Below the pieces are notes generated by a model. The model was not told the DNA's origin, ran no database searches, and saw nothing but the letters and a program-made list of their open reading frames with translations. A DNA stretch of 51,933 nucleotides, from positions 1 through 51,933 of the forward strand of contig JAWAZL010000009.1 of assembly GCA_038817485.1 (NCBI GenBank), read 5' to 3'. This DNA is from Nitrososphaerota archaeon. Its GTDB lineage: Archaea; Thermoproteota; Nitrososphaeria_A; Caldarchaeales; JAVZCJ01. Shown here one piece after another: positions 1-51,933 of this stretch; within the stretch, counting starts at the first letter, position 1, and the number at the start of each line of letters is the position of its first letter. A program made the translations under genes and the position numbers.

Positions 1-2
1 AA

Positions 3-344
3 AAATTGAAATTAATGAAGAAAAATGCAATTATTATAAATACTTCAAGAGGGCCAGTAATAGATGAAAAAGCATTATATAAAGCATTAAAAGAAAAATG
101 GATTGCAGGAGCAGGATTGGATGTTTTTGAGAAAGAACCTACTCCAAAAAATAATCCATTGCTAAAACTTCCTAACGTGGTAGTAGCTCCACATATTGCA
201 AGTGCAAGTTATGAAACTAGATCTAGGATGGCTGAACTTGTTGCAGAAAATCTTATCGCATTTCATAAAGGTGAAAAACCACCTACACTTGTTAATAAGG
301 AAGTATTGAATGTTAGACCAATAAAATGGAAAAGAGAATTTTAA
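3..344 (+). CDS. D-2-hydroxyacid dehydrogenase, C-terminal part (glyoxylate/hydroxypyruvate reductase-like)
   Basis: The gene is cut by the window edge; the frame is open from the first bases, so the real start lies upstream. The visible 113 residues are the end of the NAD-binding domain and the C-terminal part of the catalytic domain. They include the [13 protein letters not shown] strand, the GLDVFEKEP motif and the catalytic histidine in APHIASAS. This is the D-isomer-specific 2-hydroxyacid dehydrogenase family. The tail ([21 protein letters not shown]) resembles archaeal glyoxylate reductase (GyaR) more than phosphoglycerate dehydrogenase, since no ACT domain follows. Substrate is inferred only. 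A hairpin plus T-run overlaps the stop codon. Confidence 0.85.
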
Positions 345-362
345 AATGTTCTCTTTTTTTTT
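331..362 (+). terminator. Hairpin plus T-tract terminator
   Basis: AAAGAGAA (331-338) pairs perfectly with TTCTCTTT (349-356), and the T-run continues to 362. The arm overlaps the last codons of the dehydrogenase. Archaeal transcription ends mainly at the U-tract, so the stem may be incidental. Confidence 0.5.
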
Positions 363-403
363 AAAAAAATTAATTAAATTTTAAAATTTTAAATAGAATA
401 ATA

Positions 404-1474
404 ATGATTGAAATAGACGGCTCTTTTGGAGAAGGAGGCGGACAAATACTTAGGAATGCTATTTCTTTTTCAGCAGTTATAGGAATTCCTATAAGAGTTT
501 ATAATATTAGAGCTAAAAGAACACCTCCAGGATTAAGGCCTCAACATGCTACAGCTATTAAAGCAGTTGCTAAAATTGTTAATGCTAATGTAAAAGGTTT
601 AGAAGTAGGCTCAAAGGAAATATTTTTTTACCCAGGAACAAGAAATAGTGGTAATTTCTTTTTTGATGCTGGTACTGCTGCTAGCACAACTTTAATTCTT
701 CAAAGCTTAATGCCTGTAATGGCTTTTTCTAATGGAGAAATAAAAATCGAATTAAGAGGAGGAACAAATAATCCTCTTGCACCTCCTGTAGAATATCTTA
801 AAGAAGTTTTATTACCTATATTAAGAAGAATGGGTTATAAAGGAGATATTGAATTAATTAAAAGGGGTTTCTATCCTAAGGGTCAAGGAATAGTTAAAGC
901 TAATTCAATTCCAATAGATTATTTAAAACCAATAGAATTAATAGATTTTGGAAAAGTCGAATATATTAAGGGATTATCTTATAGTTCTTTGCTTCCAGAC
1001 CATATAGCTAAAAGAGTAGCTCAAAGTGCTAAACAATTATTAGAAAATTCAGGATATAGAAATGTTGAAATAGATTTAGAAATTCTTCAAAAAGATAATC
1101 CTAAATGCTCTATAAGTCCAGGTTGTGGAATAATATTATATGCTTATTTATCATCAAATGCAATCGTGGCTTCTGACAATTTAGGCAAATTAGGTAAACC
1201 AGCTGAAGAAGTTGGTTTTGAAGCAGCAAACGAATTAATTAAACAATTAAATACTAAATCTCCTGTGGATAAACATTTAGGAGATCAACTTATAATATGG
1301 ATTAGCTTGGCTGAAGGTTTATCTAAAATAAAGGTAAGTGAACTTACGTTACATACATTAACAAGCATTGAAATTTGTAGAAAAATAATTGGAGCAGATT
1401 TTAAAATAGATGGGAGATTAGGAGAACCAGCATTAATAACTTGTGAAGGTATTGGTTTAAAAAATAAATTTTAA
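404..1474 (+). CDS. rtcA: RNA 3'-terminal phosphate cyclase
   Basis: RtcA converts RNA 3'-phosphates to 2',3'-cyclic phosphates through an adenylylated enzyme. The 356-residue protein has the usual family length. It starts with the diagnostic GSFGEGGGQILR segment (residues 6-17), has the RPQHATA motif near residue 47, the GGTNNPLAPP segment near 120, and the nucleophilic histidine in DKHLGDQL (His291). The ATG sits about 20 bp downstream of an A/T-rich box (ttttaaaattttaaat) with no ribosome site, so the transcript is probably leaderless. Its role may be RNA end repair. It is not next to RtcB here. Confidence 0.96.
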   Translation: MIEIDGSFGEGGGQILRNAISFSAVIGIPIRVYNIRAKRTPPGLRPQHATAIKAVAKIVNANVKGLEVGSKEIFFYPGTRNSGNFFFDAGTAASTTLILQSLMPVMAFSNGEIKIELRGGTNNPLAPPVEYLKEVLLPILRRMGYKGDIELIKRGFYPKGQGIVKANSIPIDYLKPIELIDFGKVEYIKGLSYSSLLPDHIAKRVAQSAKQLLENSGYRNVEIDLEILQKDNPKCSISPGCGIILYAYLSSNAIVASDNLGKLGKPAEEVGFEAANELIKQLNTKSPVDKHLGDQLIIWISLAEGLSKIKVSELTLHTLTSIEICRKIIGADFKIDGRLGEPALITCEGIGLKNKF

Positions 1475-1545
1475 TTATTATTGAATTTTTAAATACTTAA
1501 ATTTATGTACTTTTATACATTAATTATCTTAAGTTGAATTAGTAT

Positions 1546-2076
1546 ATGAAAAATAAATTAAGAGCATTATATATAGGTAAGTTTCAACCATTTCATAAAG
1601 GACATTTGGAATGTATAAAGAAAATACTAAACGAAGTGGATGAATTGATAATTGCTGTAGGTAGCGCTCAATATAGTCATACATTAGAAAATCCATTTAC
1701 TGCTGGCGAAAGGATGGATATGATTAGATTAGCTCTTGAAGAAAATGGCATAGATGCTAAAAGGTTTTGGATAATAGCTATTCCAGATGTGGGTACACAT
1801 TCTATATGGGTAGCTCATTTAAAATCTTTATGTCCTAATTTTTCAGTAGTATATACAAATAATTCATTAGTAAAAATATTATTTGAAGAAAATGGTTTTA
1901 AAGTACGTGAAATTCCTCTTTTTGATAGAAAGAAATTTTCAGCGACTGAAGTAAGAAGAAGAATTATTTCAAATGAACCTTGGGAAGAATTAGTACCACC
2001 TTCTGTTGCAAAATTTATTAAAGATATCAAAGGAGATCAAAGATTAAGAGAATTATTTAAGAAAGATATAGTTTAG
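1546..2076 (+). CDS. nadM: Nicotinamide-nucleotide adenylyltransferase, archaeal type
   Basis: Makes NAD+ from NMN and ATP in the cytoplasm. The 176-residue protein is a compact HIGH-type nucleotidyltransferase. The N-terminal GKFQPFHKGH (residues 11-20) holds the phosphate-binding histidines, and FSATEVRRRI near residue 130 is the ISSTxxR-like loop. Length matches archaeal NadM. The last four bases overlap the end of the convergent SAM hydrolase gene. Confidence 0.95.
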   Translation: MKNKLRALYIGKFQPFHKGHLECIKKILNEVDELIIAVGSAQYSHTLENPFTAGERMDMIRLALEENGIDAKRFWIIAIPDVGTHSIWVAHLKSLCPNFSVVYTNNSLVKILFEENGFKVREIPLFDRKKFSATEVRRRIISNEPWEELVPPSVAKFIKDIKGDQRLRELFKKDIV

Positions 2077-2876
2077 GTAATCGAATGTATTTCTACATAA
2101 TCTCCTATGCTTACACCAAAATTTTTAGAAGCATTTCCAAGATTTATTGATATTTCAAGGAAACCTGTCCCTCCAAAAACTAATAAAGGGGAATTTTCGG
2201 GTACTTCTGAATAAAATTTCTTTAAAGGTACTTCCATAGTTTTTCCTTTGAGTATAACCTTATAAATATTATTGGATGAATACAAACTATCCATATCTTT
2301 CTTTGTAATATTTGTTATGATATTTCCAAATTTATCTATATATAGAACTTTAGCTATAATTCTATTCTTTTCAATTAAAGCCTTTTCCTCTTGAATTTTA
2401 ACAATTTTATCTATTTTTTTCCCTAATTTAGAAGGCTTAATTCCTTTTGCTATATATCCTGCGATTACACTAAAAATATCCCTTCCATGAAAAGTTTCTG
2501 TCTCTCTTTTAGGTAACACTTCCTCAGAAATTTCATAAATATTTTTTATCCCAATTTTTTCAGCAGCAAGTGTTAATAAACCATTATCAGGTCCTACAAA
2601 AATTTTCTCTTTCGCTTCTATAATAATTGGCTTCCTTTTTAAGCCTACTGTTGGATCTACTACTGCTACAAAAATTGTATTTTTTGGAAAATATGGTGCA
2701 ACTAATGATAAAATAAAAGCTCCTATGTAAACATTATAACTTGGAATAGAATGTGTAACATCAATTATTTTAACATTCCTTTCAATAGAAAGTATTACTG
2801 CTTTCATCTCTGAAACATAGGGGTCTTCGTAACCAAAATCTGTTAATAAAGCTATAATTGGCTTTTGTTTAAACAT
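2073..2876 (-). CDS. S-adenosyl-L-methionine hydrolase (adenosine-forming), DUF62 family
   Basis: Member of the SAM hydroxide adenosyltransferase family, related to fluorinase and chlorinase, which splits SAM into adenosine and methionine using water. The 267 residues start with the typical LTDFGYEDPYV motif. The triad described for archaeal homologues is present as Asp74 (VVDPTVG), Arg81 and His130 (TFHGRDIF). The C-terminal domain carries the IDKFGNIITNI motif. No halogenase-specific context is seen. Biological purpose in archaea is not settled. Confidence 0.92.
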   Translation of the reverse strand: MFKQKPIIALLTDFGYEDPYVSEMKAVILSIERNVKIIDVTHSIPSYNVYIGAFILSLVAPYFPKNTIFVAVVDPTVGLKRKPIIIEAKEKIFVGPDNGLLTLAAEKIGIKNIYEISEEVLPKRETETFHGRDIFSVIAGYIAKGIKPSKLGKKIDKIVKIQEEKALIEKNRIIAKVLYIDKFGNIITNITKKDMDSLYSSNNIYKVILKGKTMEVPLKKFYSEVPENSPLLVFGGTGFLEISINLGNASKNFGVSIGDYVEIHSIT

Positions 2877-3014
2877 TTTTATTTCACCTTGTTAAATTTT
2901 TACTATTAAATAATAAATAAAAACTATATTTAAATCTATGAAAAAAGGTACTTAATTAAGTAATTTAAACATTATTTTAAAAACATTTATATAATCTTAA
3001 TATATTATCGTAAT

Positions 3015-3382
3015 ATGCGAATTGAAAAAATAATAAAGGAATATTTGAGAGGACTAGAAGCCGGAAGTTATGAAAATATAATCAAACTATTTTCTTCTAA
3101 AGCAATTATTAATTCTCCTTTATATGGAAGAATTAAAGCTAAAGATTTTATAAGAAATTATTTAGGGATACTTCAAAACCAAAGATCACTTTAGTGAATA
3201 TTTTTAAGAGTAAAAATCCATTAATTGCAGCAGGACATTTTCGTTATGATTGGGTTTTGAAGAATGGAACTTCAACTTCCTTTGAATGTGTAGACATTTT
3301 TCGATTTACTAAAAATGGAAAAATTGCTGAATTAACAATAATTTATGATACTGCAAAAATTAGGCCATTTTTTAAAAATTAG
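3015..3382 (+). pseudogene. SnoaL-like / NTF2-fold protein, one frameshift
   Basis: An ATG at 3015 opens a frame (MRIEKIIKEYLRGLEAGSY) ending at a TAG near 3191-3193. The C-terminal half continues in another frame from about 3176 (KPKITLVNIFKSKNP through IRPFFKN). Together they make a 123-residue SnoaL-like protein, the small alpha+beta-barrel fold used by ketosteroid isomerases and many unknowns. One extra A in the cttcaaaacc run (3174-3180) joins the halves. The coding pattern is intact on both sides, so the lesion is recent or a sequencing error. Confidence 0.7.
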
Positions 3383-3451
3383 AAAATAAATTAACATCTA
3401 AAAAATTTAAATAATCTTTTAATGTTAATTTAACTTCTGTAGGCATCGTAT

Positions 3452-3697
3452 CTACTTAATTAATATATATTTTAATAATTTGTTTTTTGGGCAAATTGTA
3501 ATACTTCCTTTTTTAGATGAGTTTGTAAATAAAATTTCATTAGAAATAGTAGAATTTTTTATCCATTCCAATGGATTTGGTGCATTAACGAATCCTTCTT
3601 TATCTATATTTGAAATCATTTTAAATCCATATATAATAATTTCTAAAATTAGAAAAAATGCTATTGTAATCGCTAATATTTTTAATGCGTAAGACAT
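3452..3697 (-). CDS. Small single-pass membrane protein, unknown
   Basis: 81-residue protein with an N-terminal hydrophobic helix (roughly residues 5-27) followed by a polar domain of about 50 residues. The topology suggests a signal anchor with the tail outside. I do not recognise a family. An A/T-rich TATA-like stretch lies immediately upstream (3700-3712), which fits a leaderless gene. A competing 70-residue frame on the plus strand lacks these features. It lies next to the Hsp20 gene with no evident functional link. Confidence 0.45.
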   Translation of the reverse strand: MSYALKILAITIAFFLILEIIIYGFKMISNIDKEGFVNAPNPLEWIKNSTISNEILFTNSSKKGSITICPKNKLLKYILIK

Positions 3698-3738
3698 CCA
3701 TTATAATTTATAAATGAAACTTTTTAAGTACAACTATT

Positions 3739-4155
3739 TTATTCTACTTTTATAGTTTTTCCTCTTCCAGCTTTTAAAACTCTTACTTCTAATACGCCAT
3801 TCCTATATTTAGCTGAGGCATTATCTGGATCTACTTGTGATGGAAGTGCTAATTCTAACAAATACTCTCCCTCGCTTTTTTCACCAACAAGTTTAGCTAT
3901 ACGATAAGATTTGAAACACTTAGCTTTAATAATCATTCTATCTTCAAAAACAGTAACATTTATATCTTCTTTTCTTGATCCAGGCAAATCTACTGATACT
4001 ATTATCTCATTTGTTGTTTCAGAAACATTATATAAAGGAGAAATACAACCAGTTCTTATTTCAAATTCTTTCATTCTTCTAATAATTTCTTCTCTAGCTT
4101 CTTCCATTTCTTCTTCAATTCTTCTAATTAAATTATAGATTCTTCTAAATGACAT
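3739..4155 (-). CDS. Hsp20/alpha-crystallin small heat-shock protein
   Basis: ATP-independent chaperone that binds unfolding proteins. The 138 residues comprise a charged helical N-terminal arm (1-40) and an alpha-crystallin domain (about 40-130). Typical strands include YNVSETTNEIIVSVDLPG, INVTVFEDRMIIKA and the closing RNGVLEVRVLKA. The usual C-terminal IxI tail is replaced by KTIKVE. The start codon lies 12 bp after the stop of the upstream PAC2 gene, with gggagg-like sequence between them, so the two are probably co-transcribed. Confidence 0.92.
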   Translation of the reverse strand: MSFRRIYNLIRRIEEEMEEAREEIIRRMKEFEIRTGCISPLYNVSETTNEIIVSVDLPGSRKEDINVTVFEDRMIIKAKCFKSYRIAKLVGEKSEGEYLLELALPSQVDPDNASAKYRNGVLEVRVLKAGRGKTIKVE

Positions 4156-4167
4156 TTTTAATCCCTC

Positions 4168-4920
4168 CTATAAATATACTGGAGGCAATTCTAATTCTCT
4201 ACTTTTTTGTTGTGCTGCTAAAGTAGTCTCAGTTCTCTTCATAAGGTCTTTCATTTTAATTCTTACTTCTTCTGCACTTTCTATTAAAGGTTTTAAATCT
4301 ATTTTAAATTTAAGAAAGTTACTTATAAATGATGTTACTTCAACTGCTGCTCCAGGATCTGGATAATTATAATGTGATTGTGCTAATACTGAAATCATAT
4401 CAATACCTCTTTCTTTCGTTTCTTTTAATAGTAAAGCTTTTAATCCTACTATATACCCCTCTTCTAATATTTCTGCTTCATTAATATCTATTTTTTTAAA
4501 AACATTTGGATTATTAGCAACTAAGAATACTTTAGGTTTATCTATATCTATTCTTCTAGGTTCAGGTATCCCTCCAAGAGAAATAAGCAATTTGGTATTT
4601 TTCTCTTTAGCCCATTCCACTATACTTCTAGCTAATGGTCTTAAAAGGCGAGTAGATACTGGCATCTCAGAAAAAATAGCAAATATGTTATCTTTATTGT
4701 ATATTCTAATAAGTTCTTTTAAACCTTCTTTACTAATAGATACTATTGGTGGAAAATAATCAGAATCTATATATCCCACTTCTTTAAAATTAAGATTTTG
4801 GATTATATAAGAGAGTGAAATTGTTCCAACTAATCCAACATCTGGAAAACCCTCTAATATTATTGGAGACTTAATTTCTTTTTTCTCAATTTCTATTATT
4901 TTTATAATTTTCTCATTCAT
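4168..4920 (-). CDS. PAC2-family protein (proteasome-assembly-chaperone-like)
   Basis: 250-residue member of the PAC2 family. The signature LEGFPDVGLVGTISLSYII (about residues 23-41) and the later GGIPEP and LLAQSHYNYPDPGAA-like segments are characteristic. A short charged C-terminal helix rich in K/E/R follows. Archaeal members are proposed proteasome-assembly chaperones, though direct proof is limited. It forms an apparent pair with the downstream Hsp20 gene, suggesting a protein quality-control unit. Confidence 0.85.
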   Translation of the reverse strand: MNEKIIKIIEIEKKEIKSPIILEGFPDVGLVGTISLSYIIQNLNFKEVGYIDSDYFPPIVSISKEGLKELIRIYNKDNIFAIFSEMPVSTRLLRPLARSIVEWAKEKNTKLLISLGGIPEPRRIDIDKPKVFLVANNPNVFKKIDINEAEILEEGYIVGLKALLLKETKERGIDMISVLAQSHYNYPDPGAAVEVTSFISNFLKFKIDLKPLIESAEEVRIKMKDLMKRTETTLAAQQKSRELELPPVYL

Positions 4921-4961
4921 AATATTTCATTAAGGATTTCTAAAAAGCTTTATAAAAAATT

Positions 4962-6185
4962 TTAAGAATATTTCTTTAATGCATCAATTACAGGCATTTT
5001 TTCTCCAGAAATATAAGATATAAGTGCTCCTCCAGCTGTACTCACGTATGAAAAGTTCTTTTCTAAACTACTTTTCCTTAAAGCTGCTATTGTATGTCCA
5101 CCACCTACTACACTAAATGCTTTCGATATTCCTACAGCTTTAAAAATCTCAAATGTTCCATATGAAAAATCCCCCTCTTCAAAAACTCCTAATGGGCCAT
5201 TCATAACGATTGCTTTTGCTAAACGTATAATATAACTATATAATTGAGTTGTATACATTCCTATATCTTTTATTATATATTCTGTTGGGAGCTCATGTAT
5301 CATTATGTTCTTTCTTTTTCCATCAACATCTATACCGAAATCGATTGGTGTTACAATTTTATCTCTATGTTTACTTATTATTTCTTCTGCTTTAGGCATA
5401 AGAGGTTTAAAACCTAATTTTTCAATTATTTTTTCATTTCCATTTCCTAAATCAATATTTAAAACTTTTAGAAAAACTTGAGCTATCATTCCACCCGTCA
5501 AAACCAAATCTGCTATGTCCTTTTTTAGTATGTATTCTATAACATTAAAGCTTTCCTTAGGCTTGGCTCCTCCTACAATATATATGCAAGGCTTTTCAGG
5601 ATTGTCAACTATTTTTTCTAACGCTCTTAATTCTCGCTCCATAATTCTTCCTATTGCTGTTGGAAGAACTGGAATGAAACCTACAGTAGAAGCATGAGCT
5701 CTATGTGCTGCAGCAAATGCATCGTTTACATATATTTGTGCTAATGGAGCTAATTTTGAAACTATTTCCCCTTTTGCATGTTCTTCAGGATCTTTTTCTT
5801 CTGTTTCTTCATCTATCATTCTAATATTTTCAAGTAAAAGAGCCTCTCCGCTTTTCAAATTTCTTATTTCCTTTAAAGCTTTTTCTCCAACTATATCTGG
5901 AACATACTTTACTTTACCTTTAACATGTTTGCTTAATACTTTTGCATGTTTTTCAAATGTTGTAAAATCTTTATCTCCTTTTCTACCTTGATGTGCTAGA
6001 ATTATTACTTTTGCTCCTTTTTCTAAAAGCTCATTTACTGTAATGGAATGTTCAATAAATCTACTTTCATCAAGTATTTCTCCAGTTTTCTCATCTATTG
6101 GAGAATTTATATCTATTCTTAAAATTACGGTTTTATCCTTAAAATCAAAATCATCTAAAGTTTTATATTTTTTATCCTTTGACAT
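4962..6185 (-). CDS. pgk: Phosphoglycerate kinase
   Basis: Interconverts 1,3-bisphosphoglycerate and 3-phosphoglycerate in the lower glycolytic/gluconeogenic trunk. The 407 residues show both Rossmann-like lobes: N-lobe VILRIDINSP (about 19-28), LAHQGRKGDKDF, LLENIRM, VNDAFAAAHRAHAST; hinge GGAKPKES; C-lobe MNGPLGVFEEGDFSYGT and the nucleotide loop VVGGGHTIAAL. Length and motifs match archaeal PGK. It is divergent from the rhomboid gene, with about 80 bp of shared A/T-rich promoter region. Confidence 0.97.
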   Translation of the reverse strand: MSKDKKYKTLDDFDFKDKTVILRIDINSPIDEKTGEILDESRFIEHSITVNELLEKGAKVIILAHQGRKGDKDFTTFEKHAKVLSKHVKGKVKYVPDIVGEKALKEIRNLKSGEALLLENIRMIDEETEEKDPEEHAKGEIVSKLAPLAQIYVNDAFAAAHRAHASTVGFIPVLPTAIGRIMERELRALEKIVDNPEKPCIYIVGGAKPKESFNVIEYILKKDIADLVLTGGMIAQVFLKVLNIDLGNGNEKIIEKLGFKPLMPKAEEIISKHRDKIVTPIDFGIDVDGKRKNIMIHELPTEYIIKDIGMYTTQLYSYIIRLAKAIVMNGPLGVFEEGDFSYGTFEIFKAVGISKAFSVVGGGHTIAALRKSSLEKNFSYVSTAGGALISYISGEKMPVIDALKKYS

Positions 6186-6264
6186 ATTTTTTTCTATGCT
6201 TTTAGTTTCTTATAAATTTTATTATGGATGGAAAACTTTTTAAACATCACATTATATCTTTAAT

Positions 6265-6918
6265 ATGTTTTATATGTTCCCTCTTCGTGATGAAAATCCA
6301 ACAAAAACTAAGCCATTTATAACATGGACAATAATAATTATCACAGTTTTAGTTTTTATTTGGCAATATAAAAATAATATGAATAAAGAAATTATGTATA
6401 ATTATGGAGAGATTCCGATTTTAATTTTAAATGGCAAAAAACTTTATACATTAATAACTTCTATATTTCTTCATGGTAGTATTCTTCATATATTTGGAAA
6501 TATGTTATATTTATTCGTTTTTGGGGATAATGTTGAAGATAGATTTGGGCATTTCAAATTTTTACTATTATATTTTATATTTGGGATAGCAGGTAGTTTA
6601 ACGCATTCTTTTATTGCATATTTTTCTAAGAGCATGGATCTTTTTATTCCTGCAATAGGCGCCTCTGGAGCTATTTCAGGAATATTAGGTGCATACATAG
6701 TTCTTTTTCCAAAAGCTAGAATTATTAGTATTGTTCCAAGTTATTATTTTATTAGAATTGCTAGAATTCCAGCTATTTTCTTTATAGGATTTTGGTTTAT
6801 ACTTCAATTTTTATATGGTATAGTAGGTATTACAACAGGTGTAGCTTATTGGGCACATATAGGCGGATTTATTTCAGGTTTTATAGTAGCTATATTCTAT
6901 AAATTGGTATATAAGTAA
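6265..6918 (+). CDS. Rhomboid-family intramembrane serine protease
   Basis: 217-residue polytopic membrane protein with about six transmembrane segments. The catalytic serine is Ser134 in GASGAISG and the catalytic histidine is His198 in YWAHIGGF. The L1-loop motif follows TSIFLHGSILHIFGNMLYL (about 64-83), which contains the conserved HxxxN. These features support an active protease. The N-terminal MFPLRDENPTK is typical of archaeal and bacterial rhomboids. Substrates are unknown. Confidence 0.93.
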   Translation: MFYMFPLRDENPTKTKPFITWTIIIITVLVFIWQYKNNMNKEIMYNYGEIPILILNGKKLYTLITSIFLHGSILHIFGNMLYLFVFGDNVEDRFGHFKFLLLYFIFGIAGSLTHSFIAYFSKSMDLFIPAIGASGAISGILGAYIVLFPKARIISIVPSYYFIRIARIPAIFFIGFWFILQFLYGIVGITTGVAYWAHIGGFISGFIVAIFYKLVYK

Positions 6919-6923
6919 TGAAT

Positions 6924-7013
6924 GGGCCCGTGGCCTAGAATGGATCGTATTAGTTTAAATAGGGCAGCGGCCTTCGGAGCCGCAAGTCGCGGGTTCAAAT
7001 CCCGCCGGGCCCG
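6924..7013 (+). tRNA. tRNA-Arg (anticodon TCG) with 15-nt D-loop intron
   Basis: Acceptor GGGCCCG (6924-6930) pairs with CGGGCCC (7006-7012), discriminator G7013; CCA is not encoded. Anticodon stem GCGGC (6967-6971)/GCCGC with loop CTTCGGA gives TCG at 6974-6976. T-arm GCGGG-TTCAAAT-CCCGC is at 6989-7005. The D-loop is 15 nt too long. Excising 6944-6958 leaves a standard D-arm. That cut is supported by a bulge-helix-bulge: CCUA/UAGG outer helix, 3-nt bulge GG|A, 4-bp GAAU/GUUU helix (two G-U pairs), 3-nt bulge AA|A. The intron would lie between positions 19 and 20. tRNA identity is certain; the exact splice sites are inferred. Confidence 0.95.
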
Positions 7014-7236
7014 CTAAAGTAAAAATAATTTTTAATTATATTTTTACTTATTTACTTATACAGAAGCATTAGTTTTTATAATTTTTTTCTTATTTTCTTT
7101 GTAAAAAGAGTTCCAGTAATTTATTCACTATCCGTAACTGAGTTATTTAAAATTATTCTGTCTAATTACAATAAAATTATTTAATGATCTTGGTAAGATT
7201 TTCTAACTCATCGATTTTAAAAGTAACTTTTTCATA

Positions 7237-7372
7237 AAGGGCCTAGGTGGGGATGTATTCAATTGTGAGGGACATATTCCTCACAATTTTTGAACCCCAG
7301 CGAAGGGCTCCACAGGCCCTCAGGCTACCAGAATCGGCAATTTTAATATATTTTCTACCTCACCTAGGCCTT
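7237..7372 (+). ncRNA. Unidentified GC-rich structured RNA (three-way junction)
   Basis: This GC-rich island lies in the 812-nt gene-free stretch 7014-7825. A closing helix pairs 7237-7252 with 7358-7372 (about 15 bp, one bulged G, containing CCTAGG). Inside are a perfect 10-bp hairpin (AATTGTGAGG 7261-7270 / CCTCACAATT 7279-7288) and a 5-bp hairpin (AGGGC 7304-7308 / GCCCT 7316-7320). In A/T-rich thermophiles such islands usually mark structured RNAs. I looked for RNase P, SRP, 5S, tRNA and TPP consensus elements on both strands and found none. Strand is assumed from the G-rich 5' arm. The rest of 7014-7825 is A/T-rich with nothing recognisable. Confidence 0.6.
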
Positions 7373-7825
7373 ATTACTTATTTATTTTTGGGAAAATATA
7401 TATTTTTCAATATTTTTTAATAAAAATTCCTAATTAAGAGCATTTTTACTAAACTCAAGCAAGATAACTAAAGAAATTAAAGCTTTTAAATACAAAGAAG
7501 TCAACATTATGAAAAAAAGATAAAAAACTTAAGAAATAAGATTTTTAGCAAAATTTAATGTTGTAAATACTAAAATAGAGTTGAATACCAACATATTATT
7601 AATAAATCCTTAAAAGATATTATTCATAATTACCCTTATGGCATCATATTAAAAAATTTAATAATTTTATTTTTTAAACAATTTTTATAATAATTATCGT
7701 ACTTATTAATTATTTTTAGCGTTTAGTAACATTAGCGGTTAAGCTTAAAACAAATATATATTTTCTATAGATTATGTAGAAAATGCTTAAATTTTAATGT
7801 TTATTCTATAATCAAAGAAAATAAT

Positions 7826-8653
7826 ATGGTTAAATCAAAATCATTAATAATATCCGCAACTGCCTTTTGTGCAGCTCTTTATGCTAGTGGATCCTATTTA
7901 ACAGCGTATATTTCATCCCCTTGGGGATATGGACAATTTAGACCAGCAATTATCATACCTGCATTTTTTGCAATAATGTTCGGTCCAATGCCAGCTGGAC
8001 TTGGAGCTGCAATAGGAACATTTCTATGCGATTCATTTAAGCATGGCACTTTTTATATACCAAGTTTAGTGGCAGCTGTTCCTGGAAATTTTATTGGCTT
8101 CTATCTATATGGATGGCTTCTTAAAGGAAAATTTAATTGGAAAAGATTCATTTCTTCATCTATTTTCACACTTATAGTTGCAAATTCTATTGTGGCTTTT
8201 CTATATGTTCCAACAATAAACTTTCTATTCGGATTAAAACTTTCAATAAATGGCATAATCCTTCTTTCAATTTCTTTAATAATTTGGTGGTTTGTAACAA
8301 TGCTTCCATTTATGCTTTTCTTAACACCATTTTTAATAAAAATTTCAGTAATAGCCTTACCAAATATTACTCCAATAGATGTAAGAAATGCAAGTTTAAG
8401 TCAAGAATTTCCGACAAAAATTTTCATATTATCTATGCTTTTACCTGGAATAATAATGCTTTTTTTAGGATTATCGCTTTATTTTACACCTTTAGTAAAT
8501 ATAATTTATAATGGATTAACAACTATTATTAAACCTGAAAAAGCTTTATTAACGATCGATTTAATAAAAGTTATGTTTATTCTTTGTGGTTTTTCGATGA
8601 CTTTTAGCGGAATATTATTAAACTTTATTCCAATTTTTAAAACTAAAAAATAA
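7826..8653 (+). CDS. ECF transporter S component (substrate-binding membrane protein)
   Basis: 275-residue protein with about six to seven transmembrane segments. The N-terminal region shows the typical S-component pattern: a small-residue helix (ATAFCAALYASGSYL), GQFRPAIIIPAFFAIMFGPMPAGLGAAIGTFLCD and the amphipathic loop to VAAVPGNFIGFYLYGWL. S components bind vitamins or other micronutrients and dock to a shared EcfAAT energy module, which is not in this window. The substrate cannot be told. The ATG is preceded by A/T-rich sequence without a clear ribosome site. Confidence 0.8.
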   Translation: MVKSKSLIISATAFCAALYASGSYLTAYISSPWGYGQFRPAIIIPAFFAIMFGPMPAGLGAAIGTFLCDSFKHGTFYIPSLVAAVPGNFIGFYLYGWLLKGKFNWKRFISSSIFTLIVANSIVAFLYVPTINFLFGLKLSINGIILLSISLIIWWFVTMLPFMLFLTPFLIKISVIALPNITPIDVRNASLSQEFPTKIFILSMLLPGIIMLFLGLSLYFTPLVNIIYNGLTTIIKPEKALLTIDLIKVMFILCGFSMTFSGILLNFIPIFKTKK

Positions 8654-8763
8654 TTTTTAAAATCTTACTTTTAAAATAGCTCTAATAAATAAAAAAGAAA
8701 AATTTATTTAGAGAAATTTTTATAATTAGTTAAAAAATTTAGCCGGATATAGGGAATTATAGA

Positions 8764-10029
8764 ATGTATTTGAACATTGTAGAAAAAATATTATCTAAAG
8801 CAGCTGGAAAAGAGAAAGTTGAAGTTGGTGAAATAATTAAAGCTAAAGTGGATAAAGTAATGTTTCATGATTTAACAGGTCCTTTAACTTTAAAAAGCTT
8901 TAAAGAAATGAATGGAAAAAAAGTTTGGAATCCTGAAAGAATAATTGTTATATTTGATCATCTTGTTCCAGCAAATAATGAAAGGGCTGCACTCAATCAA
9001 AAAAATATTAGAGAATTTGTTTTTGAACAAGGAATAAAAAATTTTTATGATATAGGCAGAGGAGGAATTTGCCATCAAGTGATGGTTGAAAAAGGGCATG
9101 CTAAACCAGGAGAACTTATAATAGGTGCAGATTCTCATACATGTACTTATGGAGCTGTAGGATCATTTGCTACAGGAATGGGAGCTACAGATGTAGCAGC
9201 AATACTTTTAACAGGAGAAACATGGCTTAAAGTACCTGAAACAATGAAAATCAATATAAATGGAAAAATTAAAGAGCCAATAACTTCTAAGGATGTTATT
9301 TTGTATATCATAGGCAAATTAAGTGTTGATGGAGCAGTTTATAAGGCTGTAATATTTAGTGGGGAAGCAGTGGAGAATATGACAATAGATAGTAGAATGA
9401 CTATGTGCAATATGGCTGTCGAAATGGGTGCTAAAACAGGAATAGTTGAGCCAGATAAAATTGCAGAACAATACTTTAAAGAAAAGAACATATTAATTGA
9501 TTTGAATTGTAAAAGTGATCCTAATGCTGAATTTTCTGAAATAATTGATTTTAATGTTTCAAAACTTGAACCTCAAGTTGCTTGTCCTAGCTCTGTTGAT
9601 AATGTTAAACCTATAAGTGAAATTGAAGGAATAGAGATAGATCAAGCTTATATTGGTTCGTGCACAAATGGTAGATTAGAAGATTTAAGATTAGTTGCAA
9701 AAATTGCTAAAAATAGAAAAATTAATGAAAATGTAAGAACAATAATTGTGCCAGCTTCTCAAGAAATTTATTTAAATGCTTTAAAAGAAGGTTTAATAGA
9801 TATTTTCATAAAAGCCGGGGCATTGGTTTGCAATCCAACATGTGGGGCTTGTATAGGAACACATATGGGAATATTGGCTGATGAAGAAACCTGTATAGCA
9901 TCTATTAATAGAAACTTTATAGGAAGAATGGGAAGTACAAAAGCTAAAGTTTATTTAGCATCTCCAGCTACTGTTATAGCATCTGCAATAACTGGAAAAA
10001 TAACAGATCCTAGGAGATACTTGTTTTAA
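8764..10029 (+). CDS. leuC: 3-isopropylmalate dehydratase, large subunit
   Basis: Aconitase-family [4Fe-4S] subunit that, with LeuD, isomerises 2-isopropylmalate to 3-isopropylmalate. The 421 residues are the short archaeal/HacA type. The cluster cysteines are Cys300 (YIGSCTNGR), Cys360 and Cys363 (NPTCGACIG). FDHLVPANN and GADSHTCTYGA are the active-site segments. It heads a leu cluster (leuC, cupin, leuD, leuB, leuA), so leucine synthesis is the likely role, though archaeal LeuCD may also act on citramalate in isoleucine synthesis. Confidence 0.95.
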   Translation: MYLNIVEKILSKAAGKEKVEVGEIIKAKVDKVMFHDLTGPLTLKSFKEMNGKKVWNPERIIVIFDHLVPANNERAALNQKNIREFVFEQGIKNFYDIGRGGICHQVMVEKGHAKPGELIIGADSHTCTYGAVGSFATGMGATDVAAILLTGETWLKVPETMKININGKIKEPITSKDVILYIIGKLSVDGAVYKAVIFSGEAVENMTIDSRMTMCNMAVEMGAKTGIVEPDKIAEQYFKEKNILIDLNCKSDPNAEFSEIIDFNVSKLEPQVACPSSVDNVKPISEIEGIEIDQAYIGSCTNGRLEDLRLVAKIAKNRKINENVRTIIVPASQEIYLNALKEGLIDIFIKAGALVCNPTCGACIGTHMGILADEETCIASINRNFIGRMGSTKAKVYLASPATVIASAITGKITDPRRYLF

Positions 10030-10256
10030 ATTAACCTCTTCAATATCATTCAATTCTTATGGCTATATTTTAAAACCATGTTTTTATCTTACAATTAGTA
10101 ATTTTGTGCTTATATTTAAAAAAGGTTATCTTTTTCAGAAAAACCGATAAGATTTAGAGCTTTAGTTCAAGGATAAGTTATTAAAAGGTTTTAAATAAGA
10201 GTTTTAATAGAAAAGTTCTAAGTCATGTATTACTTAAGAAAAAGGGTGTAAAATAA

Positions 10257-10598
10257 TTGCAAGTCTTTCCTTATCAAAGTGTCAATGCAATAGAAGCTGA
10301 GGAGGGAGCATTAAAGGTAAAAGTAAGATGGCTAATTACTAAAGAGATAGGAGCTGAAAATTTTGCTATGAGGTTATTTGAGATAGAGCCAGGAGGTTAT
10401 ACCCCTCTTCATGAACATCCTTGGGAGCATGAAGTATTCATTCTAGAGGGAGAAGGAATAGTAATTGGTGGAGATAAAGAGAAAAAATTTAAGGAGGGAG
10501 ACGTTGTCTTTATACCTCCTGGAGAAAAACATCAATTCAGAAATACAGGTAAGAGAATAGTAAAGCTTCTCTGCCTCATACCATATACACATAAATGA
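10257..10598 (+). CDS. Single-domain cupin protein
   Basis: 113-residue cupin with both conserved motifs: PLHEHPWEHEVFILEGEG (about 44-61) carries the metal-binding histidines and glutamate, and PPGEKHQFRNTG (about 85-96) carries the second-motif histidine. The TTG start is chosen because GGTG lies about 10 bp upstream (aagggtgtaaaataattg) and no ATG fits. It sits between leuC and leuD with 227 bp before and about 90 bp after, so it may be an independent insertion in the leu cluster. Enzymatic role is unknown. Confidence 0.85.
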   Translation: MQVFPYQSVNAIEAEEGALKVKVRWLITKEIGAENFAMRLFEIEPGGYTPLHEHPWEHEVFILEGEGIVIGGDKEKKFKEGDVVFIPPGEKHQFRNTGKRIVKLLCLIPYTHK

Positions 10599-10687
10599 TG
10601 CTATTTATGATTTAAATATTTATAAAAATTGATGAAAACCTATATAAAATAAAAAATATGTATTAAGATCTGATGGAGGCGTATAGA

Positions 10688-11182
10688 ATGATCTTTAAAG
10701 GTAAAGCTATAAAATATGGAGATAATATAGATACGGATGTTATTCTCCCAGGAAAATATCTTGGAATAACAGATCCAAATGAATTGGGAAAACATGCAAT
10801 GGAAGGCATAGATAAAGAATTTCCAGAAAAAATTTCTAAAAAAGGTATTTTAATAGCTGGAAAAAACTTTGGATGTGGTTCAAGCAGAGAAGAAGCAGCT
10901 TTAGCTTTAAGATTTTCTGGAGTAAAATGTATTATTGCTGAAAGTTTTGCAAGAATATTCTATAGGAATGCCATAAATATTGGTTTACCAGTATTAGAAC
11001 TTCCTAAAGCTTTAGAAAAAATAAATAATGATGATGATATAACAATAGATTTGTCTAAAGGATTAATTTTAAATGAAAGTAAAAAAGAAGAATATCAAAT
11101 TAAACCTTTACCGGAAATAATCATTGAAATAATTAAAGATAATGGATTAATAAATCATATAAAAAATAAAGGTAAGTTATAA
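10688..11182 (+). CDS. leuD: 3-isopropylmalate dehydratase, small subunit
   Basis: Swivel-domain partner of LeuC. The protein shows KYGDNIDTDVILPGKYL, the GKNFGCGSSREEAA signature and SFARIFYRNAINIGLP. I start it at ATG 10688 rather than ATG 10673, because GGAGG (10675-10679) lies 8 bp before 10688 and overlaps the earlier ATG; this gives 164 residues. The stop codon overlaps the leuB start by one base (TAATG), so leuD and leuB are translationally coupled. Confidence 0.94.
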   Translation: MIFKGKAIKYGDNIDTDVILPGKYLGITDPNELGKHAMEGIDKEFPEKISKKGILIAGKNFGCGSSREEAALALRFSGVKCIIAESFARIFYRNAINIGLPVLELPKALEKINNDDDITIDLSKGLILNESKKEEYQIKPLPEIIIEIIKDNGLINHIKNKGKL

Positions 11183-12204
11183 TGGTTTATGATATAGCAA
11201 TAATACCTGGAGATGGAATAGGGCCTGAGCAAATTGAAGCAACTTTAATAGTTTTAGATGCTATTCAAGAAAAATTAAATTTAAAATTTAAGTATTCTTT
11301 CTTAGAAGCTGGAGATAATTGTTTTAAAAAATATGGAATTGCTTTACCTGAAGAAACTATCAAAGCTATTGAAAAAGCTGATGCTACTCTTAAAGGTCCA
11401 GTAGGAGAAACAGCTGCAGAAGTTATAGTTAAGCTTAGGCAGCTCTTAGATTTATATGCTAATTTAAGACCTGCAAAATCTTATCCAAATATTCCATCTC
11501 TTAAACCTAACATAGACTTACTTATAGTTAGAGAAAATACTGAATGTCTTTATAAAGGTTTTGAATATAGAATAAGTGAAGAAGTAGCTATTGGAATAAG
11601 AGTAATAACCAAAAAAGCATCTTTGCGCATAGCACAATGTGCTTTTAAAGAAGCATCTAAAAGGAAGCTAAAAGTAACAGTAGTTCATAAATCGAATGTT
11701 TTAAAAGCTACGTGCGGTTTATTTGCTGAAGCTTGCAGAGAAGTATCTAAACAATATCCAAATATTAAATATGAAGAAATGTATGTAGATGCAGCAGCGA
11801 TGGAGCTTATTCGTTCTCCAGAGAAGTTTGATGTGATAGTTACAACAAATATGTTTGGAGATATTTTAAGCGATGAAGCTGCTCAAATAGTTGGAGGATT
11901 AGGTTTAGCACCTTCAGCTAACATAGGTTACGATAAAGCTTTATTTGAGCCTGTCCATGGAGCAGCATTTGATATAGCTGGAAAAAATATAGCTAATCCA
12001 AGCTCAACAATTTTATCATCAAAAATGATGTTAGAATGGCTTCATGAAAAATATGGAGATAAGAAATGTTTAGAAGCAGCAAAAATAATTGAAGAAGCAT
12101 TAATTCTAGCTTTTGAAAAGGGTTATACTACAAAAGATCTAGGAGGAAAACTTTCAACAAAAGAAATGGGTTTAAAAATAGCCTCTCTTATTAAAGAATT
12201 TTAA
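11182..12204 (+). CDS. leuB: 3-isopropylmalate dehydrogenase (isocitrate/isopropylmalate dehydrogenase family)
   Basis: 340-residue NAD(P)-dependent beta-decarboxylating dehydrogenase. Motifs in order: IPGDGIGPEQIEATL at the N terminus, substrate-binding arginines in LYANLRPAK and IVRENTECLYKG, the Lys of VTVVHKSNVLKATCG, and metal-binding aspartates in VTTNMFGDILSDEAAQIVGGLG, then GAAFDIAGKNIANP. The family also holds homoisocitrate and isocitrate dehydrogenases; placement between leuD and leuA supports isopropylmalate. Start overlaps the leuD stop. Confidence 0.93.
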   Translation: MVYDIAIIPGDGIGPEQIEATLIVLDAIQEKLNLKFKYSFLEAGDNCFKKYGIALPEETIKAIEKADATLKGPVGETAAEVIVKLRQLLDLYANLRPAKSYPNIPSLKPNIDLLIVRENTECLYKGFEYRISEEVAIGIRVITKKASLRIAQCAFKEASKRKLKVTVVHKSNVLKATCGLFAEACREVSKQYPNIKYEEMYVDAAAMELIRSPEKFDVIVTTNMFGDILSDEAAQIVGGLGLAPSANIGYDKALFEPVHGAAFDIAGKNIANPSSTILSSKMMLEWLHEKYGDKKCLEAAKIIEEALILAFEKGYTTKDLGGKLSTKEMGLKIASLIKEF

Positions 12205-12279
12205 TCTTTAATTGTAAATAATAGAAAATTTTAAATATTTTTCATTCTTATTATTAAAAAATATCTTGGGGGTGTCTTT

Positions 12280-13782
12280 TTTCCTCAAAAAATTAGAATA
12301 TTTGATACAACTTTAAGAGATGGAGAACAAACTCCAGGAGTATCCCTAACTCCTGAAGAAAAATTAATGGTAGCGAAACAATTGGATAAATTAGGTGTGG
12401 ATGTTATAGAAGCGGGCTTTCCAGCAACTTCTAAAGGGGAAATTGAAGCTATTAAACTTATAGCTAATGAAAATTTAAAAGCAGAAATATGTGCTTTATC
12501 AAGAACAATAAAAAGCGATATAGATACTGTTATAGATTGTGATGTAAAAAGCATTCATTTATTCATAGCTACTTCAGATATTCATCTTAAGTATAAATTA
12601 GAAATGACTAGGGAGCAAGTTTTAGAAAAGGCTATTGAAGCAATAGATTATTCTAAAGCACATGGATTGACTATAGAATTTTCAGCTGAGGATGCAACAA
12701 GAACAGATATAGATTTCTTAAAAAAATTTTATGAAACTGTTTGTAAAGCTGGAGTGGATAGAATAAATGTGCCAGATACTGTTGGAATAATGACACCAAA
12801 AAAATTCTATGATTTAATACTTGAATTAAAGAAAGTTGTAGATAAACCCATTAGTGTTCATTGCCATAATGATTTTGGAATGGCTGTTGCGAATTCTTTA
12901 GCAGGAGTAGAAGCAGGAGCAGCTCAAGTTCATGTAACTGTAAATGGCTTAGGTGAAAGAGCTGGAAATGCAGCATTAGAAGAAGTTGTAACAAGCTTAG
13001 AGCTTTTATATGGATATAAAACAAATATAAAAACAAATTTAATATATGAAACTTCTAAGCTTGTTTCTCAATTAACTGGAATATATGTTCAACCAAATAA
13101 AGCAATTGTAGGAGAAAATGCATTTGCACATGAATCTGGAATACATACTCATGGAGTAATAAAGAATCCATTAACTTATGAGCCTATTCCTCCTGAATTT
13201 GTTGGAAGAAGAAGAATATTAGTTTCAGGTAAGCATGCTGGAAAACACGGTATAAAAGCTATGCTTGAAGAATATGGAATAACTCCTACAGAAGATCAAA
13301 TTAAAGAAATTTTACTTAAAGTTAAAGAAATTGGAGATAAGGGTAAGAAAGTTACAGAAGAAGATTTAATAAATATTGCTAGAATAATAGTTGGTGAAAC
13401 AAGTAAAGAAAGAAAAATTCTTAAGCTTGAAGAATTAGCTGTAGTTACAGGAAATAAAATTACCCCAACTTCATCTGTAAAAATAGTTTTTAAAGATAAA
13501 CAATACATAGCTTCAGAAACGGGAGTTGGCCCAGTAGATGCTGCTATAAAAGCTATTCAAAAAGTTATTGATCCAATAATTAAAATATATCTAAAAGAAT
13601 ATAGGTTAGAAGCTATAAGTGGAGGAACAGATTCCTTAGCTGAAGTTATTATAAAAGTTGAAGATTCTAATGGAAACATAGCTTCAGCAAGAGCAATTCA
13701 TGAAGATATAATAATGGCTAGCGTTGAAGCAATGATAAATGGTATAAATAAGCTTCTTTATAAAAAAGAAAGAATAAAATAA
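12280..13782 (+). CDS. leuA: 2-isopropylmalate synthase (or citramalate synthase), start codon unclear
   Basis: Condenses acetyl-CoA with a 2-oxoacid, the committed step of leucine synthesis. The TIM-barrel domain begins IRIFDTTLRDGEQTPGVSL and has ADGVNVPDT-like RINVPDTVGIM, the metal-binding HCHNDFGMAVANS and GLGERAGNAALEE; a LeuA regulatory domain fills about the last 110 residues (VTGNKITPTSSVKIVF onward). The conserved frame runs upstream of the first ATG (12367) to about 12280. A ribosome site GGGGGTG (12268-12274) points to a start at 12280, but that codon is TTT. A GTG at 12272 would fit if the A-run 12287-12292 had one more A. Citramalate synthase cannot be excluded by eye. Confidence 0.93.
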   Translation, partial: FPQKIRIFDTTLRDGEQTPGVSLTPEEKLMVAKQLDKLGVDVIEAGFPATSKGEIEAIKLIANENLKAEICALSRTIKSDIDTVIDCDVKSIHLFIATSDIHLKYKLEMTREQVLEKAIEAIDYSKAHGLTIEFSAEDATRTDIDFLKKFYETVCKAGVDRINVPDTVGIMTPKKFYDLILELKKVVDKPISVHCHNDFGMAVANSLAGVEAGAAQVHVTVNGLGERAGNAALEEVVTSLELLYGYKTNIKTNLIYETSKLVSQLTGIYVQPNKAIVGENAFAHESGIHTHGVIKNPLTYEPIPPEFVGRRRILVSGKHAGKHGIKAMLEEYGITPTEDQIKEILLKVKEIGDKGKKVTEEDLINIARIIVGETSKERKILKLEELAVVTGNKITPTSSVKIVFKDKQYIASETGVGPVDAAIKAIQKVIDPIIKIYLKEYRLEAISGGTDSLAEVIIKVEDSNGNIASARAIHEDIIMASVEAMINGINKLLYKKERIK

Positions 13783-13896
13783 TTATTAAAGTAAGAAACT
13801 AATTTTGAAATTATAAACGTGAAAATGAAAATGATATGATTTTAATTAAAAATGAAAAATTTTGTTTTTTAAAAAAACAAAAATATAAAATTTTTA

Positions 13897-14644
13897 ATGA
13901 AAAAAAGGTGTTAAAGAAGTTTATGATTTAATAGCAAAATCTTATGATAATTCAAAATACCTTCATTGGACAAGAATAATAGAAAAGGGAGAAGAAAAAA
14001 TAATTAATAAATGGATTGAAAAAATTTCAAAAAATTGCCTTGATGTAGGTTGTGGAACTGGAAGGTATTCGATAAAAATTGCTAAAAAAGAATGTGAAAC
14101 AATAGCTTTAGATATAAGTTTAGAAATGCTTAAGAGAATAAAGGAAAAAATAAAAAAAGAGAAAATTATAAATAGAATTAATTTAATTTTAGCAGAGGCT
14201 GAAAATCTTCCATTTAAAGATAAAATTTTTAATTCATTAATTTGTACTTTAACTATTAATCATTTTAGCAATTTAGAAAAAATAGCTAAAGAGTTTTCAA
14301 GAATATTAAAAAAAGATTCTATATGTATTATTAGCACTTTTAATGGTTATACTCTTAATATTTTTCAAAAAAGACAGAATATACCTAGTAACACGGTACT
14401 ATTTAAAACAGAAGATATACCTCCTATATTAGTTTATGAAGTTGGTTATTCAACAAAAGATATTGAAAAAACATTCTTAAAGTACGGATTTAAAATTGAA
14501 GATATTAAAGGATGTTGTTATTGGTACATTCTTCCATTTGTTTTAATTGGTTTCTACCCAATGTTTTTAGATAAACTATTTAATTCGTTTAAAGCATTAT
14601 TAAAATATGCAGAAGTGCATATAGTCTTAATAAGAAAAGCTTAA
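13897..14644 (+). CDS. Class I SAM-dependent methyltransferase, apparent 5' frameshift
   Basis: Rossmann-fold methyltransferase of about 248 residues. Motif I is CLDVGCGTGRYS, the acidic loop ALDISLEML, and motif post-I LAEAENLPFKDKIFNSLICT. This resembles the ubiquinone/biotin-type Methyltransf_11 group; substrate unknown. The conserved frame (VKEVYDLIAKSYD) has no in-frame start after the TGA at 13898. ATG 13897 enters another frame, and removing one A from the A7 run 13900-13906 would give MKKGVKEVYDLIAKSYD. A hydrophobic stretch near the C terminus (WYILPFVLIGFYPMFL) could touch membrane. Confidence 0.75.
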
Positions 14645-14677
14645 TGTAGTAACATAATGAATTTTTATTACGGAAGG

Positions 14678-15889
14678 TTATTTCTCTTCCTTTTTTGGTG
14701 GAGGTGGTAAGTATATTCCTAATTTTCTTCTACGCCATGTAATGTATTCTGATAATAGTACTACCAATACTATTATTAGTAATATTATTCCAATAACAAT
14801 TGCTAAGAATGTCCAGTATGTTAATACAATTCCAAATACTTCAGCATATGGTGGTAGTGATATTGTAACAACTTTTCCAGCTGCTAAATCGCTTGCAGAT
14901 ATGCTTGCACTTCCACTAAATCCTTTGTATAGCACTTCAACATCATAATCGCTTGCAACCAATTGTGGAACAACTGCAACTCCATTTGGATCAGTTGTTA
15001 ATGTAGCAACTTCAACACCTGCTCTCTTTACAACAACTGTTGCCATTGGTAATCCTTGTCCAGCAGCACCAACAACTTGTACTCTTAAATCATACAATCC
15101 TCCAATTATTGTAAATTCTGTTCTTGTAGGTGAAACGGTTATTGTTGTTTTAGCAATTTCTATACCATCTTTTTCAATCGAAATATTGTATGGTGTTCCA
15201 TTCGATTCACATGGAACTAATGTGAATATTGCTTTTCCATTAACATCAGTTGTTGCAGGTACACCAGCTAGTTTAATCGTTGCACCTGAAATTGGTCTTG
15301 CTTTTCCATCAACAAGAGTTAATACAACATCAAATACATTTGCAACTAATTTTCCAGCTTCTTTTAATCTTACAAGTTCTGATGTTACTTCAGCTACTTT
15401 AACTTTTTTCCCGTAGTTCTCCCATTCAATTATTATCGTATATAATCCACTAGGTAAAGAAGATAAACTAATTATAGCATCGGTAGTTCTCATTTTTATT
15501 ATTGAGCCATTTGGATGTTTAATAAAAACTTCTGCATTATAAAGAGGATGTTTATTATACGAATCCATTATTTTCAATAAAAGATCATAAATTGCTAATT
15601 CGATATTTTCAACAACATTTCCTCTATTAACAGCGATGCTTTTAACACCAACTAAAACATTTTGCCAATAAGCATATACTACATATGTTCCAGGAACAAC
15701 TTTTTCAAGATAAATTGTTCCATTAATAGATTTTAATTTAATTTTTTCACCTTGAGGAGTTATAATCAGTAAGTCTATTTCTAAGCTATCGTTTTTTGCA
15801 GAAGTAAAGCATAGTCCAATCCCATTAAATATTAAAGAAAAAATTATAATTCCTAAAAAAAATTTTATAATAAAAGATAGTTTATACAT
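14678..15889 (-). CDS. Secreted, membrane-anchored protein with carboxypeptidase-regulatory-like/Ig-like repeats
   Basis: 403 residues with a signal peptide (about 1-31), four beta-sandwich repeats of the carboxypeptidase-D regulatory/invasin type (roughly 35-110, 115-190, 195-270, 275-350), a C-terminal transmembrane helix (about 360-388) and a short basic cytoplasmic tail ending PPPPKKEEK. Repeats carry the usual G(A)xVxVxxxG...TDxNGxAxF pattern (for example AGVPATTDVNGKAIFTLV). Probably a cell-surface structural or adhesion protein. Codon use in the last two repeats looks less A/T-rich than in the first two, which may reflect expression or module gain. Confidence 0.75.
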   Translation of the reverse strand: MYKLSFIIKFFLGIIIFSLIFNGIGLCFTSAKNDSLEIDLLIITPQGEKIKLKSINGTIYLEKVVPGTYVVYAYWQNVLVGVKSIAVNRGNVVENIELAIYDLLLKIMDSYNKHPLYNAEVFIKHPNGSIIKMRTTDAIISLSSLPSGLYTIIIEWENYGKKVKVAEVTSELVRLKEAGKLVANVFDVVLTLVDGKARPISGATIKLAGVPATTDVNGKAIFTLVPCESNGTPYNISIEKDGIEIAKTTITVSPTRTEFTIIGGLYDLRVQVVGAAGQGLPMATVVVKRAGVEVATLTTDPNGVAVVPQLVASDYDVEVLYKGFSGSASISASDLAAGKVVTISLPPYAEVFGIVLTYWTFLAIVIGIILLIIVLVVLLSEYITWRRRKLGIYLPPPPKKEEK

Positions 15890-16122
15890 TTCAAAATAAA
15901 AATATACATGGTACTATTTATATTTTTACGAAAAATATATAAATATTTTTATAATTCAATAATTTTTTCAATATATTTTAGAAAAATGGTTAATTTAAAA
16001 AAATTATTAAATTTTTTTATTTACTATTTTTATTGATGTCTCTTTTTTTAGCTATAAGAAATGCAACAAAATAAAGACTTAAGTATTAGAGAAAGGAAAT
16101 AGAGTTCTAAGATGAAAAGTAT

Positions 16123-16428
16123 ATGTCAAAAGAGAAACTTTTAGAAATTAGAAAATATTTATCACAAGCATTGTTATTAATAGATGAATTATTAAGTAAA
16201 GAATCTACGCTACCTAAAATTGAATTAAAAGTAAAGGAAGAAATTGAAGAAATTCCATGGAAAAAACTTGGAAGATGGGAATATGCTTATATACATAATT
16301 TTCCACCGAGCTTTATTCAACAACTTAGAGATAAAGGATATTTATCAAAAGATGGATATTTATACAAATTAAAGAAGAATAAATATGGAATAGCAGTAAT
16401 AAGAAAGAAAGTAATAGAAAAATTTTAA
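16123..16428 (+). CDS. Conserved-looking small protein, unknown
   Basis: 101 residues, no signal peptide or membrane segment. An N-terminal helix (LLEIRKYLSQALLLIDELL), an acidic linker and a compact C-terminal part (EYAYIHNFPPSFIQQLRDKGYLSKDGYLYKLKKN) that reads like a small winged or beta-hairpin domain with a basic end. I do not recognise a family. It is divergent from the surface-protein gene with about 230 bp of A/T-rich sequence between them, and convergent with radA. Confidence 0.65.
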   Translation: MSKEKLLEIRKYLSQALLLIDELLSKESTLPKIELKVKEEIEEIPWKKLGRWEYAYIHNFPPSFIQQLRDKGYLSKDGYLYKLKKNKYGIAVIRKKVIEKF

Positions 16429-16491
16429 AAATAAATTCTGTTTTATCTTCTATTCTTTAAAATGAAGATTAATTTTTTAAGCTAATAGTTA

Positions 16492-17493
16492 TTATTTACT
16501 TTTCTTTAACTCTTCTTCTTCTACATCTTCTATTCCATTTTCAGTTATTTTAAATATTGCTTCTCCTTCTGGTAAATATGGGCTTACAGTCAATCTAGCT
16601 ATTCTAATGTTTTTTCCAACAGATTTTCTTAAAAATATTCTCGTGTGACTCGTGTGTCCTACAATATGCCCTCCTATTGGTGATACTGCAAATGGTGAAA
16701 AGAATTCATCTGGTTTTGCCATTACTTGATTTGTAATTACAGCAGCCGCATTGAATGCTCTTGCAAGTCTTACTAATTTATGTAAATGCTTATTTAATTT
16801 TTGTTGTCTTATTGCTAATGTTTCTCTTCCGATATATTCACTTCTAAAGTGTGCTGTTAAAGAATCTATAATTATTAATCTTATATTATATTTCTTAATT
16901 ATTTCATCACATTTTTCAAGTAAAAGAACTTGATGGTCACTATTATAAGCTTCTGCATAGATTATTTTACTTGCAACTTCATCTGGATCTAAATTCAAAT
17001 GCTTAGCCATTTGATATATTCTTTCAGTTCTAAAAGTATTTTCTGTATCTATATAAAGTGCAGCACCATTTAACCCGCCTCTTTCTGGCGGAAGTTGAAC
17101 ATTTACTGCTAATTGATGACATAATTGACTTTTACCAGAACCAAATTCTCCATAAAATTCTGTAATACTTTGTGTTTCAACTCCACCAGCTATTAAACTA
17201 TCAAGCATTTTACTACCAGTAGTTATTCTACCAATAGAAGACTTAAAAGAGGATAATTCTTTAGCGGTTACAAAAGATATTTCAATCGCTTCTCTTGCAA
17301 TTGAAATAATTTCAGCAGCTTTTTTTTCACCTATGCCCGCAGCAGCAAGCTCAGAGACGGTAGCAGTTGCAAGAGATTCGATAGTATGGTAACCAATTTC
17401 TCTAAGCTTTTCAGCAGTAGCTTCTCCAACACCTGGTAAATCTTCTAAATAAATATATTTACGTTCTTTAGAAGAATTACTTTTCTCCTTCAT
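16492..17493 (-). CDS. radA: DNA repair and recombination protein RadA
   Basis: Archaeal RecA/Rad51 recombinase that forms filaments on single-stranded DNA. The 333 residues have an N-terminal helix-hairpin-helix domain (about 15-75, [18 protein letters not shown]), the polymerisation motif FVTA (74-77), Walker A GEFGSGKS (115-122), Walker [12 protein letters not shown], and loop L2 near [34 protein letters not shown]. Length and motifs are those of canonical RadA rather than RadB. The A/T-rich upstream region shows no strong ribosome site. Confidence 0.98.
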
Positions 17494-17638
17494 ATTCTTT
17501 ATAAATATAATTACTATCTAGTATATAAGCATGAATATTTTATAACTATCTTTTAATTTATTCTTTATAGCAATAATAATTATTGAAAAGTTTAGTGAAA
17601 ATATATTTATATTAGTATTTTCTTAAAAAACAAATAAA

Positions 17639-18124
17639 ATGGAAAATTTTATAGAGCAATTAAATCAAGCAAATAGTTTTAATGATATTTTTAAAATTGT
17701 AAAAAAAGTAGTTCAAATTAAATTAGGAGAACATAGGTCTGGACTATCTTTAATATTGCTTGAATTACCAAGCTATATGGGGGCTTTTCATCAAATAGGT
17801 TCTAATTCTATTGTAATGAATAAAACAATTTTAAATGCAATGGCTTTACTAACTAAATCTAAAACAGAATTTAATTCTTATGTTTTTAATATACTTCTTC
17901 ATGAATATCTTCATAGTTTAGGTCATATTCGAGAAGAAGAAGTAAGACTTCTTGTAAGGGAAATAACAGAATTTGCTTTTGGACAAGATCATATTGCAAC
18001 AAAAATGGCAATTCACCCTCTCTTTAAACTTTATCCTGAATTAACTTATTTAGGCTTTAAAAAATCTGGAGAATTAGAAATAGTAAAAGATTTTGATATG
18101 GATAATGCAACTTATATTAAATAA
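17639..18124 (+). CDS. Putative cytosolic zinc metalloprotease (HExxHxxGH)
   Basis: 161 residues with HEYLHSLGH at 88-96, a metzincin-like zinc site (His88, Glu89 as base, His92, His96). No signal peptide or membrane segment is present, so it should act inside the cell. The C-terminal part (TKMAIHPLFKLYPELTYLGF) is probably the region bearing the structural methionine turn (about Met113). I do not recognise a named family. It overlaps nothing and converges with the B3/B4 gene, with 3 bp between stops. Activity is inferred from the motif. Confidence 0.7.
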   Translation: MENFIEQLNQANSFNDIFKIVKKVVQIKLGEHRSGLSLILLELPSYMGAFHQIGSNSIVMNKTILNAMALLTKSKTEFNSYVFNILLHEYLHSLGHIREEEVRLLVREITEFAFGQDHIATKMAIHPLFKLYPELTYLGFKKSGELEIVKDFDMDNATYIK

Positions 18125-18127
18125 TTT

Positions 18128-18790
18128 TTAATATACTATTTTTCCATTACAAAACATAGTTACATAATCAATTGTTACTTTTGCTGCATTCATAAGAGCC
18201 TCTTCTGTAATACCTGGAACACCGCAAATCAAAAATAAAACTTTACTTGTTTCAAATGTTATTTTTGTATTTTCAGCATCTCTATAAGGATAAATAGCGA
18301 TTATTTTTTCATCATCAGAAATAACTATTTCTTTCCCAGTAAGTTTTATAGGGTCTTTCATTCCAATACCTAAAAATTCTTCATTTTCTTTAGCAAATCT
18401 CATAACAATATCCCCTTTTAATTTATCTAAATCAAATGCTGCTATAGCAATTCCTGTTTTTATAGAAGCAAGATTATATGCATCAACAAGCGTATTTACA
18501 CGTGGAATCGGTTTTCCTTGTAAAATCCTTCTTACTAATGCTTCAGCTGCAGGCCTAATCTTTGTAGGGTCTATTCCAATTTTCCAAAAAAAGTTTCTAT
18601 ATGCTCTAAAAGTTACTTCATCTTTCAAAGATTTTAAATCGTATTTCTCTAATACTTCTTTAATAACTTCTTCTTTAAATTTTTCAAGTTTAATATTATC
18701 TTTTTGAATTTTAACATTTTCAATTTTTATAATAAGAGCTTTAAGATTTGGGAATTCTTTTTCTACTTCATTAGTCAATTTTAAAAACAT
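18128..18790 (-). CDS. Free-standing B3/B4 domain protein (PheRS beta-like tRNA-editing fold)
   Basis: 220-residue protein of the COG3382 type: the B3/4 domain of phenylalanyl-tRNA synthetase beta subunit as a separate protein. Typical segments are YRNFFWKIGIDPTKIRPAAEALVRRILQGKPIPRVNTLVDAYNL (read in parts) and a C-terminal LFLICGVPGI. Free-standing members are suspected to edit misacylated tRNA or act on related amino-acid adducts; function is not proven. The 84-residue gene lies 24 bp upstream on the same strand and may be co-transcribed. Confidence 0.85.
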   Translation of the reverse strand: MFLKLTNEVEKEFPNLKALIIKIENVKIQKDNIKLEKFKEEVIKEVLEKYDLKSLKDEVTFRAYRNFFWKIGIDPTKIRPAAEALVRRILQGKPIPRVNTLVDAYNLASIKTGIAIAAFDLDKLKGDIVMRFAKENEEFLGIGMKDPIKLTGKEIVISDDEKIIAIYPYRDAENTKITFETSKVLFLICGVPGITEEALMNAAKVTIDYVTMFCNGKIVY

Positions 18791-18814
18791 TTTTTATCGC
18801 TTTCTTTTTTAAAT

Positions 18815-19069
18815 TTATTTTCCTTCTTTTTCAATAAAATCAGCTATAGAAGATGCTTTAACAAGATTTTCTACAACAATCATTTTCCCTTTTAATATTT
18901 CAAATAATTTCTTTACTTCTCCTTGTTCTAAATTAGCTAATTTTATAAAAAACATTACAGAAAAATATTGTGCAAAGAGAAAAGGATCTTTACGAATAAT
19001 CAATGGACTTTGTTCTGCTACTTTTCTAAAAGTTTCTATATCTTTAATTTCAATAAATTCCCTAACCAA
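18815..19069 (-). CDS. Small conserved-looking protein, unknown
   Basis: 84 residues, soluble, mixed alpha/beta pattern (EFIEIKDIETFRKVAEQSPLIIRKDPFLFAQYFSVMFFIKL). No motif I can name. Co-oriented with the B3/B4 gene 24 bp downstream, with a plausible ribosome site (aggtgaattaattgg) before its ATG. The tidy start and spacing argue for a real gene. Confidence 0.6.
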   Translation of the reverse strand: MVREFIEIKDIETFRKVAEQSPLIIRKDPFLFAQYFSVMFFIKLANLEQGEVKKLFEILKGKMIVVENLVKASSIADFIEKEGK

Positions 19070-19135
19070 TTAATTCACCTCTATAGAATATTATAAAAAA
19101 ATAAATAAACTTTATCTATTCATAAAATTAAAAAA

Positions 19136-19687
19136 TCATTCATATTTTTCAATTTGTTCAAATATTTTTTTATAAATATCTTTAAATTCATTTTCAATTT
19201 TCCTATTATTTTCAATCATATTTTGTATGTTCAATATAATTTCTTTTTCATTTGTTTCATTAATCATTTCTTTAAGAAATAAATCAATTTTATTCATTAT
19301 TAATAAATAAGAATTAACATTAGCATTTAAGAGCTTCATTTCTATTAAAAAAACTTTAGAAGAAATTACATTATTTTCATAATTCTGTATAATGTATGCT
19401 ATATTTTCCTTGATAGATTGGGCAGATTTATTAAAACTATTATGATATTTCTCAATTATTTTTAATTTTTCAAAAAAATTATTTGTACGAGAAACCTTAT
19501 AGTGTATAAAAGAAAAAATAATATCCAATTTATGTTTTTCGATTAATTCATGAAAAGTAATAATAATATCACATCCTAAGAGCGTATTTGCTGTTTTTAC
19601 CTTCATTATGTTATTTAGAGTAATAACTGAAAAAGGATTTAGGATTAATAGCATTATGATGAGAGATACTGTAGTATACAATTCCAT
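19136..19687 (-). CDS. Membrane-anchored helical protein, unknown
   Basis: 183 residues with one N-terminal transmembrane helix (about 6-26) and a long, probably coiled-coil helical remainder rich in N, K, E and I. Very A/T-rich codon use. No family recognised. It sits alone between carB and the small gene at 18815. It could be a surface or division-associated helical protein, but nothing visible supports a specific role. Confidence 0.5.
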   Translation of the reverse strand: MELYTTVSLIIMLLILNPFSVITLNNIMKVKTANTLLGCDIIITFHELIEKHKLDIIFSFIHYKVSRTNNFFEKLKIIEKYHNSFNKSAQSIKENIAYIIQNYENNVISSKVFLIEMKLLNANVNSYLLIMNKIDLFLKEMINETNEKEIILNIQNMIENNRKIENEFKDIYKKIFEQIEKYE

Positions 19688-19875
19688 AAATCTTTATTTT
19701 TTACTTATCTTATTAATTTTAAATTCACAATTTTCTTGTTAACAATTTATTAAAGTTTAAAAATTAATTTTCTCGTTTAATAAATTTTAAACTTTTTAAC
19801 AGTTTCAATATTTTAAAATTCTAGAAAAAATTCTATAATAATATAGTGCAAAATAATATTAGATATTTTTCATTC

Positions 19876-22800
19876 TCACCAATGTTTAAATGGAAGGCTA
19901 TCCATATATTCATTTAATGACCTTATAGTAATTTTACCATTTTCATTATATTTTAATACTTTTACAAGAGCTGCTGCTAATTCAATCGTTGTTAATATTG
20001 GAATATTAAATTCAACAGAAAGCCTTCTTATCGTGTATTCATCTTTTAAAATATCGCTATAATTATTTTCAAAATTGATAACGGGTATATTAATTACTAA
20101 ATTAATCTTTCTTTCAAGAAGATAATCAAGAATATTTGGTTTCTTTCTCTCTTTAACTTTATGAAGAACTATTATAGGATTTAATCCAGCTTTTTCTAAA
20201 GTTTCAGCTGTATGTTGAGTTGCGTAAATTTTAAACCCTATATCTCTCAATTTCCTAGCTATAGGAATAATTTTCTTTTTCATTTTTTCTCCTCCAACAG
20301 TAATAAGAATTGCGTCCCCAGGCTTTGGAATATTGAAATCAACAGATTGAAGTGCTTTTAAAAATGCATCTGCAAAATTTTCACCTAAGCAAGCAGCTTC
20401 ACCAGTGCTTAACATTTCAACTCCAAGAATTGGGTCAGCACCACTAAGTCTCATAAAGCTAAAGCTTGGAACTTTAACACTAACATGCTTTAAAGGAGGA
20501 GGTTGAGTTATTCCAATTTCTTTAATTTTTTTACCTAATATTATCGCTGTAGATAAATCTATTAAATTAATCCCTATAGTTTTACTTACATATGGCATTG
20601 ATCTAGAAGCTCTGAGATTGCATTCAATAACTAATACATTGTCATTTTTTACAATATATTGAATATTAAATGGTCCTTTAATTTTAAGAGCTTTAGCAAT
20701 AAGGCTTGAATAATCTTCGATTATTTTTATAACTTTACTATCAAGTGTTTGGGGAGGTATACACAATACAGCATCACCACTATGAATTCCAGCTTTTTCA
20801 ACATGTTCTATTATAGCACCTATCAAAGTATCTTCACCATCTGAAACCCCATCAACTTCAACTTCTTTTGCACCTTCAATAAATTTTGATATTACAACAG
20901 GATGTTCAGGTGAAACTTCAGTTGCTAATTTTAAGTATTCTCTAAGCTCTTTTTTATTATAGGCTACTCTCATTGCAGAACCAGATAAAACATAGCTTGG
21001 ACGTATAAGTACTGGATACCCAACTTCTTCAGCAAATTTTTCAATATCTTTTATTCTTGTAAATTTATTCCATTTTGGTTGAGGAATTCCTAATTTATCA
21101 AGAAGCATACTAAACTTTGATCTATCCTCAGCTAAATCTATACTCTCACTAGATGTGCCAAGTATTTTTACATTAGAATTTGATAATTTTAAAGCTAAAT
21201 TATTTGGAATTTGCCCTCCTACACTTATAATCACGCCTTCAGGTTTTTCTTTTTCATATATATCAAGAATCCTTTCTAGTGTTAATTCTTCAAAGTATAA
21301 TTTATCTGAAATATCATAATCTGTTGAAACTGTTTCAGGATTGTAATTAATTACTATAACTTCGTCAATTCCATGTTTTTTAAGTGACCATACAGTATTT
21401 ACACAACTCCAATCAAATTCTACACTTGACCCTATTCTAAATACTCCTGCACCTAAAACAATAATCTTCTTCTTTTTTGAATCGAAAGATATATCATCTT
21501 CTTCTCCATGATAAGTTAGATAAAGATAGTTTGTAACAGCTGGCCATTCAGCAGCAAGAGTATCTATTTGTTTAACAAAAGGAATTATACTATTCTTTTT
21601 TCTAAATAATCTTATTTCTTCTTCTTTTTTACCAATATAATCTGCAATTTGTTTATCTGAAAAACCTAAACGTTTAGCTTCTTTGATAATTTCTATTGCA
21701 TTCTTATTTTTAATATTTAATTTCTTTAATTTTTTCTCCATTTTAATGATATTTTTAATTTTATATAAAAACCAAGGATCAATACCAGTTAATCGATAAA
21801 TCTCTTTAATTGAAATACCACTCTTTATTGCTTTAACTATTTCGAAAATTCTTTTATCTGTTGGATTTTTTAAAGCATTTTTAATTTCTTTAATTGATTT
21901 ATATTCTTCTTCATCATTTTTTGATACTAATCCATCTTTTCCTATATCTAACATTCTTATAGCTTTTTGAAGAGCTTCTTCAAAGCTTCTTCCAATTGCC
22001 ATAACTTCTCCAATAGACTTCATTTGAGGACCTAAATGTGGATCAACATTTCTAAACTTTCTTAAATCCCATCTAGGAATTTTAACAATAATATAATCTA
22101 AAGCTGGTTCAAAGCAAGCAGTTGTAACTCCAGTAACTTTATTTATTAACTCTGGTAATAAATAACCAATTGCTAATTTAGCAGCTATATATGCTAAAGG
22201 ATATCCTGTTGCTTTACTTGCAAGAGCTGAACTTCTTGACATTCTAGCATTAACTTCTATAGCACGATATTCTTCAGATTTTGGATGAAGAGCCCATTGA
22301 ATATTACATTCTCCTACTATACCAAGGCTTTGAATAACTTTTATTGAAGCTGAACGAAGTAAATGATATTCTCTATTTGTTAAAGTTTGAGATGGAGCTA
22401 CAACTATAGAATCACCAGTGTGAATTCCCATAGGATCAAAATTTTCCATATTGCATACAGTTATACAATTATTTTCATAATCTCTCATTACTTCATATTC
22501 GATCTCTTTCCAATGTTCAAGATACTCTTCGATTAAAACTTGAGAAATCATACTTTGTGCTAAAGCTCTATTAACTATTTTCTCTAATTCTTTTTTATTA
22601 TAAGCTACACCTGAACCTTTTCCACCTAAAGTATATGCTACTCTAACAATAACTGGATAACCTATAGAGTTTGCAATTTCAATAGCTTCTTTAACACTTT
22701 TTGCGGAATTACTTTTAGGAATTGGAATTCCAGCTTTAATCATTGCTTGTCTAAACAATTCTCTATCTTCTGTTTCTTCTATCGCTTTTATTGGTGTTCC

Positions 22801-23148
22801 TAAAACTTTTACATCATATTTTTCAAGTATGCCAGATCTCGCTAGCTGTACCCCACAATTTAAAGCTGTCTGACCACCAAAACTAAGGAGTATTCCATCA
22901 GGTTTCTCTCTTTTTATTACTTCTTCAACATACTCTGGTGTTACAGGTAAAAGATAAACTTTCCCAGCTAAACGAGGATCTGTTTGAATTGTTGCTATAT
23001 TTGGATTAATGAGAATTGTTTCAATATTTTCTTCTCTTAAAGCTTTAAGACATTGACTCCCAGAATAATCAAATTCAGCTGCTTCACCAATTTTTATAGG
23101 GCCACTACTAAGGATTAAAACTTTTTTTATCCATTCAAACTTTGGCAT
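19876..23148 (-). CDS. carB: Carbamoyl-phosphate synthase, large subunit
   Basis: Makes carbamoyl phosphate for pyrimidine and arginine synthesis. About 1,090 residues: carboxy-phosphate domain with ATP-grasp motifs (VLILSSGPIKIGEAAEFDYSG, GGKGSGVAYN), oligomerisation domain, second ATP-grasp domain (VLGAGVFRIGSSVEFDW), and a C-terminal MGS-like allosteric domain (ILITVGGEKMKKKIIPIARKL onward). I use ATG 23148 rather than GTG 23157, because the ribosome site AAGGTGA (23160-23154) lies 5 bp before it and overlaps the GTG. The carA stop TGA is inside that ribosome site, so carA and carB are coupled. Confidence 0.97.
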   Translation of the reverse strand: MPKFEWIKKVLILSSGPIKIGEAAEFDYSGSQCLKALREENIETILINPNIATIQTDPRLAGKVYLLPVTPEYVEEVIKREKPDGILLSFGGQTALNCGVQLARSGILEKYDVKVLGTPIKAIEETEDRELFRQAMIKAGIPIPKSNSAKSVKEAIEIANSIGYPVIVRVAYTLGGKGSGVAYNKKELEKIVNRALAQSMISQVLIEEYLEHWKEIEYEVMRDYENNCITVCNMENFDPMGIHTGDSIVVAPSQTLTNREYHLLRSASIKVIQSLGIVGECNIQWALHPKSEEYRAIEVNARMSRSSALASKATGYPLAYIAAKLAIGYLLPELINKVTGVTTACFEPALDYIIVKIPRWDLRKFRNVDPHLGPQMKSIGEVMAIGRSFEEALQKAIRMLDIGKDGLVSKNDEEEYKSIKEIKNALKNPTDKRIFEIVKAIKSGISIKEIYRLTGIDPWFLYKIKNIIKMEKKLKKLNIKNKNAIEIIKEAKRLGFSDKQIADYIGKKEEEIRLFRKKNSIIPFVKQIDTLAAEWPAVTNYLYLTYHGEEDDISFDSKKKKIIVLGAGVFRIGSSVEFDWSCVNTVWSLKKHGIDEVIVINYNPETVSTDYDISDKLYFEELTLERILDIYEKEKPEGVIISVGGQIPNNLALKLSNSNVKILGTSSESIDLAEDRSKFSMLLDKLGIPQPKWNKFTRIKDIEKFAEEVGYPVLIRPSYVLSGSAMRVAYNKKELREYLKLATEVSPEHPVVISKFIEGAKEVEVDGVSDGEDTLIGAIIEHVEKAGIHSGDAVLCIPPQTLDSKVIKIIEDYSSLIAKALKIKGPFNIQYIVKNDNVLVIECNLRASRSMPYVSKTIGINLIDLSTAIILGKKIKEIGITQPPPLKHVSVKVPSFSFMRLSGADPILGVEMLSTGEAACLGENFADAFLKALQSVDFNIPKPGDAILITVGGEKMKKKIIPIARKLRDIGFKIYATQHTAETLEKAGLNPIIVLHKVKERKKPNILDYLLERKINLVINIPVINFENNYSDILKDEYTIRRLSVEFNIPILTTIELAAALVKVLKYNENGKITIRSLNEYMDSLPFKHW

Positions 23149-23153
23149 ATTTT

Positions 23154-24265
23154 TCACCTTAACATTTTTAAGAATATTTCAAAAAGAAATTCTGTATCAT
23201 ATGGTCCAGGAGAAGCTTCTGGATGCCATTGTATAGAAAATATTTTTTTATTCTTGTGTTTTAATCCTTCAATTGTTTTATCATTAGCATTTATAAACCA
23301 TATATCCAAATCTGTCTCTTTTAAAGATTTTTGATCAACAGCATATCCATGATTTTGAGTTGTTATATAGCATCTATTCGTATTAATTTCATATACTGGT
23401 TGATTTTGAGAACGATGTCCATACTTCAATTTATAAGTATTTCCACCTAGAGCTAAAGCTAATATTTGATTTCCAAGACATATTCCCATTATTGGAATAT
23501 TTTCATTAGCTATTTCTTTTACTGTTTCAATAGTTTTTTCACATTTCTTTGGATCACCTGGACCATTGCTTATAAGAACCCCATGTGGATTATATTCCAT
23601 TATTTCTTTTGCTGAAAAATTGTATGGCACACGTATGATATTGACTTTATATTTAAATAAACTTCTTAATATTCCACACTTTACACCACAATCTATTAAT
23701 ACTATTTTCTTCTCTCCATCAAAATTATAATATATTGGTTCCTTTATAGTCACTTTACTAACTAGATCTTCTTTATTAGGATCAGGAATATTTTTTGCCT
23801 CTTTCAAAAGATTTTCAATATTCGGTTCATTATCTTCATAAGTTTCTAAAATACCAAGCATTGTCCCTTTTTCTCTAAGTTTTTTAGTTAATTTTCTAGT
23901 ATCTATTCCATAAATACCAGGAATACCTTCGTCTTTAAGCCATTCATCAAGTGTTTTATTTGAAAGATAATGAAATGGTTTTGTGCATAAGTTTTGAATA
24001 ATAAGACCCCTTACTTTTATACCAATTGATTCAAAGTATATTGGAATACCAAATTTGGTATGGTATGGAGGCACGCCATAATTTCCAATTAGTGGGTATG
24101 TAAATACTAAAATTTGTCCATAATAGGATGGGTCTGTTAATGATTCAGGATAGCCAACCATTGATGTTGAAAAAACGACTTCTCCTGAAACTTTCTTTAT
24201 AGCTCCAAAACCTTTGCCTAAAAAGACCGAGCCGTCTTCTAAAACAAGAATTGCTTTTCTAGCAT
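23154..24265 (-). CDS. carA: Carbamoyl-phosphate synthase, small (glutaminase) subunit; 5' end unclear
   Basis: Class I glutamine amidotransferase that supplies ammonia to CarB. The N-terminal CarA domain reads AILVLEDGSVFLGKGFGAIKKVSGEVVFSTSMVGYPESLTDPSYYGQ (in parts). The GATase domain has MGICLGNQILALALGG with the nucleophilic cysteine, and QWHPEASPGPYDTEFLF with His and Glu. The conserved frame extends upstream of ATG 24161 to about 24254 but then has no ATG. ATGs at 24271/24265 would join if the A-run 24255-24258 had one more A. Alternatively an in-frame ATT (24308), 7 bp after GAGG, could be used. Confidence 0.94.
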
Positions 24266-24350
24266 CGTCATTTTCTTTTTCCTGAGCGCAATTTTTTAAC
24301 TCCAGAATGCCCTTTCCTCTAAATAAAAAACTTACTTTTAAATTTTTTCT

Positions 24351-24360
24351 TAAATATATA
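24351..24360 (-). promoter_or_regulatory. TATA-like box upstream of carAB
   Basis: On the minus strand the sequence TATATATTTA lies about 85-95 bp before the candidate carA ATG at 24271/24265 and about 45 bp before the in-frame ATT at 24308. Transcription would start near 24330, leaving either a 60-nt leader or a very short one. Confidence 0.4.
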
Positions 24361-24387
24361 AAGTTAAAAAGCGAATTAATTTATTTT

Positions 24388-24999
24388 TTATCCTTGCTCT
24401 TTAAGTATATTCTCTAATTTATTCGCAATTTCTATGCTTTCACTATTTAAAGGAATTATTTTTATATCTGAAGCAGATTTAACACCTATACTTATCTCTG
24501 CCGCTCTTTTTATTTGTTCCAGTTCAAAAATTCTTCCTTTCATAACTTCTTTTGTTGATCCATAACTTCTAAGAATTGCTATTCCTACAGCATCTATAGC
24601 AACTCTGTCTTTACTTGCTAAAAGAAGGTTAGGTTTAATCAACTCTCCACGTTCAGGACCTCCACTTGAAAAAGCTTCTATAGCATCCATAATTACTAAA
24701 TCAACTTTATAGAATTTATTTACTTCAGCTATCATAAGCCTTTGAAATGGGGATGTATGTAATTCTACCATATAATTATATAAACCTTTAGGAATTCGTT
24801 TTGCTATTATTCCTATAGAATTCTTTAAAGACATTGTAAAATGCCCTCCAAATCTATGAGTTTTAAGACAACATGTTTGAATAACTTTATCAGCATTAAG
24901 AAATATTTTTGAAATATAGAAACCATTCAGCCAATGAGTCCCATTTCTCTTAATTTTTACCCATTTATCTTTACTTTCTTCATCTAATACTACAACTTT
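24388..24999 (-). pseudogene. DUF362 (COG2006) protein, C-terminal two thirds, cut off by insertion
   Basis: The frame reads KVVVLDEESKDKW, then THWLNGFYISKIF, QTCCLKTHRFGGHFTMSLKNSIG and VVMDAIEAFSSGGPERGELIKPNLLLAS-like text to the natural C terminus LENILKEQG. This is the C-terminal part of a DUF362 protein. Upstream the frame stops at a TAG next to the inserted element. The missing N-terminal 100 residues are found in the same orientation at 30998-31321, and the two pieces join near KV(I/V)(I/V) without loss. Expression from ATG 24834 is possible but would lack the N-terminal domain. The family's function is unsettled. Confidence 0.85.
24988..24999. repeat. Direct repeat flanking the 6-kb insertion, left copy
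   Basis: TACTACAACTTT here matches TATTATAACTTT at 31001-31012 in 10 of 12 positions. Both sit at the same point of the broken DUF362 gene (codons for K-V-V-V versus K-V-I-I), so this is either a diverged target-site duplication or an att-like crossover site. Confidence 0.55.
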
Positions 25000-25016
25000 G
25001 CCAGAAATAGCTTCCT

Positions 25017-25288
25017 ACCATAGTATTAGCCCCTCCTTCTGGAACCTGCCTATACTCAAGTTGAAAGAGCATAGGTGGCACTCCTCCCATCAAGAGGCGC
25101 CCGCAGGATAGCTTTAAGCTATCCAACCCCTTTTTAATTGCTAATTTGTTGAATTAGCAAGGGGCTTCTGCTTCAGGGGAGGCTTTCCCTTCCTTAGCAG
25201 AATGCGGTTCTCCTATGGGTAGGAAGCTTGGTTCTGGCTACCTTCTCCCTACTCCCTTTTTTTAAAGGGACTCAGGAAGAGGTTTGAT
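25017..25288 (-). ncRNA. Probable TnpB omega-RNA / right end of the tnpB element
   Basis: The 272 bp after the tnpB stop are GC-rich and strongly structured, as expected for the guide RNA made from the 3' end of tnpB elements. Hairpins visible: GGATAGC/GCTATCC (25106-25124), TTGCTAATT/AATTAGCAA (25138-25160, extended by CCCC/GGGG), and a terminal stem CCTATACTC/GAGCATAGG (25049-25075). The right end is placed at CTATGGT (25017-25023), because the inverted mini-element ends with the same sequence (GAGGGGCTAA-ACTATGGT). The predicted guide would be the flanking 16-20 nt starting AGGAAGCTATTTC. Confidence 0.6.
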
Positions 25289-26434
25289 TTATATTTTTCT
25301 AAGAATTTCAATAGTTCTTTTTGCAATATTCTTGGAAGCATTTATATGTTTATTATTTATCAATCCGCATTTGCTACAAAAGAATTCTTTTCCTTTAATT
25401 TTTCCATAGCTTTCACATCTACTACATATTCTTGAAGTTTTATAAGAATCTACTAATATTTGTTTTAGATTTCTTTGATTTTTATTGTATGTCGGCAAAT
25501 ATGTTAAGATTTTTGTAGAATAATTCCATAGACTTTTTTCAAATGTTCTTTGGATAATCTTACCTCTAAGCCATTCTGTATTCTTTTTATTTATCTTTTT
25601 GCTATTATTTCCAGCTTCATAGTCTTTTAAATCTTCAAATGAAATTATTGCAATTTCACAATTATATTGTTTAATGCTTTCTAATGCAATATCAATAAGT
25701 TTCTTAGAAGTTTTCTCTATCCAATCTTTATTCTGTCTTTGAATCCTTGCATTTATTCTTTGGAATAATTCATTGTATTTTACTGAAATTCCATGATTTT
25801 CTTGTAGCTTCCATTTTACAATTTCTTGGAATTGATGACTTTTTATTTTTGGTTTAACAAAAGCAAACTTCATTGATTTTATTGAATTATTGCTTTTATT
25901 CCATATCCATAAAGAATAAGCTACGCCATGTTTTGAATTTAAATCTACTCCAACAATAGAAATTCTTTGAAATTTTTTAAATTCTTCTTTAGTTAATAGT
26001 TCAATGTTTTTCTTCAAAGTTATATGTAGTTCCCAATGTCCATTTTTGATTATTTCTCTTCTTCTATGCTTACCTTTTTTATAAGATGGTGGCAAAGCTC
26101 TAAGCATTGTTGCTTTAGCTCCATTATTAATTTCTTTTTTAAGATACTCTATATTTTCTTCAGCAATTTTTATCGGAGTTCTTTTGTATTTCTCAATACT
26201 TGTTAGTTTTACTTCATTGTTTTCAAAGTCTATATTGAAACCAGTTTCGCAAAATGTCAAATGAGAAACTTCAAAGCAATCAAATAGCTTCATTGAAGCT
26301 TTTAATGTTGATGGTAAATCAAATTCTATATTTCTTCTATATCTATACTTTGCAATATTCCATGAATTCAGCAAATTCCAAAGATTTCCATTATCCCCAA
26401 CTACCTTGACTCTTACTGTTTTTCTTACCTCCAT
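25289..26434 (-). CDS. tnpB: TnpB-family RNA-guided nuclease of an IS200/IS605-type element, third RuvC residue changed
   Basis: TnpB proteins are transposon-encoded nucleases guided by omega-RNA. The true start is ATG 26434 with GGAGGT 6 bp upstream, giving 381 residues. RuvC-I Asp164 (VGVDLNSKHG) and RuvC-II Glu267 (IISFEDL) are present, and a zinc finger has Cys337, Cys340, Cys353 and Cys356. At RuvC-III, where D-x-N-A is expected, the sequence is NKHINASKNI, so His363 replaces the aspartate. Cleavage is therefore doubtful, while RNA and DNA binding could remain. No tnpA gene is nearby, so the element depends on a transposase elsewhere or is dead. Confidence 0.9.
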   Translation of the reverse strand: MEVRKTVRVKVVGDNGNLWNLLNSWNIAKYRYRRNIEFDLPSTLKASMKLFDCFEVSHLTFCETGFNIDFENNEVKLTSIEKYKRTPIKIAEENIEYLKKEINNGAKATMLRALPPSYKKGKHRRREIIKNGHWELHITLKKNIELLTKEEFKKFQRISIVGVDLNSKHGVAYSLWIWNKSNNSIKSMKFAFVKPKIKSHQFQEIVKWKLQENHGISVKYNELFQRINARIQRQNKDWIEKTSKKLIDIALESIKQYNCEIAIISFEDLKDYEAGNNSKKINKKNTEWLRGKIIQRTFEKSLWNYSTKILTYLPTYNKNQRNLKQILVDSYKTSRICSRCESYGKIKGKEFFCSKCGLINNKHINASKNIAKRTIEILRKI

Positions 26435-26458
26435 GTTCCCACCTCCTTTTTCTTTTTT

Positions 26459-26593
26459 CCTGCTCAATTTAAGAGCAGGTCGGTAATTGCAACCGAGCAG
26501 GAAGGAGATGAGAACATGGAAGCAAGAAAAACAATAAGAGTATGTAGTTGGAGCCAAGCTTCCTATTCCAGAAAAGAGGGGCTAAACTATGGT
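26459..26593 (+). mobile_element. Inverted mini-copy of the tnpB element (internal deletion)
   Basis: On the plus strand a left-end hairpin (CCTGCTC 26459-26465 / GAGCAGG 26473-26479) is followed by TCGGT/ACCGA, a ribosome site, and ATG 26516 opening MEARKTIRV, nearly the same as the full tnpB start MEVRKTVRV. After nine codons it jumps to right-end sequence: GTAGTTGGAGCCAAGCTTCC, then CCAGAAAAGAGGGGCTAA and ACTATGGT, which match the full element's right end. The middle of tnpB and the omega-RNA is deleted. It lies head to head with the full copy and shares its left-end palindrome. Confidence 0.75.
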
Positions 26594-26607
26594 CAAAGTA
26601 ATCAAAT

Positions 26608-26635
26608 GAAGTAGGATTGTCGCCAATCCTACTTC
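26608..26635. repeat. Perfect 12-bp hairpin with TCGC loop
   Basis: GAAGTAGGATTG pairs perfectly with CAATCCTACTTC around a TCGC tetraloop, 14 bp after the mini-element's right end. It could be an RNA hairpin, a terminator-like element (no T-run follows) or a transposase recognition structure. Confidence 0.5.
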
Positions 26636-26687
26636 GTATTGCAAAAATCACTAACATTAATAACTTCAAATGTATAAATGTACCCTA

Positions 26688-26942
26688 GATGAGAGGCTTT
26701 CAGGCATTGCTGAATTTTTTCTCAGGGGGCATCCCACCCTTCATTTTTACTCCCTTAAAGTTCTTTTGCTCCAATTTCATTTGCCTATGGCAGATAGGCA
26801 TCCAATGGAGCAAAAAGTATAGCGTGCTACCCTTTCCCCTGCCACTATTAGTAAAAGCATTCAGCTTCTACTAACGGCAAAACAAAAAAAAGAGAAAGGG
26901 TAGTTGGGTTAATGAAAATCTTCAGAGCCCTAGCCTCTCATT
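26688..26942 (+). ncRNA. Unidentified structured RNA, about 255 nt, multi-branched
   Basis: A closing helix pairs GATGAGAGGCT (26688-26698) with AGCCTCTCATT (26932-26942). Inside are TTCAG/CTGAA near 26700-26714, a long arm TTTTGCTCCA/TGGAGCAAAA with an inner GCCTAT/ATAGGC (about 26764-26816), and CTACCCTTTC/GAAAGGGTAG (about 26827-26902) enclosing TTAGTA/TACTAA. The number of compatible long helices in an A/T-rich genome argues for a functional RNA. I see no RNase P, SRP or rRNA consensus. Strand is assumed from the downstream T-tract hairpin. It lies inside the inserted island. Confidence 0.55.
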
Positions 26943-26968
26943 AGCATCAAATAGCAAACTATCAATTG

Positions 26969-27024
26969 AAGCTACCACCTCACCATGTCGCCAGTAAGCG
27001 TGGTGGATGAAGTAGCTTTTTTTT
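26969..27024 (+). terminator. Long hairpin followed by T8
   Basis: AAGCTAC (26969-26975) pairs with GTAGCTT (27012-27018), and above an internal loop CACCATG (26981-26987) pairs with CGTGGTG (26999-27005). A run of eight Ts ends at 27024. It looks like an intrinsic-terminator-type 3' end for a plus-strand transcript covering the structured RNA, or a small RNA of its own. 27025-27169 shows no gene. Confidence 0.45.
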
Positions 27025-27169
27025 AATGGTTTAGCCCATAAATTCTTCCTATTGGTCTATACCCAGGATTCTATCGAGGTCATTAATCTTTTCGATTTCC
27101 CTCTTCACTATAGCAAAATACTGCCATAGCTCATTAAAAATTAATATACATGCACTATTCTATAAATAT

Positions 27170-28432
27170 TTGCAGAACCAATTGACAGAACCTATTAAAA
27201 TAAAAAAATCTTCAATAGATAGAAAAATAATTTTAGCTCTTTATCATTATGGAGAATTAAGATTTACAGAATTAAAAAATATAACTGGAGCAAGGAGTAA
27301 ATCAAATTTAATTAATAGATTAAAAATATTAATTGGAGAAGGTTTAATTGAAAAAATAGATGAATTCTATTGCTTAACAGAACTTGGTGAAAAAATTGCT
27401 AAAGAAATACTTAAAGAACAAGAAATTGATGAATTGAAATACTTTAAGAGAAAATTATTTATACTTACTCGTTTAATAAATTGTTTTTCATTTCCATTAA
27501 ATATTAAAATAGAATATAGAATATTAAATCATTATATTTCTCTTCTTTATATTAAAGCATTGCCTAAGAAAATTTCTGAGAATAGTAAAAAATCAATAAA
27601 AAATATTGAGAATATATGGAAAATAATAGAAAAACCTGAAGATATTCAATTGAATGTTCCATTTAGTTGGAAATTTTCAATAAAAGAAGTATTAAAAGAA
27701 ATAGAAAAAGATATAAAAGAAAAAGAAGAAAAGAAAGAGAAAGAATTTTTAATTTTATTTAAAAAACAATTAGAAAATGAAAATATTAATTTAAAATTAT
27801 TTAATGAACTTCATGAATATTCTAAAAATCCAACTTTATGGTATTTAAATAATTTCTTAGAAATATTAAAAATAAAAGAAATATTTATAAAAATGATTTT
27901 AGCAATAATAGGAGCAATAATTGGAACAATCCCATCTTTAATGATATTTTCAATAAATAGATTTTTAATTTTTCCATTATTATTTATGATCATTTCATTA
28001 TTAATGATTAGATTACCGTATGAGTATATTGAAAATGTAACAATTTTACTTTCTTTTGCACAAGATATCATGCAGTCACCACTCACTATAAGAGTTTATA
28101 TTATAGTTGGTATGATGCTTGGAGTATTATATGCTATTCTATATAAGAAAATACCTGGTAAAAATTCGAAAATTAAAGGAATGATATTAATATCATTTTC
28201 ATATTTATCTATTGTAATACTTCCATATTTATTACTTTTAATATTAACTCTATATCATAATATTAAAGGTGATATAATACAATGTTTATTAAGCTTTATA
28301 GTTGGCCCATCTTATGTTTTAATATGTGCATTGTTACATGGTTATATACTAGGATTTTTATGGGATAGAATAATAAAATTAATAGTTTATTTAAAACAAA
28401 AATATTCTATTTTAAAATTAAGAAAAGAATAA
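27170..28432 (+). CDS. Winged-helix DNA-binding protein with C-terminal membrane domain
   Basis: 420 residues. An N-terminal winged helix (about 15-85: KIILALYHYGELRFTELKNITGARSKSNLINRLKILIGEGLIEKID) is followed by a charged helical linker (about 100-235) and a membrane domain with about five transmembrane segments (240-405). It looks like a membrane-tethered transcription regulator. The start is uncertain: TTG 27170 or TTG 27182, with no ATG nearby and a TATA-like ctataaata close upstream. It is cargo of the island. Confidence 0.7.
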   Translation: MQNQLTEPIKIKKSSIDRKIILALYHYGELRFTELKNITGARSKSNLINRLKILIGEGLIEKIDEFYCLTELGEKIAKEILKEQEIDELKYFKRKLFILTRLINCFSFPLNIKIEYRILNHYISLLYIKALPKKISENSKKSIKNIENIWKIIEKPEDIQLNVPFSWKFSIKEVLKEIEKDIKEKEEKKEKEFLILFKKQLENENINLKLFNELHEYSKNPTLWYLNNFLEILKIKEIFIKMILAIIGAIIGTIPSLMIFSINRFLIFPLLFMIISLLMIRLPYEYIENVTILLSFAQDIMQSPLTIRVYIIVGMMLGVLYAILYKKIPGKNSKIKGMILISFSYLSIVILPYLLLLILTLYHNIKGDIIQCLLSFIVGPSYVLICALLHGYILGFLWDRIIKLIVYLKQKYSILKLRKE

Positions 28433-28763
28433 ATAAAAATAATGATAGTGAAAAAGATATAGATGCGATTATAAATATTACAGGATGTGAAATATTAAAA
28501 CAAGTATTACCTTCTTTAAAACAATTTGAAGTAGTAACAATTAGAAAGCAGGAAATTGAAGAATTAATGAAAACAACAAAAGAAAATTATATCCTACAAT
28601 TACATTATTAATTGCTTCTTTAAAACCATACTTTAAAGAAGAAAAATTGAAAAATATTAAAATGAGAAAAATAAAAGAAGTAAAAGAAGATAAAAAAGAA
28701 ATTGATTTTATAAAAATAAAAGAAGAAATAATTAAAAGGATTATGATTAATAAAAATAATTAA
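28433..28763 (+). pseudogene. Broken gene remnant after the winged-helix membrane gene
   Basis: After the TAA of the preceding gene the same frame stays open and codes protein-like text (NNDSEKDIDAIINITGCEIL to MKTTKENY). A frameshift near 28590 switches it to PTITLLIASLKPYFKEEKL and on to a stop at 28761. No proper start codon exists. It is either a lost C-terminal extension of the upstream protein or a separate decayed gene. No family recognised. Confidence 0.5.
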
Positions 28764-28838
28764 AAGAGTATTTTTCAATTAAAGTAATAAATAAAAAATG
28801 AAGTTATTCTTAAGATTATGGATTTTCGCTTTCTAACA

Positions 28839-29393
28839 CTAACCTATAGCTATGAAATGTATTGCACAAGCACCAGCATCATTAGTATAAGCTCTAAACC
28901 AAAAATACGTAGTTGTAACACCTCTACCTAAGTTAATATTATTTGGATCTTCAATATGCCCCCATTCTCCATAAGCTAAAGTTTCTCCAAGAGTAACAAC
29001 TGGTACTACAGAAAAAGTATAACCAAATGATACTTGTTTATAAACCCATGTTTTAGAAGGATTGCCAGTAAATATTCTATAACCATAAATTATTGCTTGA
29101 GGAGATGCACTTTCTGTACATATAACTTCATACTTAATTATTTTTATAGATTCTGGTATTGTTTCATATATTATTCCATTTTCATTCCTTCCTACTTCTC
29201 TATTTAATGCTTCATACTCTATATGAACAATTGTTCCATTTGGAAACCATATTCGAGTTATTCCATATTCTCTAGGTTGTGCCATAGAATTAACATTAAT
29301 CGAGGAAATACTATTGTTTATAAGTATAGTAGTAATACTAATAATAGTGATTATAAAAAATATAGTTTTTATCTTAAATTTATGCATGAACAT
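28839..29393 (-). CDS. Secreted or surface protein, unknown
   Basis: 184 residues with an N-terminal signal/anchor helix (about 10-32) after a basic start (MFMHKFKIK) and a beta-rich exported domain (RIWFPNGTIVHIEYEAL, VYKQVSFGYTFSVVPVVTLGE, TTTYFWFRAYTNDAGACAIHFIAIG). Two cysteines are in the exported part. No known fold recognised. Proximity to a prepilin peptidase invites a pilin-like role, but the N terminus does not clearly show a class III signal peptide. Its A/T-rich upstream region contains attatataaattta, a plausible TATA box. Confidence 0.65.
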   Translation of the reverse strand: MFMHKFKIKTIFFIITIISITTILINNSISSINVNSMAQPREYGITRIWFPNGTIVHIEYEALNREVGRNENGIIYETIPESIKIIKYEVICTESASPQAIIYGYRIFTGNPSKTWVYKQVSFGYTFSVVPVVTLGETLAYGEWGHIEDPNNINLGRGVTTTYFWFRAYTNDAGACAIHFIAIG

Positions 29394-29467
29394 ATTTTTC
29401 TCGATAAAATTATGTAAAAATAAATTTATATAATTTTCGGATATATAATATGTATTTTAAATACATA

Positions 29468-30163
29468 TTAATTATTTTTATAATTAAATAATTTATTAAT
29501 TTCTTTAAAATATTTAATAAATTGAATTCCTTTTGATGATGCTTTATAATATATTTTTCCTTTAATAACTATGCTATCAATAAGTTCATTCATAAGTAAA
29601 AATTCAATATATTTTTTAGCTGTTTTATAATTTAATCCACTATAAAAAGCAATTTCATTAAGATCAAGAAAATCTGATTGCAAATATTCTATTATCTCTG
29701 CACTTATTTCTAATTTTGATCTTTTACGTTTTCTAAATGATTTATGATTAATAGTTGATAACCAATAAAAATCTTTAAAAGGAAAATTATTATGTTTTAA
29801 TTCGTTTTTTGATCTTAATTTATAATTATGGAAAGCTATGCTTTCTTCAACTTTAATTTCCATAATCTTTATTAATTCTATATTACTATAATATGCAAAA
29901 CCATCTTTAAAAATGCAAACTTTAGTAAAGCTTTCATCTTCTTTCATTTGTTTAATTAAAATACATTGAGTAATAATTATTCCTGTAAAACTTTCTTCAT
30001 CAATTTCATAATTTAAGCTAAGTGTATTTAAGTTGTACATTGAGACATTACATAACATAATCGAATTAGTTATTATTAATAATATAATAAAAAATATTGT
30101 TTCAATTATTTTAAATTCATAGAATTTTTCATTTTGCCAGACTAACAAATTACTTAACAACAT
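29468..30163 (-). CDS. Membrane-anchored protein with C-terminal winged helix
   Basis: 231 residues. One N-terminal transmembrane helix (about 20-37), a central region that may face outside, and a basic stretch (FRKRKRSKLEI) followed by a C-terminal winged helix (about 150-222: DLNEIAFYSGLNYKTAKKYIEFLLMNELIDSIVIKGKIYYKASSKG). The wHTH resembles the archaeal type that includes membrane-bound regulators such as ArnR, but there the order and topology differ, so homology is only suggested. It is divergent from the prepilin peptidase gene across 108 bp. Confidence 0.65.
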   Translation of the reverse strand: MLLSNLLVWQNEKFYEFKIIETIFFIILLIITNSIMLCNVSMYNLNTLSLNYEIDEESFTGIIITQCILIKQMKEDESFTKVCIFKDGFAYYSNIELIKIMEIKVEESIAFHNYKLRSKNELKHNNFPFKDFYWLSTINHKSFRKRKRSKLEISAEIIEYLQSDFLDLNEIAFYSGLNYKTAKKYIEFLLMNELIDSIVIKGKIYYKASSKGIQFIKYFKEINKLFNYKNN

Positions 30164-30271
30164 TAAGTAGATATAGAAAAGAGCTCTATATAAAAATTTA
30201 GAATTTTAATTAATATTTGAATAACAAACATCTCTCTTAGAATGTTTATAAAAATAAGGAGAGTATAAAGA

Positions 30272-30979
30272 ATGATTATGTTTAATTATTTAAGAAAAAT
30301 ATTATCTTTAACAATGCTATTAATATGTTCTTATGAAGATATAAAAACAAGAGAAATAAATGATAAAATTTGGATAATATTTTCTCCAATTGGAATATTG
30401 ATTACATTTATAGAATTCTTTTTTAAATTCATAGATTTTTCTTATTTAATATTTTATATTTTATCAATTATTATTGCAACAATTATTTCAATAATAATTT
30501 ATTATTCAAAATTTGTAGGAGGAGCAGATTCAAAAGCATTAATTACATTATCTTTTTTAGATCCAATAAATTTAAATAAGAATATAATTCATCCATTTAA
30601 TTCAATAATTGTTTTAACAAATAGTTGTATAATTTCTTTAATAATTCCATTTTCTATTTTCATTTATAATTTATATAGAATTTTAAATAAAGAAAAAATA
30701 TTTGAAGGATTTGAAAATGAAAAAATATATAGAAAAATATTTGCATTATTTATTGGATATAAAACTAAGAATATTAAAAAAAGATTTGCAACTTCAATTG
30801 AAAAGAAAATTAATAATAAAAAGAAATTTGTTTTTTCTTTATTAGAAAATGAAATAGAATTTGTTTCAGATAAAGATATATGGGTTACTCCAAGTATTTC
30901 ATTAATTGTTTTTATATTATTTGGATATATTATCAGCATTATTTATGGAGATATTTTAAAAATATTTATTCCAATTTAA
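30272..30979 (+). CDS. Archaeal type IV prepilin/preflagellin peptidase (A24)
   Basis: 235-residue membrane protease that removes class III signal peptides from pilins and archaellins. The catalytic aspartates are Asp23 (SYEDIKTREIND) and Asp86 (VGGADSKAL, the GxHyD motif). About six transmembrane segments flank a basic cytoplasmic loop. The ribosome site GGAGAG (30258-30263) lies 8 bp before the ATG. No pilin ATPase or platform gene is in the window, so this copy is isolated within the island. Confidence 0.85.
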   Translation: MIMFNYLRKILSLTMLLICSYEDIKTREINDKIWIIFSPIGILITFIEFFFKFIDFSYLIFYILSIIIATIISIIIYYSKFVGGADSKALITLSFLDPINLNKNIIHPFNSIIVLTNSCIISLIIPFSIFIYNLYRILNKEKIFEGFENEKIYRKIFALFIGYKTKNIKKRFATSIEKKINNKKKFVFSLLENEIEFVSDKDIWVTPSISLIVFILFGYIISIIYGDILKIFIPI

Positions 30980-30997
30980 ACCTTATTAAAAATCTCT

Positions 30998-31321
30998 TTA
31001 TATTATAACTTTAAAACCTAATTTCTTTGAAAGATTAAATACATTCATTTCTTCTAGAACCTCTCTAGTTTTTCCCATCCCACTTCTTTCGGCTAATACT
31101 ATATTTTTTACTTCAATTTCTTTTAGTATTTTTACAATATTTTCAAGAGTATCAATATGAGTTGATGCTGGAAATGGATCAGCACTATTAAAGTTTGCTT
31201 TTAAGGCAATTGTTTTTCCATAATAATCTTTTAAGTTAAATTGCTCAAAAAGTTTTTTTATTCCAAATTTTCTATCATTAGTTTTTATTAAGAAAACTTC
31301 CATATTTTTAAACATTATCAT
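30998..31321 (-). pseudogene. DUF362 (COG2006) protein, N-terminal third, cut off by insertion
   Basis: 107 residues. The text MEVFLIKTNDRKFGIKKL, KTIALKANFNSADPFPAS and NIVLAERSGMGKTREVLEEM is the typical N terminus of DUF362 proteins. It ends at KKLGFKVII followed immediately by TAA, exactly where homologues continue into (V)VLDE. That continuation is found at 24999 and below. The start could be the Met before EVFLIK. The fragment is too short to be a functional family member. Confidence 0.85.
31001..31012. repeat. Direct repeat flanking the 6-kb insertion, right copy
   Basis: TATTATAACTTT, partner of TACTACAACTTT at 24988-24999 (10 of 12 identical). It codes the K-V-I-I at the broken end of the N-terminal DUF362 fragment. 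Confidence 0.55.
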
Positions 31322-31466
31322 GAATCAGAAATAGCACATACGTATTTAAACATTCTATTTATCTACTAGAAATAAAATATTTAAATTCTTAAATAAAATT
31401 TATTTTTAATCAAATTAAAGTAAAGTATGTATATATCTTTTGGAAATTTTTTAATAGGGTTAGAAA

Positions 31467-32065
31467 ATGTTAGATTGGTTAGAATATACTTTATATAGTT
31501 TAAGTGTTTGTCTTTTAATATTTATTGTTCCGGGTCAAATATTCTTTCTTTCCTTAAACGAAGGAATGAAAAGTATTAAAAAATGGATTTTTAATGCTTT
31601 TGGGTGTGATTACTGCTCAATTTTTTCTAATAATTTTACTTGAAATCGGGGCAATATACTTATTGAATGAATATATTTTTCATTAATATAGCTGGCACTA
31701 TAATATTAATATGGCTTGTTTTTCAGCTATTTATTCAAACATAAAAGGTATCAAAACATGCATTACTAAAAGCTCCTATCAAAGTTCATATGTGCGTGGA
31801 TTATTTTTAACGCTTTTTAATCCTCCATTTATAATATGGTTTATTACAGTGGGTTTCTCACTTCTAAATAAAGGAATAGAAACCTTAGGCAATATTGCAC
31901 ATTTAATATTGTTTTTTCTATAATTGGAGGATCAGCAATAGTTTCCTTAATATTAATATTTTTAGCTGCTTATAGTCGTAAACCATTTGGAGAAAAAGGA
32001 CTTAGACTTTTATCATTTTTCTCAGGAGTAGCTTTTATAATATTAGCATTTAAATTATTACTTTA
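31467..32065 (+). pseudogene. LysE-type exporter, several frameshifts
   Basis: A decayed LysE/RhtB-family amino-acid exporter. Pieces in order: MLDWLEYTLYSLSVCLLIF with PGQIFFLSLNEGMK; then, in another frame, LLGVITAQFFLIILLEIGAIYL; INIAGTIILIWLVFQLF; then GLFLTLFNPPFIIWFITVG (the NPP/P motif of the family); and finally IIGGSAIVSLILIFLAAYSRK to the stop at 32065. At least three frame changes are needed, several in T-runs (for example 31910-31916), so it is either a true pseudogene or several assembly errors. Confidence 0.75.
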
Positions 32066-32091
32066 AATTTTAATTTTTATTTAAATAAAAA

Positions 32092-32460
32092 TTAAAATAA
32101 TGATTCGTCATTTATAGAAACTTTCCATAAATCTAATGAAAGTTTTTTAATAATCCATGTTTTCCTTTTACCTTTAAATCTTATAGCTAATAGTGGGATT
32201 GCTCCACATTTTTCAGCAGTATTAATTAATTCTATGAATCTTTCTTTTATTCCAGGTTTATCAGAAACATAATATATATTATCTTTTGTAGATTTAATTT
32301 CAACAAGATAACCTTGCCCATCTTTAATTAAAACAACGTCGCAAACGGATTTTTGTCTAAGCCCACTACCAGCAACTCTTTCTGCATGAAACCCTTTACT
32401 TTCAGCATATTCGCAAAATTCTCTTTCGTATTGAGATGCACTTTTTTTCAATTTCATCAA
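32092..32460 (-). CDS. hjc: Holliday junction resolvase, archaeal Hjc type
   Basis: 122 residues. The family pattern is a basic N terminus with Glu in the first helix (SQYEREFCEYAESKGFHAERVAGSG), then Asp in CDVVLIKDGQGYLVEIKST, where D, E and K make the PD-(D/E)xK active site. Hjc cuts four-way DNA junctions in recombination together with RadA. Length is typical. The start is probably the first or second Met (MMKLKK). Confidence 0.85.
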   Translation of the reverse strand: MMKLKKSASQYEREFCEYAESKGFHAERVAGSGLRQKSVCDVVLIKDGQGYLVEIKSTKDNIYYVSDKPGIKERFIELINTAEKCGAIPLLAIRFKGKRKTWIIKKLSLDLWKVSINDESLF

Positions 32461-32928
32461 CCTTATATTCGACTATTCCAAATTCTAACTTTTAATTTCT
32501 TCTATTTAATATTAATATTATTGTTTAAGATTTTTTATTTCATTATCATTTAATCTTTAAAAATTCTGTACTTTTTAAGTTTAAAAAATAATTAAAATTT
32601 TTTATAAAGAATATTTTTTTATCTTTTTATGCTAACGAGGGAATTTAGAGAAAAATCCTTATTAATAAAACTGCTATGAAACCCCCGGACCTTAGAGTGG
32701 AAGTTTAAGTAATAGTAGTTTTGTTACTACTTAGTTAATACCTACGAAAGGTTGCTTATATTCCATTTTACTTTTGAAATATAATAAGCTTTTTGAGAGA
32801 ATAAACTGTAGGGGATATTCCAGAAAAAACTATTTTTATTAATATTTCCCCAATAGGAGAAGGATAAAAAGGATTTGTAAAACGAAATCTTTATTAACTT
32901 CTAATAAAGATATTTATAACGATGTGAT
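32461..32928. other. Gene-free stretch with possible structured sequence
   Basis: The sequence is A/T-rich except around 32670-32700, where aaacccccggacc stands out, followed by a partial hairpin (taagta...tactta, about 32711-32737) and cctacgaaagg. A 16-codon frame starts at 32630 (MLTREFREKSLL) and may be a gene remnant. I cannot assign any of this; a small RNA or an old insertion-sequence end are both possible. Confidence 0.25.
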
Positions 32929-33006
32929 ATGCCTAGAAAGAAGAAGGGGGCAAAAAAGGAAGAAAAACCTAAAGAGGCAGGAGCAGAGGCTAAACCCTGC
33001 TCTTAG
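32929..33006 (+). CDS. Possible 25-residue basic peptide
   Basis: ATG 32929 opens a 25-codon frame, MPRKKKGAKKEEKPKEAG followed by AEAKPCS, ending at TAG. Composition (lysine, glutamate, alanine, proline) and codons are unlike the surrounding A/T-rich noise and resemble the tails of small ribosomal or nucleic-acid-binding proteins. It could also be the remnant start of a longer gene. A TATA-like tatttataa lies about 10-18 bp upstream. Confidence 0.35.
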   Translation: MPRKKKGAKKEEKPKEAGAEAKPCS

Positions 33007-33085
33007 TCTCTTATATTTTTTATAACTTAGGAAAATTATGATTAATATTTCCAATATTTCATTATTGTATTATCTCTATATATTA

Positions 33086-34126
33086 TTAAAGACATTTAAT
33101 TTTATTTAAAGTTTCATAATCTTTTTCCGTTTTTGCGAATAATCCAAAATTACCTAGCTTAATATTTTTTAATCCAGAATCCTTTGCAGCATAATAAGCT
33201 TCAATCATTTGCTGAAAATTTGGTGGAGAAATATCAATTAACTTATATTCTGGGAAAAATGCCAAAATAGTAAAAGGTATGTTTGAATCAACTTGAGCTA
33301 ATAATTCTGCAATTTTTTTAATTTGATCTGTTTCCACCCATCCAGGAATATATAAAGATGCAACTTCTAAAACAAAACCTCTATCTTTAATTTCTTCTGG
33401 TAGTTTTAAAATCCATTTATTTGAAACTCCTGTTAATTTCCTATGAATTTCATTATCATAAGCCTTAATATCGAGCCAAAAAGCATCTATTCCAGCATCT
33501 TTAAATAAATCTAAATTTTTTGGTGTAAGGCCATAACCATTTGTTTCAAATAAAACCCATAAATCTTTATTTAAGCTTTTAATTTCTTTCGTAGATTCTA
33601 TATACCATTCCGGTTGACAAGCTAGATCTCCACCCGTAAAAGATATTATATTTCTAGCAGGACCCCATGTTAAATCATCAAGCAAAGTTATTTTTTCAAT
33701 TTCTAGCTTTTTTGGGCAATATTTAGACCTTTTTCCTATTATAATACAAGAGCCACATGCACGACAAAGCTCAGAAGCATGCCAACTTGTTGCATGCTCT
33801 CTAGGCTCTTTATACATATTATCCTTGTTTATTTCAGCATAATTTAAAGCAATTTTTGCTATATCTTTTGGGGACATCCATTCTCCTGAAGCATATTTTG
33901 TAAAACGCCAAGAATGACATTTTAAACAATTCCAATTACAACCTGATTGATAAATCGATAAATAGCATTCAGGTGCTTTATGAGCATAAGAATGAATTAA
34001 TCTATAAGGAATATTATTTTCCCATTTAAGTGTAATTCTACAAGCTAAATCTTTCTTTCCATTATAAAAAGTTAAACAACTTCCTGGCTCGAATCCCTGC
34101 TCAATTAAACGACATTTTCCATTCAT
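33086..34126 (-). CDS. Radical SAM protein, activating-enzyme-like, with ferredoxin-type cysteines
   Basis: 346 residues. The radical-SAM [4Fe-4S] cysteines are Cys63, Cys67 and Cys70 (CNWNCLKC). A second cysteine group follows near 118-137 (CRACGSC...YCP), as in glycyl-radical-enzyme activases with an extra cluster. Later FTGGDLACQPEWYIE is the GGE-like SAM-binding motif. It resembles the PflA/COG1180 group, but no glycyl radical enzyme lies nearby, so the partner is unknown. Confidence 0.8.
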   Translation of the reverse strand: MNGKCRLIEQGFEPGSCLTFYNGKKDLACRITLKWENNIPYRLIHSYAHKAPECYLSIYQSGCNWNCLKCHSWRFTKYASGEWMSPKDIAKIALNYAEINKDNMYKEPREHATSWHASELCRACGSCIIIGKRSKYCPKKLEIEKITLLDDLTWGPARNIISFTGGDLACQPEWYIESTKEIKSLNKDLWVLFETNGYGLTPKNLDLFKDAGIDAFWLDIKAYDNEIHRKLTGVSNKWILKLPEEIKDRGFVLEVASLYIPGWVETDQIKKIAELLAQVDSNIPFTILAFFPEYKLIDISPPNFQQMIEAYYAAKDSGLKNIKLGNFGLFAKTEKDYETLNKIKCL

Positions 34127-34189
34127 TTTATTCTATTTTAATGAATTAATAGTAAAAGATTAAATTTTAATATTATACTCCATATTTTT

Positions 34190-35149
34190 ATGGAAAGATT
34201 AAGTTTGCAAAAAATTATTCTTGGAAATCTTCCTTTAATTGGTATAAGCTATCAAGGTAAGCAAAAAGATGAAGAATACAAAGAAAGATTTTCAAATAAA
34301 GAAGAAATCAAGAAAGTTATGAAAGTTGCCCTTAATTTTGGATTAAGATATTTTGCCGCTTCCTCTCATGATTTTAATGAACTTTCTCCAATTTATCTTA
34401 ATGCAATAAAAGAATTGGAAGAAGATGAAGGGATAGAGATTTTTCTTATTCCATGTATGAAAATTCCATTAAAATTAGGAAAAGAAGAAATTAACGATTA
34501 TAGAAGATGGGCTACTCATTTAAATTATGAAGTTGAAAAATTTGGAAAAGAAATTATAGAGAATTATTTTAATGATCCTATATTAAATTGTCGCTATAAA
34601 TGGAAAGAAAATCTTAAAATAGCTAAACCTTATAGTTTAAAAGAATTAGAAAAAGAATTAAAAATAGATTGGGAAAAATGGGAAAATAATATTTATAAAT
34701 TTTCTGATTATAAAATAGCATGGATCGAGCTTGGTTCAGAATCTGATTTTATTATTATTTCTAGAATTGATTTATTGGAAGAATTAATAGACAGAACTCT
34801 TGATATTGGTTATAGAGTTTTATTAGGATCACATCATTTTGGAGTTTCTTCTTCAATAATAGAAGAAGAAAAAATAAGAAAGTTTGATGGTTATGTTACT
34901 CCAATTAATAAACTTGGAGTAATGATGTTTCCAAATAAAAAAGAAGTTGAAAATAATATAATGAAAATTAAAGAAAGTGGTAAAATTATAATTGCTATTA
35001 AACCTTTTGCTGGAGGAAGAATAAAGCCAAAAGAAGCATTAGATTACGTATATAAAAAAATGAAAGTAAGTTCATGTATGATAGGGGTTGGTTCTATTGA
35101 AGAAGCAGAGGAAGATTTTAAGATAGCGAAAAATATTTTAAAAATTTAG
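34190..35149 (+). CDS. Putative TIM-barrel protein, aldo-keto-reductase-like C terminus, unknown
   Basis: 319 residues, soluble. Alternating strands and helices fit a TIM barrel (RYFAASSHDFNE, IAWIELGSESDF, YRVLLGSHHFGVSS, KIIIAIKPFAGGRIKP, SSCMIGVGSIEEAEEDF). The final strands recall aldo-keto reductases, but the catalytic Tyr/Lys/His set is not evident. An XylE-like sugar-epimerase fold is also possible. It is divergent from the radical-SAM gene across 63 bp and looks leaderless. Confidence 0.6.
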   Translation: MERLSLQKIILGNLPLIGISYQGKQKDEEYKERFSNKEEIKKVMKVALNFGLRYFAASSHDFNELSPIYLNAIKELEEDEGIEIFLIPCMKIPLKLGKEEINDYRRWATHLNYEVEKFGKEIIENYFNDPILNCRYKWKENLKIAKPYSLKELEKELKIDWEKWENNIYKFSDYKIAWIELGSESDFIIISRIDLLEELIDRTLDIGYRVLLGSHHFGVSSSIIEEEKIRKFDGYVTPINKLGVMMFPNKKEVENNIMKIKESGKIIIAIKPFAGGRIKPKEALDYVYKKMKVSSCMIGVGSIEEAEEDFKIAKNILKI

Positions 35150-35310
35150 CTATTTGCAAAATATTTTTGAAAAAAGTAAGTATGAAAAAATAAAAACTAA
35201 AATAAATATTATAATCCATGCTATTAACCATTTCTTATATTTTCTAATCATTTTTAAACTAAAAGTTTTTAATATTTTTAAATATTTAAACTTAATCAAG
35301 TTGAGATAAA

Positions 35311-36492
35311 ATGCTAGAAGAAATTTTAAGTTTAGTTAAAGAACATGAAAATTGGCGTTTAAAAAATTGTTTAAACCTTATTCCTTCTGAAAATATAATG
35401 AGCCCTGCAGTTAGTTCATTACTTTCATCAGATTTAGGGTGTCGCTATACTTCCATTGATGGATTTTATAGAGGAACAAGATTTATAGATGAAATTGAAA
35501 AATATGGTGAAAAGATTGCAAAAGAAATATTTGAAGTTGAAGTTGCTGATCTTAGACCACTTTCAGGTCATATAGCAAATTGGATTTTTCTATCAATATT
35601 TACTAAACCAAATGATAAAATAATGTGTTTATCAATAGAAAATGGAGGATATCCTGGAATTTGGGAGGGGGGACTTGCAACTCTTCTTAAATTAAAAACT
35701 ATAGGTTTTCCATTTTCAAAAGAAAGAATGAATATTTTAATTAATGATACAATTGAACTTATTTTAAAAGAAAAACCAAAAGTAATAATTTTTGGTGCTA
35801 GTTTTTTCTTATTTCCTCACCCAGTAAAAGAAATTGCAAAAGTTGCTAAGGAAATTGATAGTGTTATTGCTTATGATGGTTCTCATGTTTTAGGATTGAT
35901 TGCTGGAAAAGAATTTCAAGAACCAATAAAAGAAGGAGCATATGTTTTATATGGTTCTACTCATAAAACATTTTTTGGGCCACAAGGAGGAATTATTCTT
36001 GCTAATAAAGAATATGGTGAAAAAATAAAGGAAAGAATATCGCCTGCTTTTATTGATAATGCTCATTGGAATAGAATTGCAGCTTTAACTTTAGCTTTAG
36101 CTGAAATGAAAGAATTTGGGAAAGAATATGCTAAACAAGTTGTTAAAAATGCTTATACATTAGCAAAAGCATTATCAGAATTTGGTATTCCTATAAAATG
36201 TGCTAAATATGGATTTACTAAATCTCATCAAGTTATATTAGATTATGAAGATTATGATAAAAAAATAGAAGTTGCGAAAAAACTTGAAGAAGCAAATATT
36301 ATTGTTGACCATGGCATAAGACTTGGCACTTCTGAGGTTACGAGAAGGGGAATGAAGGAAAATGATATGGAGAAAATAGCTGAATTTATAAAGCGAATTT
36401 TAATCGATAAAGAAGAAATTAAGAAAGTTAAAGAAGAAGTTATAAGATTTGTTAAAGATTTCCAAAATATAGAATATTGTTTTAAAATTTAA
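35311..36492 (+). CDS. glyA: Serine hydroxymethyltransferase-like PLP enzyme
   Basis: 393-residue fold-type I PLP enzyme. The SHMT-type start is NLIPSENIMSPAV (about 22-34), followed by YRGTRFIDEIE, YDGSHVLGLI with the PLP-ring Asp189, and STHKTFFGPQGG with the Schiff-base Lys219. It is shorter than bacterial GlyA (about 420). Typical role is serine-glycine interconversion with a folate or pterin carrier. Related threonine-aldolase-like activities are possible for this archaeal branch. Confidence 0.85.
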   Translation: MLEEILSLVKEHENWRLKNCLNLIPSENIMSPAVSSLLSSDLGCRYTSIDGFYRGTRFIDEIEKYGEKIAKEIFEVEVADLRPLSGHIANWIFLSIFTKPNDKIMCLSIENGGYPGIWEGGLATLLKLKTIGFPFSKERMNILINDTIELILKEKPKVIIFGASFFLFPHPVKEIAKVAKEIDSVIAYDGSHVLGLIAGKEFQEPIKEGAYVLYGSTHKTFFGPQGGIILANKEYGEKIKERISPAFIDNAHWNRIAALTLALAEMKEFGKEYAKQVVKNAYTLAKALSEFGIPIKCAKYGFTKSHQVILDYEDYDKKIEVAKKLEEANIIVDHGIRLGTSEVTRRGMKENDMEKIAEFIKRILIDKEEIKKVKEEVIRFVKDFQNIEYCFKI

Positions 36493-36542
36493 TTTTTAAA
36501 AGATTTATAAATTATTAGTTTGCAATAATTTTGGGCATATAA

Positions 36543-36875
36543 ATGATAGAAAAACCATTAACATGACTCCTTATTATTAGTCTTGTATTATTATTTATTA
36601 GTGGTTGTTGGAGAGTTGGAATTTTGATAATTACTCAAAGTCAAAAGCCAGAACCTTTTTTAAGGATAATTATTTTAATGGTTGACATATTAGCAAATGT
36701 ATCATTCTTTATCTCTATTTTAATATCAGCTTTTGGTTTAGCTGAAATTATAAAAGAAGAAAAGGCAAGAAAGTTTACAGCATAAGTTCTTGCTATAGGG
36801 ATAATTTTCCTTATAATCTCAATTATCTTATTCTTATGCATTATTGTTACAAGATTTCCATGGGCGTATGACTAA
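36543..36875 (+). pseudogene. Small membrane protein with two in-frame stops
   Basis: From ATG 36543 a single frame of 110 codons reads MIEKPLT, TGA, LLIISLVLLFISGCWRVG, then FLRIIILMVDILANVSFFISILISAFGLAEII, TAA (36783), and VLAIGIIFLIISIILFLCIIVTRF to the final TAA. It encodes three to four hydrophobic helices with only two point stops and no frameshift. TGA ends normal genes in this window, so recoding is unlikely. No family recognised. Confidence 0.55.
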
Positions 36876-36928
36876 AAATAATATCAATAACCTTAAAAGA
36901 TAGAATATAGAAATAATAAAGGGAAAAG

Positions 36929-37834
36929 ATGGGGCATTCTTTTAGAGATAAAGATGAAATAGAAGAAATAAAAGCTATAAATCTATTACCAATATTTTTA
37001 AATATTTTATTAGCATTAGCTTATACATTTTTAATAATAAAATCTGGAATAGAATTTGAATATTTACCAATTTTTAATGAAATAACTGAATACACTAATC
37101 CCACTGAAGCTCTTCTTAATCCCAAACCATATTTAAACGCATTTTCATTTATAATATTACTTACTTTAGGATTATTTTTAAATTATTTTCTTATTAAGAA
37201 AAATCTTAGAAAAATATTAAAAATCTTATTTTTAACATCATTTTCCATACTTGTTTTTTCATTATTAACTTTTTACATATTTATAATAAATGCTATAATA
37301 GAAATAGATAATTTTATTGTATCAAATGTAACATTCTTTCTAACATTTTTATTATCAATAATTATTATCAAAATGTTTTATTCAAAAAAAGATTTAATAA
37401 GATTATTAGCAGCAATTAGCATAGGAAGTGGAGTAGGATCAGCTTTAGGATTTTTTATTCCATATTGGACAAGCATCTTAATTTTAATTTTTGCATCAAT
37501 TTATGATATAATAGCAGTTTTTAAAGGGCCGTTAAAAAAATTATTTGAAAAAGATGTTGATTTAACAATATTTAGATTTTCATTAATAAATTTTAAAGGA
37601 TTAATCATAGGATTAGGAGATATAGTTTTTTATTCGCTATTAATTTCATTTAGTTTTATAAATTTTGGATTAATTTCTGCTATAATTGCATCCATAGGGA
37701 TAATAATAGGTTCTTGTATAACTATATCTTTATTGAAAAAAGATTATCCATTTCCAGGATTGCCTATACCAATATTCATAAGTTTGTTTTTATTAGGTTT
37801 GTCTTCAATATTTTCAAAAATCTTCCTATCATAA
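36929..37834 (+). CDS. Presenilin/signal-peptide-peptidase-like aspartic protease (A22)
   Basis: 301-residue polytopic membrane protein with about nine transmembrane segments. The catalytic pair is Asp193 in SIYDIIAVF (YD motif) and Asp231 in GLIIGLGDIVFYS (GxGD motif), and the PALP-like PGLP motif is at 276-279. These are the marks of archaeal presenilin homologues that cut peptides within membranes. The N-terminal MGHSFRDKDE is cytoplasmic. With the rhomboid at 6265 it is the second intramembrane protease in the window. Confidence 0.85.
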   Translation: MGHSFRDKDEIEEIKAINLLPIFLNILLALAYTFLIIKSGIEFEYLPIFNEITEYTNPTEALLNPKPYLNAFSFIILLTLGLFLNYFLIKKNLRKILKILFLTSFSILVFSLLTFYIFIINAIIEIDNFIVSNVTFFLTFLLSIIIIKMFYSKKDLIRLLAAISIGSGVGSALGFFIPYWTSILILIFASIYDIIAVFKGPLKKLFEKDVDLTIFRFSLINFKGLIIGLGDIVFYSLLISFSFINFGLISAIIASIGIIIGSCITISLLKKDYPFPGLPIPIFISLFLLGLSSIFSKIFLS

Positions 37835-37891
37835 TTAATAGGATAAGGCGAAATTAGTAAAAATTTAATAATCATTATTTATTTTAATTTA

Positions 37892-39847
37892 ATGATGAAA
37901 GCTGTCATTTTAGCTGCAGGTAAAGGTACAAGACTTCTTCCAATAACAGAAACAATACCGAAGGGCATGTTAGAAATTGCTCCAGGAAAAACTATAATTG
38001 ATTTAATCATAAGTAATTTAGAAGAAATTGGTATTAAAGAAATAATAATTGTAACAAGGCCAAAATTCTCACATTTATTTAATGAAAGATATGGTGTAAG
38101 AGTAAAAATAGTCGAAACAGAATATGAAGAATTTGGAAATCTTCATTCCTTAGAAACAGTTTTCAAGCAATTAGATATTGAAGATGATGAAGTATTGGTA
38201 ATAATGTCAGATCATATATTTGAAGTAAAAATGCTTAGGAAATTGATTGAGAGAAAGAAAAGGGGCAAACTTATTACAATTTGTGTTGATAAAAATCCTC
38301 CATGGTATACTGTTCAAGAAGGATTAAAAATAAGATTAGATGAAAGCAAAGTAATAGATTTAGGAAAAGATGTGCCACCTTATCATGGAACAGATACAGG
38401 CTTATTTATATTTTCAAAAGAAATACAACCTTTTATTCAAGAAGTTATAAATGAATATGGACCTAATGCAGAGATAATCACTCTTTTAAAAAGAGCAAAA
38501 GATTTAGATTTAATAGGATATGTAGATGTAACTGGTTGTACATGGATTGATATAGATACTCCTCAAGATTTGGAAAAAGCAAAAGAATTATATTGGGAAA
38601 TATTAAGAAAAAATTTAATTAAGCCAACAGACGGCCCAATATCAAAATATATAAATAGACCTATATCAACTAGAGTCTCTTTATATCTTTATAAAAAAGG
38701 AGTTAAAATTAGTCCTAATTCTGTTACTATATTAACTTTTTTACTTGGGCTTATTTCAACTTTTATTTTAGCTCAAGGTAAGTATGTAATAGGCGGTTTA
38801 ATGGTTTTTATTATCTCAATATTAGATGGAGTAGATGGAGAATTAGCAAGATTAAAAAATGAAACTACGGCATTTGGCAGCTTCTTAGATTCTGTACTTG
38901 ATAGATATATTGACCTTATGATTATACTCTCATTAGTATACTCTTTTGGATGGATAAAATGGATAAAGGGGTGGTTCGAAATACTAGTACTTATTTTAGC
39001 ATCAGCTGGAGTTTTTATGCATAGTTACATAGTTCATGTAGCTAAGTTTAGGGGGTTAGATGTATCTATGCTAGAAAAAGCATTTCCTTTTGCTTCAAGA
39101 GATGTTAGACTTTTTATAGTTACTCTATTTTGCTTAGTATCTCTCCCTCTTATATCATTAATTTTACTCGCTATTTTACCTTTAATTTATACGATTCTTG
39201 CATTATTACTATTAAAAGAAGAAAATGTTCAATTAACTGAAAAGATAACTTCAAAGATTAGATTACCAAGTGTAACATCGATCTCATATGAGTATAAAAT
39301 CACTGAGAAAAATAAAATTTTATCAGATATAAAAAATAATATAAATATTCTATTTTTAAATATCATTAAATTAATGATAAGCCTATTTATTATAAATTTG
39401 CTTCATTATTTTGATGAAATAATATTACTTGAATTTGGAGGTAATTTATTAACCACTACCATATTACTAAATTTAGCCAATATGATAGTAATTATCATAT
39501 TTGGTTATAGGATACTTCTAGCTTTAAATTTCTTTATGAGTATTATATCTGATTATATTGTTAAAAGATTTGAGATCACATTAGAAGCGTATAGAAGATT
39601 GGCTCTTAATTTTATTTACTTATTTGTAATAGCATTAATATGGATCGGGGTACTTCCAGCAATAAAAAGCTTAGCTGGAATAGGAGAGGTAATCGGCAAT
39701 ATAACTGTTATGATATTATTAGCAGCGTTATCATTTATAGCTTATGATATTGTAAGAATATTTTACAGAAGCTTAATGGGGATATGGAATAAGTTAGTTG
39801 AGAAAATATTAAAGTTTTTTGAAAAAATATTAATTCATCATGAATGA
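37892..39847 (+). CDS. Bifunctional nucleotidyltransferase / CDP-alcohol phosphatidyltransferase (IPCT-DIPPS-like) with extra membrane domain
   Basis: 651 residues in three parts. 1-240: sugar-phosphate nucleotidyltransferase (KAVILAAGKGTRLLPIT, MSDHIF, WIDIDTPQDL). 245-450: membrane CDP-alcohol phosphotransferase with the full motif D312G..D315G..AR...G329...D333...D337. 470-651: another set of hydrophobic helices. The first two parts match the fused inositol-1-phosphate cytidylyltransferase/di-myo-inositol-phosphate-phosphate synthase, which makes a thermoprotective osmolyte. Other CDP-alcohol products remain possible. The third part is additional to the usual length (about 430). Confidence 0.75.
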   Translation: MMKAVILAAGKGTRLLPITETIPKGMLEIAPGKTIIDLIISNLEEIGIKEIIIVTRPKFSHLFNERYGVRVKIVETEYEEFGNLHSLETVFKQLDIEDDEVLVIMSDHIFEVKMLRKLIERKKRGKLITICVDKNPPWYTVQEGLKIRLDESKVIDLGKDVPPYHGTDTGLFIFSKEIQPFIQEVINEYGPNAEIITLLKRAKDLDLIGYVDVTGCTWIDIDTPQDLEKAKELYWEILRKNLIKPTDGPISKYINRPISTRVSLYLYKKGVKISPNSVTILTFLLGLISTFILAQGKYVIGGLMVFIISILDGVDGELARLKNETTAFGSFLDSVLDRYIDLMIILSLVYSFGWIKWIKGWFEILVLILASAGVFMHSYIVHVAKFRGLDVSMLEKAFPFASRDVRLFIVTLFCLVSLPLISLILLAILPLIYTILALLLLKEENVQLTEKITSKIRLPSVTSISYEYKITEKNKILSDIKNNINILFLNIIKLMISLFIINLLHYFDEIILLEFGGNLLTTTILLNLANMIVIIIFGYRILLALNFFMSIISDYIVKRFEITLEAYRRLALNFIYLFVIALIWIGVLPAIKSLAGIGEVIGNITVMILLAALSFIAYDIVRIFYRSLMGIWNKLVEKILKFFEKILIHHE

Positions 39848-39899
39848 TTAGAAAAATATATTTATACTTATAATAATATTATGTCTAATTTAGTAAAAA

Positions 39900-40766
39900 A
39901 TGAGCATTATAAATTTATTCGATCCTTGGAAAAGTAAACTTTGTTCTTGCCCAATTAAATATTCGTTTTCACCTTATACAGGATGCCCTCATAACTGTTT
40001 ATATTGTTATGCTTCAAGCTATATTCCAAATTTTTTTATGTGCAGACCTAAGAAAGATATAGTTAAAAAACTTATGAATAATATTAAAAAAATAGATAAG
40101 AAAATTTATATTTCAATAGCAAATAGTTCAGACCCTTATCCTCCTTTAGAAAAAGAATTAAAACTTACAAGGGAATGCTTAAATTTACTTATAAATAATG
40201 GATTTAAAATATTATTAATAACAAAATCAGATATAGTAAAAAGAGATATAGATATTTTATCAAAAGCAAAAGTTTGTGTTAGTTTTAGTATAACTACTTT
40301 AGATGAAAATAAAGCAAAAAAACTTGAGCCAAATGCTCCATTACCAAAAGAAAGATTAAATGCTGCACAAAAATTAATTGAAAATGATATCCCTGTAAGC
40401 ATAAGATTAGATCCAATAATTCCATTAATAAATGATGATGAAATTGAAAATTTAATTAAAGAAATTTCTGATATTGGAGTAAAACATGTAACATCTAGTA
40501 CTTATAAAGCTAGAGTAGATAATTGGAGAAGAATGAGTAAAGTTTTTCCTGAGGAAATGAAGAAATTAGAAAAGTTATATTTTAAAGATGGAGAAAGAAT
40601 ATCAAATTCTTATTATTTACCAAAAGAAATTAGATACAAAATTATGAAAAAAGTAAAAAATGCTTGTGATAAATATGGTATAACTTTTGCCTCTTGTAGA
40701 GAAGGGTTTTATGAATTAAATACGTCAAAAAGTTGCGATGGTTCGCATTTAATTATATCTATTTAA
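39900..40766 (+). CDS. Radical SAM protein of the spore-photoproduct-lyase-like (COG1533) group
   Basis: 288 residues. Cys29, Cys33 and Cys36 (CPHNCLYC) bind the [4Fe-4S] cluster; NSSDPYPPLEKELKLTRECL and VSFSITTLDE are characteristic of the COG1533 group, as is RLDPIIPLI. The true spore lyase DNA-binding features are not evident, so the substrate is unknown. An upstream ATG at 39881 is in another frame, separated by an A6 run; if one A were removed it would add six residues. Confidence 0.8.
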   Translation: MSIINLFDPWKSKLCSCPIKYSFSPYTGCPHNCLYCYASSYIPNFFMCRPKKDIVKKLMNNIKKIDKKIYISIANSSDPYPPLEKELKLTRECLNLLINNGFKILLITKSDIVKRDIDILSKAKVCVSFSITTLDENKAKKLEPNAPLPKERLNAAQKLIENDIPVSIRLDPIIPLINDDEIENLIKEISDIGVKHVTSSTYKARVDNWRRMSKVFPEEMKKLEKLYFKDGERISNSYYLPKEIRYKIMKKVKNACDKYGITFASCREGFYELNTSKSCDGSHLIISI

Positions 40767-40774
40767 TAAAGATC

Positions 40775-42163
40775 TTATTTAATTATACCTTTTTCTTTAT
40801 GTATTTTTTCAAGCGTACTTCTTATTTCATTAACTTTTTCAGCTCCTAAGGGATAATATTTCATAGAAATCAAAAAACACAATAAAGCTATGATAATAAT
40901 TATTGATGTTAAAATTCTCATACTTAAAATAACATGAGAAGGTTGAAGAACACCTGGAGTAAAACCACTTAAGCTAAAAATAATAATCGTGCTAATGCCA
41001 GTAAGACCCAGAGCAAATCTATCAATAAACGTAGTCACTCCCAAATATACTCCCTCTCTTCTTAACCCAGTTTTTATTTCATCTTCATCTATCACATCTG
41101 GTATTAAAATTTCTCTAACCAAGGTTACTCCAGAATTTGAAAAACCATAAAAAATCATTATTATAATTGCTTTTAAAACATTATCCGCTATTAACACAAA
41201 CAATAAAAGGAATATTATTTGTATCGTATAGGAAATTATGAGTGTTTTCTTCGTGCCATATTTAATACCAATTTTTCTCCATAATGGATAAAAAATTATT
41301 GCCATTAAAAGAATTGGAGCACTTATAAAAGTCACATCAGCGATCGTTCCTCCAAGCATATATTCAACAAAAAAAGGAGCTATTGCTGAAAGCAAACTCC
41401 AAGTCCAACTTATCATTAAAATACATAGAGCGGCTGTAATAAAAGACCTGTTTGTGAGAGTAACTTTAAATGCTGATATTATGGGAAGTGTTCCTGCCAT
41501 ACTATATTCCTTTTTCTCTACGCTTCCAAGTAAGGATATCATAAAAGCTCCGCCTGAAATACAACCTAAAATTAATCCAGTTAATGCCCATCCATTTAAA
41601 GTACCAAATTCTTTAGTAAAATAAGCTATTATTTGTGGCGCTATAATAAACCCTATTATTAATCCTATCATTGCAGCAACTTGTCTATAAATAGATGCTT
41701 CAATTCTTTCTTTAAGATCTTGAAACATTTCTGGAAATAATGCATTCCATCCAACAGTAACAAAAGTGTATATAAGTTCAAAAAATCCTACAATAATTAT
41801 AAAATAAAGAAAAAGTCCAATATTATATGGATTTGATAATGGTATATCTTTAATTGGCGGAAACCATATTAGAATGAAAAGCAATATCATTAATGGAGTA
41901 CCAAAAAGAACATAAGGTATTCTACGTCCCCATCTTGTCCTAGTTCTATCTGAAATATAACCAGCTATCGGATCATTTATAGAATTCCATATTCCATATG
42001 CAATTGAGAAACCAATTCCGACTAAAGCAGGGTCAAGACGAATTTCATCAACATAAAAATATATTAAAAATGTACCTATTATATGATAAATAAGTGCTTG
42101 ACCTAAATTACCAAAACCATAAGCTATTTTTCCTATTCTACCTTTTAATCTACCTATTAGCAT
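40775..42163 (-). CDS. GPH-family sugar:cation symporter (MFS)
   Basis: 462 residues with about twelve transmembrane segments. The start GRIGKIAYGFGNLGQALIY and the conserved WNSINDPIAGYISDRTRTRWGRRIPY (in parts: NDP, D-RTRTRWGRR) define the glycoside-pentoside-hexuronide:cation symporter group. It probably imports a sugar, glycoside or uronate. A fucose/arabinose-isomerase-like gene lies 1.2 kb away, a possible functional link. The opposite-strand radical-SAM gene ends 8 bp from its stop. Confidence 0.85.
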   Translation of the reverse strand: MLIGRLKGRIGKIAYGFGNLGQALIYHIIGTFLIYFYVDEIRLDPALVGIGFSIAYGIWNSINDPIAGYISDRTRTRWGRRIPYVLFGTPLMILLFILIWFPPIKDIPLSNPYNIGLFLYFIIIVGFFELIYTFVTVGWNALFPEMFQDLKERIEASIYRQVAAMIGLIIGFIIAPQIIAYFTKEFGTLNGWALTGLILGCISGGAFMISLLGSVEKKEYSMAGTLPIISAFKVTLTNRSFITAALCILMISWTWSLLSAIAPFFVEYMLGGTIADVTFISAPILLMAIIFYPLWRKIGIKYGTKKTLIISYTIQIIFLLLFVLIADNVLKAIIIMIFYGFSNSGVTLVREILIPDVIDEDEIKTGLRREGVYLGVTTFIDRFALGLTGISTIIIFSLSGFTPGVLQPSHVILSMRILTSIIIIIALLCFLISMKYYPLGAEKVNEIRSTLEKIHKEKGIIK

Positions 42164-42300
42164 ATTAATATTTTAATTTTATGGTTTATAAACATTACTA
42201 ATAGAATCACTCTTTAAATTTTTCTATAAATGGTTTAAGAGAATAAAGATTTATATAATAATATAATAAAATTAAAGAATAAGAAAATTAAGTGATATGA

Positions 42301-43194
42301 ATGCAAGAAATTTTCCAAATAATTTTAGAAATTCTTTTTGGAATAGAACCTATTAAAATATTACAATCTTTACATCCAGCATTTGATAGTATTTTTATCT
42401 TCTTTACACAATTAGGTGAAGATTATATATTTACAACTTTAATAGGAATAACATATTGGTGCATCAATAAAGAATTCGCAATCATTACTTTTTATGTTTT
42501 AATATCTAGTGGATATTTACACTATTTTTTAAAAATGGCATTAAGAATGGAAAGGCCTCTACCAATTTATAGGATTATTGGAAAAGAAGAATTATCTTAT
42601 GGATTTCCTAGTGGACATACACAAAATGTAGCTACATTTTGGAGTTGGGCATGGTTAAAAATAAGAAAAAATTGGTTTGCTTTTATTTCAATAATTATAA
42701 TATTTTTTGTAGGTCTTTCAAGAGTATACTTAGGAGTTCATTATTTAGGTGATGTTATAGGAGGAGCTATAATTGGGATATTATTTTCAATTTTTTCATT
42801 TAAGTTATCTCAAGTTAAAATTAAAAAAATTAAGGATCCTTATTCATTGCTTCTTAAAATTACTCCTGTTTTAGCAATATTTTTATTCTTCTTTTCACTT
42901 TTAATTTTTCCAGATATAAAAAGAGATGATCCTTCAGTACAATTAGGATCGCTTTTCGGTCTTCCTATTGGAGTAATGCTTGAAAAGAAATACATTAATT
43001 TTAATACTAATGTTAGCTTAAAAAGGAAAATTTTAAGAGCTATAATAGGTTTTAGCTTGGTGATGGTACTAATGATAATATTATCACCATTATTACCAAG
43101 TAAAATTGTTTATTTAAAATTCACTAGATATGCTATTATTTCGCTTACTGCAGCTTTTATAGTACCATTAATCTTCAAAATAATTGAAAAATGA
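42301..43194 (+). CDS. PAP2-superfamily membrane phosphatase
   Basis: 297 residues, about eight transmembrane segments. The three phosphatase motifs are present: KMALRMERPLP (KxxxxxxRP), PSGHTQN (PSGH) and SRVYLGVHYLGDVIGG (SRxxxxxHxxxD). Such enzymes dephosphorylate prenyl or lipid phosphates at the membrane. In archaea a role in polyprenol phosphate recycling is plausible but inferred. The ATG is preceded by A/T-rich sequence only. Confidence 0.9.
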   Translation: MQEIFQIILEILFGIEPIKILQSLHPAFDSIFIFFTQLGEDYIFTTLIGITYWCINKEFAIITFYVLISSGYLHYFLKMALRMERPLPIYRIIGKEELSYGFPSGHTQNVATFWSWAWLKIRKNWFAFISIIIIFFVGLSRVYLGVHYLGDVIGGAIIGILFSIFSFKLSQVKIKKIKDPYSLLLKITPVLAIFLFFFSLLIFPDIKRDDPSVQLGSLFGLPIGVMLEKKYINFNTNVSLKRKILRAIIGFSLVMVLMIILSPLLPSKIVYLKFTRYAIISLTAAFIVPLIFKIIEK

Positions 43195-43356
43195 GAATTA
43201 CTTTAAGCATATACCTTAAGTTAATTCTTAGAATATGAAAAATAAATAGAACTTAAAAAATATTCCTATTCATTTATTTAATTATTAAATCATAAACTTT
43301 TTATTAAAAATCTTTATTCATTTTTCATTATACCAATAAAAAATAAAAATTAAAGA

Positions 43357-44820
43357 TTATATATCTTCCTCTACTATAGTTAATCCTAAAAGCTTTGCAG
43401 CAGCAATAATTTCTTTTCTCCAATCGCCTAAAATAGTTACTCTATGCCATCCAAAAGTTTTAAAATCATAATTTTCAAGTATTTTTCTAGCATTTGTTTC
43501 AACTAATAATTTTGATAAACAAGCTCTTTCATCTCTAATTGTTCCAAGTATTTTCCCACTCCTTATTGCAATTTTTCTATCTAATACACTTATTTTAATA
43601 GTTGTAACATTTTCTCCTATTGGAAAATCAAGTAAAATGGAAGCCCCAAGGAAGTGTCCTTCTCCATGACGAGTTATTTCATATTTTTGAGTTGGTCCAT
43701 TAGGACCATAAAGTTTATTTGGAACACAACAATGAAGATAAATTACTCTATTATTTTTAAGATCAATGCAATGATTTGATATATATGCTGGCCTATTAGT
43801 AATATGCCAACAAAATAGAGAACTTATAAGAGAATCCATATCAGATTCAGGTCCACCCTTTGAACCTTCATTCATTAATTCATGCATAGCAAGGCATGGA
43901 AAAGCCGGAAGAAAACCAGTAATGAGTAATGTTCCACAATCAATAGTAATAGCATCAGCTTTATATTTTTCCATTAATTTTTTCATTGCTAAATAAAGTT
44001 TAGCTTCATTAATAATTACATCATTAAGAGCTGATACTCTAATTGCATTTTTTATCCATTTATTAGCTATTTCTTTAGCTTCATTTTCATTTACTTTGTT
44101 ATATTCTTCCAATATTTCTTTTGGATCATGCCTTATCATTTCAATGCCAAAAATTTCAGCTAAATTCTTTTTATATTTCTCTTCATTTCTTCTCCATTGA
44201 TGTGCTTGATCTATGCCAGTTAAATCTATGTAACTAGCACGTGCAAAATCCTCTATTTTTCCAAAAAATTCTAAAGCTTCTTTATTCATTTCTTTAATAT
44301 CATATTTTAAAAGCTCTTTTAATCCTTGCGGATTCCTAATATCTTTATCCAAAGTATAATTGAGAATTTTCTTCCCTCTAAGTTGATATATCCCATGAAT
44401 GATATTTATTGCCCAATCTAAATCTTCAAAATCAATAGATGATATAGGTAAAACTTTTAAATTCTTTACTTTTTCATATATTCTAATAAAATATGTATCT
44501 CCTCCAAAAATATAATTTACTAAAATTGTTGGAATATTTTGTTCTATTAATTCAATAGCAGCATTTATTGGGCCTTCATCACCATATTGTCCAATTACAT
44601 ATACTATAAGTCCATCAACTTCTTTAATATTTGTTTTTATTTTCTCAATTAAATTTTTATCATATTTTTCAATCATTTCTCCTCCAAGAAAATCAATATT
44701 TGGAAATTTTTCTCTTAATTTTTCTAAAGTATTTTTTATTAAAGCTTCATTATCAAATCCAATGTATGGCCAACCACCTTCCCATCGAGGTTTACCAATA
44801 AAAACATTATATAATTTCAT
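43357..44820 (-). CDS. L-fucose/L-arabinose isomerase-like protein
   Basis: About 487 residues from ATG 44820, preferred over TTG 44859 because a TATA-like tttatatattt lies just upstream of it. The N-terminal domains (VDGLIVYVIGQYGDEG, QNIPTILVNYIFGGD) and the C-terminal active-site part (AITIDCGTLLITGFLPAFPCLA, then NEGSKGGPESDMDSLI, HCCVPNKLYG) match the fucose/arabinose isomerase superfamily. It probably handles a pentose or deoxysugar; the exact substrate is not visible. It is divergent from the M29-like gene. Confidence 0.8.
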   Translation of the reverse strand: MKLYNVFIGKPRWEGGWPYIGFDNEALIKNTLEKLREKFPNIDFLGGEMIEKYDKNLIEKIKTNIKEVDGLIVYVIGQYGDEGPINAAIELIEQNIPTILVNYIFGGDTYFIRIYEKVKNLKVLPISSIDFEDLDWAINIIHGIYQLRGKKILNYTLDKDIRNPQGLKELLKYDIKEMNKEALEFFGKIEDFARASYIDLTGIDQAHQWRRNEEKYKKNLAEIFGIEMIRHDPKEILEEYNKVNENEAKEIANKWIKNAIRVSALNDVIINEAKLYLAMKKLMEKYKADAITIDCGTLLITGFLPAFPCLAMHELMNEGSKGGPESDMDSLISSLFCWHITNRPAYISNHCIDLKNNRVIYLHCCVPNKLYGPNGPTQKYEITRHGEGHFLGASILLDFPIGENVTTIKISVLDRKIAIRSGKILGTIRDERACLSKLLVETNARKILENYDFKTFGWHRVTILGDWRKEIIAAAKLLGLTIVEEDI

Positions 44821-44996
44821 AAGTCTAAAATCCTTAATCAAATATATAAATTTTCTCAATTCAAAAGAAGCTAACTATCACTTTGTACATTAACATGGTA
44901 AATAAATACTTCTTTTTATTGCTTATTATAATATTACAAAAAACATAAATATAGAGAATAAGATGTGTTTGAAATAAATATATGGTGGTGAAATTT

Positions 44997-46013
44997 TTGG
45001 TTTTGCCAGAATTTGTTAAAGTTAATAAATTATTAATTGAAGATATGCTTGGCTTAAAGAAAGGAGACAAAATGCTTATTTTAACAAGTGCTGATGTACC
45101 ATATGATATAGCTGAATCTGCACAAATTTATGCTGAAAGCATAGGGATAGAATCGTATATTTTAAATACATTCCCACAATCAAAAGAGAATTCTCCCAGT
45201 AAAATTGTAACTTCGATTGCCAAAGAAATGGATGGAATTTATCTATTAAGCGGATGGAATTCTATAGATTTTAAGGAAATAGTTAATCATAAGATACCAT
45301 TAATCTATATTGGAGGAGCTCCTGGAATAGATGAATGTTTAATTAGAACTATGATTCATGTAGATATTTATAAGCTTAAAGAAGAAGCATGGAAAATTGC
45401 AAATGCTTTTACAGAAGCAAAAACTGTAAGAATTACTTCTAAACAAGGAACAGATTATATAGAAGATATAGATGGTGTATATGGTGAAGCATTATGTGGT
45501 TTTGCTTGTGATCCAATGGGTACTCCTTGGGAATATGTTCCACCAGCTTGTCCTGGAATAGTTGAAAATAAGAAAGGGAAATCTAATGGTAAAGTAGTTT
45601 TTGATGCTTACATTTCTGGAATTGGTGTACTTAGAGAACCAGTAACAGTATATGTAGAAGAAGGGAAGATCATTAATATTGAAGGAGGGAGGCAAGCTGA
45701 AGAATTTAGACAGCTTATAGAAAGTTTCGATAAAAGTAATTTCAACTTTCCAGTAGAATGGGGAATAGGGACAAACCCCAATGCTAGATTAATCAGTCCA
45801 TCAGGAAGAATTCTTATTGAATGGGAAAGAGTGCGTGGAACTGTGCATATGGGCATGGGAGATTTTCAACCTTATCCAGTTTTTCATGAAGGTAAGCTTG
45901 TTAATCCTGAATGGAAACCAGCTAAATATCATTGTGATGGAATGATATGGGCTCCTACAATTTATTTAGATGATAAACTGATTGTAAAAGATGGTTTTAT
46001 ACAAAAATTTTGA
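44997..46013 (+). CDS. M29 aminopeptidase-like metalloprotein
   Basis: About 338 residues. The C-terminal metal site follows the thermophilic-aminopeptidase pattern: EWGIGTNPNARL, ERVRGTVHMGMGD and HCDGMIWAPTIYLD. Similar proteins are annotated as leucyl aminopeptidase or 2,5-dihydroxypyridine dioxygenase; I cannot choose. The start is probably TTG 44997, 5 bp after GGTGGTGA (44984-44991); an ATG at 44982 would overlap that ribosome site. Confidence 0.75.
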   Translation: MVLPEFVKVNKLLIEDMLGLKKGDKMLILTSADVPYDIAESAQIYAESIGIESYILNTFPQSKENSPSKIVTSIAKEMDGIYLLSGWNSIDFKEIVNHKIPLIYIGGAPGIDECLIRTMIHVDIYKLKEEAWKIANAFTEAKTVRITSKQGTDYIEDIDGVYGEALCGFACDPMGTPWEYVPPACPGIVENKKGKSNGKVVFDAYISGIGVLREPVTVYVEEGKIINIEGGRQAEEFRQLIESFDKSNFNFPVEWGIGTNPNARLISPSGRILIEWERVRGTVHMGMGDFQPYPVFHEGKLVNPEWKPAKYHCDGMIWAPTIYLDDKLIVKDGFIQKF

Positions 46014-46083
46014 AAAATACCTTTTTCAATTACTTTTTTAAAAAAATAAGGAGAACTAAAACTTAAATAGTCAAATTAATATA

Positions 46084-46837
46084 ATGTTTAATTGGAAAAA
46101 TAATAAATTCGAAAGAAAGAATTCTAAAAGCATTAGAACATGAAGAGCGGATAAAGTAGCTATTGATCTTGGATGAAATTGCTTTATGAAGAAAGCAATT
46201 ATGCATTAGTTTCTGGTTATTTATCTGGTGTTTTTGAACTTTCTTGGAATCTTAGAGGTTTAGATAAGTTTCTAATAGATTTAATAGTAAATAAGAAATT
46301 TGCAGAAATTCTTATGGATAAAGCTCTTAATTTTGCTTTAGCATTTTGGGATGAATTATTAGATAGAGTAGGAAAATATGTACAAATTGTAGAAGTTGGA
46401 GAAGATTTATTAAACCAAGGGATGAGAAAATATTCAAGTTCATAAAAAAGAAAGCCAATGTTTACTTACTCTCATATTCTTGTGGAAGCATTTATAAATT
46501 TATTCCAGATCTTATAGAAATGGGAGTTGATGCTCTTAATCCTATACAAGTTTCAGCAAAAGATATGGATACAAAAAAGCTAAAAGAAGAATTTGGAGAA
46601 AAAATAACTTTTTGGGGTGGAGGATGTAATGCACAACATATTTTGTCACATGGTTCCCCAGAAGATGTTATAAATGAAGTAAAGAAAAGGATTAATGAGT
46701 TAGCTCCAGGTGGTGGATTTGTATTTACTCAAGTTCATAATATACAAGCAGATGTTCCTCCAGAAAATATTGTAGCTATGTTTGAAACTGTGAAAAAATA
46801 TGGTTTTGTATCCAATAAAAATATAAAGTTAAAATAA
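46084..46837 (+). pseudogene. Uroporphyrinogen-decarboxylase-like protein, decayed
   Basis: Recognisable pieces of a URO-D superfamily protein in changing frames: SKERILKALEHEE and DKVAIDLG (46110-46165), then a large gap, YEESNYALVSGYLSGVFELSWNLRGLDKFLID and VEVGED, a small deletion, RFIKPRDEKIFKFIKKKANV, and SCGSIYKFIPDLIEMGVDALNP to the natural end VKKYG near 46820. At least two deletions and several frame changes mean a genuine pseudogene. In life it was probably a corrinoid methyltransferase-like or URO-D-like enzyme. Confidence 0.8.
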
Positions 46838-46875
46838 AAAACATTTATATATTCAAATCTAATTTATTAAATGAA

Positions 46876-47658
46876 ATGAAAGAAGAATTTGTGTTTTTTC
46901 TAAATAAGGGTGAAAGAATAGCTGGAATGCTCCATATTCCTGAAAAAATTCCGGCACCTGCAATAATTCTTTGTCATGGATTTACTGGAAATAGGATAGA
47001 AAGTCATAGATTATTTGTTCATGCAGCAAGAGAAATGTGTAAAAAAGGTTTTGTTACATTTAGATTTGATTTTCGTGGCTCTGGAGAAAGTGATGGTTTA
47101 TTTGAAAATATGACAATATCTGAAGAAATAAGTGATTTGAAAGCTGCAATAGATTATCTTTATAATAGGGAAGAAATATTGAAAGACAAAATAGGTGTTA
47201 TAGGTCTTAGCTTAGGTGGTGTAATAGCAATTTTAACTGCATCTCAAGATGAAAGAATTAAAGCAGTTTGCACATGGAGCACACCAGCAGACCTTAAAGA
47301 TCCAGAATTTCAAAATACTGCTAAAAACATATTTGGAGAAATAAAAATTGAGAAAATATTATTAAAAGAATATATTGATTTACCTTCAGGAGATCGTATT
47401 AGAAGAAAATTTTTAATCGATGCTTTTAAACATGATATTTTAAAAAGTGTTGAGAAAATATCTCCTAGACCAATTTTAATAATACATGGTACTAAAGATC
47501 CATTAGTTCCAGTTTCTCATGCAGAAAAATTGTTTGAAAAAGCAAAAGATCCTAAGAAAAAAATACTTATTGAAAATGCAGACCATACATTTAATAAATG
47601 GGATTGGCAATGGCAAGTTATTAATCATACAATTGAATGGCTCGAAAATTTAAAATAA
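46876..47658 (+). CDS. Alpha/beta hydrolase, esterase/peptidase-like
   Basis: 260 residues. Nucleophile Ser112 in GLSLGG, acid Asp208 in HGTKDPLVP, base His237 in NADHTFN, and the oxyanion HGFTGNR at 34-40: a complete catalytic triad. It resembles feruloyl esterases and dipeptidyl-aminopeptidase-like hydrolases. No signal peptide, so cytosolic. Substrate unknown. Confidence 0.88.
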   Translation: MKEEFVFFLNKGERIAGMLHIPEKIPAPAIILCHGFTGNRIESHRLFVHAAREMCKKGFVTFRFDFRGSGESDGLFENMTISEEISDLKAAIDYLYNREEILKDKIGVIGLSLGGVIAILTASQDERIKAVCTWSTPADLKDPEFQNTAKNIFGEIKIEKILLKEYIDLPSGDRIRRKFLIDAFKHDILKSVEKISPRPILIIHGTKDPLVPVSHAEKLFEKAKDPKKKILIENADHTFNKWDWQWQVINHTIEWLENLK

Positions 47659-47790
47659 ATGAAAAATAGGTTAATATTAAATTCATTATTTATCTATATT
47701 TTCCTTGAAAATATAGAGTCTCTTCCAAAAAAGAATATTTATAAATTGGATTATTTTATCTTAAATAAAGAATATAAAAGTGAATTTTTA

Positions 47791-48465
47791 ATGTTTAAAA
47801 TAAAGGATTTGTTTAAAGAAGCAAAAAAAGCTTCATTAAGAATAAAAAATATATTAATTTTAGTGGTTTTGTTTAACATTGTATCTTTTTTTATAGGTTC
47901 TTTATTAATAGCTTTAGAAAATCCATTTGCTATTCAATTAAGAGATTGGTATTACAAAGAAGTTTTACCTACTTTTGAAACGCTTTATTATATTGAAGAG
48001 CTTTTAAAAAGTGGAAATCTTTTTCAAGCAATAATTTTTACTTTTCTTTATAATCTTTTTTCAGGAGCTTTTTTATCAACAACACTTCCTGGAATAATTC
48101 CTTTTATTGGAGTAATTTTCATTAGTTTTGCGGTTATTTTTAGAGGATTAGTAATAGGAATAGCATATTATGAAACATTTGTTAAAACATTGGAAAGCTT
48201 TAATTTATTTTCAATTTTATTTATTATTGTAGCTATAGGAACATTATTTTTAGAATTTGGTGCATATGTTTTTTCTGCTTCAGCTGGAATAAATATAGGT
48301 TTATCTATCATTTTTCCTAAAAGATATTTTACTGATAATAGATTTGAAGCTTTCAAAAAATCTTTAAAAGATGCTTTAAAAATATACATTATAGTTTCTA
48401 TTCTATTATTTCTTGGAGCAATATGGGAAATGACTGGAATATTCCTAATATTTTATTCTAAATAA
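47791..48465 (+). CDS. SpoIIM/DUF95-family membrane protein
   Basis: About 224 residues from ATG 47791 (MFKIKDLFKEAKKASLRIKN). The frame is open upstream to 47659, but a TATA-like tatttataaatt lies about 45-55 bp before 47791, so the shorter form is likely. Five to six transmembrane segments. The family pattern shows in FLYNLFSGAFLSTTLPGIIPFIGV, LEFGAYVFSASAGINIG and IWEMTG. Function in archaea is unknown. Confidence 0.75.
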   Translation: MFKIKDLFKEAKKASLRIKNILILVVLFNIVSFFIGSLLIALENPFAIQLRDWYYKEVLPTFETLYYIEELLKSGNLFQAIIFTFLYNLFSGAFLSTTLPGIIPFIGVIFISFAVIFRGLVIGIAYYETFVKTLESFNLFSILFIIVAIGTLFLEFGAYVFSASAGINIGLSIIFPKRYFTDNRFEAFKKSLKDALKIYIIVSILLFLGAIWEMTGIFLIFYSK

Positions 48466-48537
48466 TTGAAAAAGTTTCATGTTTCAGAAGATATAATTAA
48501 ATAAATATTATAACTTCAAAAATTTTGGTATAGATAA

Positions 48538-49248
48538 ATGGAAAAACTATTGAATTTACAAAATCCGATTCGATGCTTGATTGTTAAAAGGATAAATCGA
48601 TTTGTTGTAGAAGTAAAAATAGATAATAAGAATTATATGGCATATATAGCAAATACTGGAAGGTTAAATGAATTTATGAAGGAAGGAAAAGAAGGATATT
48701 GCATAGCTGGAGGAAAGAAGACAAAATATAGACTTTTTGCTATTAAAGATGAAGATTTTGCAGCACTTATTGATACGCAGCTTCAAATGAAAGCTTTTGA
48801 AAATGCAATAAAAATTAAAGCTATACCATGGCTTAAAGATTATGAGATAATAAAGAAAAATGTTAGATTATATAATTCTATTTTAGATTATTTACTTTAT
48901 AATTTAGAAAATAAAGAGAAGATATTTTTAGAAATAAAAAGTGCAGTTTTAAGAGGGAATAAAAATTTTGCAATGTATCCTGATTGCCCAACAGAAAGAG
49001 GTAGAAAACATATTCGAGATTTAATTAAATTAGCTAATATAGGAGAGAGAACTGCAATAATTTTTATAGCTGCATTGCCTAATGTGAATGCATTTAAACC
49101 ATTTAAAGAAGGAGATCCAGAAATAGCAGAGCTGCTTTTAAAAGCTTTTAAAGCTAATGTTATTATAAAAGCAATTGCAATGTATTATAATCCATTAGAA
49201 AAATCTATTTATTTATACAATCCTGAACTTCCAGTAATATTATCTTAA
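48538..49248 (+). CDS. sfsA: SfsA-family protein
   Basis: 236 residues. The N-terminal OB-like domain has RFVVEVKIDNKNYMAYIANTGRL; the C-terminal nuclease-like domain has LEIKSAVL, YPDCPTERGRKHIRDL, IIFIAALP and DPEIAELL, all typical of SfsA. SfsA was named for maltose fermentation in E. coli, and its PD-(D/E)xK-like fold suggests nucleic-acid binding or cleavage. Role in archaea unknown. Confidence 0.88.
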   Translation: MEKLLNLQNPIRCLIVKRINRFVVEVKIDNKNYMAYIANTGRLNEFMKEGKEGYCIAGGKKTKYRLFAIKDEDFAALIDTQLQMKAFENAIKIKAIPWLKDYEIIKKNVRLYNSILDYLLYNLENKEKIFLEIKSAVLRGNKNFAMYPDCPTERGRKHIRDLIKLANIGERTAIIFIAALPNVNAFKPFKEGDPEIAELLLKAFKANVIIKAIAMYYNPLEKSIYLYNPELPVILS

Positions 49249-49317
49249 ATTTTTTCTATTAATAATTTTATAATTTTAGAGAAAAAGTTATAATATAGAA
49301 TATAGATTTCCAATAAT

Positions 49318-50196
49318 ATGATTATAGCCACGTCTTTCTTATTTATAAATATGATAATAATTTTTATGCATATTTTTCAAAATGGAGAATTTGGTATTGA
49401 ATCTAATTTTCAAAGGAAGCTGCATACATTCTATGCTAGAATAGAACCTTTTGTAGTAAGAACAATAGATAAAATGTTAACAAATAAATTCTTAAAAGGT
49501 AATAGAATTGGGCGCTCTTTCTTAAAATTTACAGGAAAATTGCTTTGGTTTCTTCCACATGGTATAGTAATAGATCATGAAGCAGCAATTAGATTGATTG
49601 ATAATATTCCTAAAGATGATAATTTGCATATTGCAATTGGTCCATGTGTATGCAAAAAAGCTATTGGAGTAAAAAAAGAACCATATGTTACAGATATGGT
49701 TATAATGTATGGTGCACAAGCTTATAAATCTGCACATCCAGAAGAATATAGATATATTAGTCCTGAAGAAGCTAAAAGTCTTTTAGCTAATTTTAAAGAG
49801 AATAAATTAATTCATGAAGTTTTTGCTTGTTTTAAATCTAAGTCTTGGACATTTGTTATTTGCAATTGTGATGCAGATTATTGTATACCAACAAGAAGTA
49901 AACTTATTGCAGGAGAAGGAGTATATGCTGGTCCATTATATGCTATTGTAGATGCTGAAAAATGTAAGGGTCTTAAAGAATGTGGGGTATGTATAAATGT
50001 TTGTAAATTTAATGCTATAAAAGAAGATGCTTCAGGTAAAGCATTTGTTGATAAAGAAAAATGCATGGGTTGCGCGCTTTGCTTTTTCAATTGTCCTAAT
50101 AAAGCACGTAAAATGGTTCCTAGAGAAAAATATGATCCAAAGTTTTTACCAATAGAATATACGCATCCAAATCTATGCAATTTTTATAAAAAATAG
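49318..50196 (+). CDS. 4Fe-4S dicluster ferredoxin protein with N-terminal helix
   Basis: 292 residues. A hydrophobic N-terminal helix (about 5-22) may anchor it. The middle has extra cysteines (GPCVCKKAIG, FVICNCDADYCIPTRS). The C-terminal part is a two-cluster ferredoxin: CKGLKECGVCINVC and CMGCALCFFNCP. It looks like an electron-transfer or redox-sensing protein rather than a simple ferredoxin. No partner dehydrogenase is nearby. Confidence 0.8.
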   Translation: MIIATSFLFINMIIIFMHIFQNGEFGIESNFQRKLHTFYARIEPFVVRTIDKMLTNKFLKGNRIGRSFLKFTGKLLWFLPHGIVIDHEAAIRLIDNIPKDDNLHIAIGPCVCKKAIGVKKEPYVTDMVIMYGAQAYKSAHPEEYRYISPEEAKSLLANFKENKLIHEVFACFKSKSWTFVICNCDADYCIPTRSKLIAGEGVYAGPLYAIVDAEKCKGLKECGVCINVCKFNAIKEDASGKAFVDKEKCMGCALCFFNCPNKARKMVPREKYDPKFLPIEYTHPNLCNFYKK

Positions 50197-50248
50197 AAAC
50201 TTTTTTATATTGTAATGAAAAATATAATATTAAATATAGGGAAGAGAA

Positions 50249-50599
50249 ATGGCAATAAATTTGGTATCTTTAATATTAAATATTATAGTTAGTGTAATTA
50301 TAGTTTCACCATTTCTTTGGATATCTGGAAGGTCTCTTGTTGGAAAAGAAAAAGCGAAATTTACTGATGCTATATGGATAGTTGTTATTGGAATCGTAGT
50401 TAGTACAATACTTGGAGTATTCCTTAAAGGTATTGTTGGAACGATTGTTTTAATAATAATATGGCTTGCTTTAATAAAGCATTTCTTTGATTGTGGATGG
50501 TTACAAGCATTAGCAATTAGTATAATAGCGGCAATAATTTTCATTGTAGTAGTTGTCATATTAGCTTTTATTGGAGTAGCAATTTTAGCATTTATTTAA
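50249..50599 (+). CDS. Small polytopic membrane protein, unknown
   Basis: 116 residues with four hydrophobic helices (about 5-24, 42-62, 63-80, 88-115) and few polar loops. No family recognised. After the stop, another frame (50601 on) codes about 28 residues (NTIIKINADSLSLNDIAKKF and on) without a start codon, so the original gene may have been longer and lost its tail by a frameshift. Confidence 0.6.
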   Translation: MAINLVSLILNIIVSVIIVSPFLWISGRSLVGKEKAKFTDAIWIVVIGIVVSTILGVFLKGIVGTIVLIIIWLALIKHFFDCGWLQALAISIIAAIIFIVVVVILAFIGVAILAFI

Positions 50600-50819
50600 A
50601 AAATACTATAATAAAAATTAATGCAGATTCATTATCTTTAAATGATATTGCTAAAAAATTTACTGAATTTTTCAGTAAATTATTATAAATAGCAAAAGAT
50701 AAAGCTATAAAAAATAGATTCTTATTAAGCTAGAGATTAATAAAAAATTAATTTTTTTATGAAAAAAATATTGAAAAAGATTTAAACAAGCATATTAAGA
50801 AATAAAGATTTGAAAGAAT

Positions 50820-50946
50820 AGCGGGGTGGGGAACCTTTCAGCATAAGCTGGAAGCCCGAGGCCAGGAGATCGATATAATTATATCGACTTGAGATCCCGT
50901 CGGGCTCATAACCCGAAGATCGCTGGTTCAAATCCAGCCCCCGCTA
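50820..50946 (+). tRNA. Initiator tRNA-Met (CAT) with two insertions
   Basis: Acceptor AGCGGGG (50820-50826) pairs with CCCCGCT (50939-50945); discriminator A50946. The anticodon loop CTCATAA gives CAT at 50907-50909 on stem TCGGG/CCCGA. T-arm GCTGG-TTCAAAT-CCAGC. The A1-T72 pair and the GGG/CCC in the anticodon stem mark it as the initiator. Removing 13 nt in the D-loop (about 50834-50846) and 41 nt between the D-stem and anticodon stem (about 50859-50899) leaves a normal 73-nt tRNA. The second insertion holds a GATAT/ATATC hairpin. Exact splice sites are ambiguous and no strict bulge-helix-bulge was found. Confidence 0.93.
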
Positions 50947-51056
50947 CATTTTTCATAAAAAGGAAGGCACAAATAAACAAAAAGGCATGTAACAATCACT
51001 TAAAAATTGTTTAGACAAAAATACCACTAAAACAAATTCATACAATTTTATTGTTC

Positions 51057-51218
51057 TTATAAAAAAATTAAAAAGGAGAAAATAGAAATATTTTTGAAAT
51101 TTTTTACTGCTCCTTTATTCAATATTTCTAAATCTTCAATTTTTCTAATTACTTTTTCTCTCTTTATATCAAGACATGATTGAACAAAATTTATATAGTT
51201 TCTCTGTATGTCTGCCAT
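51057..51218 (-). CDS. Possible 53-residue small protein
   Basis: Minus-strand frame from ATG 51218 (MADIQRNYINFVQSCLDIK and on) to TAA 51057. A GTGA element directly precedes the ATG (spacing is very short). The N-terminal 40 residues look like a regular amphipathic helical protein, with charged, balanced composition unlike random A/T-rich sequence; the last ten are hydrophobic. No family recognised. It could be a small DNA- or protein-binding factor, or a decayed end. Confidence 0.4.
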   Translation of the reverse strand: MADIQRNYINFVQSCLDIKREKVIRKIEDLEILNKGAVKNFKNISIFSFLIFL

Positions 51219-51325
51219 TCACTTGAAGAATATGAATATTATGAGAAAAAGATTGAAATATAATCATTTAACATTAAAAACAAATAAAAAATATATTTTA
51301 GAAAAAATATTATATAATTTAAGAT

Positions 51326-51933
51326 ATGGGATACGTATCTATTAATAAAATAAAATTCATTCCTGAAATAGAAATAGAATTTTTAAAAGACCATAAACAT
51401 AAAAGAGGAAGTTTAAGCATACATTTAAAAAATGGCTTCTGGTCAATAAGTTATGAAGTTAAAGGCTTTACATATTTTCCACCCGATATTGGAAATGGAA
51501 GTTCAAGATGGATAAGTATAAGCTTAGATATAACAGAGGAATATTCAAAAGCAATTTTTGCAAAGGATGAAAAAACAGGAGAATATTATATAAAAGAAAT
51601 TCCAGATTGGTTAATAAGAGATTATGGAACTGAATTTAAAATAATTACTCATTCTATTAATGAAATTGAAAATGCAGAAGAATTAATTGAACCAAAATTA
51701 ATTAAAAGAGTATTTCCAAGTTATATAAAAGAATTAGAATTTTATAGAAATAATAAAATATTAAAAATTCCTTTCTTTAAAGATGAAATTAGAATAAATA
51801 TTGAAAATGAAAATCTAGAATATATTAGGAATAATAAAAAATTAATTAAAGCATTTCCATTAAATAAAGAAATTCATTTTTATGGAATAGAACCTAAAGT
51901 AATAAGATACATTGTTACGCCTGAAGGAGCTAG
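51326..51933 (+). CDS. Unknown protein, cut by the window end
   Basis: ATG 51326 opens a frame with no stop to the last base (202 codons). It begins MGYVSINKIKFIPEIEIEFLK and contains FTYFPPDIGNGSSRWISISLD. Mixed alpha/beta, soluble, no transmembrane segment, rich in E, I, K and N. A TATA-like attatataattt lies about 15-25 bp upstream, which fits a leaderless transcript. No family recognised; the C-terminal part is missing. Confidence 0.75.
   Translation, partial: MGYVSINKIKFIPEIEIEFLKDHKHKRGSLSIHLKNGFWSISYEVKGFTYFPPDIGNGSSRWISISLDITEEYSKAIFAKDEKTGEYYIKEIPDWLIRDYGTEFKIITHSINEIENAEELIEPKLIKRVFPSYIKELEFYRNNKILKIPFFKDEIRINIENENLEYIRNNKKLIKAFPLNKEIHFYGIEPKVIRYIVTPEGA

Follow-up and report, generated by a model that had tools for sequence, protein, structure and literature searches.

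A doubly interrupted archaeal initiator tRNA-Met gene with two predicted EndA-type introns in its D-loop

The window analysed here, a stretch of 51,933 nucleotides from a Nitrososphaerota archaeon, contains an initiator tRNA-Met gene that is interrupted twice within its D-loop. As judged from the sequence, the gene is very probably functional and present in a single copy, and two introns of the EndA type, to be spliced by EndA and RtcB, were gained in its D-loop. The double interruption is explained by the well-known tRNA splicing of archaea, with the excision itself being a prediction.

Results

Identification and copy number of the gene

The gene is located at 50820-50946 on the forward strand, exactly where an earlier note on this DNA had placed an initiator tRNA-Met. 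It is the top match in its genome to a covariance model (R1) based on 19 uninterrupted initiators from relatives and covers the full length of this model (1-75, E=1.2e-15). The acceptor stem reads AGCGGGG/CCCCGCU and the anticodon loop CUCAUAA, and the gene shows the features of an archaeal initiator, namely A1-U72, an anticodon stem GGG/CCC, the anticodon CAU and a D-loop with A14-GCC-(A/T)-GG. Because of the two inserts, the intact gene is missed by ARAGORN and likewise, at the gathering threshold, by the tRNA model of Rfam, which picks up only the anticodon and T arms. The spliced sequence of 75 nt is called tRNA-Met(CAT) by ARAGORN and has the same D-stem of 4 bp as the initiator of a congener (genome G001).

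The assembly is a draft of 1.44 Mb in 38 contigs and is 98.25% complete. Neither sequence search nor covariance model search found a second initiator copy in it; the uninterrupted second gene that the earlier note had named as speaking against its interpretation was therefore not encountered. A match with one mismatch (L002) was rejected as a second initiator since its surroundings are not those of a tRNA.

Placement of the intron borders

The congener carries an uninterrupted initiator (L029), its only one, with the D-arm GGGGAAGCCAGGTTATCCC, and the gene studied here occupies the syntenic position. Both loci share the upstream neighbours, a 4Fe-4S protein and a protein of 116-128 aa, and their promoter regions match closely, with the stretch GAAAAAGATTTAAACAAGCATAT being identical upstream of both genes. 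A single way of cutting restores the D-arm of the congener: GGGGAA / 27 nt / GCCAGG.. / 25 nt / ..UCCC. The features of the locus, all on the forward strand, are as follows.

50781..50786, +, probable box A (TATA-like) TTTAAA, a putative promoter element predicted from the sequence
50820..50833, +, exon 1, 14 nt, AGCGGGGTGGGGAA, positions 1-14, the same as positions 1-14 of the congener
50834..50860, +, intron 1, 27 nt, between A14 and G15, placed by comparison, motif scan and fold
50861..50868, +, exon 2, internal, 8 nt, GCCAGGAG, positions 15-20a, with the conserved GCCAGG of archaeal initiators
50869..50893, +, intron 2, 25 nt, between 20a and A21, placed by motif scan and minimum-energy fold
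50894..50946, +, exon 3, 53 nt, positions 21-73, with the anticodon CAU and no encoded CCA, placed by alignment to model R1

For intron 1, only the border 14/15 restores the conserved AAGCCAGG, and the invariant A14-GCC-N-GG of the relatives, found as AGCC(A/T)GG in all 19 aligned initiators, also fixes the intron borders. The border of intron 2 is free over seven positions by sequence because GAGATC is repeated; a bulge-helix-bulge motif fits one of these seven (20a/21). Both introns thus sit in the D-loop, separated by an exon of 8 nt. In total, the inserts make up 52 nt of the precursor of 127 nt. The earlier claim of two interruptions outside 37/38 in an archaeon is correct. The comparison with a related genome that had been suggested as a check confirms through the uninterrupted congener that the interruption is real, but it does not bear out the proposed borders: instead of 13 nt in the D-loop and 41 nt between D-stem and anticodon stem, it gives an insert of 27 nt at 14/15 and one of 25 nt that lies in the D-loop as well and is placed at 20a/21 by the splicing motif.

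Splicing motifs at both introns

In a scan of the precursor, 4,025 excisions were scored in the orientation of canonical introns; for the central helix, bases six to three before the end of the 5' exon were paired with those at the corresponding place before the end of the intron. The two best of the 4,025, with H+h'=11 each, were 50869-50893 and 50834-50860 and coincide exactly with the introns placed by comparison. None of 500 dinucleotide shuffles reached such a score where intron 1 lies or at one of the seven possible borders of intron 2, and 16 of the 500 held at least two placements that good anywhere.

The motif of intron 2 combines a complete central helix (CAGG/CUUG, 4/4) with an intron hairpin of 7 bp (UCGAUAU/AUAUCGA) and with bulges of 3 nt at both borders (AG^A and AG^A); the D-stem strand UCCC then follows the 3' bulge. 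Its outer helix is the D-stem GGGA/UCCC, offset by 3 nt from the central helix once intron 1 is removed. Intron 1 shows a relaxed motif of the HBh' type (as described in PMC6379350) with a central helix of three out of four pairs between G10-12 and CCC, an intron hairpin of 8 bp (CUUUCAGC/GCUGGAAG), the bulges AA^C at the 5' and AG^G at the 3' border, and no clear outer helix. Hence a strict or relaxed motif is present at the borders of both introns, and neither forms a perfect hBHBh' over its whole length. The statement that there is no strict bulge-helix-bulge does not hold for the central part of intron 2, and for intron 1 it is incomplete, as a relaxed motif is present there. The pairing of the flanks GCCCGA/TCGGGC is not the splice structure; in the motif of intron 1, G10-12 instead pairs with the CCC of this GCCCGA. 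Both motifs occur together when the intact precursor is folded at minimum energy (z=-4.7).

A two-step excision (14+13 nt for intron 1, 14+11 nt for intron 2) was considered by hand as well and became needless once the motif was set in the canonical 37/38 orientation. No Rfam match to a group I or group II intron was obtained, and inserts of 27 and 25 nt contain no large catalytic core.

The splicing enzymes and the predicted pathway

Two PF01974 proteins, i.e. EndA subunits, are encoded in the genome. The alpha subunit (182 aa) aligns with EndA of Aeropyrum pernix including the Tyr, the Lys and the His that is replaced by Ala in 3ajv, and its loop lysine aligns with K44 of the A. pernix loop, whereas the beta subunit (192 aa) is without the catalytic histidine. 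By alignment, the two subunits are predicted to assemble as an (alpha-beta)2 enzyme carrying the crenarchaeal loop, with which relaxed motifs can be cut; the loop lysine is required for the cleavage of such motifs (PMC6379350). One RtcB is encoded (564.6 bits). For the D-arm introns of tRNA-Glu of Sulfolobus tokodaii, experiments have demonstrated that the organism's own EndA cuts at the predicted places (PMC4307357). The ordinary tRNA-splicing enzyme should be able to remove both introns here, and processing by the splicing endonuclease, already proposed in the earlier note, gains plausibility from the motifs at both introns and the encoded EndA genes.

Transcription would start from the conserved upstream promoter and yield the precursor of 127 nt, in which two tandem stem-loops would replace the D-arm. 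The heterotetrameric EndA would cut intron 1 at AA^C/AG^G and intron 2 at AG^A/AG^A, and RtcB would join the exons of 14, 8 and 53 nt to a normal initiator tRNA of 75 nt, expected to contain GGGGAAGCCAGGAGATCCCG.

Since the motif of intron 1 occupies G10-12 of the D-stem, some coupling or order of the two excisions is conceivable. In its strong form, intron 1 would obligatorily leave first, whereupon G10-13 could enter the D-stem and thereby complete the intron 2 motif, so that maturation could become a control point. We regard this as rather unlikely. The 5' strand of the D-stem, which also serves intron 2 as outer helix, is indeed taken up by the central helix of intron 1 (G10-12); however, the intact precursor folds with both motifs formed at the same time in their central and inner parts, and an EndA whose loop is of the K44 type should accept motifs without an outer helix (PMC6379350). 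A fixed order of cleavage, raised as a possibility in the earlier note, is not required because both motifs exist side by side in this fold. More doubtful still is the wider idea that two recent introns in one D-loop, with an exon of 8 nt between them, make initiator splicing an ordered and possibly rate-limiting two-step process.

Evidence for a functional gene and against other structures

With both introns taken out at the borders given above, the gene differs from that of the congener in its stems only by compensated double changes, at the pairs 27-43, 28-42, 49-65 and 50-64 (tRNA numbering), and all other differences lie in loops or junctions. The gene is considered alive because all four stem differences are compensated. 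The same finding argues against a decayed initiator whose intact counterpart is absent from the assembly, for which a draft of this completeness and contig number would leave room. Such a pseudogene is very improbable, as A1-U72 and the GGG/CCC anticodon stem are also kept, the inserts bear splicing motifs, the locus is syntenic with the only initiator gene of the congener, and the searches found no further copy.

The division into a D-loop insert of 13 nt (UUUCAGCAUAAGC) and a second one of 41 nt between D-stem and anticodon stem yields a product that ARAGORN still recognises as tRNA-Met, but it is hardly credible. This product has 73 nt, a D-stem of 3 bp and C15 opposite C48, and its D-loop lacks A14-G15-C-C and with it the AGCC(A/T)GG kept in every aligned initiator. 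Moreover, neither insert is located at a good splicing motif, and the conserved GCCAGGAGAU would fall within an intron. That the gene is a tandem of tRNA pieces, split or permuted and to be processed in trans or via a circle, has a next to negligible chance: initiators are disrupted in this way in Nanoarchaeum equitans (split) and Thermofilum pendens (permuted) (PMC2237900, PMC3218864), but the three exons here are neither apart nor inverted. They follow each other colinearly within 127 nt of one strand, share a single conserved promoter in front of them and are joined, neighbour to neighbour, by cis hairpins.

Distribution of the introns and of other interrupted tRNA genes

An uninterrupted initiator of 75 nt is also found in a more distant relative (G300, 68% identity in the neighbouring 4Fe-4S protein), and the initiators of the same order in the alignment are uninterrupted. 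For this reason, a gain in the lineage of the organism itself is the simplest history, and both introns were most likely gained after the split from the sequenced congener. Copies of intron 1 or intron 2 with up to 3 mismatches occur nowhere else in the genomes of the organism and its congener, and so there is no sign of intron transposition. It is more likely that the two introns are neutral than that they are regulatory.

Interruptions of the D-loop are not confined to the initiator. Within the same genome, D-loop inserts are present in tRNA-Gly(TCC), Arg(TCG), Arg(GCG), Thr(GGT), Asn, Asp and both Gln genes, with less certain borders, and several of these genes also carry an intron in the anticodon loop. 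Introns turn over between the two congeners: the initiator, Gly(TCC), Arg(TCG) and Arg(GCG) are interrupted in this genome and not in the congener, Arg(TCT) and one Ala gene have D-loop inserts only in the congener, and Thr(GGT) and Gln(TTG) have them in both. Across the genomes of the phylum examined, initiator introns at 37/38, at 18/19 or in the T-loop are common. The combination of D-loop and 37/38 occurs in nine genomes examined (L152, L190, L191, L199-L201, L206-L208), an initiator tRNA-Met with introns in anticodon loop and T-loop was found at G059:C1:1233175-1233292 (L192), and one of 126 nt at G097:C6:147992-148117 (L223) has three introns, in D-loop, anticodon loop and T-loop. In this sample, no other initiator has an intron at 14/15 or two introns in one arm. 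To call two insertions in an initiator unusual was thus overstated, given at least six other tRNAs with D-loop inserts in the same genome and initiators with two or three introns elsewhere in the phylum.

Some further observations concern the other tRNA genes. The tRNA-Arg(TCG) gene at 6924-7013 (+) of the window contains a D-loop intron of 15 nt, with the best motif at about 6944-6958 and a central helix of 4/4; ARAGORN miscalls it as 'tRNA-Stop', and the gene of the congener (L156) is uninterrupted. An identical insert of 15 nt at the same site is shared by the tRNA-Arg genes GCG and TCG of the organism (L068, L064) and is absent from those of the congener (L156, L158), which suggests gene conversion or intron copying. 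The inserts of tRNA-Thr(GGT) and tRNA-Asn (L067, L072) have AC..AAA-(U)CCAGG...CCUGG-A..UAGGnUAAA in common and may be related introns. Four tRNA-Leu genes of the organism (C4:79425, C2:119636, C4:14100 and C18:30474) have about 12 nt extra in the variable arm, comprising a direct repeat TGGCGYA...TGGCGCA and possibly representing another intron.

Two protein-coding regions of the window were noted by eye. At 46173-46837 (+), two adjacent short ORFs appear to be pieces of a protein of the uroporphyrinogen decarboxylase type and are possibly frameshifted, and an ORF at 25289-26557 (-) ends in a zinc motif of four cysteines that resembles TnpB from IS200/IS605 elements.

Discussion

Non-canonical and multiple bulge-helix-bulge introns of archaeal tRNA genes are known from Thermoproteales, Thermofilum, Aeropyrum and Sulfolobus (PMC3218864, PMC4033280, PMC4307357). 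In comparison, the present case concerns another lineage and an initiator gene, and its two introns share one D-loop with an exon of 8 nt between them. It resembles the initiators with introns in D-loop and 37/38 position and the three-intron gene L223 in being interrupted more than once, and the D-loop intron of those genes mostly has the bulge AG^A too; unlike here, it is located at 18/19, and their remaining introns interrupt 37/38 or the T-loop. As in the permuted initiator of T. pendens and the split one of N. equitans (PMC3218864, PMC2237900), an essential single-copy initiator would be rebuilt through the splicing machinery, but its pieces are colinear and in cis. Like the gain of an intron in tRNA-Thr(GGU) of Caldiarchaeum subterraneum (PMC3293823), it is a presence/absence difference between very close relatives at one locus; in contrast to that case, neither a mobile element nor a tRNA fragment can be seen next to the gene.

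The arrangement of two introns in one arm together with their apparently recent gain is mildly unusual. Since many tRNA genes of this organism and its relatives are interrupted likewise, the gene is a good but largely ordinary example. It illustrates that the D-loop of an initiator has room for two motifs with no more than 8 nt between them. As ARAGORN and Rfam fail on the whole gene, initiators may be reported missing from such genomes. The intact and the doubly interrupted gene at the same locus form a clean congeneric pair for the study of intron gain in an essential single-copy gene.
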